Below are positions 1 to 64,000 of a stretch of DNA of 64,000 nt, one piece after another; within the stretch, counting starts at the first letter, position 1, and every line of letters starts with the position of its first letter. The stretch comes from Bacteroidota bacterium. GTDB taxonomy: Bacteria; Bacteroidota; Bacteroidia; 2-12-FULL-35-15. Made by a program: the position numbers and the translations under genes. The notes beneath the pieces are model-generated. The model was not told the DNA's origin. It saw nothing but the letters and a program-made list of their open reading frames with translations, and ran no database searches. The stretch covers positions 1 through 64,000 of the forward strand of contig JAOQAD010000041.1 in assembly GCA_025963775.1 (NCBI GenBank), read 5' to 3'.

Positions 1-2
1 CA

Positions 3-488
3 GATGAAGATGAGAACAATTACCTGGTTGCATATTATTCAGGGGATGTGGTGCTGGCAGAGCTCAAGCAGTGGCTCCGGGACCGTTTACCGGGCTATAT
101 GCAGCCTTCACTATATATTCACCTGGATCATTTTGAATATACCAGCAGCGGGAAGATCGACAGGCAGCGCTTACCTAAGACAGGTGCAGGCAGCGGGCAA
201 ACAGAATACGTAGCTCCGCGCACATCGCTGGAAGAGCAGTTATCAGCGATCTGGTGCGAAGTGCTGGGTAAGGAAAAGGTAAGCGTAACAGATAATTTTT
301 TTGAAATTGGCGGTAACTCATTACGGGTGATAAGCGTGCTCGTGGCTGTAAATAATTTGCATGAAAATGCACTAAAGGCAGGTGATCTCTACAATTACGG
401 AACCATTGAAGAGATTGCCGGATTTTTAAATACCCAGCTTTCCGGTGAAAGTGCAGAAAAAGAACATTTTGAAGAATTTGAATTGTAA
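3..488 (+). CDS. NRPS fragment: end of adenylation domain plus carrier protein (5' end outside window)
   Basis: The reading frame is open from base 3, so the gene begins upstream of the window; the ATG/GTG starts in the ORF track are internal. About 60 residues of the C-terminal A subdomain are visible, ending in an A10-like motif SSGKIDR that carries the catalytic lysine. A PCP follows with DNFFEIGGNSLR; the phosphopantetheine serine is about residue 106 of the visible part. The protein stops with an acidic tail and has no C, E or TE domain after the PCP, so its aminoacyl thioester must pass to another protein. The next synthase begins with a ketosynthase, which makes this PCP the likely donor to the PKS module. 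The amino acid it activates cannot be read because the specificity region is off the window. Confidence 0.95.
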   Translation, partial: DEDENNYLVAYYSGDVVLAELKQWLRDRLPGYMQPSLYIHLDHFEYTSSGKIDRQRLPKTGAGSGQTEYVAPRTSLEEQLSAIWCEVLGKEKVSVTDNFFEIGGNSLRVISVLVAVNNLHENALKAGDLYNYGTIEEIAGFLNTQLSGESAEKEHFEEFEL

Positions 489-498
489 ATAACAAAGG

Positions 499-1716
499 AT
501 GAAACATATCGGCTTATTGTTCCCTGGTGGCGGAACACATTATGTGGGAATGGGAAGTGTATTGTACCAGGAATCCTCTCTCGCAAAAAATATATTCATG
601 GAAGCTTCGGAAGTACTGGGCTATGACCTGTCGAAGATCTGCTTTTCAGGGGAGTTGAGCCGCCTGGCATCAATGGAATATTCGCAGCCTGCTATTTTTA
701 CAGTAAGCGTTGCTGCTCATGCTGTATGTATTGCTGAAACCGGGCTTACGCCTCAATGCGCTGCAGGCCATAGCCTGGGCGAATATTCAGCGTTGGTAAG
801 CTCTGGAAGCCTTTCATTTGCAGATGGTATAAGACTTATAAAAAAGCGCGGTCTCCTTTTACAGGAAATGGGAAAAGGCGGAAAAACAATGATGGCAGTA
901 AATAAAATAGAAAGCTCTATGGTAGAGGCTGCATGTGCGGAGATCGTAAGAAACGGTGGACAAGCTTATGTTGCCGTTTATAATTCTACATTGCAGCACG
1001 TATTGTCGGGAGATAAGAATGACCTTGGAGCATTGGGAAAACGGTTGGAAAAAATGGGCGCTTTTGTGGAGATGCTGGATATCGATACCCCTTCTCACAG
1101 CCCGTTAATGCTGGATGCGATAAATAGTTTCAGTGACGAACTCAATGCATGTAAATTTCAAATGCCTTCCTATTCTGTGGTTTCAAATGTTACCGGCAAA
1201 CCGTATACAAGTGCCGCTGAAATACCTGTAACGTTGCTGGACCACATGATCCGGCCTGTTCAATGGCAACAGAGCATAAAGTATATGTGTGCTGAAGGCA
1301 TCAATTGTTTTGTTGAAACAGGTCCGCGTTCTGTATTGAAAGGTTTGATGGGATATATAAACGATACGGTAAAAGTCTATGCATTTGATACCGGGAATGA
1401 CAGACAGGAATTAAAGAATGCACTTCACGTAAATGCTCCCGATCACCGGGCTTTTTTGCAGGGATGTCTTGCAATTGCTGTCAGTACCAAAAATGATAAC
1501 GTCCGGATGGACGAATATAAAAATAATGTTGTACCATCATTTGCAGCGTTGCAGCGCTTGCGGATAGCTGCTGAAGAAAAAGAAGTATTGCCGGCAGAGA
1601 TCAAAAAAGCGCACGGGCTGCTGCAAAGTATTTTAATTTCGAAATGTGTGTCAGCTGGTGATGCCGAATTTTTGACCACAGGATTATTAAATCAAACGGG
1701 AGTAAGAATAGACTAA
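499..1716 (+). CDS. Stand-alone malonyl-CoA acyltransferase (trans-acting AT)
   Basis: FabD/AT-fold protein of 405 residues. The N-terminal FPGGG.HYVGMG loop, the nucleophile motif GHSLGEY (Ser92), the His200 in the SHSP context and the C-terminal ETGPRSVLKGL motif are all present, so it should transfer malonyl from CoA to an ACP. The core takes about 300 residues; the remaining 100 or so form a C-terminal extension, reminiscent of the long stand-alone ATs of hybrid lipopeptide clusters such as FenF/ItuD (family knowledge, from memory). It begins 10 nt after the preceding NRPS and ends 9 nt before the PKS-NRPS gene. That PKS module has only a dead AT remnant, so this enzyme most likely loads its ACP in trans. 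A role in primary fatty acid synthesis is unlikely given the position. Confidence 0.93.
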   Translation: MKHIGLLFPGGGTHYVGMGSVLYQESSLAKNIFMEASEVLGYDLSKICFSGELSRLASMEYSQPAIFTVSVAAHAVCIAETGLTPQCAAGHSLGEYSALVSSGSLSFADGIRLIKKRGLLLQEMGKGGKTMMAVNKIESSMVEAACAEIVRNGGQAYVAVYNSTLQHVLSGDKNDLGALGKRLEKMGAFVEMLDIDTPSHSPLMLDAINSFSDELNACKFQMPSYSVVSNVTGKPYTSAAEIPVTLLDHMIRPVQWQQSIKYMCAEGINCFVETGPRSVLKGLMGYINDTVKVYAFDTGNDRQELKNALHVNAPDHRAFLQGCLAIAVSTKNDNVRMDEYKNNVVPSFAALQRLRIAAEEKEVLPAEIKKAHGLLQSILISKCVSAGDAEFLTTGLLNQTGVRID

Positions 1717-1725
1717 AGAAAAGAT

Positions 1726-4700
1726 ATGTACAAGGACATTGCAATTATTGGTATGGCCGGACGTTTCCCCGGAGCACCGGATATTTCAGGATTTTCTGAT
1801 CTGTTAAGAGAAGGCCGTGATGGTGTAAGAGAGTTATCTAAAAAACGCAAACAGGATACAAATCTTTCTTTTGATAAGGATTACCAGGTACTGGCATTCC
1901 TGGAAGATATTGATAAGTTTGATTGTGATTTTTTCGGGATCCTTCCCGGTGAAGCCAATTATATAGATCCGCATCAGCGTATACTGCTGGAAATTGTTTA
2001 TCAGACAATTGAAAATGCGGGTTACAACGTGGATGATTTTAATGGTTCAAATACTTCGCTTTTCATAGGCGATACCGTACAAGAATATTACCGCCTGGCC
2101 GAAAGCTTTAACCCGCTTTTAATAACAGGGAACCTGAGTGCAGTTACTGCCGGACGTATTGCGCGTTATTTCAATCTTACCGGCAATGCGCAGATGATCG
2201 ACACAGCCTGCTCATCCTCATTAGTCGCACTCAATACTGCATATAATGAGCTGATACTCGGACAGGCAGATTGTGCACTTGTTGCCGGGATAAATCTGGT
2301 ACTATCCCCGAATGAAAAAATGGTTGATGAAGTGGGTATAATGTCAGCCGATGGCAGAGCACGTTCATTTTCCGCTGGTGCCAATGGAACAGGTGGTGGC
2401 GAAATTGCCGCGTGTGTTTTGTTAAAGCCATTGGATGCTGCTTTACGGGATAACGATACGATCCATGCGGTGATCAAGGGGGTTGCTGTAAACCAGGATG
2501 CACAGCGTTCATCCAGTCTCACTGCACCAAGCAGCAATGCACAGGCAGAAGTAATTAAAAAAGCATGGAAGCAGGCAAACATTGATCCTGTAACCATTTC
2601 ATTTATTGAAGCGCACGGTACAGCCACCCGTTTAGGTGATCCGATCGAAATAGAGGGGATCACCAAAGCATTTAGCGAATTCACGGATAAGCGGCAGTTT
2701 TGCGCGGTGTCAACCATAAAATCAGCTATTGGCCATACAAATACAGCAGCAGGAATAGCAGGACTAATTAAAACGGTGATATCACTGAAAAATAAAGAAC
2801 TGTATCCTTCTCTGCATTTTTCGGAGCCTAATCCGCTGATTGATTTTATAAATTCTCCGGTATACATAAATACAAAACGAAACTATTGGAAAACCGGAGC
2901 CGATCAGCCAAGAAGAGCCGGGGTAAGTTCGTTTGGCCTGAGTGGCACCAATTGTCATGTGGTACTCGAAGAAAGTCCGCAGAAAACCGGACCAATAAAT
3001 CAAGAGGTAAATGAGAACCTGATTTATACGTTATCTGCAAAAACAGCAGAAAGCCTTCTGTCCAATGCAAAAATGCTTGAAGCATTTTTAAGTGAAAAAC
3101 GATCTCCGGAAATTTCTACCAGCGCACTGTCCTTTACACTCAATGCGAGAAGAAAGCATTACAAGCACAGGATAGCATTTGTCGCAGATACGGTAAGTAA
3201 TGTCCGTGAAAGGTTAAAACAATATATTTCAGGTTCTGTCATTCCACAGGATGCAGCTACAGAAATGATCTGGATTTCCTTTTCGGGAAACAGTATTATA
3301 TCATCAGAAACAAATCAGCAGTTCAGTGCCCGTTTTCCTGTATTCAAAAATGCCATTGAAGAATGTGCATTGGCTGCAGCCGGGTCCGGATCCCCAATAG
3401 CCGACCAAAACGCATTTTGTTTCCAGTATGCATATTATAAACTGCTGGAATCGCTTGGTATAGCTTCTAAAAATGTGATCGGTTCAGGTAAAGGAAAGTT
3501 AGTGATTGATGTACTGAAAGGAAAAAGCTCATTAAAAGATGCTTTCATCTCTCTTGGGGGTTACACAGCTGTCTTAAATGAAAAGCTGGAAGAACGGCTG
3601 GCTGCTTTCCTCAAAGAAAAGCTGAATGATCCGGCTTCGGTGTTAATAGAAGCAGGTATGAGTGGCGAGATCCCTTCATTGCTTGCAAAGTTGAACAACG
3701 CACTGCAAAACAGGTTTTTTTATTTTAAGGAAGCTGATGAGAATAATTTTTCTGAACTGCTGGTGCAGCTCTATAACAGGGGAACAAAAATAAAATGGGC
3801 CGCTTTATACCCCGTTGGCGGAAGAAGGATAGAGCTGCCTTCGTACCAATTTGTAAAAACGCGCTGCTGGCTCGATCCGGCTCCGGCTGCTATCTCCGAT
3901 TGGCTATACAAGCCATCCTGGAAACAGGTGGAAGAGCTGCCGGAGAGAGCAGCGATCCATGATAAGTGTTTCATTGTATTTATGGATGAAGAGAATGCTG
4001 CTGCTGAAAAACTTTGCAGTGAGCTTATACTGCAAGGGAATAAGTGTATCCGCGTATTTCCGGGAACGGCATTTGAACAGGAGGGAAAAGATGTTTTCCG
4101 GATGTCCCATACCAGCGAGCACGCATACACGCGGCTCCTTCAGGCGCTTGCCGGTAACAGATCAGAGGTGTCAGGAGTTATTTACATGGGCGCTTACAAT
4201 ATCCGGCCGCTGGCCGCCGATGTGGATACGAGCCTTGAAGCCGCTTTATATGCTCCTTTTATGATGGTGAAAGGCCTGGATTTATTATGGAATCAGGAAG
4301 GGATACATCTTTTTATCATCACTGCAAATGCGCGGATCGTTACAGGAAAAGAAACGGTGCATATTCCTGCAAATGCCGCAGTGCATGGTTTTGCAAACGG
4401 CCTTGTACAGGAGTATCCGGCACTAACGGTTCGATGTCTCGATTTTGATGCTTCTGAAGGATCACAGCATATTGCCGCATGTATCGGAAAGGAATTTGAT
4501 CATAAGAAAGACCGGGCAGTGGTTGCGTACAGGGGTAAGCACCGTTTTTTACTTTCTATAGAGCGCCAGGTTTCATCCGGAGAGCAGGAAACTGCAGGCA
4601 TAGCAAAGCTGCTTCGTACAGATGGTGTTTATCTGATTCCGGGAGGTGCAAGCGGAATCGGGCTTGAAATTGCAAAATTCATCAGCAGTAAAGAAAAGGT

Positions 4701-7700
4701 AAAGCTGGCGATTGTTAGCAGGAGAACACCGGAAGAGCTTGCTGTGTCCGATGCTGCATTGGAAGCATTCAGAGAGATCGAAAAAAGTGGTTCCAGCGTT
4801 CACTACTATGCAGCTGATATTTCTGATTTCACAAAAATGAAAGCTGTTGTAAGCCTCATTCACAAAGAGCTCGGAAAAATAAGCGGGGTGATTCATTCCG
4901 CAGGATTACCGGGTGGTGTTATGCGTACAAAAAATCATTCCGCAGCAAGCTTTAAAGAAACATTGCTTCCAAAGATTCATGGATCGGTTAACCTTTTTGA
5001 GCTTTTAAAAAATGATGCACCTGATTTTTTTGTAATGTTCTCTTCGCTTAATTCAATACTCGGTGGTGACAGAGGCAGTAATTACAGCGCAGCAAGCATT
5101 TTCCAGGACAATTATGTCCATGAAATAAAAATGCAAATTCCTCATGCGGTCGTGATTAACTGGCCGGCATGGCGTGAAACGGGACAATGGAAGCGTTTCA
5201 ATGATTTTGTAGATCAACCTGCCGATTACGACCAAAGCATTCTTTCCTCTGAAGGCATTGCAGCTTTCGAAACAGCGCTTGCACAGGGATGGTCCAATAC
5301 GATCGTATCCAATACAAACCCGGCATTGCTGGGGGATAATCCTTTTTTTATAGCAAATACAGGTGAAGCCTCTCCTTCAGTAAAGAGAAGCAATGCAGCT
5401 AAGCGCAGCATGCCGGTCACAGACGAAAAAAGCGATTATGTTTTTAATGACGAATGGACAGGAACAGAAAACAAAGTGGCTGCCATCTGGTATTCTGTTC
5501 TTAAAACGAAAGCGATTGGGCGTGATGACAACTATTTTAAGTTGGGCGGACATTCGCTGCTGGGGATCCGGATCATTAACCGCATCGAAAAACAGCTGGA
5601 AGTGGAAATGGAATTCCGCAATTTACTGGAATATCCTACAATCAGGGAATTGTCGGCTTACATCGACAAGCTGCGAAAAGAAGGCAATATTGTAAAATAT
5701 GAAAAGATAGAGCCGGTGCCTTTGCAGGAACATTACGGACTTTCTCATGCACAGCTGCGGCTTTGGTTCCTCGATAAAATCAACCCGGGATCGTTTGCCT
5801 ATAATGTAGCCAGTGCATACATTCTTGAAGGAACACTTGATCCTTCTGCATTTGCCAGTGCATTTGCCCTGTTAATAAAACGGCACGAAACCTTAAGGAC
5901 CATTTTTATAGAGTTGGATGGTGAGCCCCGTCAGAAGATCCTTCAGCCCGGAGAAACGGGATTTTTTATTGAAGAGATCGATTTGAGTAAAAATGAGGAT
6001 TGGGAAACCGAATGGAATATATTTATACAGGACGATGCACGTAAGCCGTTTAACCTGGCAACAGGACCTCTGTTGCGTGCAAAGCTGATTCGGCTTGCCA
6101 GCGGCAGATATGGTTTTATTTTTAACATGCATCACATTATCAGCGACGGCTGGTCAATGATCGTGCTGGTAAAAGAATTGCTGGAAATATACAGCGGATT
6201 ATTAAAAGGGGAAGTGATTTCATTGACTCCTTTACCTGTTCAATATAAAGATTATACCGCATGGCAGAATAAATTACTGGCCGATAGCTCCGACAGTGAG
6301 CATAAGCAATATTGGACAAGGCAGCTGGAAGGGGAGATTCCTGTATTGGACCTGCCGGCAGACAAGGAACGCCCGGCACTTAAAACCTATAACGGAAATG
6401 TTTTAAAAATTAATATCGGTGATGGATTGTATGAGCAGATCCGCGGCTATGCAGCTGAAAAAAGCACTTCATTGTTTGTGATATTAATGTCTTCGGTAAA
6501 AGCACTGCTGTATAAATATACAGGGCAGGACGATATTATCGTAGGAACAACCGTTTCGGGACGGGATCATCTTGACCTGGAAGATCAGATAGGTTTTTAT
6601 ATCAATTCACTTGCTATCCGAACACGCTTTTCCACAGATGAATCGTTTGACAGCTTATCCGCAAAGCTTAAATCAGGTACTATAAAAGCATTGGAACACA
6701 GCATCTATCCCTTTGATTTGCTGCTGGGTGGAGTTGCGGTTGAGCGCGATCAAAGCAGATCGCCTTTATTTGATGTGCTTGTAGAGTTTTTCGATATGAA
6801 CACAGGCAGGCAGGCAACGCCCGCTCAGAAAGCGATCCTTTCGGATGCCTGTGAAGCAGCAGCATTTGTAAGTACAAAGTACGATCTTACGTTCAGGTTC
6901 GATAACAGTAACGGACTTTGTCTTTTTATTGAATACAATACCGACTTGTTCAGTTCCGGGCGGATTGACATGCTGCGCGAACATTATCTCCGGTTGCTGA
7001 ACCAGCTTATTTCCGAAAGCGCAAAGCCTTTAGCCGGTTTTACATACACTACGGCCCAGGAGCAAAAAAAGCTGCTTGATATCTCTTTTGGAAAAAGTGT
7101 AGAAATTCCGGCAGAGAGTTTTATTGCCGCCTTTCAGCAGCAGGTAAGCAAAACCCCTCATCATCCCGCTGTTGTTTTCAATGATAAAGTCCTGAGCTAT
7201 ACGCAGCTCAATGCAGAAGCTAACAAGCTTGCTCATTATTTAAAAGAGACATTTGGAGTTAGTACCGGACAATTTATTCCGCTGATGGTAGACCGTTCGG
7301 AATATATGATCATAGGCTTGCTTGGTATTTTAAAAGCAGGATGTGCTTTTTGCCCTATAGATCCTTCTTATCCCAACGCGCGTAAAAAGCTCATTCTTGA
7401 AGATCTGGATGCTTCCATTCTTATAACGGATTCCACATACATATTCGACTTACCTGTGGGTGTGCATGTGAAATTAATTGCCCTTGATGCAGAGCTGCCA
7501 GGAATGATCACATCTTCAGAAGATCTGCAAGAGCCATTCACTGAAGGAAATACCGCCTATGTGATCTACACATCCGGCTCCACCGGTAATCCCAAGGGTG
7601 TAGTTGTGAGCGATAACAATTTTATGAATTACCTGCGTTGGGCAAACAGCTATTATTTCAACGATCAGCCGGGTTATCATTTTCCGCTTTTTACTTCGCT

Positions 7701-10700
7701 TTCATTTGACCTTACGCTTACAAGCATTTTCAGCACCCTGCTCAGAGGTGATAGTGTAACGGTTTTCGGGGAGCTTGAAATTGATGCCTTATTCTCATCG
7801 GTATTTCATAAAAACAGTGGAATAACCGCTGTTAAATTAACTCCTTCCCACTTGGAAATAGTGAATGACCTGGGTTATGATTTAGGTAATCTGAAACTAA
7901 TGATCACCGGTGGAGAAGCGTTAAAAAACAAGCATATAGAAAGGCTTATAGAATCCTATCCGCAAGTAAAGGTCTATAACGAATACGGGCCAACGGAAAC
8001 AACAATCGGCTCCAGTGTATCGCTTGTAGCAGAAGAGGGCATCATCACCATCGGGGAACCGGTTTGGAATACTTCAATTTTTATTCTTGATGAGCATTTG
8101 AACCTGGTGCCCGAAGGGATCAAAGGTGAAATATGCATTGGCGGGGCGGGTGTTACCAAAGGGTATTTGAACAAACCTGAAATGACTTCCGGAAAATTTA
8201 TCCGTGATCCGTTTTCTGAAAAATACAGTACTATGTATCGTACAGGCGATCTGGGAACACGCACTCCGCAGGGAATGCTTGTATATCATGGCAGAAAGGA
8301 CGACCAGGTAAAAATCCGCGGAAACCGTGTGGAGCCGGGCGAGATTGAAAATGTGCTGTTGGGGATGAAAAACGTTAAACAAGTGGCAGTGCTTGAAAAG
8401 AAAGACAAAGAAGGCACATCCTTTCTATGCGCCTATATTGTTGCAGCCGGAGTTATGGAAGAGCTTGCCTTAAAAGAGCATTTGAAAAAGCAGCTTCCCA
8501 ATTACATGATCCCTTCCTTTTTTATCCGGGTCGATGAAATGCCGCTATCCGCTTCAGGTAAAACGGATAAGGCCGCTCTGGGCAGGCTGGATGATATTGA
8601 TTTGCTGCTTGGACCAGTTAATGTATATGAAGCTCCGAAAACTGCAACAGAAACGATTGTTGCAGGGATCTGGGAAAGGATATTGGACAGGACGAAAATT
8701 TCAAGGAATGATAACTTTTTTGAACTTGGCGGACACAGTCTTAAGGCAACAAAATTTATTGCGCTGCTTTATAAAGAGCACAACGTTCAGCTGGACCTTA
8801 CACTGATTTTCGAAAAGCCTGTTCTTGCTGCATTATCAATGGAGATTGATAAGATGGAAAAAACAGCGTATGATGATATTGTTCCTGTAGATGAGCAGCC
8901 CTATTATGAAGTGTCCCATGCACAAAAACGCCTTTGGTTTGTTGAACAGAAAGGACACGGACAGGCAGCATATAATATTCCTTCAGCGCATTTGCTCAGG
9001 GGGGATATAAACTGTGCGGCATTTGAATCTGCACTGGAAATGCTGATCCGCAGGCATGAAAGTATGCGTACTGTTTTTATTACAGTGGCCGGTGAGCCAA
9101 AGCAAAAAATACTTTCCTTCGAAAGCACCGGGTTTAAGCTTCAGCAGGATGATTTCCGAACTAAGCAGGATCCAAAAGCAGCAGTGGAAAAGATCCTGGC
9201 GCAGGATTCTAAAATTCCGTTTGACCTGTCGAAAGGGCCATTATTAAGAACAAAGTTATTCCGTATCTCAGAAGATCACTATGTTTTTTATATGAACATC
9301 CATCACATCATAAGTGATGAATGGTCGATGGGGATATTTATAAATGAGCTGCTTGGATTTTATAAAGCAGCGCTGGATAGGACAGTCCCTTTACCGGAAC
9401 CGCTGAGAGTGCAGTATAAGGATTATGCAGCATGGCAGAATAAGCAGCTGGCTGGCGAAAAAGTAAAAGCGCATCAGCAATTCTGGCTCAGCCGCTTTAA
9501 AAATGCAGCACCGGTGTTGGAGCTGCCAACCGATTTTAAACGTCCTGCCGAAAAAAGCTTTAAAGGCAATACCATCGGAGCCGTAGTAAGTAAGGAGCTC
9601 ACATCCGGATTGAACAAATTGAGCCTTGATCACGGGGCGAGCCTTTATATGACCATTCTCGCCCTTATAAATACCTTGATGCACCGGTATTCAAAGCAGG
9701 AAGACATCGTGATCGGCTTCCCGATCGCAGGCCGGGAACATACTGACCTGGAAAACCAGCTTGGGTTTTATGTGAACACGCTTGCGCTCCGCACTGCATT
9801 TTCTAAAGATGACAGATTTGATCAGTTGCTGCTTAAAGTAAAGGAAAATACATTGAATTCTTATGAGCACCAGGTATATCCATTTAACAGGCTGCTGGAA
9901 GATCTGCAGCTGGAACGCGATGACAGCCGTCACCCGCTGTTTGATATAAATGTTGTGTTCCAGAATACAGATGCATTGGATTCAAAAGCATTTGCAGACA
10001 ATGAGAGCGGAGCAGGAATAGAAGTGCTGGGTAATTTTCTCTCACAATATAATTCGAGCAAGTACGATCTTATTTTTCATTTCAGGGAAATAAGTGGCTG
10101 CCTGCAGATGGGAATTGAATACAGCACCGATCTGTTTAAGGAAGAACGCATACGGAGAATGTTGAGCCATTTTGAAATGCTGGTACGCTCAGTGATCGCA
10201 GATGCAACTGTTACTATCGCCTCGGCTGAGCTATTGAGCAGCGAAGAAAAAGCAATGCTTCTTTTTGAGAATAATACCACTGAAATGGTAATGGACGATG
10301 CAAAAACAGTTGTGCATTTATTCCGGGAACAGGTGGAGAATAATCCGGGCAATACGGCACTTGTTATTAATGACCGGCAGATCACTTATGCTGAGCTGGA
10401 TGTGCTCGTGAGCAAGCATGCGACCTTTATAAGCAGACAGAAATTAAATAAAAATGCTGTGATCGCAGTCATGCTCGAGCGTTCCGTTAATGCGGTAGCT
10501 GCTATTATGGGTGTATTAAAATCCGGTTATACTTATCTTCCGCTGGAGCCTGAAAATCCTTTTGAACGTTTAAAATACATTCTGAATGATTCGGCTGCGG
10601 AAATGGTGATTTCAGAAAAGAAATACTTGAAAACACTGAACAAGCTTCAATGGGAATGTGACAGTTTCGGAACATATATGTGTGTTGACAGCGAGGATGT

Positions 10701-13700
10701 GCATACCGAAGAAGAAGCTGCCAATTCAATGATGAACATTGAGCTGTGGGATTATGTAGGGGAAAATACGCATGATGATATTTCCGGTGGGGGCTGGACT
10801 TCCAGCTATACCGGACTTGAGTTAACGCGGGAGGAAATGGATGAATATGCGGAAAATGTTTTTCATAAAGTACGGCCGCATGTCAGTGAAACAAGCACCG
10901 TGCTGGAGATAGGCTGTGCTTCGGGAATTACTATGTTCAGTCTTTCACCATTCGTTAAAACGTATGTGGGTACTGACTTGTCCTCAAAAATACTTGAGAA
11001 AACACAACTGCGTGCCGATGAAGGAGGATACACGAATGTACGGCTCGGGCATCTTGCTGCGCACGAGGTGGACCGGCTGGAAGAAAAATTTGATGTCATT
11101 ATAATAAACAGTGTAATACAAAGCTTTCATGGGTATAACTACCTGCGGGATGTGCTCCGGAAATGCATCCGCCTGCTGAATGACAAAGGCATGATCTACC
11201 TTGGTGATATCCAGGACCAGGATCTGAAGCAGGATCTTATAGCGAGCCTTTCCAATTTTAAAAAGCAGAACACAGTTGCGGAATACCGTACAAAAACCGA
11301 TTGGTCGAAAGAGCTGTTTGTTTCCAGGAGGTTCCTGCACGATCTGCAGTATGAAATGCCTGAGATCCGGGAAATAAAAGATTCGCTTAAAGAAGGAAAG
11401 ATCCACAATGAGCTGAAAGATTTCCGTTTCGATGCGGTGCTTTTCATTGATAAGGATAAAAAAGCCAAACAAAAGTTAAAGCCGCGCTTTAAGCAGCAGT
11501 ACGGAGCCGCTTCACTTTCTGAAGCAACAGGCGGTTATGAAGTGAATACATTGCCTGCCGGAACTGCTTATATTATATATACCTCCGGCTCAACGGGACA
11601 GCCGAAAGGAGTAGCCGTAGGCAATAAGAGCCTTTATAATTACATCAGCTGGGCCAACGGTTATTATTTTGCCGAAGCCGGCTCCGGTAACATGGCATTG
11701 CTTACATCACTTGCATTCGATCTTACGGTTACCAGCTTGTTTTGTCCGCTTACAAACGGAAGCAAGCTGTTTGTATTTGAAGGAAAGGAAATCGACCAGG
11801 TCATGATCACCTGCTTCTCCAATCCGGAAATACAAACGCTGAAGTTAACCCCGACACACATTTCGCTTTTAAATCACCTGCCGGTTATGTATTCCCTTTT
11901 AAAACAGGTGATCGTAGGTGGGGAAATGCTGCAAAAGCACCAGGTGGATACGCTTGCTGCGATCAACCCTGATATAATTATTTATAATGAATATGGCCCT
12001 ACGGAAGCTACCGTTGGCTGTACCGTTGCCAAAGTAAGCGGTTCATATTTTGATATCGGCTACCCGATCGCAAACACGCAGATTTTGATTATGGATGACA
12101 ATGATCAGCTGGTACCGGTAGGTTGTGATGGCGAATTGTGTATTGCCGGTGATTGCCTTGCATTGGCATATCATAACAGGCCGGAGCTGACAAAGCAAAA
12201 ATTTGTGCCTCATCCGTTTGCAGAAAACAAGCTATTGTACCGTACGGGAGATCTTGCGAGGTGGCAGGAGGATGGCAGCCTTCAGCTCAGGGGCAGGATA
12301 GATGACCAGGTAAAAATAAATGGCCACCGGATAGAGCCGGGTGAGATCGCGAAAAAAATGGTGATGCATCCTTTTGTGAAAGATGCGGTTGTTATTATTA
12401 CCGGGGCGGATGATCAGAAAAAGCTTGTTGCCTACCTTGTAACAGATAAAACAGTGGAGCCGACGGAGCTACAGCATTTTTTACTGGAAACGCTTCCGGC
12501 ATACATGCTACCTTCAAAGTTTGTTTCACTTGAAAAACTTCCGCTTACCGTAAATGGCAAGCTGGATGTGAAAGCATTACCCGGTATGGAATCCGCAGTT
12601 GAGAATGACAGGCTGTTCAAGGCGCCAGTTACGGAAATGGAGCTTTTAATGACAGAGGTATGGAAAGATGTACTCGGCCTTGGCAGGATTGGCATTGATG
12701 AAGACTTCTTTGAAATAGGAGGAGATTCCATTAAGGCGATCCAGATCGCATCGCGAATGCACAGGGAAGGATACAACGTGCAGGTAAGAGATATTTTTAA
12801 AAAATCAACGATCGAGGAACTTTCGCAGGAAGTGAAAAAATTAGCCCGGATCGCTGACCAGGCTCCCGTTACCGGTAAGGTGCCGCTCACTCCCATGCAG
12901 ATTGAGTTCTTTAACATGGGCATAAATGCGCCTCACCATTTTAACCAGTCTGTAATGCTGTATGCAGAGGAAGGCTTTTCCACTGAAATGATAAAAGCCG
13001 TTTTTACATTGATCCAGTCTCATCACGATGCATTGCGCATGACTTATGTAAATATCAATGGTGTAAACGAGCAGTATAACAATGGCCTGGAGCAGGACTT
13101 AGAGCTGGTTACGGAGCTGATCGGAAGCGATGTTGCTGCTGAGATCGAAATGCATGCTAACAGAATCCAGCAAAGCATCAGCCTGGAAAAAGGGCCTCTG
13201 ATGAAGCTTGGTCTTTTTAAGGCTGCAGATGGCGATCGCTTGCTTATCGTGATCCATCATCTTGTTGTGGATGGAGTATCCTGGAGGATCCTGTTTGAGG
13301 ATATTGCCACCCTTTGCAGGCAATACAAGGAAGGCGCAGCGCTTACACTTCCGCTAAAAACGGATGCATTCATGCAATGGGCTGTGAAGTTGAAGGCATA
13401 TGCAAATACGCCCCGGTTCCTGGAAGAAAAAATATTCTGGAAAGAGCTGGAAGAGGTTACAGTGCCCTCACTGGTGCCCGATCATGACGCAGAAAATACG
13501 GAAGAAGATGTGGAAGCAGTCAGCTTTACGCTCGATGCGGATCAGCTGATGAATGCAAATAAAGCATACAGCACCGAAATAAATGATCTTTTATTATCGG
13601 GACTCGGACTCGCTGTAAAAAAATGCTTTGGTGTTGAACGATCAATGATTGCCCTGGAATCGCATGGCAGGGAAGAGCTGATAAAAGATGTGGATGTGAG

Positions 13701-14238
13701 CCGCACCATCGGGTGGTTTACAACGGTGTTCCCGGTAATTATCGGTATGGGCTGTTCTGCCGATATTTCACTTTATATAAAGGAAGTGAAGGAAAGCCTG
13801 CATAAAATTCCGAATAAAGGAATTGGTTACTGGATGCTGAAGCACCTTACGGAAAAAGAACACACACAGGAATTAAGATTTGACCAGGTACCAGGCATCA
13901 GCTTCAATTACCTGGGGCAGTTTGATACCGATCTTAAAAAGATGGAGTACGGCATCGCAGCCGAATCACCGGGGAAATCACAGGGAAGCAACGGTAAACG
14001 GCAATACCTGCTGGATGTATCGGGAATGCTTACCGGTGGACAGCTGGCAATGACGCTACGGTATTCAGGAAAACAGTTTGGAAAAGGGAAAATGGAGCTG
14101 CTAGCTGCCGAATACAAAGCTGCGTTGAAAAATGTGATCGCACATTGCATCTCTAAGGGTGAAAAGGAGCTTACACCAAGTGACCTTGGCTACAAAGGAT
14201 TAAAGGTAAAAGACCTCGAAACTTTTTTTGATGAATAA
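1726..14238 (+). CDS. Hybrid PKS-NRPS megasynthase: KS-dAT-KR-ACP / C-A(Asn)-PCP / C-A(Asn)+MT-PCP-E
   Basis: 4170 residues. KS about 3-425, with Cys162 (DTACSSS), His297 (EAHGTA) and His337 (GHTNTAAG). Degenerate AT remnant about 510-720 (GSGKGK at 586-591 where GHSxGE is expected). KR with GGASGIG at 973-979, Ser1107 and Tyr1120. ACP Ser1277. LCL-type C with HHIISDG at 1469. First A domain: hand-aligned code DLTKIGEIGK, very close to the Asn code. PCP Ser2338. Second C with HHIISDE at 2526. Second A domain: code DLTKIGEVGK, again Asn; it is split between motifs a2 and a3 by a SAM methyltransferase at about 3000-3255 (VLEIGCASG). PCP Ser3668. Epimerisation domain (HHLVVDG at 3844) and a C-terminal COM-like tail (TPSD...LETFFDE). 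It should add a reduced ketide, L-Asn and a methylated D-Asn-type residue. Domain calls are firm; substrates are inferred. Confidence 0.97.
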   Translation: MYKDIAIIGMAGRFPGAPDISGFSDLLREGRDGVRELSKKRKQDTNLSFDKDYQVLAFLEDIDKFDCDFFGILPGEANYIDPHQRILLEIVYQTIENAGYNVDDFNGSNTSLFIGDTVQEYYRLAESFNPLLITGNLSAVTAGRIARYFNLTGNAQMIDTACSSSLVALNTAYNELILGQADCALVAGINLVLSPNEKMVDEVGIMSADGRARSFSAGANGTGGGEIAACVLLKPLDAALRDNDTIHAVIKGVAVNQDAQRSSSLTAPSSNAQAEVIKKAWKQANIDPVTISFIEAHGTATRLGDPIEIEGITKAFSEFTDKRQFCAVSTIKSAIGHTNTAAGIAGLIKTVISLKNKELYPSLHFSEPNPLIDFINSPVYINTKRNYWKTGADQPRRAGVSSFGLSGTNCHVVLEESPQKTGPINQEVNENLIYTLSAKTAESLLSNAKMLEAFLSEKRSPEISTSALSFTLNARRKHYKHRIAFVADTVSNVRERLKQYISGSVIPQDAATEMIWISFSGNSIISSETNQQFSARFPVFKNAIEECALAAAGSGSPIADQNAFCFQYAYYKLLESLGIASKNVIGSGKGKLVIDVLKGKSSLKDAFISLGGYTAVLNEKLEERLAAFLKEKLNDPASVLIEAGMSGEIPSLLAKLNNALQNRFFYFKEADENNFSELLVQLYNRGTKIKWAALYPVGGRRIELPSYQFVKTRCWLDPAPAAISDWLYKPSWKQVEELPERAAIHDKCFIVFMDEENAAAEKLCSELILQGNKCIRVFPGTAFEQEGKDVFRMSHTSEHAYTRLLQALAGNRSEVSGVIYMGAYNIRPLAADVDTSLEAALYAPFMMVKGLDLLWNQEGIHLFIITANARIVTGKETVHIPANAAVHGFANGLVQEYPALTVRCLDFDASEGSQHIAACIGKEFDHKKDRAVVAYRGKHRFLLSIERQVSSGEQETAGIAKLLRTDGVYLIPGGASGIGLEIAKFISSKEKVKLAIVSRRTPEELAVSDAALEAFREIEKSGSSVHYYAADISDFTKMKAVVSLIHKELGKISGVIHSAGLPGGVMRTKNHSAASFKETLLPKIHGSVNLFELLKNDAPDFFVMFSSLNSILGGDRGSNYSAASIFQDNYVHEIKMQIPHAVVINWPAWRETGQWKRFNDFVDQPADYDQSILSSEGIAAFETALAQGWSNTIVSNTNPALLGDNPFFIANTGEASPSVKRSNAAKRSMPVTDEKSDYVFNDEWTGTENKVAAIWYSVLKTKAIGRDDNYFKLGGHSLLGIRIINRIEKQLEVEMEFRNLLEYPTIRELSAYIDKLRKEGNIVKYEKIEPVPLQEHYGLSHAQLRLWFLDKINPGSFAYNVASAYILEGTLDPSAFASAFALLIKRHETLRTIFIELDGEPRQKILQPGETGFFIEEIDLSKNEDWETEWNIFIQDDARKPFNLATGPLLRAKLIRLASGRYGFIFNMHHIISDGWSMIVLVKELLEIYSGLLKGEVISLTPLPVQYKDYTAWQNKLLADSSDSEHKQYWTRQLEGEIPVLDLPADKERPALKTYNGNVLKINIGDGLYEQIRGYAAEKSTSLFVILMSSVKALLYKYTGQDDIIVGTTVSGRDHLDLEDQIGFYINSLAIRTRFSTDESFDSLSAKLKSGTIKALEHSIYPFDLLLGGVAVERDQSRSPLFDVLVEFFDMNTGRQATPAQKAILSDACEAAAFVSTKYDLTFRFDNSNGLCLFIEYNTDLFSSGRIDMLREHYLRLLNQLISESAKPLAGFTYTTAQEQKKLLDISFGKSVEIPAESFIAAFQQQVSKTPHHPAVVFNDKVLSYTQLNAEANKLAHYLKETFGVSTGQFIPLMVDRSEYMIIGLLGILKAGCAFCPIDPSYPNARKKLILEDLDASILITDSTYIFDLPVGVHVKLIALDAELPGMITSSEDLQEPFTEGNTAYVIYTSGSTGNPKGVVVSDNNFMNYLRWANSYYFNDQPGYHFPLFTSLSFDLTLTSIFSTLLRGDSVTVFGELEIDALFSSVFHKNSGITAVKLTPSHLEIVNDLGYDLGNLKLMITGGEALKNKHIERLIESYPQVKVYNEYGPTETTIGSSVSLVAEEGIITIGEPVWNTSIFILDEHLNLVPEGIKGEICIGGAGVTKGYLNKPEMTSGKFIRDPFSEKYSTMYRTGDLGTRTPQGMLVYHGRKDDQVKIRGNRVEPGEIENVLLGMKNVKQVAVLEKKDKEGTSFLCAYIVAAGVMEELALKEHLKKQLPNYMIPSFFIRVDEMPLSASGKTDKAALGRLDDIDLLLGPVNVYEAPKTATETIVAGIWERILDRTKISRNDNFFELGGHSLKATKFIALLYKEHNVQLDLTLIFEKPVLAALSMEIDKMEKTAYDDIVPVDEQPYYEVSHAQKRLWFVEQKGHGQAAYNIPSAHLLRGDINCAAFESALEMLIRRHESMRTVFITVAGEPKQKILSFESTGFKLQQDDFRTKQDPKAAVEKILAQDSKIPFDLSKGPLLRTKLFRISEDHYVFYMNIHHIISDEWSMGIFINELLGFYKAALDRTVPLPEPLRVQYKDYAAWQNKQLAGEKVKAHQQFWLSRFKNAAPVLELPTDFKRPAEKSFKGNTIGAVVSKELTSGLNKLSLDHGASLYMTILALINTLMHRYSKQEDIVIGFPIAGREHTDLENQLGFYVNTLALRTAFSKDDRFDQLLLKVKENTLNSYEHQVYPFNRLLEDLQLERDDSRHPLFDINVVFQNTDALDSKAFADNESGAGIEVLGNFLSQYNSSKYDLIFHFREISGCLQMGIEYSTDLFKEERIRRMLSHFEMLVRSVIADATVTIASAELLSSEEKAMLLFENNTTEMVMDDAKTVVHLFREQVENNPGNTALVINDRQITYAELDVLVSKHATFISRQKLNKNAVIAVMLERSVNAVAAIMGVLKSGYTYLPLEPENPFERLKYILNDSAAEMVISEKKYLKTLNKLQWECDSFGTYMCVDSEDVHTEEEAANSMMNIELWDYVGENTHDDISGGGWTSSYTGLELTREEMDEYAENVFHKVRPHVSETSTVLEIGCASGITMFSLSPFVKTYVGTDLSSKILEKTQLRADEGGYTNVRLGHLAAHEVDRLEEKFDVIIINSVIQSFHGYNYLRDVLRKCIRLLNDKGMIYLGDIQDQDLKQDLIASLSNFKKQNTVAEYRTKTDWSKELFVSRRFLHDLQYEMPEIREIKDSLKEGKIHNELKDFRFDAVLFIDKDKKAKQKLKPRFKQQYGAASLSEATGGYEVNTLPAGTAYIIYTSGSTGQPKGVAVGNKSLYNYISWANGYYFAEAGSGNMALLTSLAFDLTVTSLFCPLTNGSKLFVFEGKEIDQVMITCFSNPEIQTLKLTPTHISLLNHLPVMYSLLKQVIVGGEMLQKHQVDTLAAINPDIIIYNEYGPTEATVGCTVAKVSGSYFDIGYPIANTQILIMDDNDQLVPVGCDGELCIAGDCLALAYHNRPELTKQKFVPHPFAENKLLYRTGDLARWQEDGSLQLRGRIDDQVKINGHRIEPGEIAKKMVMHPFVKDAVVIITGADDQKKLVAYLVTDKTVEPTELQHFLLETLPAYMLPSKFVSLEKLPLTVNGKLDVKALPGMESAVENDRLFKAPVTEMELLMTEVWKDVLGLGRIGIDEDFFEIGGDSIKAIQIASRMHREGYNVQVRDIFKKSTIEELSQEVKKLARIADQAPVTGKVPLTPMQIEFFNMGINAPHHFNQSVMLYAEEGFSTEMIKAVFTLIQSHHDALRMTYVNINGVNEQYNNGLEQDLELVTELIGSDVAAEIEMHANRIQQSISLEKGPLMKLGLFKAADGDRLLIVIHHLVVDGVSWRILFEDIATLCRQYKEGAALTLPLKTDAFMQWAVKLKAYANTPRFLEEKIFWKELEEVTVPSLVPDHDAENTEEDVEAVSFTLDADQLMNANKAYSTEINDLLLSGLGLAVKKCFGVERSMIALESHGREELIKDVDVSRTIGWFTTVFPVIIGMGCSADISLYIKEVKESLHKIPNKGIGYWMLKHLTEKEHTQELRFDQVPGISFNYLGQFDTDLKKMEYGIAAESPGKSQGSNGKRQYLLDVSGMLTGGQLAMTLRYSGKQFGKGKMELLAAEYKAALKNVIAHCISKGEKELTPSDLGYKGLKVKDLETFFDE

Positions 14239-14311
14239 AAAGGCGTTCATACCTGGGCCTGCAAAAAATAAATAAATACTTCACTAAAATTATATTAAAA
14301 AAAATCTGAAA

Positions 14312-15094
14312 ATGAAAAAAATAACAGAAATCAGCGAGTTGGCAAACCTGTCGCAGGAAAATTTTATACAGTTCACAGATGCGCTGTCCTCGTGTAATTA
14401 CGAAATAATTGATCCCGGGGTATTACCGGATGATGCAGTTAAGCAAACTTTTGGAGGCACATCCAACCGCATGGAACATTATAAGATCATTTTTGATGAC
14501 CAGGAAGCATCGCTCGGTTATTTTTTGTTGAAGTTTACAGGGGCAGATGGCTCCGATGTGCTGTTACCGATCACTGTATTTGGTAAAAGCGATGTTCACA
14601 AGGTCTATTTCCCATTGGTGATCGACCAGATGCTGGTGGAGAATTTTCTTAAGCTGAGCAAAAAAGGCCTGACAGAATTTCTGGATACTTTTCCCGAAGA
14701 GGCAATTGATGAATTGTTTGTTAAATTCCTGAGTATTAAAAAAAATCTTATTGAAGCCATATTTAAAAAGTACCTTGAAGTAAGCAAAGATTTTATTTCG
14801 GCAATGGCCTGGGAATTAAAAGGTAAGGAAAGCTTTACAAGGAAACTTGCCGAAGCTCATTCATTTAACTGCTGGCAAAACCAGGAGCTGAATATCGAAT
14901 TTCTTTTTTCCAGGCATATCACGGATGAGGAAAAAAAGAAAATGGAGCGCTTCATTGTAAGAGCGCGTTGGGTGATGTCGCTTTCACTGGATAAAAACAT
15001 TAAAGCTGATGCCCCTGCTGTATTGTCAGATGAATTCAAAGGACTTTTAAAGCTCTTTTACCAGCGGCTTTTATTGCATGAAGCCAATGTATAA
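14312..15094 (+). CDS. Uncharacterised 260-residue protein inside the NRPS cluster
   Basis: I do not recognise this protein. It lies between two NRPS genes on the same strand, 73 nt after the PKS-NRPS stop and 38 nt before the next NRPS start, so it is very probably co-transcribed. It has no signal peptide or membrane segment and looks soluble and mainly helical, rich in Lys, Glu and Phe. There is a central helical stretch (LSIKKNLIEAIFKKYLEVSK) and no metal-binding or nucleotide-binding motif that I can see. There is a Trp/Cys patch near residue 190 (FNCWQNQ). It could be a tailoring enzyme of an unfamiliar family, a carrier- or docking-partner protein, or a structural chaperone of the assembly line. 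None of these can be chosen from the sequence alone. Confidence 0.85.
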   Translation: MKKITEISELANLSQENFIQFTDALSSCNYEIIDPGVLPDDAVKQTFGGTSNRMEHYKIIFDDQEASLGYFLLKFTGADGSDVLLPITVFGKSDVHKVYFPLVIDQMLVENFLKLSKKGLTEFLDTFPEEAIDELFVKFLSIKKNLIEAIFKKYLEVSKDFISAMAWELKGKESFTRKLAEAHSFNCWQNQELNIEFLFSRHITDEEKKKMERFIVRARWVMSLSLDKNIKADAPAVLSDEFKGLLKLFYQRLLLHEANV

Positions 15095-15132
15095 TAAGAA
15101 GGTCATACAGAATTAAAAAGAACAGCAGCGCT

Positions 15133-18100
15133 ATGTTAACAAATAAGAATATCCAGGATATCTATACGCTTTCCCCGCTTCAGCAGGGAATCTATTTTCA
15201 ATGGCTTTATAATAGATCGTCATCCAATTATTTTGAGCAGATGTCGTACAGCATTCATGGCAGCATAGATGCCGGAGTTGTGGAGCATGCGCTTAATCAG
15301 CTGGTCGCCCGTTATGATATCCTCAGGACAGTTTTTAATCATGAGCGCACCGGTCAGCTGCTGCAGGTTGTGGTAAAAGAAAGGCAAGCGGATTTCACAT
15401 ACCTGGATCTGCGGAGCTTGCCCGGGGACAAGCAAAAAAATATTGCAGAGCATCTGGAAGCCGACAGGTCAAAAGGATTCGATCTCAACAAAGATGTGCT
15501 GATGCGCGTGATCCTGATCCGTTCAGAAGAGAACGAATATCATTTTATCTGGAGTCATCATCACATCCTGATGGATGGCTGGTGTGTAAGTATTATCACT
15601 GCGGAATTTTTTCATTTGTATGCATGCGGTGTGGCGGGCCGTTCAGCTTTACTGCCGGCTGTAAAGCAATACCGCGATTATATCGAATGGCTAAACGAAT
15701 GTGATAAGGCAGCAGCAAAAGACTATTGGACAAAATACCTTGCAGCGTTTACAAAAAAAACCGGCCTTCCTGCATCCTTCGGCAACGATGAAACGGAAGA
15801 AAAATATGAGGCGGATCATGTTGAAAAAATATTTCCGGAAGAGTTGTCAGTCCGCATGCGTCACTATGCCGAGAAGAATCATGTAACGCTTAATAATTTT
15901 ATCCAGGTGTTGTGGGGCGTTTTGCTGGCCAAATATAATAATACTACCGATGTGGTATTCGGATCCATTGTATCGGGAAGGCCTGCGGAAATTCCCGGGA
16001 TAGAAACAATGGTCGGCCTGTTCATCAATACAATTCCTGTAAGGCTTGCATTTGAAAGCGGGGAAACATTCAACAGCCTGCTGAAACGCATGCATGCAAA
16101 AGCAATAGAAAGTGAAGCATTCCATTATTCACCTTTGAATGAGATCCAGTCCTACAGCCCATTAAAGCAAGGTCTGCTGGACCATATTATGGTTTTTGAA
16201 AATTACCCGGTAGCAAAAAGCATCGAGGAAAAAGGTGCCGGGATGATGGCATCCGGTACAGGTCCTGCAACTGAAATAAAAGATATATGGATGTTCAGGC
16301 AGACCAATTATAATTTTAATATGGCGGTGATCCCCGGACAGGAGATCTCCATCCGTTTTGATTATAATGCCTGTGTATATGACCGTTTGTTTGTGGAATC
16401 AATTTTCGGCCATTTTGAAAACATTGTCAGCCAGGTAATGGAGAATGACTCCCTTGCGATTGAGGGTCTGAAGCTGGTTAAAAAAGAAGAAGCAGACAGG
16501 ATCACTGAAAAATTTAATGACACGGCAAAAGTATATCCCTCGGATACGACCATTGTGCAGCTGTTTGAAGAGCAGGTAAAACGTCACGGATCATTAACGG
16601 CCGTGGAGTTTAACAACAGCTGCTTAACGTATACTGAGCTGAATGAAAAAGCGAACCAGCTTGCTGCTCAGCTGATCGGGAAAGGTGTAACGCCTGATTC
16701 CGTTGTAGGAATTATTGCGGAACGCTCCTGTGAAATGATCATTGGCATCATAGCCATTCTCAAGGCCGGTGGTGCTTATCTGCCTGTCGATCCCGCTTAT
16801 CCGGATGAGCGTATTTTGCATATGATTAAAAACAGCGAAGCAGCTGCAGTGCTCACATATAGCTACACATTACCAGCCGCTTTACAGCATCTGCCGGCAA
16901 TCAGCCTTGCAGATGGTGTTTTTAAAGGGAGCACGGAAAATCCGCCATTGATCCCCGCTCCGGGAAATCTTGCGTATGTGATCTATACTTCCGGGTCAAC
17001 CGGCCTTCCCAAAGGAGTAATGGTAGAGCACCGCGCCTTCCTGAATATAAAGGATGCCTATTTTAAAATTTCCGCAGGAGAAAAAACAACACTTTCCTGC
17101 AATTTTGTTTTTGATGTTTCGGTGCTCGAAATTTTCAGCAGCCTGCTAAATGGTGCCTGCCTTTGCATTCCGCCAGCCGGTGTTGTAAGCGATCCTGCAG
17201 ATTATGCAGATTTTCTTCAGCGCAAGCAGATCACAACAGCGTATCTGCATCCCATGCACTTACAGCCCATTGCAAATGTGCTGAAAAACTTTGATGCCTG
17301 CTTTCTCAAAAGAATCCTCATTGGTGTGGAGCCGATCAAACATGAGATGATCAAATGGTACCTGCACCGGCACATAGAAATTATAAATGGGTATGGCCCG
17401 ACCGAAACTACCATTTGTGCTACCTTTTATAAGGTGAATACTGCGGAAACAAAAGAAAGGGTGATCCCGATCGGAAAACCGTTGCAGAATATGCAGGTAT
17501 TCATTCTTGATGATCAGCTGGAGATGGTGCCGGCAGGAATAAAAGGAGAGATCTGTATTGCCGGTGTGGGACTCGCGCGGGGGTACATCAATGATCCCGG
17601 ATTAACGGCTGCTGTATTTGTAAACGGGAAAGAATGTACTGCGGAAAGGATTTACCGGACAGGAGATACCGGCAGATGGCTTCCTGACGGCAATCTTGAA
17701 TTCCAGGGAAGAAAAGATAACCAGGTAAAGCTGAATGGATACCGTATTGAATTGGGAGAGATCGAAGCCTGCTTATCCATGCATCCTGCTATTGCAGAGG
17801 CTGCAGTGATTATTGACAGTAAAGAGAATAGCGCAGGCCTTACGGCTTTCATTGTTGTTAAAGGGCCTGCAGGCCTCAATGAGCTCAGGGAATTTTTATC
17901 CAGGAGCCTTCCCAAATACATGTTCCCTTCGCGTTTTGTGATTATTCCAAAGCTCCCGGTAACATCCAATGGTAAGATCGACCGGAAGGGATTGCTGCAG
18001 ATCAATGGAAATGAGCTGCTAAGCGGTGTTAAATATGTGAGTCCGAGAAACATTATAGAAGAAAAGCTGGCGGAAGCTTTTGAAAGTGTATTGGGAACAG

Positions 18101-19668
18101 GAAAGACCGGCATCCTGGAAAACTTTTTTGAAACAGGAGGCGACTCTATAAAAGCGATCCAGCTCTCCTCCCGGATGCACAAGGAAGGTTACAGGGTTTC
18201 GGTGAAGGACATTTTTAAATTCCCTACCATCGGAACATTATCCGCAGTGGTAAAAAAATCGATCCGTGAAATCGATCAGTCCCCTGTTTCCGGAAAGGTA
18301 ATGCTCACACCCGTGCAGCAGGATTTCTTTTTATCCGGCCGGCCATTTCCCGGTCAATATAGCCAATCCGTTATGTTATATGCTGCGGATGGCTTTGAAG
18401 AAAAAATGATCCGCACTGTATTCTCCTTTTTGCAGGATCATCATGATGCGCTAAGAATGACGTTTTCGGGCGAAGAAGGGAATGTGGATCAATATAACCG
18501 CGAAGCAGGACAGGAGCTTGGACTAATAACAGCTGTATTGCCCGCAGAAAATTTCGCAGAGGAATTGTCTGCCCATGCCCAAAAGCTGCATAAGAGCATA
18601 GACATGAAGAACGGCCCCCTGATGAAGCTGGGGCTTTTTAAGTCGGATAAGGGCGACCGGCTGGTGATTGTTATTCATCACCTGGTGATCGATGGGATTT
18701 CCTGGCGGATACTTTTTGAAGACATTGGAATCCTGCATAAGCAACATACGGAAGGTATGCCGCTTAGCCTGCCACCCAAAAGCGATTCGTTTAAAAGCTG
18801 GGCGCAGAAATTATCGGAATATGCCAATACCCCCAAATTTTTAAAGGAAAGAAGCTATTGGGAAGCCATGGAAAAAAGTGGCGCAGGAGCACTGTTCAAT
18901 ACCGGGAATAATTACAATGCATCTGAGGGACATACGGAAGTGATCCGGTTCCGTTTGAATGAAGAACAAACGAAGCTGCTGATCACGGATGCGAATAAAG
19001 CTTACTCAACGGAGATCAATGATCTGCTGCTTGCGGCTTTCGGCATGGCAATGCGGTCATTGTTCAATTGCCATAAATTACAGATTGCAATGGAAGGTCA
19101 CGGTCGCGAGGAGCTGATGGCGGATGTGGACATCAGCAGAACAATAGGCTGGTTCACCAGCTTGTTCCCTGTAGTGCTGGACATGAGCTATACTGCTGAT
19201 CTGTCGCGACAGCTAAGGGAAGTGAAGGAAACCTTACATCGCCTGCCAAACAAAGGCATTGGCTACTGGATGCTGAAATACCTTACGAAACCGGAGCTGA
19301 GAGGCGAATTGAAATTTGACCTGTCCCCGGAAATTGCCTTTAACTACCTCGGTCAATTCGATGCGGATGTAAGCCAGCTGGGTTTTGAGATCAGGGAAGA
19401 CATCGCTGTAAGGCTGCGTGAAGAAACAGCAAAAAAATATGTGCTGGACATAACAGGGCGGATAGTGAACCACGAGCTGGAAATTTTTATTGAATATAAT
19501 TCCGCGCTGCTGCCGCCCGCGAAAGCGGAGCAACTGGCAGCTTTTTACAAAGACGAATTAAAAACGGTGATTGCGCATTGCGTTTCCAAAAATGAAAAAG
19601 ACACAACACCAAGTGATTTTATTTATTCGGGAATGTCAATTGAAGACCTTGATTCAATATTTAATTAA
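15133..19668 (+). CDS. NRPS module: C-A-PCP-E (D-amino acid incorporated)
   Basis: 1511 residues. The N-terminus (MLTNKNIQDIYTLSPLQQG) has the look of a COM acceptor fused to a DCL-type condensation domain, as expected after an upstream E domain; HHxxxDG is at residues 143-149. The A domain (about 460-970) has all core motifs: YTSGSTGLPKG, NGYGPTETT, YRTGD, GRKDNQVK and SNGKIDR. The hand-read code is DVLYLGGICK, for which I know no confident match; the pocket looks mostly hydrophobic. PCP Ser1005 sits in ETGGDSIKA, the GGDS form typical before E domains. The E domain (about 1045-1480) has HHLVIDG and FNYLGQFD. The tail TPSDFIYSGMSIEDLDSIFN resembles a COM donor. It extends the chain by one residue and epimerises it to D. 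Confidence 0.96.
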   Translation: MLTNKNIQDIYTLSPLQQGIYFQWLYNRSSSNYFEQMSYSIHGSIDAGVVEHALNQLVARYDILRTVFNHERTGQLLQVVVKERQADFTYLDLRSLPGDKQKNIAEHLEADRSKGFDLNKDVLMRVILIRSEENEYHFIWSHHHILMDGWCVSIITAEFFHLYACGVAGRSALLPAVKQYRDYIEWLNECDKAAAKDYWTKYLAAFTKKTGLPASFGNDETEEKYEADHVEKIFPEELSVRMRHYAEKNHVTLNNFIQVLWGVLLAKYNNTTDVVFGSIVSGRPAEIPGIETMVGLFINTIPVRLAFESGETFNSLLKRMHAKAIESEAFHYSPLNEIQSYSPLKQGLLDHIMVFENYPVAKSIEEKGAGMMASGTGPATEIKDIWMFRQTNYNFNMAVIPGQEISIRFDYNACVYDRLFVESIFGHFENIVSQVMENDSLAIEGLKLVKKEEADRITEKFNDTAKVYPSDTTIVQLFEEQVKRHGSLTAVEFNNSCLTYTELNEKANQLAAQLIGKGVTPDSVVGIIAERSCEMIIGIIAILKAGGAYLPVDPAYPDERILHMIKNSEAAAVLTYSYTLPAALQHLPAISLADGVFKGSTENPPLIPAPGNLAYVIYTSGSTGLPKGVMVEHRAFLNIKDAYFKISAGEKTTLSCNFVFDVSVLEIFSSLLNGACLCIPPAGVVSDPADYADFLQRKQITTAYLHPMHLQPIANVLKNFDACFLKRILIGVEPIKHEMIKWYLHRHIEIINGYGPTETTICATFYKVNTAETKERVIPIGKPLQNMQVFILDDQLEMVPAGIKGEICIAGVGLARGYINDPGLTAAVFVNGKECTAERIYRTGDTGRWLPDGNLEFQGRKDNQVKLNGYRIELGEIEACLSMHPAIAEAAVIIDSKENSAGLTAFIVVKGPAGLNELREFLSRSLPKYMFPSRFVIIPKLPVTSNGKIDRKGLLQINGNELLSGVKYVSPRNIIEEKLAEAFESVLGTGKTGILENFFETGGDSIKAIQLSSRMHKEGYRVSVKDIFKFPTIGTLSAVVKKSIREIDQSPVSGKVMLTPVQQDFFLSGRPFPGQYSQSVMLYAADGFEEKMIRTVFSFLQDHHDALRMTFSGEEGNVDQYNREAGQELGLITAVLPAENFAEELSAHAQKLHKSIDMKNGPLMKLGLFKSDKGDRLVIVIHHLVIDGISWRILFEDIGILHKQHTEGMPLSLPPKSDSFKSWAQKLSEYANTPKFLKERSYWEAMEKSGAGALFNTGNNYNASEGHTEVIRFRLNEEQTKLLITDANKAYSTEINDLLLAAFGMAMRSLFNCHKLQIAMEGHGREELMADVDISRTIGWFTSLFPVVLDMSYTADLSRQLREVKETLHRLPNKGIGYWMLKYLTKPELRGELKFDLSPEIAFNYLGQFDADVSQLGFEIREDIAVRLREETAKKYVLDITGRIVNHELEIFIEYNSALLPPAKAEQLAAFYKDELKTVIAHCVSKNEKDTTPSDFIYSGMSIEDLDSIFN

Positions 19669-19673
19669 AAGAG

Positions 19674-22600
19674 ATGTTAACAAAAGAAAATATCAGGGAA
19701 ATATATCCATTGACGCCTCTCCAGGAAGGAATGTTTTTTCATTCTCTGCTGCAAACAGAATACAATGTTTATTTTGCACAAATGTGCTATTCCATCAATG
19801 CAGATTTGAATGTGGAAGTGGTGGAAAAGAGTTTCGATGAATTGTTTAAGCGCCATGATATCCTTCGCACTGCTTTTATTCAAAAAACAACAGAAAGGCC
19901 TTTGCAGATAGTGCTGAAGGAAAGAAAGTGCAGCCTGGTTTACCGCGACATTTCAAACCTCGAAAATAAAAAGGAATACCTGCAAAGCTTTAAGGAAGCC
20001 GATGCCAAAAAAGCGTTTGATCTTTCAAAAGATGTGCTTATGCGTGTCAGCATATTTAAAACTGCCGGTTCTGAATTTGAATTCGTATGGACACATCACC
20101 ATATTTTAATGGATGGCTGGTGTCTCGGGATCCTGGTAAATGAGTTTTCACGGCTGTATTCGGGTTTCATCAGCAATATGCAGCCTTCTCTCCCGGTAGT
20201 AACGCCTTACAGCGAATACATCAAATGGCTGGAATCGCAAAACACCGAAAATGCAACCGCTTACTGGGCATCGTATATTGAAGGTTATTCCGAAAGCAGC
20301 CCCGTACCGGTGTTCCTGAAAAAAGAAGAAGAAGCAAAAAAATATATAAATGCAAAGGTGGTATTGGAGCTGCCCCCGCACATGGTGGAGAAGATCCGCA
20401 AAAATGCAGAGAAGAACCAGGTGACAGTGAATAATTATTTCCAGGCCGTATGGGGCATTTTACTGAGCAAATACAACAACAGCAGGGATGTGGTTTTTGG
20501 TACCGTTGTTTCCGGCCGTCCGCCCGAAATTGAAGGAGTAAGCGATATGATCGGTTTGTTCATCAATACAATTCCGGTACGTGTAAGCTACACAGCCGGC
20601 CTGCAATTTTCAGCCCTTCTGAAGCTCACGCAGCAAAAGGCAATGGAAAGCCAGTCGTACGAGCATTTTCCGCTAAGCACCATACAGTCGTTCAGTCCGT
20701 TGAAAAGGGATTTGCTGGATCACATTTTTGTATTTGAAAATTTCCCCGTTGTTCAGCAGATCGAAAATGGAAGCAATGCAGAGCAGTCTGCAGGCAATCC
20801 GATCTTAAATGTGGAAGTAACAGAGCGTACACATTATGATTTCAATGTGATCATTTTGCCACATGCAGGACTTACCGTCAGGTTTGATTTTAATGAAGCC
20901 TGTTATGAAAAAGCATATGTTGAGCAGATCGCAGGCTGCATGCATCATTTATTTGAGCAGGTAATACAGGATGAGAACATTACAATAGATGACTTAAGAT
21001 TGCTGCCGGCTAATGAACTCAGTTATGATACCGTATCAGCGTATCCGGGAGACCAGGTAATTACAGCGCTTTTTAAAGAGCAGGTAAATGCCAATCCCGG
21101 CCAGGTTGCTGTGGTTTGCGAAGATCGTAAAATAACTTACAGCCAGCTTGATAGCTTGTCGGATGCCATTGCATCACACCTGCTCTCAAAATACAAAGTA
21201 AGGCAAGGCAGCAGGGTTGCAGTAATGCTACCCCGCTCCGAAACGGCAATTGCAGTTTTCCTCGCTATCCTTAAAGCCGGAGCAACCTATGTTCCCTTAG
21301 ATCAGTTGCATCCTTCTGTCCGGCTTACATTCATGCTGAAGGATACCGCTTCGGTGCTGCTGATCAGTAACGGCACAGTTGAAAAACAACTGGAAACGGC
21401 CATCCCGGTATGGAACATGGACCGTGAGGAAGTACTTTCGCGTGTTTTTGTACCAGCAGCGGCAATGCCTCCCGGGCTTGCGTACATCATGTATACTTCG
21501 GGATCAACCGGTACTCCAAAGGGTGTAATGATAGAACAAAAGGGGATCATCCGCCTGGTGAAAAATACAAATTATGTTCACTTTTCCCCGCAGGATAAAG
21601 TTCTCGGGCTTTCAAACCTGGCCTTTGATGGATCAACCTTTGATATTTACGGAGCATTATTGAATGGATCAACATTGGTAATGGCTTCGGATCTGGAGCT
21701 TTCAGATACATCCCGAGTGACAAAGCTTATGGAAGCAGAGAGTATTTCAAAGCTGTTCATGACTACGGCAATGTTCAATACGCTGGTGGAAGACAGGCCT
21801 GACTGTTTCAAAAATGTAAAAACAATCGTGGTGGGCGGAGAACAATTGTCGTTACCGCATGTAAAAAAGTTCATAGGCCGGTATGGCAATGGTAAGCTGG
21901 TAAACGGATACGGGCCTACCGAGAATACTACATTTTCCACTTATCATGAAATAACGGAAAGGGATGTGAATAGGGCTGTTATTCCAATAGGGAAACCCAT
22001 TTCAAATTCTGCAGCCTTTGTCCTGGATCACCGGCTGCACCCTCAGCCACCACTTGCATATGGGGAAATTTATGTTTCGGGTGATGGCCTTGCAAAGGGT
22101 TATTTGAGTGATGATGCCCTTACAGCAGAGCGCTTTATTCCTGATCCTTTTTGTGAAGGAAAAATACTCTACAAAACCGGTGATCTTGCCAGGCTGCTTG
22201 CTGATGGAAGCATTGATTTTATTGGCAGAAAAGATGGACAGGTAAAGATCAGGGGATACCGCCTCGAGCTGGCGGAAATCAGGAACAGGCTGCTGGAATT
22301 CCCTGGGATCAAAGATGCGGTGATTGCAGTAAGGCAATGGCAGCAGGGAGATAAATACCTTGTGGCATGTTTTACTTCCGCTGAAATAACAGATGTGAAA
22401 GCAATCCGTGCTTTCCTGCTCCAAAAGCTGCCGGCTTATGCTGTGCCTGCTTTTATGATGCAAATGGAGCGGATCCCGCTAAATTCAAATGGCAAAGTAG
22501 ATCTGGCGGCTATTCCCCTTTTTGAAAGAGCTGAAAGCGGGGTAAATGAAGATGCTCCCGGAAATGAGCTGCAAGAAACATTGCTGCGGATCTGGAAGGA

Positions 22601-24194
22601 TCTCCTGGAAACCGACAGCCTGGGGATCCGGGATAATTTTTTCGAGTTTGGCGGGCACAGCTTAAAAGCGAACCGTTTGATCTTAAGAATTCATAAAGAG
22701 CTGAATGTAAGAATAGAGCTGCGCCTGGTGTTTGCGAACCCTACCATTGAACAGTTATCAGGAGTGATAGCACAAGCTGAAAGGAATAAATTTTCGTCTG
22801 TTGAGGCTGTTCCTTTAAAGGATTCGTATGAGCTTTCGCATGCACAAAAAAGAATGTGGTTGTTGAGCCAGTTTAAAGAACGATCGGCCGCATATCATAT
22901 TCCCTGTGTATATTCACTCAAGGGAGAGCTGAATGTTCCTGTTTTTCATAAAGCCCTGAAAATATTAGTGGAGCGGCATGAAAGCCTGAGAACAGTATTC
23001 CGGCTCATTGACGGAGAACCGAAACAAGTGATCCTTGAGCCGCAGGCATCGGGATTTGTGTTGAATGAAACAGACCTTTCTTCATGGCAGGCAGACCCGG
23101 AATCGCATATTGTGGCTGTTTTGCAGAAAGAAACATCCGCTGCATTCGATATGGAAAATGGCCCGCTGATAAGAACTCATCTGCTGCGCACAAGTCATGC
23201 AAGCCACGTATTTGTGCTTACGCTTCATCATATCATCTGCGATGGCTGGTCGCTTGGCCTGATCATAAAAGAGCTGCTGGCGCTGTACGATGCATTTATA
23301 AAAGAAGAAGACTCACCGCTGCAGCCCTTAACGATCCAGTACAAAGATTACGCTGCGTGGCAGAACGGTCTGCTCGCGGAGCACGGAACACGCGCACAGC
23401 AAAATTACTGGATGAATAAATTATCAGGCCGTCTCCCGGAAATCCAGCTCATCTCCGATCGTCCGCGGCCACAGTTAAAAACCTATAACGGGAATACAAT
23501 TGGCCTGCATATAGATGAAGACACTTTTCTGCAGATGAGAACAATCTGCCTGAAAGAAGGCGTTACATTGTACATGCTGCTGCAGGCAGTTTTAAAAGTG
23601 CTTTTATACATGGAAACCGGGCAGCAGGATATTATTATCGGGAGCCCTGTTGCAGGGCGTAATCACAAGGACCTGGAAGAGCAGGTAGGGCTGTATGTAA
23701 ATACCCTTGCCATCCGCGACTTCGTAAACGGATCGGATTCCTTTACCCGTTTCCTGGCAAGTGTAAAACAAACAGTATTGGAAGCTTATGAGCACCAGGA
23801 ATATCCGTTTGATAAATTGGTGGAAGACCTGGGAATAGTTCCTGTAGGCAACCGTCAGCCGGTGTTTGATGTATTTATGGCGCTTCAGAACCTCGGGGAA
23901 AATAAAATAAATATCACAGGTATTGAAGCTGATTACTTTAATTTCCATTCTGACCGTTCAAGCAGCAAATTTGATCTCAATTTTGCTTTTTCAGAAGCCG
24001 GTGAACGGCTGATTGGAAGCCTCGAATATGATACCGACCTGTTTGACCTGTCAACGATTGAAGTGATCAGGGAACAGTTTGAATGGCTGTTAAAAAGGAT
24101 TGTGGCCGCGCAGGAAACAACGATTGATCAGCTGTTATTACGCAGCACGGATGCCAAAGATGTTGATTTTTTTGAACTGAATTTTGAAAATTAA
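19674..24194 (+). CDS. NRPS: C-A(Val/Ile)-PCP-C
   Basis: 1506 residues, starting 5 nt after the previous stop. The first C domain is DCL-like (MLTKENIREIYPLTPLQEG; active-site HHILMDG at 142) and so suits a D-residue donor. The A domain at about 450-970 has YTSGSTGTPKG, NGYGPTENT, YKTGD, GRKDGQVK and SNGKVD. The hand-read code DGFFVGGTFK shares features with both Val (DAFWIGGTFK) and Ile (DGFFLGVVYK) codes, so a branched aliphatic residue is likely. PCP Ser996 is in EFGGHSLK. A second, complete LCL-type C domain (about 1040-1480; HHIICDG) ends the protein, with no A domain after it. The matching A-PCP is on the next gene, so this module is split across two polypeptides. Confidence 0.96.
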   Translation: MLTKENIREIYPLTPLQEGMFFHSLLQTEYNVYFAQMCYSINADLNVEVVEKSFDELFKRHDILRTAFIQKTTERPLQIVLKERKCSLVYRDISNLENKKEYLQSFKEADAKKAFDLSKDVLMRVSIFKTAGSEFEFVWTHHHILMDGWCLGILVNEFSRLYSGFISNMQPSLPVVTPYSEYIKWLESQNTENATAYWASYIEGYSESSPVPVFLKKEEEAKKYINAKVVLELPPHMVEKIRKNAEKNQVTVNNYFQAVWGILLSKYNNSRDVVFGTVVSGRPPEIEGVSDMIGLFINTIPVRVSYTAGLQFSALLKLTQQKAMESQSYEHFPLSTIQSFSPLKRDLLDHIFVFENFPVVQQIENGSNAEQSAGNPILNVEVTERTHYDFNVIILPHAGLTVRFDFNEACYEKAYVEQIAGCMHHLFEQVIQDENITIDDLRLLPANELSYDTVSAYPGDQVITALFKEQVNANPGQVAVVCEDRKITYSQLDSLSDAIASHLLSKYKVRQGSRVAVMLPRSETAIAVFLAILKAGATYVPLDQLHPSVRLTFMLKDTASVLLISNGTVEKQLETAIPVWNMDREEVLSRVFVPAAAMPPGLAYIMYTSGSTGTPKGVMIEQKGIIRLVKNTNYVHFSPQDKVLGLSNLAFDGSTFDIYGALLNGSTLVMASDLELSDTSRVTKLMEAESISKLFMTTAMFNTLVEDRPDCFKNVKTIVVGGEQLSLPHVKKFIGRYGNGKLVNGYGPTENTTFSTYHEITERDVNRAVIPIGKPISNSAAFVLDHRLHPQPPLAYGEIYVSGDGLAKGYLSDDALTAERFIPDPFCEGKILYKTGDLARLLADGSIDFIGRKDGQVKIRGYRLELAEIRNRLLEFPGIKDAVIAVRQWQQGDKYLVACFTSAEITDVKAIRAFLLQKLPAYAVPAFMMQMERIPLNSNGKVDLAAIPLFERAESGVNEDAPGNELQETLLRIWKDLLETDSLGIRDNFFEFGGHSLKANRLILRIHKELNVRIELRLVFANPTIEQLSGVIAQAERNKFSSVEAVPLKDSYELSHAQKRMWLLSQFKERSAAYHIPCVYSLKGELNVPVFHKALKILVERHESLRTVFRLIDGEPKQVILEPQASGFVLNETDLSSWQADPESHIVAVLQKETSAAFDMENGPLIRTHLLRTSHASHVFVLTLHHIICDGWSLGLIIKELLALYDAFIKEEDSPLQPLTIQYKDYAAWQNGLLAEHGTRAQQNYWMNKLSGRLPEIQLISDRPRPQLKTYNGNTIGLHIDEDTFLQMRTICLKEGVTLYMLLQAVLKVLLYMETGQQDIIIGSPVAGRNHKDLEEQVGLYVNTLAIRDFVNGSDSFTRFLASVKQTVLEAYEHQEYPFDKLVEDLGIVPVGNRQPVFDVFMALQNLGENKINITGIEADYFNFHSDRSSSKFDLNFAFSEAGERLIGSLEYDTDLFDLSTIEVIREQFEWLLKRIVAAQETTIDQLLLRSTDAKDVDFFELNFEN

Positions 24195-24198
24195 ATAC

Positions 24199-26802
24199 AT
24201 GGAGACGATCCCTATGAAACAGGCAGAACACACTGAAATGGCTTTTAAACAAGCAGAAAGATATTGGCTGAATAAGCTTAAGAATACAAACATGTCGGCT
24301 ATTTATTCCCCGGATGTGCTGCAGTTGGAAACAGCAGGAAAAAAAGATGTTTTTACACTGGCAATGCCGGCTGAGTTGAGGACGGCCCTTGAAAAGCTAT
24401 CGAAAGGTAATGATATGGCAAAGCTCACGTTATTGCTGGCAGCGCAGGAAATTTTGTACTGTAAATACAGCAGCTCAGAGGCTGTACTCATTTTTTCAGG
24501 TGCATTTAAAAATACGGCAGGAGAGGATAACCGTGACCACGCTTTGTTTTATGGTGCCGGAATTACAGGCAGTACTACGGGAATGGAGCTGCTTCAGCAT
24601 ATCCAGGCAGAGCTCGGCACGATCAACAGTTTTCCGGTATTGCCTGCGGGAGAATTACTTCAAAAATACCAGGAGCTGGAGCTGGGGCAGAAGCAGGCAT
24701 TGCTGCAGCTTGGCTTTTATTATAACAAGCTCCATGCAGAAAGCAGCTTATATGAAAAAGTAAATCTGGCATTTGAATTTTATGAGGATGAAAAACAATT
24801 GGTGTTAAAAATCCGGTATGATAAAGGAATTTACAATGCTGCATTTGCCCAGGTACTTGCAGGCAGTTACATATATGTTCTTCAGCAATTAATGCAGCGG
24901 CCAAAGCAGCAGTTCTCGGCAATTGAGGTCCTTGACGCAGATCAGCGGCGCCAAGTGATCAGTGAGTGGAACAATACCGTCGTAGAAGTAGATTATTCAA
25001 AAACAACAATCAGCGCATTTTACATTGCCGCTGAAAAAAATGCGGAGAAGGTAGCTGTCGTTTCCGGAAATACCAAACTTACTTACCGTGAGCTCAATGA
25101 ACAATCGAACAGGCTTGCACACTGGCTTGTGAAAAATCACAAGGTTGGAAACGGCCATTTTGTAGGAATTATACTGGAACGTACCGAATGGATTCCCATC
25201 GCTGTTATGGCTGTTTTAAAAACGGGTGCAACATATGTTCCTATAGATATGACGGCTCCGGCAGAAAGAAAGCAATTTATTCTGGAAGATAGTAATTGCA
25301 CGATTGTACTCACTGAAAAAAATGAAGTGGAAGACATTGGCAATTATTGGAAAGGTACCTGTGTGTCGGTTATTTCCGTTCTGGAAGAAACAAAAAATGA
25401 CCTCAATACCACCATTTCCAATGAGCATTCTGCTTATATCACCTACACTTCCGGATCTACCGGGCGGCCCAAAGGAGTAATACAAACCCACAAATGCCTT
25501 ACCAACCTGCTGCAGTGGCAGCTTGATAAAGCGGAGCTGGTAAACGGATTAAAAGTACTTCAGTTTGCATCCTTGGGCTTTGATAATTCCATCCAGGAGC
25601 TGCTATATGCGTTTCTTTCCGGTGGTACTTTATACATGATCAGCGATGAAGAACGTAAGAATATGGACAGGCTTGCTGCTTTTATTATAGAGCGCGGCCT
25701 GGAATATGTGTGGGTGCCGGTTTCTGTGATCAACTCCATGTTCGATCCTTCGATCACCTGCTGGAAAGAAAAAAATGAGCTGAAATACCTTGTCTCTTCC
25801 GGTGAACAATTGAACATAGGCAATTCACTTTCATTCTTTTTATCGGAACATCCCGACATTGTGCTTTTTAATTATTATGGGCCTTCCGAAACACATGTAG
25901 TAACAATGTTTACTGTTAAAGATTGTAAAGTTGTAAAACAGTCCATTGGAAAACCAATTTCCAATACACAGATCTATATATTGAATAAATCGTTGCAGCC
26001 GGTACCCGCAGGTGTATTAGGTGAGGCATACATTGCAGGCGATGGTGTGGCAATTGGTTATCTCAACCTGCCGGAGCTTAGCGCAGAGAAATTTTTAGCT
26101 GATCCGTTTAACGGAGGTGTAATGTACCGGTCCGGGGATATTGCTAAATGGCTGCCGGATGGAACTATTGAATACATGGGAAGAAACGACGACCAGGTAA
26201 AGATCCGCGGAAACCGTGTTGAGATTGGAGAAATAGAAAATGCGCTGTTAAAACATGCAGATATAAAAGAAGCAGTAGTGCTGGCAAATGATATCGAAGG
26301 CAAAGGTGAAAAAGAGCTCGTGGCTTATTTTATATGTACCCAACCGGTTATTTTGGCGGAGCTGCAGCAATTTTTACTACTGAACCTTCCTGATTTTATG
26401 GTACCGTCCTATTATGTGATGATGGAACAATTTCCTTTAAACGGAAACGGGAAAGTTGATAAGAAAAATTTGCCTGACCCAAGAAGTGAAGAAGCAAACA
26501 CGGGAGCAATTTATGAAGCGCCGCGTAACGAAACAGAAACAAAGCTCGTTGATCTCTGGCTGCAGGTATTGAGCAGAAAAAAAATCGGGGTGAAAGATAA
26601 TTTTTTCCTGGTGGGCGGGCACAGCCTGAGAGCTACCCGCCTGGTATCACATATATACAAAGAGTTTGGAATAACGCTGGATCTCCGTACCATATTTACA
26701 CTGGCTACTATCGAGGAGCAGGCGAAAGAAATTAATGCGCGCATTTGGGTAAATGCTCCGGGTAATGATACGACAAATACTGAAGAAGAAATTACAATAT
26801 GA
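24199..26802 (+). CDS. NRPS: C-terminal half of a C domain, then A-PCP
   Basis: The ORF track opens at a TTG; I prefer the ATG at 24199, 4 nt after the previous stop, giving 867 residues. Residues of about 10-235 resemble only the second half of a condensation domain (AERYWLNKL onwards); the HHxxxDG half is absent. The A domain (about 255-760) is complete: YTSGSTGRPKG, YYGPSETHVVT, YRSGD, GRNDDQVK and NGNGKVDK. The hand-read code is DNQWVSYVVK, which has the FxxSxQE and GPSETHVV features of proline-type domains (DVQxxAHVVK) but differs at several pocket positions. PCP Ser809 sits in LVGGHSLR. The intact C domain for this module is probably the one ending the previous protein. The stop overlaps the next start (ATGA). 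Confidence 0.95.
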   Translation: METIPMKQAEHTEMAFKQAERYWLNKLKNTNMSAIYSPDVLQLETAGKKDVFTLAMPAELRTALEKLSKGNDMAKLTLLLAAQEILYCKYSSSEAVLIFSGAFKNTAGEDNRDHALFYGAGITGSTTGMELLQHIQAELGTINSFPVLPAGELLQKYQELELGQKQALLQLGFYYNKLHAESSLYEKVNLAFEFYEDEKQLVLKIRYDKGIYNAAFAQVLAGSYIYVLQQLMQRPKQQFSAIEVLDADQRRQVISEWNNTVVEVDYSKTTISAFYIAAEKNAEKVAVVSGNTKLTYRELNEQSNRLAHWLVKNHKVGNGHFVGIILERTEWIPIAVMAVLKTGATYVPIDMTAPAERKQFILEDSNCTIVLTEKNEVEDIGNYWKGTCVSVISVLEETKNDLNTTISNEHSAYITYTSGSTGRPKGVIQTHKCLTNLLQWQLDKAELVNGLKVLQFASLGFDNSIQELLYAFLSGGTLYMISDEERKNMDRLAAFIIERGLEYVWVPVSVINSMFDPSITCWKEKNELKYLVSSGEQLNIGNSLSFFLSEHPDIVLFNYYGPSETHVVTMFTVKDCKVVKQSIGKPISNTQIYILNKSLQPVPAGVLGEAYIAGDGVAIGYLNLPELSAEKFLADPFNGGVMYRSGDIAKWLPDGTIEYMGRNDDQVKIRGNRVEIGEIENALLKHADIKEAVVLANDIEGKGEKELVAYFICTQPVILAELQQFLLLNLPDFMVPSYYVMMEQFPLNGNGKVDKKNLPDPRSEEANTGAIYEAPRNETETKLVDLWLQVLSRKKIGVKDNFFLVGGHSLRATRLVSHIYKEFGITLDLRTIFTLATIEEQAKEINARIWVNAPGNDTTNTEEEITI

Positions 26803-29800
26803 GCAACACTGTAAATGATTTAATATCCAGGCTTCAAACGCTCGGCGTTCATCTGCATACGGTAGATAATGATATTAAGATCAATGCTCCCAAAGGGATA
26901 TTGACCGATGATCTTGTTAACGAGCTGAAAAAGAATAAAAAAGAGCTGCTTGCATTTTTGTTAAAATCCTCCGGAAGCCAGCTGTTTGAGCCAATTCAGG
27001 TAGCGGAAGAATCTTTGTATTACAATTTATCCCATGCTCAGCGCAGGCTGTGGATCCTTAGCCAGTTTGAGCAGGCCTCCGTAGCCTATAATATGCCTTG
27101 GATCCATACGCTTAATGGCGTCCTAAACATGGATGCGTTTAAAAAGGCGCTTCAATCACTTATTGAAAGACATGAGATTTTACGTACCGTATTTATTATT
27201 GAAGATGGTGAGCCAAAGCAAAAAATTATTCCGCTGCAGCAAATGCCCGCTTATTTTATAGTCGTTGATCTTCGGAACGATCCCAATAGCGAAGCCAAAG
27301 CGCAAGGCATTATTTTAGAAGCATCCTCTGCACTGTTCGATCTGGAGGCGGGCCCTTTGCTTAATGCATTGATGGTCCAGGCAGAAAACAATAAAAATAT
27401 TTTTTTATTTAATATCCATCATATTATTTGCGATGGCTGGTCGCTGCACATCATCATCAATGAAATGCTTGAACTGTACAGCGCATACTGCAACGGTATG
27501 AAAAATCCGCTTGCTCCTTTAAAAATACAGTACAAGGATTATACTCAATGGCAGCACAAGCGCTTGTTGCAGGAAGCTGCCGGAAATTCAGAAAATTATT
27601 GGAAAAGCCAGTTCCAAAAGCCATTGCCCTTACTTGAATTTCCATCCGACAGGCCGCGGCCATCCATGCAATCATTCAGAGGAGGCATTGTTTCTTTTAC
27701 ACTCGGAAAAGATCTTTCAGCACAATTAAACAGCTTTACACAAAAACATCAATCCACACTTTTTATGAGCCTGCTGTCGGCTGTAACCGCTTTACTATAT
27801 AGGTATACGGGGCAAACCGACCAGGTGATCGGAACGCCTGTTGCCGGGCGTGAACATCCCGACCTGGAAAACCAGGTTGGATTTTATATCAATACAATCG
27901 CATTGCGCTGCCGGTTTTCACCTTCCGATTCTTTCAGCACATTGCTGGAAAAAGTTAAAGAGCTTACCCTGAACGGATTTGCACACCAGGCCTATCCGCT
28001 CGACAAGCTAATTGATGAGCTTGACCTGGAAAGAGATACCAGCCGCTCAGCATTATTTGATGTGCTGATTGTTCTACAAAACAATGAAACAAAAATAAGC
28101 CAGGGCCAGGCTATTGAAAACGTTCAAATGAGCGGATATGATACCGGGCACATGATCAGTAAATTTGATTTGTCTTTTGGTTTTACAGAAGCAGGTGAAG
28201 CAATTTACGGAAATATTGAGTATGCTTCTGATCTTTTCGACAGGAGAAAGATAGAGCAGCTGGCGGAACATTTTCAGCTCCTGGTTGCATCGGCTATGGC
28301 CGCACCGCATCAGGAGCTCAGTAAGCTGGATTTTTTATCAGCAAATGAAAAAGAAAAATTAGTATATACTTTCAATCCGAAACCGGAAATACTGGATCCT
28401 GCTATTTCTGTTGTTGATCTGTTTGAACAGCGCGTACTTGCTGACCCTTTTAAAACAGCGCTTATGTTTCGGGATCTTACATTGAGCTATGCGGAGCTGA
28501 ACGAAAAAGTAAATGCACTTGCACACTGCCTCTCTGTTACTTACAACGTAAAACATGGCGACCACTGTGTTGTAATGCTTTCGCGTTCCGAACAAAGCGT
28601 GATAAGCATGATGGCCGTTTTAAAAGCGGGCGCAGTGTATGTTCCACTGGATGCAGAGCTTCCGGTAAGCAGGCTTGAATTTATTTTGAAGGATATAAAC
28701 CCCGTTGTTGTGATTTCTGAAGACCTGTATGCAGATAAACCATCGGTAAAAGAGTACATTTTATTTTCACTCGATCAGTTTGACAGCAGCAGCTTCCCGG
28801 TAACTAACCCACAAAAAAATATTAACCTTGCTGAAGATATATCCTATATCATTTATACCTCCGGTTCAACCGGTGTGCCGAAAGGAATCCTGCAAACACA
28901 TTTAACCTTGTATAACCTCATCATGTGGGATATAAGGCATTCGGGAATTGAAGGAACACTAAACCATTTGCAGTATTCTTCCTATAGCTTTGATTCATCG
29001 CTTCATGATGCGCTCTTTATATTAAGCTGCGGTGGCAAGCTGTTTATCGTCCCGCAGGAAACCCGGCTCGATTTTAATGAGCTTGCCGCATACATTGTCC
29101 GTGAAAAAATTCAAACCGTTTCACTGCCTTTTTCTGCATTAAGCAATTTGTTTAATTTACTCCCGCTGGCCGATTTTAACGGACATGCTATTCAGCATAT
29201 CATTTCAACCGGTGAGCAATTGGTAATTGGCGGCGGGCTGGCCGATTTTATGGCAGCATATCCGGCAGTAAAATTACATAACTATTATGGCCCGTCCGAA
29301 ACACACGTGGTTACAGCCTGTACCATCAATGAAGAAGAGCTTCGGCTGAAAAAACGCCCGACTATCGGAAAGCCTGTATCCAACAGCAGCATTTATATTT
29401 TGGATGAACAGCTGAATATGCTGCCGGTTGGGTTGCCGGGCGAGCTTTATATTGGCGGCGACAACCTGGCAAAAGGTTATTTGAACCGTCCTGATCTGAC
29501 AGATGAAAAATTTATTACACAGGAGCTGTTCGATGGAACCCGCACCAGGTTGTATAAATCCGGCGACATTGGTTTTTGGGATAACAATAAAAATATTGTG
29601 TACCTCGGCCGTAAGGATAACCAGGTAAAATTGCGGGGATACAGGATAGAGCTATCAGAGATAGAATCCGTACTGTTAAACCATGCCACCGTTAAAGAAG
29701 CCGTTGTACTGTATAAAGAGCAGGCCTCTTCCAATGATAATTTTTTAGTAGCCTACATTGTTGTACGCAATCCTGTTTCAGCCGAAGAGTTAAGATCCTA

Positions 29801-32800
29801 TGTAGCGTCCCTTTTACCCGAATACATGGTTCCATTGTTTTTTATTGAAATGGAAAGATTTCCGTTGACCAGTAATGGGAAAATTGATAAAAAAGCCTTG
29901 CCGGAATCGTTTCATAAAATGGAAAAAGGGCAGGATTATATTGCTCCCCGCAATAAAACAGAGCGGAAGCTGCAGGCCATTTGGGAATCTATCCTGAATA
30001 CAGGTATAGTAGGAATGAAAGATGACTTTTTTCGCCTGGGCGGGCACAGTCTCAAAGCAACACGCCTGATCTCTGCTATTTATCGTGATTTTAAAATGAA
30101 GATCCCTCTTCATATTATTTTTACTAATCCTACAGTGGAAGCGCTTGCAAAAGAAATAAAGAACAGGGCCATTGTTTCTTATCAGTCGATCGCCACCGTG
30201 TCCGGTAACGGTTTTTATCCGCTCTCTTCGTCACAGCGCAGGTTATGGATTCTCAACCAGGTAGAGGAGCTTGCTTCGGCATATAATCTGCCGGGGATGT
30301 ATGTTTTTGAAGGCGCATTTAATAAAACAGCATTGGAACAGGCACTAAAAAACCTGGTGGAACGGCATGAAATACTCCGGACTATATTTAAAAAAACGGA
30401 GCCAGGAGAACCCGCACAATATATATTGCACACAGATGCATTTCATTTTAACCTGTTAGAAAAAGATTTCAGGAATGATATTGAAAAAGAAGAAAATGCA
30501 AAAGCATATATAAATAAAGAAGTCAAAACCCCCTTTGATATGGAAGCCGGCCCGCTGTTTAGGACCAGCTTATTGCAGCTCGAAGATCATAAATGGATCT
30601 TTGTTTATACCATGCATCACATTATCAGCGATGGTTGGTCGATGAGTGTTTTAATAAATGAGCTGCTTCTTTTATACAACACATTTGCAGCAGGAGAAAA
30701 AAATCCGCTGCAACCGCTGAAGATCCAATACAAAGATTATGCAGCGTGGCAGCAGGAGCAATTAGCAGGAGCCGGCCTTGCACAATACAGGCATTATTGG
30801 ATAAATCAGCTTGGCGGTACTTTGCCTGTGTTGGATCTTCCTCTTGATAAGGTTCGCCCGCTTATAAAAACATATAATGGAAAAGTCATTAATAAAAGGA
30901 TTAATAAAAAATTAACAAGCGGGATAAATGCCTTGGTACAAGAGCAGGGCGCAACCTTGTTTATGGGATTGTTAAGCGCTGTCAACATTTTATTGTACAG
31001 GTACACAAATCAGCAGGATATTGTGATAGGAAGCCCGGTGGCCGGAAGAGAACATATTGAGCTGGAAGATCAGATCGGTTTTTATGTAAACACACTTGCA
31101 CTGAGAAGCAGGTTTAACGGATCAGACAATTATTTGAAAGTGCTGGAAAAAGTAAAAAAAATAACGATAGAAGCGCATGAACATCAATCGTATCCTTTTG
31201 ATGACCTGGTGGAAGCTCTTGATTTAAAAACGGATATAAGCAGAAGCCACCTGTTTGATGTCATGTTGATCCTGCAGAATGCAGACATGTACAACCGGGA
31301 CAACAATGAGCAGCGATTGGAAAATGTAAATGTAAACAATTATGAGGGTGTGGAAAATGAGCTCAGCCTGTTTGATCTGACCTTCACGTTTTCTGAAGCA
31401 AGGGAAGAAATTCATTTATCAATAGAATACAACACCGACCTTTTTTACGAAGAAACAATAATACGGCTAAGCGATCATCTGGAACAATTGCTGCATGCTA
31501 TATCTAATCAGCCGCAGGAACCTGTGAACATGCTGGATTATCTGGGTGCAGCTGAAAGAAACAAGCTGCTGTCCGGAGCCATTAACGACGGTATTAGAAA
31601 AGAAACAGTTATTCATTTGTTTGAAAAACAAGTGGCGAAAACACCCTGCGCTATTGCCCTTATAGCTGATGAAAAACAATTCACATATAAAGAGCTGAAT
31701 GAACAGTCGAATCAGTTGGCCGCCTATCTTATAGAAAAATGTAAGATCAGAAACAATGATTTAATTGCAATAAAACAAGAGCGCTCAGCAGATACGATCA
31801 TTTCATTATTAGCAATATTAAAAAGTGGCGCCGCCTATGTTCCTGTGGATATGGAATATCCGGCAGACCGCATTGATTTTATGATGAAGGATAGTAATTG
31901 TAAAACAGTTTTGGATGATGAGATGTTGACTAAGTTTAGAAAAACAAGAAGAAATTACAGTAGTGAAAATCTGAAAGTCCCTATGCTGCCTTCGGACCTC
32001 GCGTATGTTATTTATACTTCGGGCAGTACCGGAAAACCTAAAGGCGTAATGATCGGACATAGTTCCCTTGTCGACTATTCCCTTTCATTTATAGCTGCAT
32101 TTGAGGTAACCGCACAGGATAAAATAATACACCAATCCTCCATTTCCTTTGATACTCATGTGGAGGAAATATACCCGGTATTGATGAAGGGCGGTATCTT
32201 ACTGATGGGAAGTGAGGGCGGACGGAATGTGTATGAGCTTGAAAAATTAATAAATAAGTTTAAGCCTACTGTTTTAAGTGTAACTCCCTTAATACTGAAT
32301 GAATTAAATCAAATGAATGTAAACCTGGATTCCCTCAGAATATTAATAAGCGGCGGAGATAAATTTGATATTGCTTATATATCCCGGTATGCAGGAAAAT
32401 TTCCGATATACGATACTTACGGGCCAACAGAAGCAACGGTATGCAGCACCTGGTATAAAATTGATGATACATATATTCCCGGTGTAATTGGTAAGCCTTT
32501 TAACAGTCGTGGCATTTATATTCTCGATGAAAGGAAAAAGCCGGTTCCGACCGGAGTAACCGGCGAGCTATATATAACCGGTGTCGGTTTGTCAAAAGGG
32601 TATTTAAACAACCCGGAATTAACTGCAGAAAAATTTATTTTGGATCCTTTTAATAGAGGAAATATAATGTATAGTACAGGCGACCTCGGAAAATGGTTAC
32701 CAGATGGAAATATCGTATTTACAGGCAGGATGGACGATCAGGTTAAAATTCGCGGGTACCGGATCGAATTAGACGAAATTACTGCAGTAATTCAAAGTCA

Positions 32801-34019
32801 TCCGGAAATAAGCGCTTCTGTGGTATTGGTAAAAGAAGTAAGCAATACTGATAAGATTCTGGTCGCATACCTTGTAGGGAAATCTGAATTGTCGCGGGCA
32901 GATTTATGTTCCTACCTGGGACGCCATCTCCCAAAACACATGATCCCCGTTCATTTTGTTCAACTATCCGCGTTACCGTTGAATGCAAATGGAAAGCTCG
33001 ATAAGCAAAGCCTGCCCGATCCTATCGATTCGATTTCCGGAATTGATTATGTTGCCCCGCGCAGTGCACAGGAATTGAACCTTACCGAAATATGGGCAGA
33101 GGTGTTGGGACTTCCTGCAGCTCAGATCGGACTCAATGACGATTTTTTTAACCTGGGCGGACAAAGCATTAAAGCAATCCGGCTTCTATCGAAGCTTTAT
33201 AAAGAATTTGGTATTAAAATAGAATTGAAATTTGTGTTTAGTTATCCAACCATCGGCGAACAGTCGAATATGATCAGTAACGCATTAGCAGCTTCTGGCT
33301 CAGAAATATTTGGTAGCAAGCTAATCCGCCTCAATAAAGTGCAGCCGGGCAACTTTAATTTGTTCCTTATCCCTCCAATTATAGGCTCATCCACTATTTA
33401 TAGAGAGCTTTCTGATAAGCTGGCGCCTGTGGCAAATTGCTATGGCTTGCAATATCCCGGGTTTGATAATGGCGGTATTCTTCAAAGCAGCATAGAGGAG
33501 ATGGCAGCCGGCTTTATTCGGCAGATTAGCGAAATTCAAGATGCAGGAGATGTTTATATCCTCGGTTATTCCATGGGTGCGCGTATTGCGTATGAAATGG
33601 CCAAACAGCTGCAGGAGAATAAAATTTCCTGCAGGCTGGTTTTAATGGACGGAAATACAAGCAGCATACAAACAGAATATACCGAGAAGGAAATAGAATA
33701 CATTCTCGTTACAGAGCTGAATGAATGGTACAAAGAGCTTTTGCCTGAAGAGCGGAACCGCATGAAAACGTTTTTAAGACATAACCTCAGCCTGTTTAAT
33801 AAATATCGTGTATCCGGAAAGATAGACGGAAGCATCCAGGCTTTTGAAGCTTCAAAAAACACATCTGCTACCGGTATGGAATGCTGGAATGCGTATACAA
33901 ATGGTACTTTGCATATTGAAATGATCGGGGCTGACCATTACGGCATTATGGCGGGGCATAACCTGGATAAGATATCTTCGGTTATTTCCTCTTTTATAAA
34001 AAAGGACAAAATAGAATAA
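26799..34019 (+). CDS. Terminal NRPS: docking-C-A-PCP-C-A(Lys)-PCP-TE
   Basis: 2406 residues, start overlapping the previous stop by 4 nt. Residues 1-55 match a TubC-type N-terminal docking domain (LQTLGVHL ... APKGILTDDL ... ELLAFL). Then C (HHIICDG near 205), A with hand-read code DSHSITYVVK (GPSETHVVT context, substrate unclear), PCP Ser1084 and C (HHIISDG near 1273). The last A has code DTESIGTVCK, close to the bacitracin Lys code DAESIGSVCK, followed by PCP Ser2123 (NLGGQSIKA). The C-terminal alpha/beta-hydrolase thioesterase (about 2165-2400) has GYSMG with Ser2258, a following Asp (LMDGN) and a late His (ADHYGIM). It should add two residues and release the chain by hydrolysis or cyclisation; a Lys side chain could serve as a nucleophile. 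No E domain is present. Confidence 0.97.
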   Translation: MSNTVNDLISRLQTLGVHLHTVDNDIKINAPKGILTDDLVNELKKNKKELLAFLLKSSGSQLFEPIQVAEESLYYNLSHAQRRLWILSQFEQASVAYNMPWIHTLNGVLNMDAFKKALQSLIERHEILRTVFIIEDGEPKQKIIPLQQMPAYFIVVDLRNDPNSEAKAQGIILEASSALFDLEAGPLLNALMVQAENNKNIFLFNIHHIICDGWSLHIIINEMLELYSAYCNGMKNPLAPLKIQYKDYTQWQHKRLLQEAAGNSENYWKSQFQKPLPLLEFPSDRPRPSMQSFRGGIVSFTLGKDLSAQLNSFTQKHQSTLFMSLLSAVTALLYRYTGQTDQVIGTPVAGREHPDLENQVGFYINTIALRCRFSPSDSFSTLLEKVKELTLNGFAHQAYPLDKLIDELDLERDTSRSALFDVLIVLQNNETKISQGQAIENVQMSGYDTGHMISKFDLSFGFTEAGEAIYGNIEYASDLFDRRKIEQLAEHFQLLVASAMAAPHQELSKLDFLSANEKEKLVYTFNPKPEILDPAISVVDLFEQRVLADPFKTALMFRDLTLSYAELNEKVNALAHCLSVTYNVKHGDHCVVMLSRSEQSVISMMAVLKAGAVYVPLDAELPVSRLEFILKDINPVVVISEDLYADKPSVKEYILFSLDQFDSSSFPVTNPQKNINLAEDISYIIYTSGSTGVPKGILQTHLTLYNLIMWDIRHSGIEGTLNHLQYSSYSFDSSLHDALFILSCGGKLFIVPQETRLDFNELAAYIVREKIQTVSLPFSALSNLFNLLPLADFNGHAIQHIISTGEQLVIGGGLADFMAAYPAVKLHNYYGPSETHVVTACTINEEELRLKKRPTIGKPVSNSSIYILDEQLNMLPVGLPGELYIGGDNLAKGYLNRPDLTDEKFITQELFDGTRTRLYKSGDIGFWDNNKNIVYLGRKDNQVKLRGYRIELSEIESVLLNHATVKEAVVLYKEQASSNDNFLVAYIVVRNPVSAEELRSYVASLLPEYMVPLFFIEMERFPLTSNGKIDKKALPESFHKMEKGQDYIAPRNKTERKLQAIWESILNTGIVGMKDDFFRLGGHSLKATRLISAIYRDFKMKIPLHIIFTNPTVEALAKEIKNRAIVSYQSIATVSGNGFYPLSSSQRRLWILNQVEELASAYNLPGMYVFEGAFNKTALEQALKNLVERHEILRTIFKKTEPGEPAQYILHTDAFHFNLLEKDFRNDIEKEENAKAYINKEVKTPFDMEAGPLFRTSLLQLEDHKWIFVYTMHHIISDGWSMSVLINELLLLYNTFAAGEKNPLQPLKIQYKDYAAWQQEQLAGAGLAQYRHYWINQLGGTLPVLDLPLDKVRPLIKTYNGKVINKRINKKLTSGINALVQEQGATLFMGLLSAVNILLYRYTNQQDIVIGSPVAGREHIELEDQIGFYVNTLALRSRFNGSDNYLKVLEKVKKITIEAHEHQSYPFDDLVEALDLKTDISRSHLFDVMLILQNADMYNRDNNEQRLENVNVNNYEGVENELSLFDLTFTFSEAREEIHLSIEYNTDLFYEETIIRLSDHLEQLLHAISNQPQEPVNMLDYLGAAERNKLLSGAINDGIRKETVIHLFEKQVAKTPCAIALIADEKQFTYKELNEQSNQLAAYLIEKCKIRNNDLIAIKQERSADTIISLLAILKSGAAYVPVDMEYPADRIDFMMKDSNCKTVLDDEMLTKFRKTRRNYSSENLKVPMLPSDLAYVIYTSGSTGKPKGVMIGHSSLVDYSLSFIAAFEVTAQDKIIHQSSISFDTHVEEIYPVLMKGGILLMGSEGGRNVYELEKLINKFKPTVLSVTPLILNELNQMNVNLDSLRILISGGDKFDIAYISRYAGKFPIYDTYGPTEATVCSTWYKIDDTYIPGVIGKPFNSRGIYILDERKKPVPTGVTGELYITGVGLSKGYLNNPELTAEKFILDPFNRGNIMYSTGDLGKWLPDGNIVFTGRMDDQVKIRGYRIELDEITAVIQSHPEISASVVLVKEVSNTDKILVAYLVGKSELSRADLCSYLGRHLPKHMIPVHFVQLSALPLNANGKLDKQSLPDPIDSISGIDYVAPRSAQELNLTEIWAEVLGLPAAQIGLNDDFFNLGGQSIKAIRLLSKLYKEFGIKIELKFVFSYPTIGEQSNMISNALAASGSEIFGSKLIRLNKVQPGNFNLFLIPPIIGSSTIYRELSDKLAPVANCYGLQYPGFDNGGILQSSIEEMAAGFIRQISEIQDAGDVYILGYSMGARIAYEMAKQLQENKISCRLVLMDGNTSSIQTEYTEKEIEYILVTELNEWYKELLPEERNRMKTFLRHNLSLFNKYRVSGKIDGSIQAFEASKNTSATGMECWNAYTNGTLHIEMIGADHYGIMAGHNLDKISSVISSFIKKDKIE

Positions 34020-34095
34020 GGTACTGAAATTCCAACTAGTAATAACGCCTGGGTACAGGTTGTAAGAAATACATCTTTAAGCAGTAGCAGAATAT

Positions 34096-35724
34096 ATGAA
34101 CATAATAAAACTATTAAATAGCCGGTCAAAATATTTTTTGATCTTAATTACCGTACTTGGATTAATCAGCAGCTTATGGAACCTGGGCTTGCTTTATCTA
34201 ATTAACAATGCCATCATTCAAAAAAACATCATTTTGTTTCCGGGACACGACTGGGTGGTTTTTGTAGTCATGCTTGTGGCTTCTTTTGTGGTAATGCGTT
34301 ACTTTCAGAGTTACACCATGAAGCTCACCAACGAAGTTATTTACGAGTACAGTATTGCAATTGTTGAAAAGGTGAGATTTGCGAGTTTTGCAGATGTCGA
34401 AAAAATGGGAAAAGAAAAAGTATATACAGCAGTAAAATATGCAAGAGATGTAGGAGTGTTTCCGCAGATGTTCGTGCAGATTTTTAATTCTGCGATCGTT
34501 GTGCTTTGCTGCCTCGTTTATATGTTCATCATCTCTCCGGTGGCAGCGCTGATAAGCGTTTGCCTCATAGGAATACTTTTTATTTTCTTTTTCAGAAGGA
34601 ATAAGCAGATCGAAAAAGATTTTTTTAAGCTCCGGATGCTGGAAGAAGCATATTTCAGTAACCTGGAAGACCTCATGGTTGGCTATAAGGAAATAAAAAT
34701 GAGTATCCGGAGAAGCAATAATATTTATGAGAAATTCCTTTTGAAAAACCGAAAAGAAGCAAAAGACCTGAATACACAAACAGCCGTTAAATACATTCAC
34801 AACGATCTGATCGCCTATTACAGCTGGTTTGTAGGTATCGGCATCATTCTGTACATACTTCCCGGGCTCATCGGTATGCGCCAGGATCAGATCACCTCAT
34901 TTGTGATATCTACCCTATATATTATCAGCCCGGTTGCCGCTCTTACCGCTTCCATTTCTAAGTTCACACAGCTTAAAACAGCATTCGATTGCCTCGTGGA
35001 TTTTGATAAGGATCTGAACTGGGAAGAGGCGCATAAAGTTGAAGTAGATCACAATTATAATAGCAGCGCTTTCGATACTTTAAAGCTGGAAGAAGTAACC
35101 TATGAATATTTACTGGATACAACCAGGCAAAAAACATTTGAGTTCGGACCTATTAACCTGGAAATAAAAAACAATGAAATAGTGTTTATTGCCGGAAGCA
35201 ATGGTAGCGGAAAAAGCACGTTCATTAACCTCTTAGCCGGGCTGTATACCCCTAAATCCGGGAATATATATATGAATGGAAATCCTGTTACCAAAGAAAA
35301 TTATCCGTATTTTAGAAACCAGTTTGCAGCCATTTTCGCAGGCGGCTACATCTTTACCGATAATTATAATGATTTTGTTCTCGAAGATAATAAGGAGCTT
35401 GTAGATAGGTTTATAGATAAAATGAAGCTTACTGACAAGATCAGCATCATCAGTGAAAAAGGAGTAATAGACAGGAAATTATCGAAAGGACAGCAAAAAA
35501 GAGTAGCCATGATTTATGCGCTGATGGAAAATAAGCAGGTATTTATTTTTGATGAATGGGCCGCTGAGCAGGATCCTTCGTTCAGGATCTTTTTTTACAG
35601 GGAATTATTACCGGAGCTGAAACGCGAAGGAAAAACAGTAATTGCAGTTACACATGATGATGAGTTTTATTCATGTGCCGACAGAGTTGTTAAGTTCGAT
35701 TACGGTAAGATTAAATACAATTAA
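34096..35724 (+). CDS. Cyclic-peptide export ABC transporter (SyrD/PvdE type)
   Basis: 542-residue half-transporter with an N-terminal membrane domain of about six hydrophobic segments (first near residues 12-32) and a C-terminal ATPase. Walker A is GSNGSGKST near residue 367, the signature is LSKGQQKRVAM near 461 and Walker B is VFIFDEWAAEQDP. The DEWAAxQDP form and the length of about 540 are characteristic of the cyclic peptide/siderophore exporter family that includes SyrD and PvdE. It starts 76 nt after the terminal NRPS and ends 3 nt before the type II thioesterase, so it is part of the cluster. Its likely job is to move the finished or precursor peptide across the inner membrane. The substrate is inferred from context only. 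Confidence 0.94.
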   Translation: MNIIKLLNSRSKYFLILITVLGLISSLWNLGLLYLINNAIIQKNIILFPGHDWVVFVVMLVASFVVMRYFQSYTMKLTNEVIYEYSIAIVEKVRFASFADVEKMGKEKVYTAVKYARDVGVFPQMFVQIFNSAIVVLCCLVYMFIISPVAALISVCLIGILFIFFFRRNKQIEKDFFKLRMLEEAYFSNLEDLMVGYKEIKMSIRRSNNIYEKFLLKNRKEAKDLNTQTAVKYIHNDLIAYYSWFVGIGIILYILPGLIGMRQDQITSFVISTLYIISPVAALTASISKFTQLKTAFDCLVDFDKDLNWEEAHKVEVDHNYNSSAFDTLKLEEVTYEYLLDTTRQKTFEFGPINLEIKNNEIVFIAGSNGSGKSTFINLLAGLYTPKSGNIYMNGNPVTKENYPYFRNQFAAIFAGGYIFTDNYNDFVLEDNKELVDRFIDKMKLTDKISIISEKGVIDRKLSKGQQKRVAMIYALMENKQVFIFDEWAAEQDPSFRIFFYRELLPELKREGKTVIAVTHDDEFYSCADRVVKFDYGKIKYN

Positions 35725-35727
35725 CCA

Positions 35728-36447
35728 ATGAAACAGATAAATCTTTTTTGTCTTCCCTTTGCAGGAGCCAGTAAGTATTCCTATGCAGGATTTGCAAAGC
35801 AATTCTCACCCATTGTAAACGTTATACCGGTTGACCTGCCAGGACGCGGGACACGTTTTAAGGAAGACTTGTTGGTTGATGCCATTCAGATGACCAATGA
35901 CATATACAGCCAGATAAAAAATCAGCTCGATAAGCCTTATGCGATATACGGGCACAGTATGGGTACTTTGCTGGGATATTTGCTCACCCGAAAAATTATT
36001 GAGAATTCCGATCCGCAGCCATTGCATCTTTTTTTTACCGGCTCGGGCGGACCGTCCATACTTCGCTGCAAGCCTGGAGAAAGAATGCGATACCTTCTTC
36101 CTAAAAACGATTTTATCGCTAAAATAAAAGAATACGGAGGTAGTCCGGATGAGATTCTCGAAGATGATTCGCTCATGGATTTTTTTGAGCCTATTTTACG
36201 TGCTGATTTTCAATCAATAGAAACATATATCCATAAAGAATCAGCTCCTTTTGATATTCCTGTATTTGTCGGGGTCGGAAGCGAGGAAAAAATCACCGGA
36301 GAAGAAGTAATGACATGGCAGAAAGAAACAACGCAGCAATTGGAAATGAAAGTCTTTCCGGGGAAGCACTTTTTTATTTTTGATCATGAAAAAGAAATCG
36401 CAAAGTTAATAGAAGAAAAAATAACTGAAATTAAAATATATGGATAA
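35728..36447 (+). CDS. Type II thioesterase (editing)
   Basis: 239 residues, alpha/beta hydrolase of the GrsT/SrfTEII class. The N-terminal LFCLPFAGAS oxyanion-hole motif, GHSMG nucleophile (Ser77) and late GKHFF histidine (His214) are visible. Such enzymes remove stalled or misprimed acyl groups from carrier proteins of an assembly line. It follows the exporter by 3 nt and its last 8 nt overlap the start of the CmlA-like hydroxylase, so the three are translationally linked. It is separate from the TE domain fused to the last NRPS and so serves proofreading rather than product release. Confidence 0.94.
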   Translation: MKQINLFCLPFAGASKYSYAGFAKQFSPIVNVIPVDLPGRGTRFKEDLLVDAIQMTNDIYSQIKNQLDKPYAIYGHSMGTLLGYLLTRKIIENSDPQPLHLFFTGSGGPSILRCKPGERMRYLLPKNDFIAKIKEYGGSPDEILEDDSLMDFFEPILRADFQSIETYIHKESAPFDIPVFVGVGSEEKITGEEVMTWQKETTQQLEMKVFPGKHFFIFDHEKEIAKLIEEKITEIKIYG

Positions 36448-38053
36448 TAATAACTGGTACCTTAAGCCCAATCTTGTAATAGAACCTTTATTTGACCGCT
36501 GGTATGCGTGGTCTCACCTGATATCGCCTGCTACGGCAGCAATGAATGTTGCGAATCGTCACCTGAAGATCCTCAATTCATATATCCAGGCCCCGGCTAT
36601 ACATGCCGCAGCAGTAAAAAATCCCAAAATGCGCGGTGGCCCGTTTATGGATTTTAATGGCGGACGGGTAGATGAAGTTCAGGCGCTGCGTGATCAGACC
36701 GTTGAAAAGCAGGCGCACATGCTCGAATTCGCAAAGGCAGTGGTTGAGCTTGATAAAATGCTGAAAGCCTCGGCTACCGGGTATTCACTGGAACCGCTTT
36801 ATGAAAAAGTTCCTGATATACTTAAGGGATTTGTAGAGCTCGTTTATGATATTAACAGCAATCCCTCTTTTCGTTTTTTTGAGCCCCTGCTATATAATAG
36901 CGAATTTTACAACGAATCGCTGCAAAGTATTGCCTTGTGGATCACCAATGACGATGAACGGCCTTTTGTGTTGAGTACTCCAAGGTTAAATGAGGCGCAT
37001 GTGCTGGACCTGGATCTTCCTTTTAAGCATGCCGCCATTGACATGCTCAGTAAAATGAGACGCACTCCCGGAAGCATTGATGCCATCGCGGCCGCATTCG
37101 GGATCGAAGAAAAGGACCGGGAGCTTTTTAATACTTTTTTTACGCAGGAAGCACCGGAGCCTTATGTTCCTTACACGGGAGATAAAATACGGATGCGCTA
37201 TTTCGGACACGCATGCATTCTTGTAGAAACAGCAGAAGTAAGCATGCTTGTAGACCCAATGATCAGTTATCATGGATATCATACCGAAGTAAACAGGTAT
37301 TCTGAAGCGCATCTGCCGGATAAGATTGATTATGTGCTGATAACCCATAATCACCAGGATCATATTATGTTCGAAACACTTCTTTCACTACGGCATAAGA
37401 TCGGCACTATCGTAGTTCCGAAAAATGCCAGCGGAACACTCCAGGATCCAAGCCTGAAACTGATGTTCAAGGCGCTTGGCTTTAACAATGTGATGGAAAT
37501 AGAAGAATTTGATACCATCGGTACAGGAAACTGTAAAATTACCGGCATACCATTCCTCGGTGAGCATGCAGACCTGGATGTAAGGTCAAAGATTTGCCAT
37601 CATGTGGCTGTTGGACAATATTCACTTTTATTTGCAGCCGATTCATGTAATATAGAACCTAAAATTTACGAATACGCTTCAAAGCTGATCGGAAAAGTTG
37701 ACAGCCTTTTCCTGGGAATGGAATGCGATGGAGCCCCCTTTAGCTGGCTGTACGGGCCGTTGCTTACGCAGGATCTTCCGCGCGACAAAGATAATTCCCG
37801 CAGGTTAGCCGGATCCAACTATGAAAGGGCCAAAGCGCTGGTGGATACATTTAGCCCTAAAGAATTATATGTATACGCTATGGGGCTTGAGCCCTGGCTG
37901 GAATTTATCAGCACGCTTAAATATACAAATGAGTCACGCCCCATCGTTCATTCCAACCAGTTAGTAGATGAGTGTCATCTCAATAATATTATAGCAGAGC
38001 GGTTGTTTGGCGAAAAGGAATTGTTTTATGAAATAGAAACCGTTAACGTTTAA
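36440..38053 (+). CDS. CmlA-type non-haem diiron beta-hydroxylase acting on carrier-bound amino acid
   Basis: 537 residues with an N-terminal helical domain (about 1-235) and a C-terminal metallo-beta-lactamase-type fold. The metal-site pattern is clear: THNHQDH gives His303, His305, Asp307 and His308, FLGEH gives Glu375 and AADS gives Asp401. These match, with a constant shift of two residues, the ligands I recall for CmlA of chloramphenicol synthesis (H305, H307, D309, H310, E377, D403), and the length agrees (about 532). CmlA hydroxylates the beta carbon of an aminoacyl group bound to a PCP. Here the target is most likely one of the PCP-bound residues of this cluster; Asn is a candidate. 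The start overlaps the thioesterase stop by 8 nt. Confidence 0.9.
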   Translation: MDNNNWYLKPNLVIEPLFDRWYAWSHLISPATAAMNVANRHLKILNSYIQAPAIHAAAVKNPKMRGGPFMDFNGGRVDEVQALRDQTVEKQAHMLEFAKAVVELDKMLKASATGYSLEPLYEKVPDILKGFVELVYDINSNPSFRFFEPLLYNSEFYNESLQSIALWITNDDERPFVLSTPRLNEAHVLDLDLPFKHAAIDMLSKMRRTPGSIDAIAAAFGIEEKDRELFNTFFTQEAPEPYVPYTGDKIRMRYFGHACILVETAEVSMLVDPMISYHGYHTEVNRYSEAHLPDKIDYVLITHNHQDHIMFETLLSLRHKIGTIVVPKNASGTLQDPSLKLMFKALGFNNVMEIEEFDTIGTGNCKITGIPFLGEHADLDVRSKICHHVAVGQYSLLFAADSCNIEPKIYEYASKLIGKVDSLFLGMECDGAPFSWLYGPLLTQDLPRDKDNSRRLAGSNYERAKALVDTFSPKELYVYAMGLEPWLEFISTLKYTNESRPIVHSNQLVDECHLNNIIAERLFGEKELFYEIETVNV

Positions 38054-38057
38054 GACA

Positions 38058-38276
38058 ATGCCCAGGTCACAAAGTGAAATGCAGCAACGGATGCTGGAAA
38101 CAAAGGAGCAGCTCAGCAAAATCGAGCAGGAGATTTCTTTAGCATTAAAAAGCATTAAGAATTATCATGATACCCCCTTACTTTCCCATCTGCATCTTTT
38201 ACATGCCACCCACAAAGCAAAGCTGGGTGAATTGGAATGGTGCATTGAAAAAACATACAGCGATGATGAGTGTTAA
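38058..38276 (+). CDS. Small predicted coiled-coil protein (72 residues)
   Basis: A short ORF starting 4 nt after the CmlA-like stop and overlapping the start of the GT9 gene by 14 nt, a spacing typical of a translated, coupled gene. The product is charged and helical, with a heptad-like stretch at residues 8-36 (METKEQLSKIEQEI-like register), a His-rich middle (SHLHLLHATH) and a C-terminal acidic DDEC. It is not an MbtH-like protein: the NPF/WP motifs of that family are absent. I do not know its function; the gene layout is the main reason to believe it is expressed. Confidence 0.6.
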   Translation: MPRSQSEMQQRMLETKEQLSKIEQEISLALKSIKNYHDTPLLSHLHLLHATHKAKLGELEWCIEKTYSDDEC

Positions 38277-39126
38277 GAAGGAATTTAATATAATATCCTG
38301 GGGTGGGCTTGGAGATGCTCTTTTGACCACCCCGGTATTCAGACGTTTGAAAGAAGCATACCCGGCCTGCAGAATAAATATTTTTGCGGTGAGGAAAGAC
38401 CATAAAAAGCTCTTTGAGGGAAATCCGAATATAGATACGCTGACACATTCTTTTTTTAAACGCAGGAAATTTTACAGAGATAAAACAGCAGTAGTCCCTT
38501 CTTATGGACATTTGCTCCCGGGCACGTTTTTAAAAGATCATGCTTCGTCAATCATTGCAGAATATTTTTTTAATTTACAGTTGAATGACCTGAAGCCTGA
38601 AATATTTCTTACCGGGAAAGAAGTAAGGAAGGCTGCGGCATTTCTTTCAGAATATAAAAATCCTGTGATCATAAATCCTACGTCCAGGTCTTCAGCAAAT
38701 CATGAATGGGACATTCGTAATTGGGAAAAAGTAGTGTCGCAGTTGCCTGGATTTACTTTTTTACAGCTTGGATTAAAGGATGAGGCGTATATTAAAGGGG
38801 CCATTGATCTCAGGGGAAAATGTTCCTTGAGACATTCCATGGCATTGGTGAAAAGTGCAAAAGCCTTTGTGGGAGTCGATTCCTTCCTGGGCCATGTTGC
38901 CGCAGCTACAGGTACGCCTGCTGTTGTTCTGTTCGGAGATTCTACACCCCTGGTTTGGGGACATGCGGCAAATACAAATATTTATAAGGCGCTCCCATGT
39001 TCTCCCTGTGTGGATATTCTTCATGGAAAAAAATGTTTTTATGGACGACCATGCATGACAGGTATTACTGTGGATGAAGTTATTGAGGCAGTACAGAATC
39101 ATCTTACCAGTCACAGAGATGAATAA
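38263..39126 (+). CDS. Glycosyltransferase family 9 (heptosyltransferase-like)
   Basis: I start the gene at 38263 (ATGATGAGTGTT) rather than at the longer ORF start at 38167, because homology begins at KEFNIISWGGLGDALL. The product has 287 residues with the N-terminal GGLGDALLTTP glycine loop and the C-terminal nucleotide-sugar region VGVDSFLGHVAAATGTPAVVLFG and PCSPCVD, typical of GT9 enzymes that use ADP-heptose or related donors. Most GT9 enzymes build lipopolysaccharide core. Here it lies inside the biosynthetic operon, between a hydroxylase and the phosphopantetheinyl transferase with overlaps on both sides, so it may glycosylate the peptide, for example at a hydroxyl made by one of the oxygenases. 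That role is an inference. Confidence 0.88.
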   Translation: MMSVKKEFNIISWGGLGDALLTTPVFRRLKEAYPACRINIFAVRKDHKKLFEGNPNIDTLTHSFFKRRKFYRDKTAVVPSYGHLLPGTFLKDHASSIIAEYFFNLQLNDLKPEIFLTGKEVRKAAAFLSEYKNPVIINPTSRSSANHEWDIRNWEKVVSQLPGFTFLQLGLKDEAYIKGAIDLRGKCSLRHSMALVKSAKAFVGVDSFLGHVAAATGTPAVVLFGDSTPLVWGHAANTNIYKALPCSPCVDILHGKKCFYGRPCMTGITVDEVIEAVQNHLTSHRDE

Positions 39127-39799
39127 TACCACAATATATGTTTTAGCAGCAGAGGAAGTGACTCCGTTATTTCTTGATGAATGCAGGAGCTTTCTGCCGG
39201 AACAAACGATTAAAAAAAGTTCAAGGTTTCATTTTAAGAAAGATGCGGATATTTATTTGTTGGGCCAGCTGCTGATCCTCAGGATGCTCAGGGATAACAA
39301 CTATTCCTTAAACTCGCTTTATGAACTAAAATTAAATGAATATGGAAAGCCATTTATCGATAATAAGTTTCATTTTAATATTTCTCATTCAAAAGATCTT
39401 ATTGTAGGAATATGTACAGTTGAAGGCTCTGTGGGAATTGATATAGAAGCGGTTGAGCCTGTTAATATGGAAGATTTTAAAGACGTGCTGACTGAACAGG
39501 AATGGCTTGGTGTAACTCAGCCCCTTACCGGGATTGAAAATTTTTATAAGATCTGGACATCAAAAGAGGCTGTAATGAAAGCGGATGGGAGAGGGCTAAG
39601 CATCCCGCTAAAAGAAGTTAACATCGAAAAAAGTAAAATAATATTGTCGGCAAAAGAATGGAATGTTAAAGAAATACTTATAAATAATGAATATAAGTTG
39701 CATATTGCAGCGGACTTTATTATAAAAGATCTTCAAACACAATTCATCCGGGCAGCCGGCCTGATCCCCTTTTATAATGCAGAACAACGCTCAATTTGA
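39119..39799 (+). CDS. 4'-phosphopantetheinyl transferase (Sfp type)
   Basis: I choose the ATG at 39119, giving 226 residues, over the upstream start at 39074. The 39119 start overlaps the GT9 stop by 8 nt and places the homologous region at the N-terminus. The motifs are those of Sfp/AcpT enzymes: FNISHS, VGIDIE (magnesium-binding Asp and Glu) and WTSKEAVMKADGRGL. It attaches the phosphopantetheine arm from CoA to the serines of the ACP and PCP domains and is required for every synthase in this cluster. A dedicated copy at the end of an NRPS operon is common. Confidence 0.95.
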   Translation: MNNTTIYVLAAEEVTPLFLDECRSFLPEQTIKKSSRFHFKKDADIYLLGQLLILRMLRDNNYSLNSLYELKLNEYGKPFIDNKFHFNISHSKDLIVGICTVEGSVGIDIEAVEPVNMEDFKDVLTEQEWLGVTQPLTGIENFYKIWTSKEAVMKADGRGLSIPLKEVNIEKSKIILSAKEWNVKEILINNEYKLHIAADFIIKDLQTQFIRAAGLIPFYNAEQRSI

Positions 39800-39826
39800 T
39801 ATTATTAATAACTAAACAGAAAAACT

Positions 39827-40474
39827 ATGAATTTTGCTGAAACATTTGAAAAGAACAGTTACCTGATTTTAAAAAAAATAGTTCCTGATGAAACTATTAG
39901 CATGATAGCAGGTTACTGCAATTTTATAAAGAAAGAAAAGTCCAGTCAGGCAAAGGCGTATGAACACGACACCGAATATAAAAAATCAATACAGGTATAT
40001 GGTGATAAGCTTAGTGAAAGCCTGCTGTTGCAGCTGCAGCCGATGCTGGAAAAAACACTGGAAAGACAACTGATCCCTACGTATTCCCTTATCCGGATCT
40101 ATTCAAAAGGTGATGAGCTGTACCGTCATAAGGACAGGGACGCCTGCGAGATCAGCTGTACAATGACCATCAATTATGATGGAGAAAAGTTATGGCCCAT
40201 TTGCATAGAATCAAACCAGCAGGAACTGAAAATAAATCTTGATCGCGGAGATTTTATGGTTTATAAAGGGCGCGAAGTGCTGCATTGGAGAAATAAGTTT
40301 GAAACAGGGGAGTATTGGGTCCAGATTTTTTTACATTTTGTAGATGCAAACGGGCCTTTTGCAAAGCTTAAATATGATGGGAGAGAAGGTCTTGCTGTTC
40401 AAACAAGGCCAAAGAGGAAAACCGTTTTTTTTTCAAATCCATTATCATTATTTACAAGAAAGCAAAAAATGTAA
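39827..40474 (+). CDS. 2-oxoglutarate/Fe(II)-dependent oxygenase (hydroxylase)
   Basis: 215 residues with a jelly-roll pattern. The iron-binding facial triad reads as His101-x-Asp103 (YRHKDRD) and His153 (EVLHWRN). A basic residue just after the second His (Arg155 or Lys157) could bind 2-oxoglutarate. It resembles prolyl-4-hydroxylase-like oxygenases. It follows the phosphopantetheinyl transferase by 27 nt on the same strand and so belongs to the cluster tail. It probably hydroxylates a side chain of the peptide or a precursor amino acid. Together with the CmlA-type enzyme it gives two mechanistically different hydroxylases. The substrate cannot be read from the sequence. Confidence 0.82.
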   Translation: MNFAETFEKNSYLILKKIVPDETISMIAGYCNFIKKEKSSQAKAYEHDTEYKKSIQVYGDKLSESLLLQLQPMLEKTLERQLIPTYSLIRIYSKGDELYRHKDRDACEISCTMTINYDGEKLWPICIESNQQELKINLDRGDFMVYKGREVLHWRNKFETGEYWVQIFLHFVDANGPFAKLKYDGREGLAVQTRPKRKTVFFSNPLSLFTRKQKM

Positions 40475-40556
40475 TATGTAAAGAATCGGCCTCCAATTGT
40501 TGGCATCCTTTATGCTCATGAAGTAGAATATTTTGCAATTAATTAAACAGTTCAAT

Positions 40557-41486
40557 ATGTTAAGGAAATTAAATCAGAATAAGAAAAAAGAATCACTTAA
40601 GAAATGCCATTTTATAAAGCTGTTGTTATCAGCCTTTATCTTTATCACCGGCATCGCGTCTGCTCAAACCAAATTTATTATTTATTTTGATTCGAATAAA
40701 AGCGACCTGAAAAAAGCTTCCCTGGATTTACTTGATTCCCTTTCAGCTGCTTTACAAACAAAAAACAATTATAAGCTGAATATTAGCGGATACTGTGATA
40801 CCACTGGTGAAGTAAAACGCAATCAGCTGCTTTCAGAAAAGAGAGCTACTATCGTAGCGGATTACCTGATAAATAAAAAATTGCCTTCACAATTGATTAC
40901 AGCAAAAGGATTTGCCGATTCCAATCCAATCACTGGAAAAAACGATAAGAGCGATGCAAGAAACAGGAGAGTTGAAATTGATCTTGTCTTCATAACCCCG
41001 GTTCCTCAACCGGTACAAAAAGCAGAGAAATCTTCAGCTGACGATCAGTGGGCAAAGCTTGCAAATACTCCTATTGTCTCGCCACCGCCCCCTGTTGCAT
41101 CAATAAAAACAGAAATACTGGCAGAAGATATTCAAAAGGCAGACTTAAAACCAGGGAAGATTTTTGTTGTGCAAAACCTCAATTTCTATGATGCCTCTGC
41201 CACACTGCTTCCTGAATCAAAACCTGCATTAAAAAGATTGTTAAAACTAATGAAAGATAATCCTACTCTTGAGATTGAAATAGAAGGCCATGTATGTTGC
41301 CAGAATGATGTTGACTTATCTACGGATCGTGCTTTGACAGTATTGGAATATCTTGTAAGTAACTCTATCGAGGAACGAAGGCTAAAGTATGCGGGACACG
41401 GAAATAGTTTTCCTATTGCAAGTGACGTCACCGAAGAAGGAAGAAAACAGAATAGAAGAGTGGAAATAATGATATTAAAATATTAA
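40557..41486 (+). CDS. Exported protein with two OmpA-like peptidoglycan-binding domains
   Basis: The ORF track starts at a TTG; the ATG at 40557 gives 309 residues beginning with a basic N-terminus and a hydrophobic signal segment ending in ASAQ (about residue 36). Two OmpA_C-like domains follow: residues of about 40-150 (IYFDSNKSDL ... RNRRVEI) and about 200-309 (LNFYDASATLLPESKPAL ... KQNRRVEI). They are joined by a Pro-rich linker (SPPPPVAS). Such domains bind the peptidoglycan peptide and anchor envelope proteins. It is on the same strand as the cluster but separated from it by 82 nt. I see no specific link to the peptide, and it may simply be the first flanking gene. Confidence 0.85.
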   Translation: MLRKLNQNKKKESLKKCHFIKLLLSAFIFITGIASAQTKFIIYFDSNKSDLKKASLDLLDSLSAALQTKNNYKLNISGYCDTTGEVKRNQLLSEKRATIVADYLINKKLPSQLITAKGFADSNPITGKNDKSDARNRRVEIDLVFITPVPQPVQKAEKSSADDQWAKLANTPIVSPPPPVASIKTEILAEDIQKADLKPGKIFVVQNLNFYDASATLLPESKPALKRLLKLMKDNPTLEIEIEGHVCCQNDVDLSTDRALTVLEYLVSNSIEERRLKYAGHGNSFPIASDVTEEGRKQNRRVEIMILKY

Positions 41487-41591
41487 TAAAAAATTAGAAC
41501 TCTGGTATTCTTTTAATTCAATGTTTGAATTAAATCAACGAAGATAAAGGCCTGTTATGTGTTTGATTTTAATTCGATCTTTTTTTGATGT

Positions 41592-42295
41592 TTATTGGTA
41601 ATGTACTGAAAAATGGTTGGTGGCTTTTTGGTGAAAATTGCTTAAAATGCCACTGCCAATTTCAAGAGGAAGCAGATACCATTTTATAAAAATCGATTCT
41701 GTGTTTTAAAGTTAGGCCCAGGTGCAGATCAAAATGGTTTTTAAGATGGCTGAAAAAACCTTCGATTCCATTGGTTGTGGCTGGTATATCGGGATTACCT
41801 AAGCAATGGAACATATTTGGCAATGCTCTTTTGATCGTGTAATAGGAGCGCCGTACCAGCTTATGAGTGAGCCAATATCGCTGGGTTTGCTGATTGCAAG
41901 TCTTTTCCATTAAGTGATCCTTATATTTTAAGTACCAGGCTTCAAGGCTTGCGGTCCAATCAAGACGATCATTATTCGTCTTGATCTTTAGTAGCATGAG
42001 GACTAAATATTTCAACTCTTGCCTGCATCATGCTTTTAGAACATTGTCAGTCACAATAAACACATACGCTGGATATGAACCAGGCAGCGTTGGGCCAGCA
42101 CATCCGGCAACGATTTCTTTATAGCTTTTAAGATGCTTTTGTGTCCGTCTGAAGTAATGCGTTTAATTTACATGTTGCCTTTCATGATCTTAATACTTGG
42201 GGACTGTTCAAGAAAAGTATAAAAGTCCGTTGAAGCGTATCGATCGACAAGCCACTATCCCGACTTAAAGTTTTAAAAGTTTGTCGCTCCAACAT
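41592..42295 (-). pseudogene. Decayed transposase (IS256/IS1249-like)
   Basis: Read on the minus strand, fragments of one transposase appear in different frames. There is an N-terminal helix-turn-helix-like piece starting near 42295 (MLERQTFKTLSRDSGLSID), then SDGHKSILKAIKKSLPD ... QRCLVHIQR, then the longest intact piece (41662-42015) with TTNGIEGFFSHLKNHF. A shifted tail follows, ending near 41592. The DG...C..H and TNxIEG features fit IS256-type DDE transposases of the IS1249 kind. Several frameshifts and stops mean it is inactive. The 3.1 kb element next to it appears to have inserted just upstream of its remaining 5' end. Confidence 0.75.
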
Positions 42296-42303
42296 ATCCT
42301 CTT

Positions 42304-42311
42304 AAACTGTT
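42304..42311. repeat. Left direct repeat (candidate target-site duplication AAACTGTT)
   Basis: The 8-bp sequence AAACTGTT directly precedes the left terminal inverted repeat and occurs again, in the same orientation, directly after the right one at 45419. Because the repeat ends in TT and begins in AA, the true duplication may be shorter; ACTG is the 4-bp minimum if the inverted repeats start at TTCC. Confidence 0.8.
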
Positions 42312-42333
42312 CCTTAACTACGCAAGTCTAAGG
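42312..42333 (+). repeat. Left terminal inverted repeat of the element
   Basis: CCTTAACTACGCA followed by AGTCTAAGG. The first 13 bases are an exact reverse complement of the right end (45406-45418), and similarity continues imperfectly for about 8 bases (AGTCTAAG against GGTTAAG). Confidence 0.85.
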
Positions 42334-42348
42334 TTTGAGGCTAAAAAA

Positions 42349-42380
42349 CAAAAAGGACGCTGATTTCAGCGTCCTTTTTG
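42349..42380. terminator. Bidirectional intrinsic terminator inside the left end of the element
   Basis: A perfect 15-bp stem (CAAAAAGGACGCTGA and its complement) with a T-rich tail on both strands. It sits 16 nt inside the left inverted repeat. It would stop transcription entering the element from outside and also stop the minus-strand remnant next to it. Confidence 0.85.
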
Positions 42381-42383
42381 TTT

Positions 42384-42521
42384 TTATGCATTTGCTATTC
42401 CTTCTGCCGCAATATCCAGTATATTAAGATACCCAACTAAAATAGTATCTCCTGGATTGACTGCAGCTGGGTCAATGGTAAAAAGGAAACCTGAAACTGT
42501 GGTCGGCCAGCAAATGATAGA
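42384..42521 (-). pseudogene. C-terminal remnant of an unknown gene
   Basis: A minus-strand open stretch of 45 codons between stops, ending just before the terminator. It reads ...VSGFLFTIDPAAVNPGD... and ends in AAEGIANA. It has no usable ATG, looks like the end of a protein and directly precedes a terminator in the correct orientation. It is therefore probably the truncated 3' end of a gene carried in the element. I do not recognise the family. Confidence 0.4.
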
Positions 42522-42658
42522 TTACATGACTAAAAGTTATTAACAGCCTTTTTTTAAGGCCTTTTCAATACCTATAACATTTGAAAGCAATACAAATTAT
42601 CCAAGCAATCGTGAAAGCCATTAGGTCAAATAGAATTGTGTCTCCTATTGGATGAGTC

Positions 42659-44065
42659 GTGCCTATTCTGAAGAAAATTCAGGATGTGGGAATACCACGA
42701 CTTATCCGTAAATCTCTTGGAGACAGAGTTGCCCAAGCTAAATATCAGTTTCATGATGGCATTATATCTTGGAGTCTTGCTCAAATCTGCGGTTGCAGAA
42801 GAATTGAGAACATAACAAAAATGAAGAAGAAACTAGCAATCATACCTGGTCTCAAAGTCCCAAGTCATGATACTGTTGGGCGTATAATGCAGAAGGTTTC
42901 CACTAAACCGAAAATGGAAAGAAATATTACCAAAGCGAAAGAAGCAAAAATCAGCTTCACTCATTATGATGATAACATTCCAATGAATGAATTGCTTGTA
43001 AAATCAACCAAACTTATTGGTGCTCTTAAGGAAAATGTATCATACACAATGGATATTGATGCAACATTCATTAATACTTTAAAAAGAGGAGCCTTACGGA
43101 TTCTTGATAAGAATGGAAATCTCGACCATGGGAAAATAGGATTCAATCCAATGATTTGCTTAATAGGAAGTCTGCCTGTATTTATCAGCATGAGAAGTGG
43201 CAACGCTGCTGCTAATTTTAGAATTACTGAATGTCTGGAGTCCAGTTTGAAATTGTTGGAAGAATCTAAAATAAAAGTTGGGAGAATTATTAGTGATGCA
43301 GCAGGCTTTACCAAGACGGCCATGGCTCTCATTGATAATAAAGGGATTAAGTTCAATATGAGATTTATTTACAAGAAGAACTATATTGATTTTAATGAGA
43401 AGCTCCAAAGTTGTTCTACTTGGAGGGAAACAGAGATTGAAACAGCTAATTTTTTCTGGGATTGTGAAGTGGCTGATATCCCTCACAAAATGTCTAAAAT
43501 GTATTACGAAACTGAAGATGCAAAAGACTACAGGGTTGTTGCCCTGAGGATTCCAACTGACGAAATGCTACTAAGAACTCTTGGGAAGGAAGAAATAGAA
43601 CGAAGAGCAATGATAAAAGAGAAAATGAAAATTTTAGCAAAGAAAAAAATTTTAAAAGAAGAAGGAAAACCATACGAGGATAAACATTGGAAAGTAATTG
43701 GTGATTACCAGTACAAGTTCTATATAACTAATGATTATGATAAGACCTGTGAAGAAATTATCATCGAGTATAATAAAAGAGGCGGGGCGGAAAGAAAGTT
43801 TAGCTTCCTCAAGGACGAGTTGTCTTATGAGTTGCCGCCATTTGCAGAGATGAATCACAACACTGTTTTTCTAATTGTGGCGGCTCTGGCTAACAATATA
43901 TTTCGTGGAGTGCTTGAATTATTTAAAGATAAAGTACCTGGACTGAAGTTGACCAATAGACTCCCTGAGTTCCGAGAGTTATTCATTAACGTAGCTTGTA
44001 CTTATATCAGAGATACATTTGTGTTTTTCAGCCAGGATATTCTCTACGATGAATTAATGATTTAG
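42659..44065 (+). CDS. IS1380-like DDE transposase
   Basis: 468 residues. Features fitting IS1380-type enzymes are ERVAQAKYQ-like text near the N-terminus, first Asp in SYTMDIDATF, a LRSGN-like loop (ISMRSGNAAANFR), second Asp in GRIISDAAGF and the acidic YNKRGGAERKFSFLKDE region near residue 380. The track start is a GTG at 42659. A more conventional ATG (42652, MSRAYSE...) lies 7 nt upstream in another frame, so the present N-terminus may reflect a small frameshift. It lies inside the inverted repeats and should mobilise the element. The family assignment is from motif reading and is moderately sure. Confidence 0.82.
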   Translation: MPILKKIQDVGIPRLIRKSLGDRVAQAKYQFHDGIISWSLAQICGCRRIENITKMKKKLAIIPGLKVPSHDTVGRIMQKVSTKPKMERNITKAKEAKISFTHYDDNIPMNELLVKSTKLIGALKENVSYTMDIDATFINTLKRGALRILDKNGNLDHGKIGFNPMICLIGSLPVFISMRSGNAAANFRITECLESSLKLLEESKIKVGRIISDAAGFTKTAMALIDNKGIKFNMRFIYKKNYIDFNEKLQSCSTWRETEIETANFFWDCEVADIPHKMSKMYYETEDAKDYRVVALRIPTDEMLLRTLGKEEIERRAMIKEKMKILAKKKILKEEGKPYEDKHWKVIGDYQYKFYITNDYDKTCEEIIIEYNKRGGAERKFSFLKDELSYELPPFAEMNHNTVFLIVAALANNIFRGVLELFKDKVPGLKLTNRLPEFRELFINVACTYIRDTFVFFSQDILYDELMI

Positions 44066-44113
44066 TCTTGACATTTTTTTATTTATTCTATCTTAGCAAT
44101 AAATATTATAGTT

Positions 44114-44482
44114 ATGGCTTTAATTCGTTTTGAATTTACTCCAGAGGAAAATGTCAGAATCATTCCTATGCCAATTTGTAGTAGATATCAATTGATTTCT
44201 TTGACAATAGAAGCCACCAGTTTGATTGGCTTAGTTGAGGCTATCAGAAAGATGAGAATTTTTTTCCGTTTTGATTATGGAGCAACAAGGTATCATGCGG
44301 AATCTCAAGTTTACCATTTAAGTCAATATTTATGGGTGACAGACCAATTGATTAACGTTATAGATTTTGAAAATGAAATACTAAAGACGAAAGCGGGTTG
44401 CACTGCTGGTAGCGTAGCTATTGCAGACGCGGTTTTTCCTCCTGTGACGAGAATGATACTCGTATTGGAAGATTTTACTTAG
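44114..44482 (+). CDS. Uncharacterised passenger protein (122 residues)
   Basis: It starts at an ATG 48 nt after the transposase stop on the same strand. The product appears soluble, with beta-rich N- and C-terminal parts and no motif I recognise. AT-rich like the rest of the element. It may be co-transcribed with the transposase. It could be an accessory of transposition or a cargo gene; nothing in the sequence decides this. Confidence 0.6.
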   Translation: MALIRFEFTPEENVRIIPMPICSRYQLISLTIEATSLIGLVEAIRKMRIFFRFDYGATRYHAESQVYHLSQYLWVTDQLINVIDFENEILKTKAGCTAGSVAIADAVFPPVTRMILVLEDFT

Positions 44483-44486
44483 ATAA

Positions 44487-44768
44487 TTAAAGTATTAATT
44501 CATACTCATCTTCACCATTTTGAAATTCCCATTTACTGAGTAGCGAATAATTATACATTTCAGTCAATATTTGTTCAATTAAGAATAAAGGAATTTCTCT
44601 TACCTTGATTAATTTTTGAAGTTCATGAACAGAAATAGAAAATACTCCTTTCTTTTTTAAAGAAAAGAGTTTATTAAGAACCAAGTAATAGTAATCTCGG
44701 TAATCTGAATACTGGATTGAATAACATAATGTTAATCCAGTAGCCACAATAATAGGCACATCATTCAT
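44487..44768 (-). CDS. Uncharacterised small passenger protein (93 residues)
   Basis: Minus-strand ORF ending 5 nt after the convergent neighbour. The product is Tyr- and Leu-rich with a likely helical fold. Residues of about 30-75 (LFSLKKKGVFSISVHELQKLIKV... then an EMYNYSLL segment) could form a small winged-helix-like unit, but this is a guess. It has no signal peptide. It lies inside the mobile element between two plus-strand genes and diverges from the next gene (44827) with a 58-nt AT-rich gap likely holding both promoters. Confidence 0.5.
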   Translation of the reverse strand: MNDVPIIVATGLTLCYSIQYSDYRDYYYLVLNKLFSLKKKGVFSISVHELQKLIKVREIPLFLIEQILTEMYNYSLLSKWEFQNGEDEYELIL

Positions 44769-44826
44769 TTAGCCCATCTTTTTATGTTTTATATAAATAG
44801 TTAAAAAAAATAAAAATCAATCGAAT

Positions 44827-45345
44827 ATGACTACAAAATACTTTTTCAAATTTACAGGACCTGATGGCAATGTATACATTCAAATAAGGTCTAGTAGTTC
44901 TTATAACTATGATACTATCATTATTACACTAGACCGAATTGGGAAAGTAAATCAACGGAACGAAATTATCAGCGAGAGTGATTTTAGGGATTTTCAAGAC
45001 AATTGGAGTTTTATAGATGAAAATGAATTTTATGGAATTCAAAATAAGTACTTACTTCAACCTAGGTCAAGAGAGGACTATTATCAAGAATATTATAAAC
45101 TTTGGAGGGACTTTTATTTTGTGAAATTAGAAGGATTGCGAGCCGTCCGTAAGTTAAAGGTAATGGGCTGGAATTTCTATCAGAAATTGGAAGAACGGGA
45201 AAGAAATGATAATATTTACGAAAAACGCAAGAGATTGAAAGAGATAGAGGTTGGGGTGGAAAGTTTAGAAAACATCAGCATTTTCGATATATATGCAGAG
45301 GCTAAACACCAGGCAACAATGGAATACATATCAGAAAACATGTAA
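44827..45345 (+). CDS. Uncharacterised passenger protein (172 residues)
   Basis: It begins at an ATG in an AT-rich gap and ends just before the right-hand terminator. The product starts with a beta-rich part (KYFFKFTGPDGNVYIQI), followed by a Tyr/Arg-rich middle (SREDYYQEYYKLWRDFYF) and a charged helical C-terminus (KLEERERNDNIYEKRKRLKEI). No known domain is visible. It has its own terminator and position, so it is probably expressed as cargo of the element. Confidence 0.6.
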   Translation: MTTKYFFKFTGPDGNVYIQIRSSSSYNYDTIIITLDRIGKVNQRNEIISESDFRDFQDNWSFIDENEFYGIQNKYLLQPRSREDYYQEYYKLWRDFYFVKLEGLRAVRKLKVMGWNFYQKLEERERNDNIYEKRKRLKEIEVGVESLENISIFDIYAEAKHQATMEYISENM

Positions 45346-45351
45346 ATATTG

Positions 45352-45388
45352 AAAAAAGCCCATCAGTCTATTACTGATGGGCTTTTTT
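45352..45388. terminator. Bidirectional intrinsic terminator inside the right end of the element
   Basis: A 15-bp perfect stem (AAAAAAGCCCATCAG and its complement) with a 7-nt loop and T-runs on both sides. It lies 7 nt after the stop of the 172-residue gene and about 10 nt inside the right inverted repeat. Confidence 0.9.
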
Positions 45389-45398
45389 GACTTCAATT

Positions 45399-45418
45399 CT
45401 TAACCTGCGTAGTTAAGG
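45399..45418 (-). repeat. Right terminal inverted repeat of the element
   Basis: On the plus strand CTTAACCTGCGTAGTTAAGG; its last 13 bases are the exact reverse complement of the left end starting at 42312. Confidence 0.85.
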
Positions 45419-45426
45419 AAACTGTT
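45419..45426. repeat. Right direct repeat (AAACTGTT)
   Basis: Identical in sequence and orientation to 42304-42311, directly outside the right inverted repeat. The 58 nt from here to the mnmE stop hold no recognisable feature. Confidence 0.8.
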
Positions 45427-45484
45427 GATATCAGAGAATTTAGTGAGATTAAATAAAATTGATTGTGATTGAGTTAGATGCCGC

Positions 45485-46882
45485 CTATTTTCCGATACAA
45501 AACCTGCTAAAGATATTCGCCAACAGGTCATCGCTGCTGATCTCTCCTGTGATCGTTCCCAGGTAATGCAAGGCCTGGCGGATATCCATCGCAAGGAAAT
45601 CACCGGAAACATTATGGTTCAATCCTTCAAGCACCTTTATAAGTGCAGAGTTGGTATGGCGCAAAGCTTCCACATGCCGGGCGTTCGTTACAATTGTTTC
45701 CGTTACGTTCACCGTACGGTTATCAAATAACTTCACCATGTGCTTTTTGAACTCATCAATACCTGTGCGCTCCTTTGCGGAGATGAACAGCATATCAGGG
45801 AAAGCAGAAAACTCTTTTTTTGTATAATCGAGGTCTTCTTTGTCGATCTTATTGGCCACTAAAACCAGTTGCGAATTGTGCAGGTGAGGAGTGATGTCGT
45901 CTACGATCAGCTTTAATTCCGAAGCCGTGATCTCGTGTGCATCAAACAAATAAATAGCGATGGAAGAGAGCTTGATCTGCTCGTAGGTTTTTTCCACGCC
46001 GATGCTTTCAATAATATCATTCGTCTCACGGATGCCCGCCGTATCAATAAAGCGGAACTGGACACCCTCAATGTTGATCTCATCTTCGATCACATCGCGT
46101 GTAGTGCCCGGGATATCGGATACAATAGCCCGTTCTTCTTCCAGCAAAGCATTCAGCAGTGTGGATTTTCCCGCATTGGGCTTTCCTACGATCGCGACCG
46201 GGATCCCGTTCTTGATCACGTTGCCCACCTCGAAGGAATCGATCAGGCGCTGCACAATGCGTTGTATCGAGCTCACTAAATTCTTCAGGTCGGTACGGTC
46301 AGCAAATTCCACATCCTCTTCTGCAAAGTCAAGCTCCAGTTCTATCAGCGATGCAAAATCGATCAGGTTTTGACGAAGTAACTTAATTTTATTGGAAAAT
46401 CCCCCGCGCATTTGCTGCATGGCTACCTGGTGCGATGTGGCTGAATTAGAGGAGATCAGGTCGGCAACGGCCTCTGCCTGCGAAAGATCAAGCTTCCCGT
46501 TCAAAAAGGCACGGAGCGTGAATTCGCCCTGGTTCGCCATCCGTGCGCCTTTCCGGATGAACAGCTGGATGATCTGCTGCTGGATGAATGGAGAGCCGTG
46601 ACAGGAGATCTCCACGGTATTTTCCGATGTGTACGAATTCGGCGCTTTGAAAATGCTCGCAAGCACTTCATCCAGCACTACGTCACCATCATGGATCACC
46701 CCGAAATGGATGGTATGTGATGCCGCTTCGGAAAGGCTTTTTTTCTTCAGGCTTTTGGTCCCGAACACCGCATCGCAGATCTCAATGGCTTTTGGCCCCG
46801 AAAGGCGGATCACGCCAATAGCGCCAATTCCCTGCGGAGTGGCAAGTGCAACAATCGTATCGGAATTTAAGGAATAGCTCAC
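45485..46882 (-). CDS. mnmE: tRNA modification GTPase MnmE
   Basis: MnmE works with MnmG to make the 5-carboxymethylaminomethyl group on U34 of certain tRNAs. Visible features are the N-terminal TIVALATPQGIGAIGVIRLSG, G1 GKPNAGKST, G2 region DIPGTTRD, G3 DTAG, G4 NKID and the conserved C-terminal FCIGK. The ORF track starts at 46990, but that adds a stretch without homology. I prefer the GTG at 46882 (VSYSLNSDTIVA), which gives 465 residues, the usual length. An upstream start cannot be fully excluded. The 3' end lies 58 nt from the mobile element. Confidence 0.96.
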   Translation of the reverse strand: MSYSLNSDTIVALATPQGIGAIGVIRLSGPKAIEICDAVFGTKSLKKKSLSEAASHTIHFGVIHDGDVVLDEVLASIFKAPNSYTSENTVEISCHGSPFIQQQIIQLFIRKGARMANQGEFTLRAFLNGKLDLSQAEAVADLISSNSATSHQVAMQQMRGGFSNKIKLLRQNLIDFASLIELELDFAEEDVEFADRTDLKNLVSSIQRIVQRLIDSFEVGNVIKNGIPVAIVGKPNAGKSTLLNALLEEERAIVSDIPGTTRDVIEDEINIEGVQFRFIDTAGIRETNDIIESIGVEKTYEQIKLSSIAIYLFDAHEITASELKLIVDDITPHLHNSQLVLVANKIDKEDLDYTKKEFSAFPDMLFISAKERTGIDEFKKHMVKLFDNRTVNVTETIVTNARHVEALRHTNSALIKVLEGLNHNVSGDFLAMDIRQALHYLGTITGEISSDDLLANIFSRFCIGK

Positions 46883-46996
46883 AGGTATTGTTTCAATGTT
46901 TATAAAAGTAAGGATTTTCCCCGAAATGATGTTTTTTACTTTTTGCAGGCAAATCCGGGAAGCCTGATCGTAAAATTGTATTGTGAACAAAAAAAC

Positions 46997-47027
46997 TTGT
47001 TAAAACCGCCTTAAAACTTTACTTTAG
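46997..47027 (+). promoter_or_regulatory. Predicted Bacteroidota-type promoter of sucD
   Basis: TTG at 46997 and TACTTTAG at 47020, spaced by 20 nt, match the -33 TTG / -7 TAnnTTTG pattern. It lies about 50 nt upstream of the sucD ATG. Pattern match only. Confidence 0.5.
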
Positions 47028-47077
47028 CAACCGCAAAATTCTACAAATCAACAATCCTATAAATCAACAATTGAAAA

Positions 47078-47998
47078 ATGAGTGTATTAGTAAATAAACA
47101 GTCAAGAATTATTGTACAGGGCTTTACAGGCACGGAAGGAACATTCCATGCAGGCCAGATGATCGAATACGGATCGAATGTAGTGGGTGGGGTAACTCCC
47201 GGAAAAGGCGGATCAACGCATCTCGACAAGCCTGTGTTCAATACGGTAAAAGAAGCGGTTGATAAGGCCGGGGCCGATGTTTCCATCATTTTTGTACCTC
47301 CTGCTTTTGCAGCGGATGCCATCATGGAAGCAGCTGAAGGCGGAATTAAAGTGATCATTTGCATCACCGAAGGCATTCCTGTAAAGGACATGATCCAGGT
47401 GAAAGAATATTTAAAAGGGCGCGATTGCCGCCTCATCGGGCCGAACTGCCCTGGCGTTATTTCCGCGGAAGAAGCGAAAGTAGGCATCATGCCAGGCTTC
47501 GTCTTCAAAAAAGGAAGCGTAGGAATTGTTTCCAAATCAGGTACATTAACATACGAAGCATCCGACCAGACTGTAAAAGCAGGATTGGGGATCACCACTG
47601 CCATCGGGATCGGTGGCGACCCGATCATCGGAACTACCACAAAACAGGCAGTTGAATTGCTGATGAATGACCCGGAAACACACGGGATCATCATGATCGG
47701 TGAAATCGGCGGGAACCTCGAAGCAGATGCAGCACGCTGGGTGAAAGCTGATGGCAACCGCAAGCCTGTTGTAGGCTTCATTGCCGGTGAAACAGCTCCG
47801 AAAGGGCGTACAATGGGCCATGCAGGTGCTATTGTTGGCGGCGCTGACGATACAGCTGAAGCAAAGAAAAAGATCATGCGCGAATGCGGGATCATTGTTG
47901 TTGATTCTCCTGCAGATATCGGGAAAGCAATGGCAAAAGCCCTCGCAGATGAAGTGCGCCAGGCAAGCCCTCATCACCACGCAAACAGGGTTGACTAA
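47078..47998 (+). CDS. sucD: Succinyl-CoA synthetase alpha subunit
   Basis: 306 residues. The alpha subunit binds CoA and carries the phosphohistidine in the TCA-cycle reaction succinyl-CoA + NDP + Pi to succinate + NTP + CoA. Visible: the CoA-binding Rossmann start (GFTGTEGTFHA), PNCPGVISAEEAKVGIMPG, and GHAGAIVGG with the phosphorylated His248. A short His-rich tail (SPHHHANRVD) slightly exceeds the usual length of about 290. The beta subunit gene sucC is not adjacent in this window. A terminator follows directly. Confidence 0.97.
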   Translation: MSVLVNKQSRIIVQGFTGTEGTFHAGQMIEYGSNVVGGVTPGKGGSTHLDKPVFNTVKEAVDKAGADVSIIFVPPAFAADAIMEAAEGGIKVIICITEGIPVKDMIQVKEYLKGRDCRLIGPNCPGVISAEEAKVGIMPGFVFKKGSVGIVSKSGTLTYEASDQTVKAGLGITTAIGIGGDPIIGTTTKQAVELLMNDPETHGIIMIGEIGGNLEADAARWVKADGNRKPVVGFIAGETAPKGRTMGHAGAIVGGADDTAEAKKKIMRECGIIVVDSPADIGKAMAKALADEVRQASPHHHANRVD

Positions 47999-48017
47999 TC
48001 AATATCATATAAAAGAG

Positions 48018-48048
48018 CCGTCCCTCCTGTAGGGACGGTTTTGTTTTT
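48018..48048 (+). terminator. Intrinsic terminator after sucD
   Basis: Stem CCGTCCCT...AGGGACGG with a 5-nt loop followed by TTTTGTTTTT, 20 nt after the sucD stop. Confidence 0.9.
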
Positions 48049-48074
48049 ATGGCGATTGATTTTAGCTATCTTTG
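48039..48074 (+). promoter_or_regulatory. Predicted promoter of fabG
   Basis: TTTTG at 48039 and an exact TATCTTTG (TAnnTTTG) at 48067 fit the Bacteroidota -33/-7 pattern, with slightly long spacing (23 nt). It overlaps the tail of the sucD terminator and lies about 60 nt before the fabG ATG. Confidence 0.5.
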
Positions 48075-48132
48075 AATCATTATAACAGAGGAATCTAACA
48101 TCTTATATCTAACATCTCAAATCTGAATAAGT

Positions 48133-48879
48133 ATGAAATTACTTGAAGGAAAAGTTGCCCTGATCACAGGCGCTTCACGCGGAATTGGCCGTGGCATTGC
48201 TTTGCGCTTTGCAGAGCAGGGTGCCAACGTTGCATTCACTTATTTGTCATCCGTTGAAAAAGGCGAAGCCCTTGCAAAAGAGCTCGAAGCTTACGGAGTA
48301 AAAGCAAAAGGCTACCGTTCCGATGCGGCAGATTTTAAAGCTGCCGAAGAGCTTGTAAACAGTGTGGTTGCTGATTTCGGTACCGTGGATATCCTGGTGA
48401 ACAATGCCGGCATCACCCGTGATACCCTGCTGATGCGCATGAGCGAGCAGCAGTGGGATGAAGTGATGAACGCCAACCTTAAATCCGTGTTCAACCTTAC
48501 AAAAGCAGTGCAAAAGCCGATGCTGAAACAGCGCAAAGGTTCAATCATTAATATGAGCTCAGTGGTAGGCGTAAAAGGAAATGCCGGGCAATCGAACTAC
48601 GCAGCTTCCAAAGCAGGAATTATCGGCTTCACCAAATCAGTGGCGCTGGAGCTGGGCTCCCGGAACATCCGCAGCAATGCCATTGCACCGGGGTTCATTG
48701 AAACGGAAATGACCGAAGTGCTCGACCCGAAAGTGGTGCAGGGCTGGCGGGATACTATTCCTTTGAAGCGCGGTGGCTCGGTGGATGACATCGCCAATGC
48801 GACCATTTTCCTCGCCTCCGACATGAGTGCCTACATCACCGGCCAAACGCTGAACGTGTGTGGCGGTATGCTTACATAG
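48133..48879 (+). CDS. fabG: 3-oxoacyl-[ACP] reductase
   Basis: 248-residue short-chain dehydrogenase. Visible: TGASRGIG cofactor loop, NNAG, catalytic Ser143 (MSSVVG) and YAASK with Tyr156, a PGFIETEMT loop, and the C-terminal GQTLNVCGGM end typical of FabG. It reduces beta-ketoacyl-ACP with NADPH in fatty acid elongation. It stands alone here with its own promoter. Its similarity to the KR domain of the PKS is only at the fold level. Confidence 0.94.
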   Translation: MKLLEGKVALITGASRGIGRGIALRFAEQGANVAFTYLSSVEKGEALAKELEAYGVKAKGYRSDAADFKAAEELVNSVVADFGTVDILVNNAGITRDTLLMRMSEQQWDEVMNANLKSVFNLTKAVQKPMLKQRKGSIINMSSVVGVKGNAGQSNYAASKAGIIGFTKSVALELGSRNIRSNAIAPGFIETEMTEVLDPKVVQGWRDTIPLKRGGSVDDIANATIFLASDMSAYITGQTLNVCGGMLT

Positions 48880-48928
48880 TTTACAGAATTTTATTGAGTA
48901 GCTATGAATATAAATTGCGCAGTATGAA

Positions 48929-48961
48929 TTCCCCTCTTGAGAGGGGGTAGGGGTGTGTTCC
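48929..48961. repeat. Intergenic palindromic repeat
   Basis: CCCCTCTTGAGAGGGG followed by TAGGGGTGTGTTC lies in the fabG to VWA-gene gap. Elements of this form are dispersed in intergenic regions of many Bacteroidota genomes (from memory). It may act as a terminator of fabG. Confidence 0.6.
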
Positions 48962-49005
48962 TGCGCTTTCCTTTTTCTTAGCATTCCTTAGCCTTTGCGG
49001 TAAAA

Positions 49006-51081
49006 ATGAATATAGTTTTCGAGTATCCTTCCTGGTTTATTTTATTCTGTTTGATTGCAGGGTTTGCCTACGCATTCATCCTCTACAGGAAAGATAAAAA
49101 ATTCAGCGAATCCTCCGTATGGATCATTCGTTCCATGGCTGCTTTCCGCTTTCTTGCAGTCACAATCCTTTCATTCCTGTTGCTTTCCCCTTTATTAAAA
49201 ACGGTTAACCGCGAAGTGGAAAAGCCCGTGATCATTGTTGCGCAGGATAATTCGCAGTCGCTGCTGATGAACAAAGATTCCGCATTTTACCGTACGGAAT
49301 ACAAACAGAAGCTGCAAAAGCTGATCGATGAGCTGAGTGGTAAATACACGGTGTTCACATACACATTTGCTGATCATGTGAAAGAGCTTGCTTCCGCAGA
49401 TTCGCTCCGCTTTTCTGAAAAGCAAACGGATATCTCATCACTCTTCACCGAAATGGAAACGCGTTACAGCAACCGGAACGTGGGGGCTATCATTGTAGCG
49501 ACTGACGGATTGTACAACAAAGGTGCAAATCCTGTTTATACTTCCTCAAAGCTGAAAGTGCCCGTATACACGATCGCGCTCGGCGATACAACCATTAAGA
49601 AAGACCTCGTGCTTTCCCGGATCGATCATAACCGCATTGCTTACCTCGGTAACCAGTTTCCGCTGGAAGTGGTGATCGATGCGAAGCAGCTGAAAGGGAA
49701 AACCTCTACGCTCACCGTCAGCAAGGGAAATGTGAATGTATTCAGCCAGGCCATAAATATCAGCACCGATGCATATACAACCACCATCCCGGTATTGCTG
49801 GAAGCGAAAGACGCCGGACTGCAGCATTACAAAGTGAAGCTGATTCCGGTTGCAGAAGAAACCAGCACGCTCAACAATGCAAAAGATATTTTCATCGATG
49901 TGCTTGATGCCCGTCAGAAGATCCTCATCCTTGCCGATGTGCCGCATCCCGATGTGGCAGCGCTGAAGGAAGCATTAGAAGAAAATCAGAACTATGAAGT
50001 GGAAAGCTATGCCATCGATGCGTTCGATAAGCCCATCAAAAAATATAACCTCGTGATCCTGCACCAATTGCCAGGTATAAGGACAAGCGCATCCAAAGTG
50101 CTTACGGAGCTGAATGCATCCGATATCCCGGTCTGGGCATTCTCAGGTGCCGGCGCATTGATGAAGAAAGGCCCGCGCAGTGCAGTCGCTGCTTCAAGGA
50201 CAAATGAATGCGAGCCGGTGATGGATGATAACTTTCCCCTGTTTACCATCAGCGATGAGCTGCGCAGCGCGATAAAAGATTTCCCTGCAGTGGTTTGTCC
50301 GTTTGGAACGTACCAGGCAGATAACAACAGCGATGTGCTCTTTTACCAGCGCATTGGAGTGGTGGATACAAAAACACCGATGATGCTGTTCAGCACAGAA
50401 GGCGATAACAAAGTTGCCGTCTTCACCGGCGAAGGCATCTGGAAATGGCGGCTGCAGGATTTTGCAGCGCATAGCAACCACGCCTTGTTCAACGAGCTGG
50501 TCACCAAAACCGTTCAATACCTTTCGGTGAAGGTGGATAAGAGCTTTTTCCGGATCATCGGGAAAAATAATTTCATGGAGAACGAACCTGTGGAGATGGA
50601 AGCTGAAGTGTACAACCAGAGCTATGAGCTGATCAATGAGCCGGAAGTAAGTATAGTGATCAGCAATGCCGACAATAAAAAATTTCCTTTCACATTCGGC
50701 AAGACCAGCAATGCCTATCGGCTGAATGCGGGAATGTTTCCCCCGGGCGAATACAAATACGAAGCAAAAGTGAAAGTAGGGGATAAGCTCTATGCACAGA
50801 AAGGCGAGTTCAGCGTAAGTGCGCTGCAGGTGGAATTTACAAACACTGTTGCCGATCACCAAATGCTGTACAGCCTGGCGCAAAAGCATGGCGGCGAAAT
50901 GATCTATCCTGCCGCAATGGGGCAGCTGGCAGAAAAGCTGAATGCACGGGAAGACATCAAATCTGTTTCTTATTCCGAAAAAAAACTGAACGACCTTGTG
51001 AACCTGAAATGGATCTTTTTTGTGATCCTTGCACTCATCAGCGCCGAATGGTTCATGCGGAAAAGGAACGGAGCATATTAA
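49006..51081 (+). CDS. Membrane protein with von Willebrand A-like domain
   Basis: 691 residues. Two N-terminal membrane helices (about 8-26 and 42-62) are followed by a VWA-like domain whose metal-site pattern is visible as DNSQS and ATDGLYNKG. Then come a beta-rich CARDB/Ig-like section, a glutamine-amidotransferase-like region (KILILADVPHPDVAALK) and a final membrane helix (WIFFVILALISAEWFM) with a basic tail. The architecture resembles the large uncharacterised VWA membrane proteins of Bacteroidota found near BatA-type proteins. Function unknown; a role in envelope protein assembly or stress is possible. Confidence 0.8.
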   Translation: MNIVFEYPSWFILFCLIAGFAYAFILYRKDKKFSESSVWIIRSMAAFRFLAVTILSFLLLSPLLKTVNREVEKPVIIVAQDNSQSLLMNKDSAFYRTEYKQKLQKLIDELSGKYTVFTYTFADHVKELASADSLRFSEKQTDISSLFTEMETRYSNRNVGAIIVATDGLYNKGANPVYTSSKLKVPVYTIALGDTTIKKDLVLSRIDHNRIAYLGNQFPLEVVIDAKQLKGKTSTLTVSKGNVNVFSQAINISTDAYTTTIPVLLEAKDAGLQHYKVKLIPVAEETSTLNNAKDIFIDVLDARQKILILADVPHPDVAALKEALEENQNYEVESYAIDAFDKPIKKYNLVILHQLPGIRTSASKVLTELNASDIPVWAFSGAGALMKKGPRSAVAASRTNECEPVMDDNFPLFTISDELRSAIKDFPAVVCPFGTYQADNNSDVLFYQRIGVVDTKTPMMLFSTEGDNKVAVFTGEGIWKWRLQDFAAHSNHALFNELVTKTVQYLSVKVDKSFFRIIGKNNFMENEPVEMEAEVYNQSYELINEPEVSIVISNADNKKFPFTFGKTSNAYRLNAGMFPPGEYKYEAKVKVGDKLYAQKGEFSVSALQVEFTNTVADHQMLYSLAQKHGGEMIYPAAMGQLAEKLNAREDIKSVSYSEKKLNDLVNLKWIFFVILALISAEWFMRKRNGAY

Positions 51082-51102
51082 TAATTAAAGCCATCGCGCC
51101 TG

Positions 51103-51140
51103 TTCTCGATACGTTCCGCTGAAAAACGGGACACTCGAAC
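51103..51140. repeat. Intergenic repeat (CTCGATACGTTCCGCT... type)
   Basis: TTCTCGATACGTTCCGCT...CACTCGAAC between two genes belongs to the same loose family as sequences near 55830, 59270 and 62101, all containing variants of TTCGAGCGGAGTCGAGAACG on either strand. Confidence 0.5.
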
Positions 51141-51203
51141 GGACAACGCGCTGTCAATCGGGTTCGACCGTTATCGGGAAGTGTTTGATGCAATGGGTAA
51201 TAA

Positions 51204-53006
51204 ATGAAAATGAAATACAGCCTTTGGTCCATCATCCTCATCTTTGCTTTCATCCTAAGCATTTTCTTTTCATTTAATATCTGGAAAAAGAACCGCATCA
51301 TCATTGATGCACCAAGCTATTACACCTACCTTCCCGCCACATTTATATACGGCGACCTGCACCTCAATTTCATTGACAGGAATCCTGCTTTCTTTAAAAA
51401 CAGGATCTGGTATTACAAAATAAAAGATGGAAAGAGGCTGATCAAACATCCTGTGGGCATCAGTGTGGCATTGAGCCCTTTTTTCCTTGCTGGCCATCTC
51501 GCAGCAAAGATCACCGGTGGCCTGCAGGACGGATATTCGCTCTGCTATCAGAACGCGGCAAGCATCGGCGTGCTGTTCTACCTCTTTATCGGGCTATTTT
51601 ATTTAAGGAAGCTCCTGCTGAATTATTTTTCAGAGAAGATCACCGCGCTTACATTGATCTCAATTGTGCTGGGGACAAACCTTTTGTGGTATTCTTCCTT
51701 CGAAGGGCTGATGCCGCATGCAATCTCTTTTTCGCTGCTCTGTGTATGCCTGTATCATTTTTATGCATGGCTGAAAAATGCTTCCCGGAAAAACCTGCTC
51801 CTCTTTGCCGCCGTATTCGGATTAAGCATTTTGATCAGGCCGCTGGCGCTGACGATTGGATTGTACTTTCTCGTGGTGGCTGTGCTTTCCAAAGGCGGCT
51901 TCCGGCAGCTTTGGGAATTTCTTCAGCCACAGTTAGGGAACATTATCCTTGCTTTATTCCTTGTAATCGCCATCGCTTCGCTGCAGCTGATGTACTGGAA
52001 ATATGCAACCGGCTATTGGATCTACGATGTGTACATCGATGAGCATTTCGTGTTCAGCAGCCCTCAAATGTCCCTTTTCCTGTTCAGCTTCCGCAAAGGT
52101 GTATTTGTATACACGCCCATTCTCCTATTCGCGGTCATCGGTTTTATCCGCCTGTACAAAATACAGCGCGCGATCTTTTATGGAACAGTGATCTTAATGC
52201 CGGTCACTGTTTTTCTCCTCTCTTCCTGGTGGGCCTGGAGCTATGGCATCTGCTGGGGAATGCGCCCGATGATCGATTATTATTCACTGCTCAGTATTCC
52301 GCTTGCATCCGGATTTGCCATGCTGTTCTCAAAAAAGATGTTTGCCTTTATCGGCTCTGCGCTTGTCGTTTTGCTGATCGCCCTGAATCTTTTTCAAACC
52401 TGGCAATACAAAAATGGATTGATCCATTACGATGATATGACCCGTAAAGCTTATATCAAAGGATTTTTTCAAACCAGGCCAAGCCCCGAATGGCAGGACC
52501 TGCTCAGGCCGTACGATTGGGACAGGCGGATTAAAGGCCTGCCGCAGATAGAAAATTATAAAGCGTACTTTGAAAGCTGCTATGGCCGCTATTACGTTTA
52601 TTTCCGTGGAGCGAACATGCAGTATGTCGCCATTAATCCCAAAGCGCAGAATGCCGTGGCTGCTTACGCGAAGGAATATTCAGCGGATGTTTGTTCCTTT
52701 ACGGTCCGCGATCTTGGAAACGGCACAGCCGGTATTGTTTCTTCGGATGAGCATTTTTTATCCGTCAGCAGCATGTACGACAACGTGCTGATCGCAAATG
52801 CAGACCGCGCGGGAGCCAACGAGCTTTTTGAGATCGTGTACCTGGAAGAAGATGATAACCGCATTGCATTAAAGTCGAAAGCTACGGGCAAGTATGTAAC
52901 AATGAGTCCCGCGTTTCCGAATATTTTATTTGCTACCGCTGATACGATCGGCCGCAACGAAATATTCCGCCTGTTTGTAATAGAAGTAAATCAAGCCCGT
53001 TACTGA
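51204..53006 (+). CDS. GT-C-type membrane protein with C-terminal fascin-like beta-trefoil
   Basis: 600 residues. Residues of about 1-400 contain ten or so membrane helices with a first-loop acidic residue (IIDAPSYYTYLP) and a large periplasmic loop, resembling lipid-linked-sugar glycosyltransferases of the GT39/ArnT kind. Residues of about 440-600 (YYVYFRGANMQYVAIN ... FTVRDLGNGTAGI ... ANELFEIVYLEEDDNRIALKS) show the internal three-fold pattern of fascin/actin-crosslinking beta-trefoils, which often bind sugars. It is followed 1 nt later by a methyltransferase-GT2 fusion, so the two probably act in the same surface-glycan pathway. The acceptor is unknown. Confidence 0.75.
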   Translation: MKMKYSLWSIILIFAFILSIFFSFNIWKKNRIIIDAPSYYTYLPATFIYGDLHLNFIDRNPAFFKNRIWYYKIKDGKRLIKHPVGISVALSPFFLAGHLAAKITGGLQDGYSLCYQNAASIGVLFYLFIGLFYLRKLLLNYFSEKITALTLISIVLGTNLLWYSSFEGLMPHAISFSLLCVCLYHFYAWLKNASRKNLLLFAAVFGLSILIRPLALTIGLYFLVVAVLSKGGFRQLWEFLQPQLGNIILALFLVIAIASLQLMYWKYATGYWIYDVYIDEHFVFSSPQMSLFLFSFRKGVFVYTPILLFAVIGFIRLYKIQRAIFYGTVILMPVTVFLLSSWWAWSYGICWGMRPMIDYYSLLSIPLASGFAMLFSKKMFAFIGSALVVLLIALNLFQTWQYKNGLIHYDDMTRKAYIKGFFQTRPSPEWQDLLRPYDWDRRIKGLPQIENYKAYFESCYGRYYVYFRGANMQYVAINPKAQNAVAAYAKEYSADVCSFTVRDLGNGTAGIVSSDEHFLSVSSMYDNVLIANADRAGANELFEIVYLEEDDNRIALKSKATGKYVTMSPAFPNILFATADTIGRNEIFRLFVIEVNQARY

Positions 53007-53007
53007 T

Positions 53008-54417
53008 TTGAAGACGAACATCTCCTATTTCAATGATCTTTCCGCCCGGCGCATCAAACAGCGCAGGGCAAAGAAATATTACTGGAATGACATCACGAAG
53101 CATTGCGATTATTTTATTTCAGAAGATGTTTCAGTGCTCGAGCTCGGCTGCGGAACAGCCGAGCTGTTGAAGGATATCAAAGCAAAAAGAAAAGTGGGCA
53201 TTGATTTCAGTGAAAGTATGATCGCGGAAGCAAAAAAACAATTCCCGGAGCTGGAGCTTCATGTAATGGCTGCTGAAGACATCCGTTTCAGTGAAAAATT
53301 TGATGTCATTATCCTGTCCAATCTTATCGGTTATCTCGACGACATCCAGGATGTGTTTAAGCAATTGCACAACGTTTGTCATCCGCACACAAAGATCATC
53401 ATCACCTATTATAATTTTCTCTGGGAGCCTGTGCTGAAATTCGGCGAGATGATCGGTTACAAAACCAAAACGCCTCCGCAGAACTGGCTGAGCCTTTCGG
53501 AGATCAATGCATTACTGGAGCTTTCCGGCTTCAGCGTTTACCGCAATTCGCGGAGGATGATCTTCCCGGTCTACATTCCATTACTGTCGGAGCTGTTCAA
53601 CAATGTGATCGCGAAATTTCCTTTCTTCCGTTTGCTGAGCATAAATAATTTCACATTCGCGAAGCCGCATGCAAAGGAGAATGGGCAGGCCGGGCAAAAA
53701 TATTCGGTTTCAGTGATCATCCCGGCACGCAACGAAAGCGGTAACATTGAAAATGCAGTGAGCCGGATTCCTGCAATGGGCAGCAACACGGAAATTATTT
53801 TTGTTGAAAGCAATTCAACTGATGATACCTGGCTTAAAATACAGGAGGTGCAAAAAAAATATGCATCCACGCACATTAAGATCGCGCAGGCAGCACAGCC
53901 CGGAAAGAACATGGCAGTGCGAAAAGGTTTTGAAATGGCCTCCGGCGACATACTGATGATCCTTGATGCCGACCTGACTGTACCACCCGAAGACCTTCCT
54001 AAATTCTACGATGTGATCGCATCCGGTAAAGGTGATTTTGTGAATGGCTCAAGGCTTGTGTACCGAATGGATAAGAACGCGATGCGCACCATTAATCTTG
54101 CCGGCAATAAATTTTTCAGCCTGATGTTCACCTGGCTGCTCGACCAGCGTTTTAAAGATACGCTCTGCGGCACCAAGGTGATCTTCAAAAAGGATTATGA
54201 GCGGCTGGCTGCCAACCGCAGCTTCTTCGGGGAGTTTGATCCTTTCGGTGATTTTGATCTGCTCTTCGGCGCACATAAGCTTAATCTTTGCATTGTAGAG
54301 CTGCCCATTCATTACAGGGAACGCACCTATGGCAAAACAAACATTTCCCGTTTCCGCCACGGCCTCATTCTTTTAAGGATGTGCTTTTTCGCGGCAAGGA
54401 AAATCAAATTTAGATAA
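53008..54417 (+). CDS. SAM methyltransferase fused to family 2 glycosyltransferase
   Basis: 469 residues, with a TTG start 1 nt after the previous stop; no in-frame ATG occurs before the methyltransferase motif, so TTG is favoured. The N-terminal half is a class I methyltransferase (VLELGCGTAELL near residue 46, then GIDFSESM). The C-terminal half is a dolichol-phosphate-mannose-synthase-like GT2 (VSVIIPARNESGNIENAV, ILDADLTVPPEDLPKF with the DxD-type Asp residues, and RERTYGKTNISRF). The GT2 part probably charges a lipid-phosphate with a sugar, which the preceding GT-C protein could use. Confidence 0.88.
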   Translation: MKTNISYFNDLSARRIKQRRAKKYYWNDITKHCDYFISEDVSVLELGCGTAELLKDIKAKRKVGIDFSESMIAEAKKQFPELELHVMAAEDIRFSEKFDVIILSNLIGYLDDIQDVFKQLHNVCHPHTKIIITYYNFLWEPVLKFGEMIGYKTKTPPQNWLSLSEINALLELSGFSVYRNSRRMIFPVYIPLLSELFNNVIAKFPFFRLLSINNFTFAKPHAKENGQAGQKYSVSVIIPARNESGNIENAVSRIPAMGSNTEIIFVESNSTDDTWLKIQEVQKKYASTHIKIAQAAQPGKNMAVRKGFEMASGDILMILDADLTVPPEDLPKFYDVIASGKGDFVNGSRLVYRMDKNAMRTINLAGNKFFSLMFTWLLDQRFKDTLCGTKVIFKKDYERLAANRSFFGEFDPFGDFDLLFGAHKLNLCIVELPIHYRERTYGKTNISRFRHGLILLRMCFFAARKIKFR

Positions 54418-54435
54418 TGCATTAGCTTTTAGTAG

Positions 54436-54518
54436 TTCGTCATCCCGTGCCACGACACGGGATCTCATAATATTAGCAGCGTCTGATTAACAGATCGTGC
54501 CCTGACACGGAATCACAG
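54436..54518. repeat. Pair of intergenic palindromic repeats
   Basis: CATCCCGTGCCACGACACGGGATC (54441 onwards) forms a hairpin, and a diverged copy GATCGTGCCCTGACACGGAATC follows at about 54494. They fill the gap between the MT-GT2 gene and ilvE. The rest of this 248-nt gap is AT-rich and likely holds the ilvE promoter (TTTG... then TACTTAATTTTATG near 54635). Confidence 0.6.
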
Positions 54519-54665
54519 CTCTGATTGTAATACTCTAATCACCGCTCCCTGTTAACTAATCATTGTTTTGTCCCCTCTTTTCCGCTATTCATCTATTTTT
54601 TGGGGCTTTGTTGTTGGAATGAATAAATTAATTACTTAATTTTATGAAATACACAAAACACAGCT

Positions 54666-55739
54666 ATGGTAACAACCGACACCATTTCCATTAAAGTTCA
54701 AAAAACGGCTGCACCCCGGATCAAAGAGCTTGATTACAATCATATCACATTCGGAAAATTATTTTCTGACCACATGTTCATGGCTGACTATGCCAATGGT
54801 ACCTGGGGAGACGCACAGATCATGCCTTACGGCCCGATCCCGATGAGCCCTGCTACATCGGCGCTGCATTACGGACAGGCGATCTTCGAAGGAATGAAAG
54901 CCTACAAGAACGATAAAGGCGAAGTTTCCCTTTTCCGTCCGCTCGACAATCACAAACGTATTAATATCTCCGCTGAACGTATGGCCATGCCTTCCATTCC
55001 GGAGGAAGTATTCATGGAAGGATTAAAGCAACTGGTTGCACTGGATAAGGACTGGGTGCCTGATACCGATGGCGCTTCCCTGTATATCCGGCCGTTTATT
55101 GTTGGAACAGATGAATTCATCGGCGTAAAGCCTTCTGATAATTACCGTTTTTACATCATTACTTCTCCTGCCGGAAAATATTACAACGAGCCCGTGAAAG
55201 TTTTGGTGGAAACCAATTACATCCGTGCCGTTGAAGGTGGCGTAGGTTATGTAAAAGCTTCCGGTAACTACGGCCGCTCTTTATTTCCTACCAGGCTTGC
55301 ACAGCAGCGCGGATACCAGCAGATCATCTGGACGGATGCACGCAATCACCGTTACCTCGAAGAATCAGGGACAATGAACCTGATGATCGTGATCGACGAT
55401 GTGCTCATCACGCCTCCGATCGGGGATACCATCCTTGCCGGGATTACCCGCGACAGCGTATTAACGCTGGCCCGCGACTGGAAAATGAAAGTGCAGGAAC
55501 GTAAGATCAGCATCGATGAAGTGCTGGATGCGCACAAGCGCGGTACGCTGGAAGAAGCTTTCGGAACAGGTACTGCAGCTACCATCGCGCACATCTCCAC
55601 CATCGGCTTTGAAGGAAAAGATTACGTGCTGCCTTCTGTAAACGGACGCATCTTCTCAAACAGGGTGTCGCAGGAACTGGAAAATATCCGCAAAGGAAAA
55701 TCCGAAGACAAACACAACTGGATGTACAAAGTCGGATAG
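54666..55739 (+). CDS. ilvE: Branched-chain amino acid aminotransferase
   Basis: 357-residue fold-type IV PLP enzyme. Lys197 in GYVKASGNYGRS is the expected PLP lysine; LHYGQAIFEGMKAY, the LEESGTMNLM loop and EAFGTGTAA are all family motifs. It catalyses the last step of Val, Leu and Ile synthesis with glutamate as amino donor. The length fits the larger BCAT class. It is monocistronic here, followed by a terminator. It could supply Val/Ile for the peptide, but that is only metabolic overlap. Confidence 0.96.
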   Translation: MVTTDTISIKVQKTAAPRIKELDYNHITFGKLFSDHMFMADYANGTWGDAQIMPYGPIPMSPATSALHYGQAIFEGMKAYKNDKGEVSLFRPLDNHKRINISAERMAMPSIPEEVFMEGLKQLVALDKDWVPDTDGASLYIRPFIVGTDEFIGVKPSDNYRFYIITSPAGKYYNEPVKVLVETNYIRAVEGGVGYVKASGNYGRSLFPTRLAQQRGYQQIIWTDARNHRYLEESGTMNLMIVIDDVLITPPIGDTILAGITRDSVLTLARDWKMKVQERKISIDEVLDAHKRGTLEEAFGTGTAATIAHISTIGFEGKDYVLPSVNGRIFSNRVSQELENIRKGKSEDKHNWMYKVG

Positions 55740-55760
55740 AAATAATTTGATTTTAATTGA

Positions 55761-55789
55761 GAACGCTCCCGTAAATGGGGGCGTTTTTT
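55761..55789 (+). terminator. Intrinsic terminator after ilvE
   Basis: AACGCTCCC...GGGGGCGTT stem with a short loop and a T-run, 21 nt after the ilvE stop. Confidence 0.8.
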
Positions 55790-55882
55790 ATTTAACGAAA
55801 CTTTTTTAACTTGAGCCTGAGCTTTGCGGGCTGTCATTTCGAGTGCGGAACAAAGTGGAGCGTATCGAGAAAGCGCGTGGGT

Positions 55883-56449
55883 TTATTTCCTGAACATCCT
55901 CAGCACCCCGTTCAGGATGTTCCTTTTCCGCATGATGCCTCTCCAGCCTTCGCGGACAAGGATAAAGCCGCACACGCTCATCAGGATAAAAGGCGAGGGC
56001 CAGAAATGATTGAACGTACCGGTAACGGTAACCACGATGATGATCATTCCAATGACCATCCCGCTGGTGAAGAACAGGTTGTAAAAGAAAGGCGACTGCT
56101 TGTAATAATCTTCATCCGTTTTCTCCCTGTACGCCGCTTTAAAGCCATTCCAGTCATAATTAAAATTGGTGTAGGAATCGTTCTTTTTGGAAGAGCCGTA
56201 ATAATGCTTCTTGCGGCTGGCTTCCGTTTTCACACCATCGATCTGGTCCAGCTGCACATCGTGCAGGTAGCGCTTCTGGTCATCCGTAAGCACCGCGTAG
56301 GCCTGGTTGACCACTGCAAACACTTCATTGGCTTTTGGAGAGTTGTTCACATCAGGATGCACCAGCTTCGCCTTGCTGCGGTAAGCCTTTTTAATATCCT
56401 CTGAGCTTGCACTCCTGGAGACCTCTAATATTTTGTAGTAGTCGTACAC
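55883..56449 (-). CDS. Membrane-anchored J-domain protein
   Basis: 188 residues. The N-terminal J domain (YYKILEVSRSASSEDIKKAYRSKAKLVHPD) has the HPD motif needed to stimulate DnaK. It lacks the G/F, zinc and C-terminal domains of DnaJ. Two hydrophobic helices near residues 125-165 (MVIGMIIIVVTVTGT; FILMSVCGFILV) place it in the membrane, with the J domain probably cytoplasmic. It may recruit DnaK to membrane clients. It diverges from the next gene across a 163-nt gap that contains a CTTTGCG-repeat stretch (about 56490-56517). Confidence 0.88.
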   Translation of the reverse strand: MYDYYKILEVSRSASSEDIKKAYRSKAKLVHPDVNNSPKANEVFAVVNQAYAVLTDDQKRYLHDVQLDQIDGVKTEASRKKHYYGSSKKNDSYTNFNYDWNGFKAAYREKTDEDYYKQSPFFYNLFFTSGMVIGMIIIVVTVTGTFNHFWPSPFILMSVCGFILVREGWRGIMRKRNILNGVLRMFRK

Positions 56450-56591
56450 CCTTTGAATTAAATTTTTAGAATCGAATTCCTGAGAATCTTACTTTGCGTG
56501 CTTTGCGTCTTTGCGAGAAAAAAAAATCTGCGTGAAACATTCTCAAAAGCCCTCTAAAACAAATTTATGGAATTTTTTTTGAAAAACGTCT

Positions 56592-56612
56592 ATCTTGTAA
56601 AAGGAGGTAAAA
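56592..56612 (+). promoter_or_regulatory. Candidate -7 element and strong Shine-Dalgarno sequence
   Basis: TATCTTGT at 56591 resembles a -7 box, and AAAGGAGG lies just before the ATG at 56613 with about 5 nt spacing. A near-perfect Shine-Dalgarno sequence is unusual for this phylum and is the only clear one I saw in the window. The two motifs are so close that they may not both be used. Confidence 0.45.
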
Positions 56613-57680
56613 ATGAAATGCTCTTTACTGATCACTGCCGCTTTATTCCTGCTCTGCACCGCCCGCCTGCACGCCCAGAAGAAATACGACCTCAGGGAAG
56701 TAAGCGTGACTGCTGAAAGAAAAGCGGACACCGTTTTCGGCACCTGGAAATTCAGCGTTGCCGATTATGAATTCTATGAGGACAAGCTGGTGCTGCTTAC
56801 TTTTACAAAAAGCCTCTCAAAGCCATCCGTTATGCTGGTGGATGCCAGTCAAAAGGTGCTCTCCGGCTTCGAGCTTCCATATCCTGCACAAAAACTGTAC
56901 AAGGACTATCTCGGTTACATCAATGTGATCGGGGAGGGGCATGTGTTCCGGGTAGAGATCAGCAACAACAGCATCAGCCTGGCTGCCCTGCCGGTGGATG
57001 AGTTCAATGCGAAGATCACTCCCTGTATCGATACCATTGAAAAAGACATTTACTTCTCAAATTACAGCAAGGATTATCCCGAATTCACCTACTATGCTTT
57101 TAATATGGCCGACAGCTCCCTGCATCCTTTTAAGACCGTCACCGACCAGGAACAGCTCAAAGAATACAACATGGAATACTATTTCCTGAAGCCAAAGGAG
57201 CGCCTGTATGCACGTAAAGTGGCAGCGGAGTATCACGTGGACAAACACCGTGTTGCTGCTGTCATGAGCGGGCTTACCAGCAGCATTTTTTATACCCCGC
57301 TGTATGCGCCCTTGTTCATCATCCACGATACCGTACTTGTATTCGATCATTACAATAACGCGATCTTATCCTATAACAAAAAGTATGAGCAGATCGATTC
57401 GGTGAGCATCGATTACCATCATCCGAAAAGCTGGAGGGAATGGAAGCACGAGATCATTGTGGATAAAGACAACCAGAAGGTATATGCCCTGTACCAGAAA
57501 AATGGCTTTTACTACCTGAAGCACATCGACCTGAAGACCGGGAAGGTGATCGGCTCCTTTAAGCTGCTCAACCAGTACGTGGAGCACATCCGGGTGAAAA
57601 ACGACTATGTGTATTATGTGTACCGCCCTTTTGAGTCGCTGCAGGAGCAGTTTATTTACAAAGAATTGATAAGAAATTGA
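56613..57680 (+). CDS. Secreted protein of unknown function (possible beta-propeller)
   Basis: 355 residues with a signal peptide (MKCSLLITAALFLLCTARLHAQ, cleavage around 22). The mature part is beta-rich with recurring aromatic and DK/DN turns (for example DYEFYEDKLVLLTF, DTVLVFDHYNNAILSY, DNQKVYALY, NDYVYYVYRPF), as in six-bladed beta-propeller-like proteins of Bacteroidota. No catalytic motif is visible. It starts behind an AGGAGG ribosome binding site. Confidence 0.75.
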   Translation: MKCSLLITAALFLLCTARLHAQKKYDLREVSVTAERKADTVFGTWKFSVADYEFYEDKLVLLTFTKSLSKPSVMLVDASQKVLSGFELPYPAQKLYKDYLGYINVIGEGHVFRVEISNNSISLAALPVDEFNAKITPCIDTIEKDIYFSNYSKDYPEFTYYAFNMADSSLHPFKTVTDQEQLKEYNMEYYFLKPKERLYARKVAAEYHVDKHRVAAVMSGLTSSIFYTPLYAPLFIIHDTVLVFDHYNNAILSYNKKYEQIDSVSIDYHHPKSWREWKHEIIVDKDNQKVYALYQKNGFYYLKHIDLKTGKVIGSFKLLNQYVEHIRVKNDYVYYVYRPFESLQEQFIYKELIRN

Positions 57681-57737
57681 TGGAATTATGGTTTGATTTT
57701 TGTAAGTTTATAGAACAAATTTTAAAAAGATCAGACA

Positions 57738-58358
57738 ATGAAAAAAATAATGCTGTTTTCTTCTGCCGCGGTGGTGATCGGATTGATCGCAACCGGCTTT
57801 AAATTAACCGTAAATCCTGAGCTGGAGATCGGTACTTCAATGCCGAATGCGGAATTGAAAATGATGGATGTGAGCGGAAAAGAAGTTTCCCTGAACGATG
57901 CCAAAGGCGAAAACGGCCTGCTGGTGATCTTCTCCTGCAACACTTGTCCGTATGTAAAGCTCAGCGAAAGCCGCATCAAGGAAATGGGTACGGTTACCAA
58001 ACAGAACAAGGTGGGAATGATCGTGATCAACTCCAATGAAGCACAGCGCTCGGAAGAGGATTCATTCGAGGCGATGAAAAGCTACGCAAAAACACAGGGA
58101 TACGCATGGAGCTATGTTGTAGACAAGAACTCCAACCTTGCAAATGCTTTTGGCGCAACCCGCACACCGCATTGTTTCCTGTTTGATAAAACCGGCAAGC
58201 TTGTTTACCGCGGCGCGATCGATGATAACATCAAAGAGCCGAACGATGCAAAAGAACATTACCTGAAAGATGCGGTAGTGGCCGTAGCAACAGGAAAGGC
58301 TGTAAAGACCAACTCTACGAAATCGGTAGGTTGCAGCATCAAGAGGATAGAGGAATAG
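57738..58358 (+). CDS. Secreted thioredoxin-fold redoxin (AhpC/TSA-like)
   Basis: 206 residues. An N-terminal hydrophobic signal or anchor (about 4-20) is followed by a redoxin domain with the motif FSCNTCPYVK, where Cys-x-x-Cys is CNTC, and the later cis-Pro loop (TRTPHCFLFD). Such periplasmic proteins reduce thiols or peroxides. The family is frequent in Bacteroidota as a thioredoxin-like protein with CxxCPYV. A -33/-7-like pair (TTTG, then TAAGTTTA) precedes it near 57690-57712. Confidence 0.85.
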   Translation: MKKIMLFSSAAVVIGLIATGFKLTVNPELEIGTSMPNAELKMMDVSGKEVSLNDAKGENGLLVIFSCNTCPYVKLSESRIKEMGTVTKQNKVGMIVINSNEAQRSEEDSFEAMKSYAKTQGYAWSYVVDKNSNLANAFGATRTPHCFLFDKTGKLVYRGAIDDNIKEPNDAKEHYLKDAVVAVATGKAVKTNSTKSVGCSIKRIEE

Positions 58359-58381
58359 TTATTCCATCATATAGTTTAATG

Positions 58382-58427
58382 ATTGGAAGGTCGGGCTGCA
58401 GGCAGTACCGGCCTTCCAATTTTTATT
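58382..58427 (+). terminator. Intrinsic terminator after the redoxin gene
   Basis: ATTGGAAGGTCGG and CCGGCCTTCCAAT pair over 13 bp with one G-T pair, followed by a T-rich tail, 24 nt after the stop. Confidence 0.8.
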
Positions 58428-58490
58428 TCAAAATACCCTGAGCCTTTCTAAATGCAGGAAAGGCGCTTTTTAGTGCTATCTTTACAACCG

Positions 58491-59252
58491 ATGAAAAAGA
58501 AGATTTTCTTACTACTCCTCATCCCTTTGCTTGTATCGTTGACACCGGGCCGTCAGAAAAAGAACGACCTGGCGGAGATGAATTTGCAGGGAAAGGTAAA
58601 GACGATCAAAGAAGTGCGGTATGAAGCCATTGAAAAGTCCGGAAAGGTTGAAAAGGGAAGGTATGTAGGCTGGGCGCATTTTTACACCTTCAATGAAAAA
58701 GGCAACAAGCAGGAGGAAACCCTTGCTAATCCCGATGGAAGTGAAGGTTCCAAAGCTGTGTATTCCTATGATAAAAAAGGGAATAAAACGGAAGTGAACG
58801 CTTTTCAACCGAATGGCAGCGCCAATTTAAAGATCACTTCAAAATACGATTCCAAAGGATTTGAAACGGAAAGAACAGTGACCGACCTTACCGGTGGCGG
58901 CGATAACTGGTACACCACCTACAAATATGACAGTGAGGGCCGTAAAACAGAAGAAGCGATCCTTCACCTCGATGGCGACCCTTCAAAGATCCTTTACAAA
59001 TACGATGAAAAGGGAAATATGATCGAATCCAACCAGCTGCAGGCCGATGGCAGCCCCATTTATAAATACAATTACAAGTATGATGATAAGGGAAACAAGA
59101 CCGAAATGATGAATACTGTGGAAGGCATTTTAAGGAATACATTCACGTACAGGTATGAATTCGATCAAACCGGGAACTGGATCAAAGAGTTTGATTCAGA
59201 GAAGGGGAAGGTGTTGTTTGTGGTGGAAAGGGAGATTGCGTATTACGAGTGA
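58491..59252 (+). CDS. Secreted YD-repeat (RHS-like) protein
   Basis: I start at the ATG 58491 (MKKKIFLLLLIPLLVSLTPG), which gives a signal peptide; the longer ORF from 58452 adds an unlikely leader. The product is 253 residues with about seven repeats of the Y.YD.KGN..E type (YSYDKKGNKTEV, YKYDSEGRKTEE, YKYDEKGNMIES, YKYDDKGNKTEM), which form beta-hairpins as in RHS/YD proteins. It is far too short to be a toxin-carrying RHS and has no toxin domain. Its role is unknown. A TATCTTTA box lies at 58477, so the transcript may have almost no leader. Confidence 0.8.
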   Translation: MKKKIFLLLLIPLLVSLTPGRQKKNDLAEMNLQGKVKTIKEVRYEAIEKSGKVEKGRYVGWAHFYTFNEKGNKQEETLANPDGSEGSKAVYSYDKKGNKTEVNAFQPNGSANLKITSKYDSKGFETERTVTDLTGGGDNWYTTYKYDSEGRKTEEAILHLDGDPSKILYKYDEKGNMIESNQLQADGSPIYKYNYKYDDKGNKTEMMNTVEGILRNTFTYRYEFDQTGNWIKEFDSEKGKVLFVVEREIAYYE

Positions 59253-59261
59253 TCCGAAGCG

Positions 59262-59300
59262 TCTGCACTTTCTCGTGCTTCGCTCGAACTGACAGTAGTA
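59262..59300. repeat. Intergenic repeat, TTCGCTCGAACTGACAG type
   Basis: Between convergent genes; CACTTTCTCGTGCTTCGCTCGAACTGACAG matches the right arm of the long hairpin at 62101-62171. The surrounding 86 nt hold nothing else. Confidence 0.5.
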
Positions 59301-59338
59301 CGCACAATGCATCAGCCTGGAACTTTGAAGCTGCAACC

Positions 59339-60034
59339 TTATTTCCCTTCCTTGTAATGATACTCCATCAGCAAAAGCTCAATGTCCTTCATCAGCTGGT
59401 CCACATCCGTTGAATCTGTGCCATCGTAATAGCCGCGGATGCGCTTATCCTTATCAATAAGCGCGAAGTTTTGCGTGTGGATAAAATCATCCGGGCCGCC
59501 ATCGCCCTGCTGTGCATCGAGGAAATAGCCGGTGCGGGCAACATCGTATAATTCTTTTTTACCGCCGGTAACGAACATCCATTGCTTACTGTCGGCATTG
59601 TGCTTTATAGCATAGGCTTTCAATTGCTGCACGGTATCAATTTCCGGGTCCACCGTGTGTGATAAAAATTTCACTTCCGGATTTCCCCTGAACTTCATGT
59701 AAATGCGCTCCATCTGGTTGCTCATGATCGGGCAGATGCTGTGGCAGGTAGTGAAAAAGAAATCAGTCACATAAATGCTACCCTCTAAATCCTTTTGACT
59801 GATTGCTTTTCCGTCCTGGTCAGTGAAATGGAAATCCTGGACCATGTGATAGGTTGTATCCGTTTTGCCATTCTTTGATTCATATTGCTGCGGGCCGAAG
59901 ATCGCGAGGTAACGCACCGGCTTTTTATTGTCGTGGATAAAAAAAGCGTACACCAATATTCCCGCTACAAGCAGCATGGCAAAGATGCTGAACAGTTTTG
60001 TTTTATTTTCGGGCTTTGTTTCTGTCGTTAACAT
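59339..60034 (-). CDS. SCO1/SenC-type copper chaperone
   Basis: 231 residues with an N-terminal membrane anchor (about 14-32) and a thioredoxin fold outside. FFFTTCHSICPIMSNQM holds the CxxxC copper-binding cysteines, and the later conserved His is in DDFIHTQNF. SCO proteins insert copper into the CuA site of cytochrome c oxidase. No oxidase genes are in the window. It lies 55 nt downstream of the TlpA-like gene on the same strand and may share its transcript. Confidence 0.9.
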   Translation of the reverse strand: MLTTETKPENKTKLFSIFAMLLVAGILVYAFFIHDNKKPVRYLAIFGPQQYESKNGKTDTTYHMVQDFHFTDQDGKAISQKDLEGSIYVTDFFFTTCHSICPIMSNQMERIYMKFRGNPEVKFLSHTVDPEIDTVQQLKAYAIKHNADSKQWMFVTGGKKELYDVARTGYFLDAQQGDGGPDDFIHTQNFALIDKDKRIRGYYDGTDSTDVDQLMKDIELLLMEYHYKEGK

Positions 60035-60089
60035 TCGTTATAAATTATAATTGTGTGTTGTTATGAGGCTCAGAGTGACAGCCCGCTAA

Positions 60090-60572
60090 TCATGATCCCT
60101 TTATTTTTTCGATCTCTTCCTTTAGGAAAAGATAGTTCAGCTTCTTTTCGTAAAACTCCCGGTATTTTTTCGCGTTGTTCAATATCAGCGTTGCCGGGAT
60201 CGCACCGGTCCATTTATCGGAAACCTTCGGAATAAAATAATTCCCGTTCAGCTCATCCAAAACAAACACTTCGGAATGCAATTGTTTTTTCTTACAGAAA
60301 GGGATCACTTTCGATTCGAGGTCTTCCCTGAAATCCATGCTCACCAGCAGCATCTTCACTTTTTCAGAGCCATACACTTTGCTGATGCTGTCGAAATCGG
60401 GAAGCTCTTTTACGCAGGGAGCGCACCAGGTAGCCCAGAAATTAACGATGTATGTAGTGTCGGAACCATTGTTGATGCGCTTTTCCAGGTCGGTGATCCT
60501 GATCACGCTGACCTTCTGCGAAAAAAGCATGTTTGCAGAAACAAGAAAGAAGAAGAGCAGGATCTTTTTCAT
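60090..60572 (-). CDS. TlpA/ResA-like periplasmic thiol-disulfide protein
   Basis: 160 residues with a signal peptide (MKKILLFFFLVSANMLFSQ) and a thioredoxin fold with FWATWCAPCVKELPDF, i.e. an active WCAPC. The cis-Pro region is GAIPATLI. It likely keeps cysteines reduced outside the membrane, for example for cytochrome or copper-centre assembly, which suits the neighbouring SCO1-type gene. Its start abuts the upstream acetyltransferase stop (60573), so the two are co-transcribed. Confidence 0.9.
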   Translation of the reverse strand: MKKILLFFFLVSANMLFSQKVSVIRITDLEKRINNGSDTTYIVNFWATWCAPCVKELPDFDSISKVYGSEKVKMLLVSMDFREDLESKVIPFCKKKQLHSEVFVLDELNGNYFIPKVSDKWTGAIPATLILNNAKKYREFYEKKLNYLFLKEEIEKIKGS

Positions 60573-60971
60573 TTAGGATTTACGTTTGATGATGAATCCG
60601 TTCTCCACTTTTTCAAAACCTACCTTCGGGTAATATTCCATGGCAGGCGCTGCAGAGAGCAACAGCAGCATGGTTTGGTCGCCGATGGTTTGCTGTGTGT
60701 AATCGATCAGCGCTTTGCCGATGCCAGCTTTCTGGTGCTCCATTTTTACTGCAAGGTCGGAAAGATAGCAGCAATAGTGGTAATCGGTCACCGAGCGGGC
60801 AATGCCGATGAGCTCGATGCCGTTCCATGCGGAAATGACCAGGTTGGAATTCTTCAGCATGGCTTCAATGCGCGGCACATCCTCTACAGGCCGGTTGATC
60901 CCGGAGCTTTTGAAAACTTCAATAACATCTTCTGCTTTTAAGGGGGCGTTGATCCTGAACTGGATTTTCAT
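60573..60971 (-). CDS. GNAT-family N-acetyltransferase
   Basis: I choose the ATG at 60971 (MKIQFRINAPL), giving 132 residues; the 60992 start adds an unrelated leader. The acetyl-CoA loop reads EHQKAGIGKALI (Q/RxxGxG/A), after LSDLAV on beta strand 4. The C-terminal YPKVGFEKVENGF is the usual GNAT end. The substrate is unknown. It directly precedes the TlpA-like gene. Confidence 0.88.
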   Translation of the reverse strand: MKIQFRINAPLKAEDVIEVFKSSGINRPVEDVPRIEAMLKNSNLVISAWNGIELIGIARSVTDYHYCCYLSDLAVKMEHQKAGIGKALIDYTQQTIGDQTMLLLLSAAPAMEYYPKVGFEKVENGFIIKRKS

Positions 60972-61022
60972 ACATGCGGTTTTAGGCCACAAAAATACGA
61001 AATAGTATGCAGGCAGAGGCGA

Positions 61023-61532
61023 CTATTCGTCGTGTTTCAGCACTTTATGCTGTTTTCGTTTTTTGCTTGTTTGTTTCTGGTAGTTATCGGAAAGCACGCT
61101 GATGTTCCCGTCGGTTTCCAGCGTGGCAAGGTCAACCTCCGAAATATCTTTGATCCCATGCTCGCGGATGCTTGCATTCAGCTCTTCCATCGTGATCTTC
61201 TCCCTTTCAAGGTTCTTCATGTTCACTTTGCCTTTGTATACAAGCATTACGGCGTCGCCTTCAAGGAATTTCCCCACCGGCTTGTACTTAAAGACCAGGT
61301 TCCTCACCAGGGCATTGAGGGCAAAAAGGGTAGCTGCGGCAAGTAAACCGCCCTGCAGGGTGGAATCGGAGCCAACCATGGCATTCTGCACAGAATTGCT
61401 GATGAGCAGGATGAACACAAGGTCGATCACGGAAAGCTGGGAAAGCTCTTTTTTGCCAAAGATCCGGATGAGCAATACGATGCAGACATAAACGGCGGCG
61501 GAGCGGAGGACAATACACAGGAGATCATTCAT
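61023..61532 (-). CDS. YetF/DUF421-type membrane protein
   Basis: 169 residues with three membrane helices in the first 80 (IVLRSAAVYVCIVLLIRIFG, then GKKELSQLSVIDLVFILLISN, the family signature) and a small cytoplasmic alpha/beta domain (GDAVMLVYKGKVNMKNLEREKITMEELNASIRE). It ends in a basic tail (KQTSKKRKQHKVLKHDE). DUF421 proteins are widespread, and their exact function is unclear. Confidence 0.88.
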   Translation of the reverse strand: MNDLLCIVLRSAAVYVCIVLLIRIFGKKELSQLSVIDLVFILLISNSVQNAMVGSDSTLQGGLLAAATLFALNALVRNLVFKYKPVGKFLEGDAVMLVYKGKVNMKNLEREKITMEELNASIREHGIKDISEVDLATLETDGNISVLSDNYQKQTSKKRKQHKVLKHDE

Positions 61533-61651
61533 AAGGCACGGAATTATTGGTCATTCAAAGATATTCATTCCTGAAAGCTTTATCGTGAAAAATAGTGTTT
61601 TTATAGAAAAAATTCCTAATTTTAACATCCGAAAATTAACTACACGCATTT

Positions 61652-62086
61652 ATGGCAGGAGGATTTGTTGAAGAATATAAAATAGTCTGCCCGGCTATCA
61701 GTACAGCCGGCGTGTACTACTTTACAACAGATAGCGGTGTAAATTACGAGGTGCGCTTTGGCCGCCGACAGGACAATATCCTGCATGCCACCATTGTTTT
61801 CGGTGTTACCAACGATGAGTATGAAGGGGAGGAGTACACGGTGACAAACAAGGGAGAGCTTTACCGCGTAATGACAACGATTGTGCGTGTCGTGAAAATG
61901 TTCATGGCTGAGCATCCCAAAATGATCGCTTATGAATTTACAGGCCTTGCAAAGGATACCGAGCCGGAAGATAAATTAACATCCCGTATCAATCTCTATA
62001 AGCGTTATTTGCCGAGGATTTTCGAGCACGACTGGAAATTCGATTATTCAAGGGGAAATACGATCGTTGTAACGCGTACGAGGTAG
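61652..62086 (+). CDS. Conserved hypothetical protein (144 residues)
   Basis: Soluble, compact protein with an N-terminal beta-rich half (YKIVCPAISTAGVYYFTTDSGVNYEVRFGRR) and a central helix with YRVMTTIVRVVKMFMAEHP. The C-terminal part ends in IVVTRTR. Small proteins of this type recur in Bacteroidota genomes with no known function. It stands alone, with an AT-rich upstream gap, and is convergent with the next minus-strand gene. Confidence 0.75.
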   Translation: MAGGFVEEYKIVCPAISTAGVYYFTTDSGVNYEVRFGRRQDNILHATIVFGVTNDEYEGEEYTVTNKGELYRVMTTIVRVVKMFMAEHPKMIAYEFTGLAKDTEPEDKLTSRINLYKRYLPRIFEHDWKFDYSRGNTIVVTRTR

Positions 62087-62100
62087 TTTTGGAGTGCGTT

Positions 62101-62171
62101 GTCAGTTCGAGCGGAGTCGGGAACGTGCGAAAGGAATGCCATCTCACGTTCTCGACTCCGCTCGAACTGAC
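62101..62171. repeat. Long intergenic inverted repeat (27-bp arms), possible terminator
   Basis: Arms 62101-62127 and 62145-62171 pair at 26 of 27 positions (GTCAGTTCGAGCGGAGTCG...), with a 17-nt loop. It sits between two convergent genes, so it could end transcription from both sides. Related half-copies lie near 51103, 55835 and 59270. Confidence 0.8.
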
Positions 62172-62228
62172 AGCGCTCATAGCCTGTCACACACAGATTC
62201 GTAAATCCGTAAAGATCTGCGATCCGTA

Positions 62229-63668
62229 CTATTTCTTTTCCTTCGCCTTTTCCTTATCCAGGATATCGATCAGGTTTTCCAGCTGTTCGCTTTCAATCCG
62301 CTTTGCCCTGATGATCTTGTTCTCATCGAGCAGATAGATCACCGGGGTGCTGTAGATATCATAGATCTTCTTGGTGACAGCGCGCTTGTAATCATCCAGC
62401 TCCTGCACGTTGATCCAGTTGAGCTTATAGTCTTTAATGAATTTTTTCCAGTCTTCCGGCTTGTCTTCCGTTTCCACTGCATATATCTGCACGCCTTTCG
62501 ACTTCAGTGATTTGTTGTAGGCTTCCAAAAGCTTGGGGATCTCTTTTTTGCAGTGTCCGCAGCCATGGTCCCAGAAAACAACCACTGTGTATTTCGATTT
62601 TATATCGTACAGCGAAATGTATTTGCCCGTGGAATCAGGCATGTTGATCGCCGGTGCCTTTTTCCCGATCAGCAGGGGCTTCAGCTCATAGGCACGCTTG
62701 GTGATCTTGTACTGCTGCGTGGAATCCACCCAGAATGCCTGCTTTGTAACATAGTATTTATCCACCATGTGCACAAAAACGGCATCCATTCCCATGATCT
62801 TGGAGCTTTCATAGGTGTAGGTAAGCCAGTAAACAAGGTATTTGAACACTTCCTGGCCCGGCCTTGCCTTCTCCACAAGGTAATCAGCTGAAACACTGAT
62901 GGAGTCGGGGATCTGCGGCGTCAGTTTTTCCATGTACTGCTTGATCTTGTTGTGGAAGATCGGGCTTCTCAGCAGCCTGTCATCAGTAAGGTCGAAATTA
63001 TCGAAGTAGTGGGTTTTGTAATAGTGGTAGGCGAAAGTGGTGTCCTTTTTTCCGTTGGCCAGGATCGGCGCTTCCGGGATCACCGGCTCGTCCATGGCTT
63101 TGAAGAGCTTTGCCACAAAGGTTGTTGGGTTGCTTTTTATGAAGTTTTCCTTGTATTCTTTTACTTCTTTATCGATGGCGGCCATTTTATCCTGGATGAT
63201 CTTTGCAGAGTCCTTGTTCTTGTCCTTTAAGCGTGTGTAGGCTGCCCTCAGCGGCTCCACCAGCTTTTGCCTGCCCGACATGAAATTCTGGTAATCGTAA
63301 AAAAACTTGTTTTCTTCAGAGCCTTTTACCTTCATTGATTTAACAAAATCCGAGGTGTCGGTCTCGATGGAGAAATTCTGTCCCTCATCCATGATAAAGT
63401 CGAAGTAGCGGCTTTTGCCGGGAGGCACAAACAAATAAACTCCCTGCGGCCATTTTTCAGCTCCTTTAAAAATAACTTCACCCTTCTCATTCACTTTGGC
63501 GGAATCCATGATGTATTGCTTGTCGCCGTAATATCTTGCCAGCTGGCACATGCTTTCGGGCTTTAATCCTTTTGCAGTGATTTTGATGTTATAGCCTTCC
63601 GGGTTACCGGCAAAGGCTGTTGCAGACAGGAAGATGAACGCAAGGACCTGGGTAAAAAGATGTTTCAT
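62229..63668 (-). CDS. Lipid-surface or periplasmic DUF4369/TlpA-like thioredoxin protein
   Basis: 479 residues with a signal peptide (MKHLFTQVLAFIFLSATAFA). It has a DUF4369-like beta domain (about 25-110), a helical middle resembling DUF5106 and a C-terminal thioredoxin domain from about residue 330, with VVFWDHGCGHCKKEIPKL. The active site is CGHC. This layout is common in Bacteroidota envelope redox proteins. It ends in a charged tail (KEKAKEKK). It probably reduces disulfides in exported proteins; its partner is unknown. Confidence 0.88.
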   Translation of the reverse strand: MKHLFTQVLAFIFLSATAFAGNPEGYNIKITAKGLKPESMCQLARYYGDKQYIMDSAKVNEKGEVIFKGAEKWPQGVYLFVPPGKSRYFDFIMDEGQNFSIETDTSDFVKSMKVKGSEENKFFYDYQNFMSGRQKLVEPLRAAYTRLKDKNKDSAKIIQDKMAAIDKEVKEYKENFIKSNPTTFVAKLFKAMDEPVIPEAPILANGKKDTTFAYHYYKTHYFDNFDLTDDRLLRSPIFHNKIKQYMEKLTPQIPDSISVSADYLVEKARPGQEVFKYLVYWLTYTYESSKIMGMDAVFVHMVDKYYVTKQAFWVDSTQQYKITKRAYELKPLLIGKKAPAINMPDSTGKYISLYDIKSKYTVVVFWDHGCGHCKKEIPKLLEAYNKSLKSKGVQIYAVETEDKPEDWKKFIKDYKLNWINVQELDDYKRAVTKKIYDIYSTPVIYLLDENKIIRAKRIESEQLENLIDILDKEKAKEKK

Positions 63669-63693
63669 AGATGTGATCTACTTTTTAGTTCTG

Positions 63694-64000
63694 TTAATTT
63701 TTTTTGATTGGAGCGGGTTCGTTCGCATTCCTGTTAATGAATTCCATTTCTGCGGAAACGATGATCTGCTTTTCCGCAATTTTTACGCCACAATTTAAAG
63801 GATGGGCATAAACCGTTTTGGTGGTGTTGTCGGGCATCGGGAAAACAAACTCGCTTCCGATGGTGAGCGGGCCTTCAAAGGTAAATGGCGTTTCAAAATA
63901 TTGTGCAAGGTCAACATCCCAAAGGTGCCTGAGCTTTCCGAAGAACAGGATATTGAGCGGGAACTTGGCATCGGTGATCTCCACGAAGATTAAGTTGTTA
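63694..64000 (-). CDS. C-terminal part of an unknown protein (5' end outside window)
   Basis: Open to the window edge: the frame continues upstream of the GTG used by the track (NNLIFVEITDAKF...), so this is a partial gene. The visible 100 or so residues are beta-rich (FTFEGPLTIGSEFVFPMPDNTTKTVYAH) and end in EPAPIKKN. It stops 26 nt before the start of the DUF4369/TlpA-like gene, on the same strand, so they are probably in one operon. Confidence 0.65.
   Translation of the reverse strand, partial: NNLIFVEITDAKFPLNILFFGKLRHLWDVDLAQYFETPFTFEGPLTIGSEFVFPMPDNTTKTVYAHPLNCGVKIAEKQIIVSAEMEFINRNANEPAPIKKN

Follow-up and report, generated by a model that had tools for sequence, protein, structure and literature searches.

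What kind of mobile element occupies the AT-rich stretch beside trmE in the 64,000-nt window (the whole stretch of DNA analysed here), and is it, as an earlier note proposed, an intact IS1380-like element carrying three genes with a terminator inside each end? The element covers 3107 bp (window positions 42312–45418) and is bracketed by two copies of AAACTGTT. Its parts are as follows:

42304–42311, no strand: left target-site duplication AAACTGTT, 8 bp
42312–42324, plus: left terminal inverted repeat CCTTAACTACGCA, followed by AGTCTAA, as in the ends of relatives
42344–42385, no strand: bidirectional terminator-like hairpin at the left inner end, 20/20 bp stem, −26.9 kcal/mol, 33–74 nt inside the end
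42611–42655, plus: conserved transposase N-terminus, GTG start to in-frame TGA (42653–42655), from homology to the relatives' N-termini
42659–44065, plus: IS1380-like DDE transposase, rest of the frame, 468 aa, with D132/D134, D213 and E378 conserved
44114–44482, plus: passenger ORF 1, 122 aa, no homologue found; coding status the least certain of the three
44487–44768, minus: passenger ORF 2, 93 aa, no homologue found in the profile libraries
44827–45345, plus: passenger ORF 3, 172 aa, no clear homologue, one weak partial match
45352–45388, no strand: bidirectional terminator-like hairpin at the right inner end, 16/16 bp stem, −22.9 kcal/mol, 31–67 nt inside the end
45406–45418, minus: right terminal inverted repeat, inverted repeat of the left end
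45419–45426, no strand: right target-site duplication AAACTGTT

Most of what the earlier note had described is borne out by these boundaries. The terminal repeats match at 13/13 positions (CCTTAACTACGCA and TGCGTAGTTAAGG) and start with CC at both ends, as IS1380-type repeats do; the direct repeats measure 8 bp; four open reading frames (the transposase and three uncharacterised genes) lie within the roughly 3.1 kb; the composition is AT-rich (34% GC in the element vs 43% in the window); and a strong hairpin is present near each end. This was the single pair of repeats and duplication detected at the locus. The element occurs once in its own genome, with no sign of current activity, and its right end lies ~60 bp from the 3′ end of trmE (45485–46990, minus strand). 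An empty site, which the earlier note had suggested seeking in related strains, was not visible in the same-genus genomes checked, where the flank is unconserved and the alignment breaks near the trmE end. The element is directly preceded on the left by an IS256-variant (Zn-binding type) transposase remnant (41662–42015, minus strand; NCBIfam NF048019, E = 3e-18, score far under the cut-off).

The word "intact" fared less well. The window transposase matches NF033539 over its full length (E = 1.5e-36), scoring 126 bits vs a curated cut-off of 180; its relatives score 155–207, all 12 clade members match, four of them above the cut-off, and the DDE residues D132/D134, D213 and E378 are invariant across the 12 sequences. 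Homology to the relatives extends upstream of the long frame as far back as the GTG at 42611, and the TGA at 42653–42655 interrupts it 14 codons past that start, within an N-terminal region (MKAxRSNxxxxPHGG) conserved in all near relatives. Given that the stop removes this region, the window copy is probably non-autonomous. That it is instead a fully active transposon, translated from a downstream GTG or bearing a TGA that is a sequencing error, seems unlikely to us: such activity would fit the perfect repeats with their duplication, the 468 codons that remain open and the intact DDE residues, and a sequencing error is conceivable given that the source draft assembly is partial (65% complete), but the stop deletes an N-terminus that close relatives conserve, and the long branch of the window transposase in the tree (0.73) is compatible with relaxed constraint. 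The description as an IS1380-like element with passenger genes and a terminator inside each end stands, and the claim of intactness does not.

The three passenger ORFs look like genes, by their openness in all three cases (each frame survives open in 0–1 of 2000 shuffles) and by codon usage in two, as this favours the called frame in the ORFs of 172 and 93 aa and gives no clear answer for the one of 122 aa. None of the three proteins matched Pfam, NCBIfam, PADLOC or PHROGs, and the 172- and 122-aa proteins had no match among viral contigs and plasmids. Among 395 genomes of the class, the 172-aa protein gave a single weak partial match (E = 2.5e-4), which we do not trust, and the 122-aa protein matched nothing in 36 same-genus genomes. 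AlphaFold2 runs on two of the passenger proteins as single sequences returned pLDDT values of 45 and 36.

Searches at class, phylum and genus level, together with named genomes (~900 genomes in total), placed the window copy among relatives whose transposases are 30–57% identical. The relatives' elements were picked by matched ends and duplication, blind to cargo and target. The search for similar ends with other cargo that the earlier note had recommended yielded 11 other elements with both ends defined (0.6–12.8 kb), their ends related and their cargo different:

G016: 8236 bp, duplication CCATCTGG
Fluviicola element: 12017 bp, duplication CTTAAAAAAG
G032: 5715 bp, duplication TCAA
G010: 11378 bp, duplication TGGAA
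G213 (L103 3874–16432): 12559 bp, duplication CAAACTG
G276 (G276:C67, L110 1033–2711): 1679 bp, duplication TTTTCGA, without transposase
G235 (G235:C64, L119 877–1518): 642 bp, duplication TTTA, the loop of a CCGTC/GACGG hairpin
G033: 12812 bp, 5-bp duplication
G100: 3809 bp, 5-bp duplication
own genome, contig C18 (G000:C18:252408–260940; L058 4409–12941): 8533 bp, ends CCTAAAATCCGC, duplication ATTAG
G177: 12428 bp, no clean duplication

Ends of the CCTTAAYTACGCA type, paired and bounded by duplications, recur in the clade. The clade most likely consists of divergent IS1380-like cargo transposons thinly spread through Bacteroidia. A further copy at E ≤ 1e-60 was absent from 396 genomes of the phylum, the transposase had no match among viral contigs, and ends without a partner were matched in further genomes and in one viral contig. 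Given that sister elements are at best 55–57% identical, no recent movement of the window copy is shown. The G276 element codes for a secreted-type protein with a type 9 secretion sorting tail and is certainly a transposase-less cassette, while G235 is counted as non-autonomous by size, 642 bp being too short for the clade's transposase. The C18 element is a second, different IS1380-like cargo element in the window's own genome, with an apparent response regulator and a sensor-type protein. Contig G100:C51 (L055 106–140) shows a back-to-back pair of element ends with 5 bp between them (CTTGCGTATTTTAGA-ttatt-TCTAAAATACGCAAG), as would result if the first copy had once had a second beside it.

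Gene content is swapped wholesale between copies. DUF2130 occurs in five elements, XRE regulators in five and Panacea antitoxins in three; a ~150-aa uncharacterised gene lies near the transposase in six, and a gene of ~60–85 aa near the transposase also recurs. The G010 element carries both halves of the PADLOC candidate system PDC-M30 (PDC-M30A/B, a candidate defence pair). The recurring transposase-adjacent genes (DUF2130, ~150 aa and ~60–85 aa), seen at L019, L035, L039, L040, L053 and L103, may be accessory genes for transposition or stabilisation. The DUF2130, Panacea, XRE, PDC-M30, ~150-aa and ~60–85-aa genes are all absent from the window copy, and its ORFs did not match the cargo of the other elements; by analogy with the relatives, its passengers are most likely accessory genes as well (stabilisation, defence or small regulatory).

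Terminator-like hairpins also recur at the inner ends, lying ~30–130 nt inside one end or both in many relatives. Counting as strong any hairpin scoring at least 12 within 150 nt of an end, we found them at 10 of 24 ends vs 1.7% of random 150-nt stretches from the same loci, mostly at 30–75 nt and with a sequence that differs case by case. That such hairpins recur although their sequences are unrelated speaks for a feature under selection, the natural reading being that the terminators would insulate the element.

A second kind of hairpin lies outside the elements, at their targets. We joined the flanks of each element and scored them for a dyad centred on the duplication, relative to positions in the same flanks. 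Six of the eight core elements (G016, Fluviicola, G032, G010, G276 and G235) have such a centred dyad, each within the top 0.2% of its own-flank positions (p < 0.002), and the 3′ half of a terminator lies outside 8 of 18 single ends, vs a background of 4.5% (p ~ 5e-7). The combined Fisher p for centred dyads is ~1.2e-13 for the eight core elements and 1.6e-12 for all 11, values to be read in the light of a core set grouped by end sequence with some members' targets already seen, of a pattern whose test partly reused the cases in which it had first been seen, of some elements being mutually related, and of hairpin and background thresholds chosen by the analyst. Of the elements found later and chosen by ends and duplication, G276 and G235 fit the pattern and G213 fails (p = 0.26). 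None of the three outgroup-type elements has a centred dyad, and G177 shows a matching dyad and no clean duplication. The tree shows hairpin-sited copies scattered across the whole nine-member clade that includes the window copy, and none was seen in its three-member sister group.

The duplication follows the hairpin in size as well as in place. Its length varies from 4 to 10 bp in the clade; in four of the six hairpin-sited elements it is the loop itself (TCAA, TGGAA, TTTTCGA, TTTA), and in the remaining two, with duplications of 8 and 10 bp, the loop lies at its centre. The G276 cassette sits exactly in a terminator loop. A hairpin at the window target was considered and ruled out (dyad score 2.0, p = 0.41). 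The two non-hairpin core elements share a target core AAACTGT (CAAACTG(T) in G213, AAACTGTT in the window).

The relatives appear to use structure-guided targeting. We tentatively suggest, at slightly less than even odds, that the clade's transposase recognises folded DNA and joins at or near the stem–loop boundary of an extruded hairpin of whatever sequence, in most cases an intrinsic terminator, with the loop becoming the duplication; joining there would explain why duplications of 4–10 bp match the loop or centre on it. The terminators that the elements carry would insulate them and could replace the one destroyed. It is improbable, in our estimate, that relatives lie in terminators simply because insertion is harmless there, with selection having removed the others and the transposase having no preference: terminators are intergenic, insertion past genes is tolerated and the window copy is itself intergenic and outside any hairpin, but selection would not place the junction exactly at the dyad centre, nor would it make the length of the duplication track the loop, as it does in the four loop-sized cases.

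We return to the preferred reading, to which we give a probability of about 0.8: the window holds one copy of a divergent IS1380-like cargo-transposon clade with hairpin-targeting relatives, and this copy is probably disabled. The transposase would cut at both ends and so move everything between them, while the end terminators would shield the transposase from transcription entering from outside and keep cargo transcripts within the element. In the relatives, the target chosen would be a hairpin, whereas the window copy would have inserted past the 3′ end of trmE, where there is none; its transposase would later have acquired the nonsense codon, leaving a copy that is probably immobile or moved in trans alone. 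Least probable of the alternatives is that an ordinary IS1380 insertion sequence took neighbouring DNA along by one-ended transposition (of the ISEcp1/ISPme1 type, with a degenerate far end), for although such behaviour is documented in the IS1380 family (PMC9330008) and the passenger genes are AT-rich and all on the same side of the transposase, the far end matches the near one at all 13 positions, unlike a look-alike, and relatives keep matched ends round entirely different cargo of 4–13 kb.

What the earlier note observed is real, and its reading was for the most part sound; the surprise comes from the relatives. The stagger of DDE transposases is normally fixed, and a clade whose duplication tracks the loop of the target hairpin would, if the proposal is true, offer a clear example of DDE insertion guided by structure. 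Small accessory genes, including those for toxin–antitoxin and defence systems, would then also have a safe-harbour route for spreading in Bacteroidota, one that combines insertion into terminators with terminators of the element's own.

Members of the IS1380 family are single-gene elements of ~1.6–2 kb with a usual duplication of 4–5 bp. The window element resembles them in a transposase that is homologous over its full length, in its DDE residues and in ends beginning CCT, and differs in its 3.1 kb with three passenger genes, its 8-bp duplication, a transposase below the cut-off and terminators inside both ends. ISArsp10, for example, is 1667 bp long with ends CCTTGATCCACCGAT and a 5-bp duplication, and the same paper gives its IS1380 member without passenger genes (PMC6305408). 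Where IS1380 members move other genes, they do so by one-ended capture (PMC9330008); the ISEcp1/ISPme1 modules likewise mobilise unrelated genes with an IS1380-type transposase, but they capture flanking DNA by a look-alike end and drive it from an outward promoter, whereas the window element has proper repeats and end terminators. Other families do include insertion sequences that carry passenger genes, for example ISArsp9 and ISArsp14 (ISNCY) and ISPst2 (ISL3; PMC6305408), which share with the window element an IS-type transposase and 2–12 passenger genes between true ends and differ in their transposase families. The open-access literature searched gave nothing relevant on IS1380 with terminator targets, and the combination of an IS1380-like transposase, exchangeable cargo, inner-end terminators and loop-sized duplications did not appear in the literature searched, mostly outside subscription journals. 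As for targeting, IS1630, going by PMC3317919 and the title of its reference 47, targets palindromes with a variable duplication length, as the clade does; it belongs to another family, with duplications of 16–26 bp, whereas the clade duplicates just the loop or dyad top (4–10 bp). The REP-targeting insertion sequences (ISPsy8, ISPa11, ISPpu9/10 and ISRm19/22) also insert into extragenic palindromes (PMC1525189), but these recognise a repeated sequence family, whereas the clade strikes the centre of hairpins with unrelated sequence.
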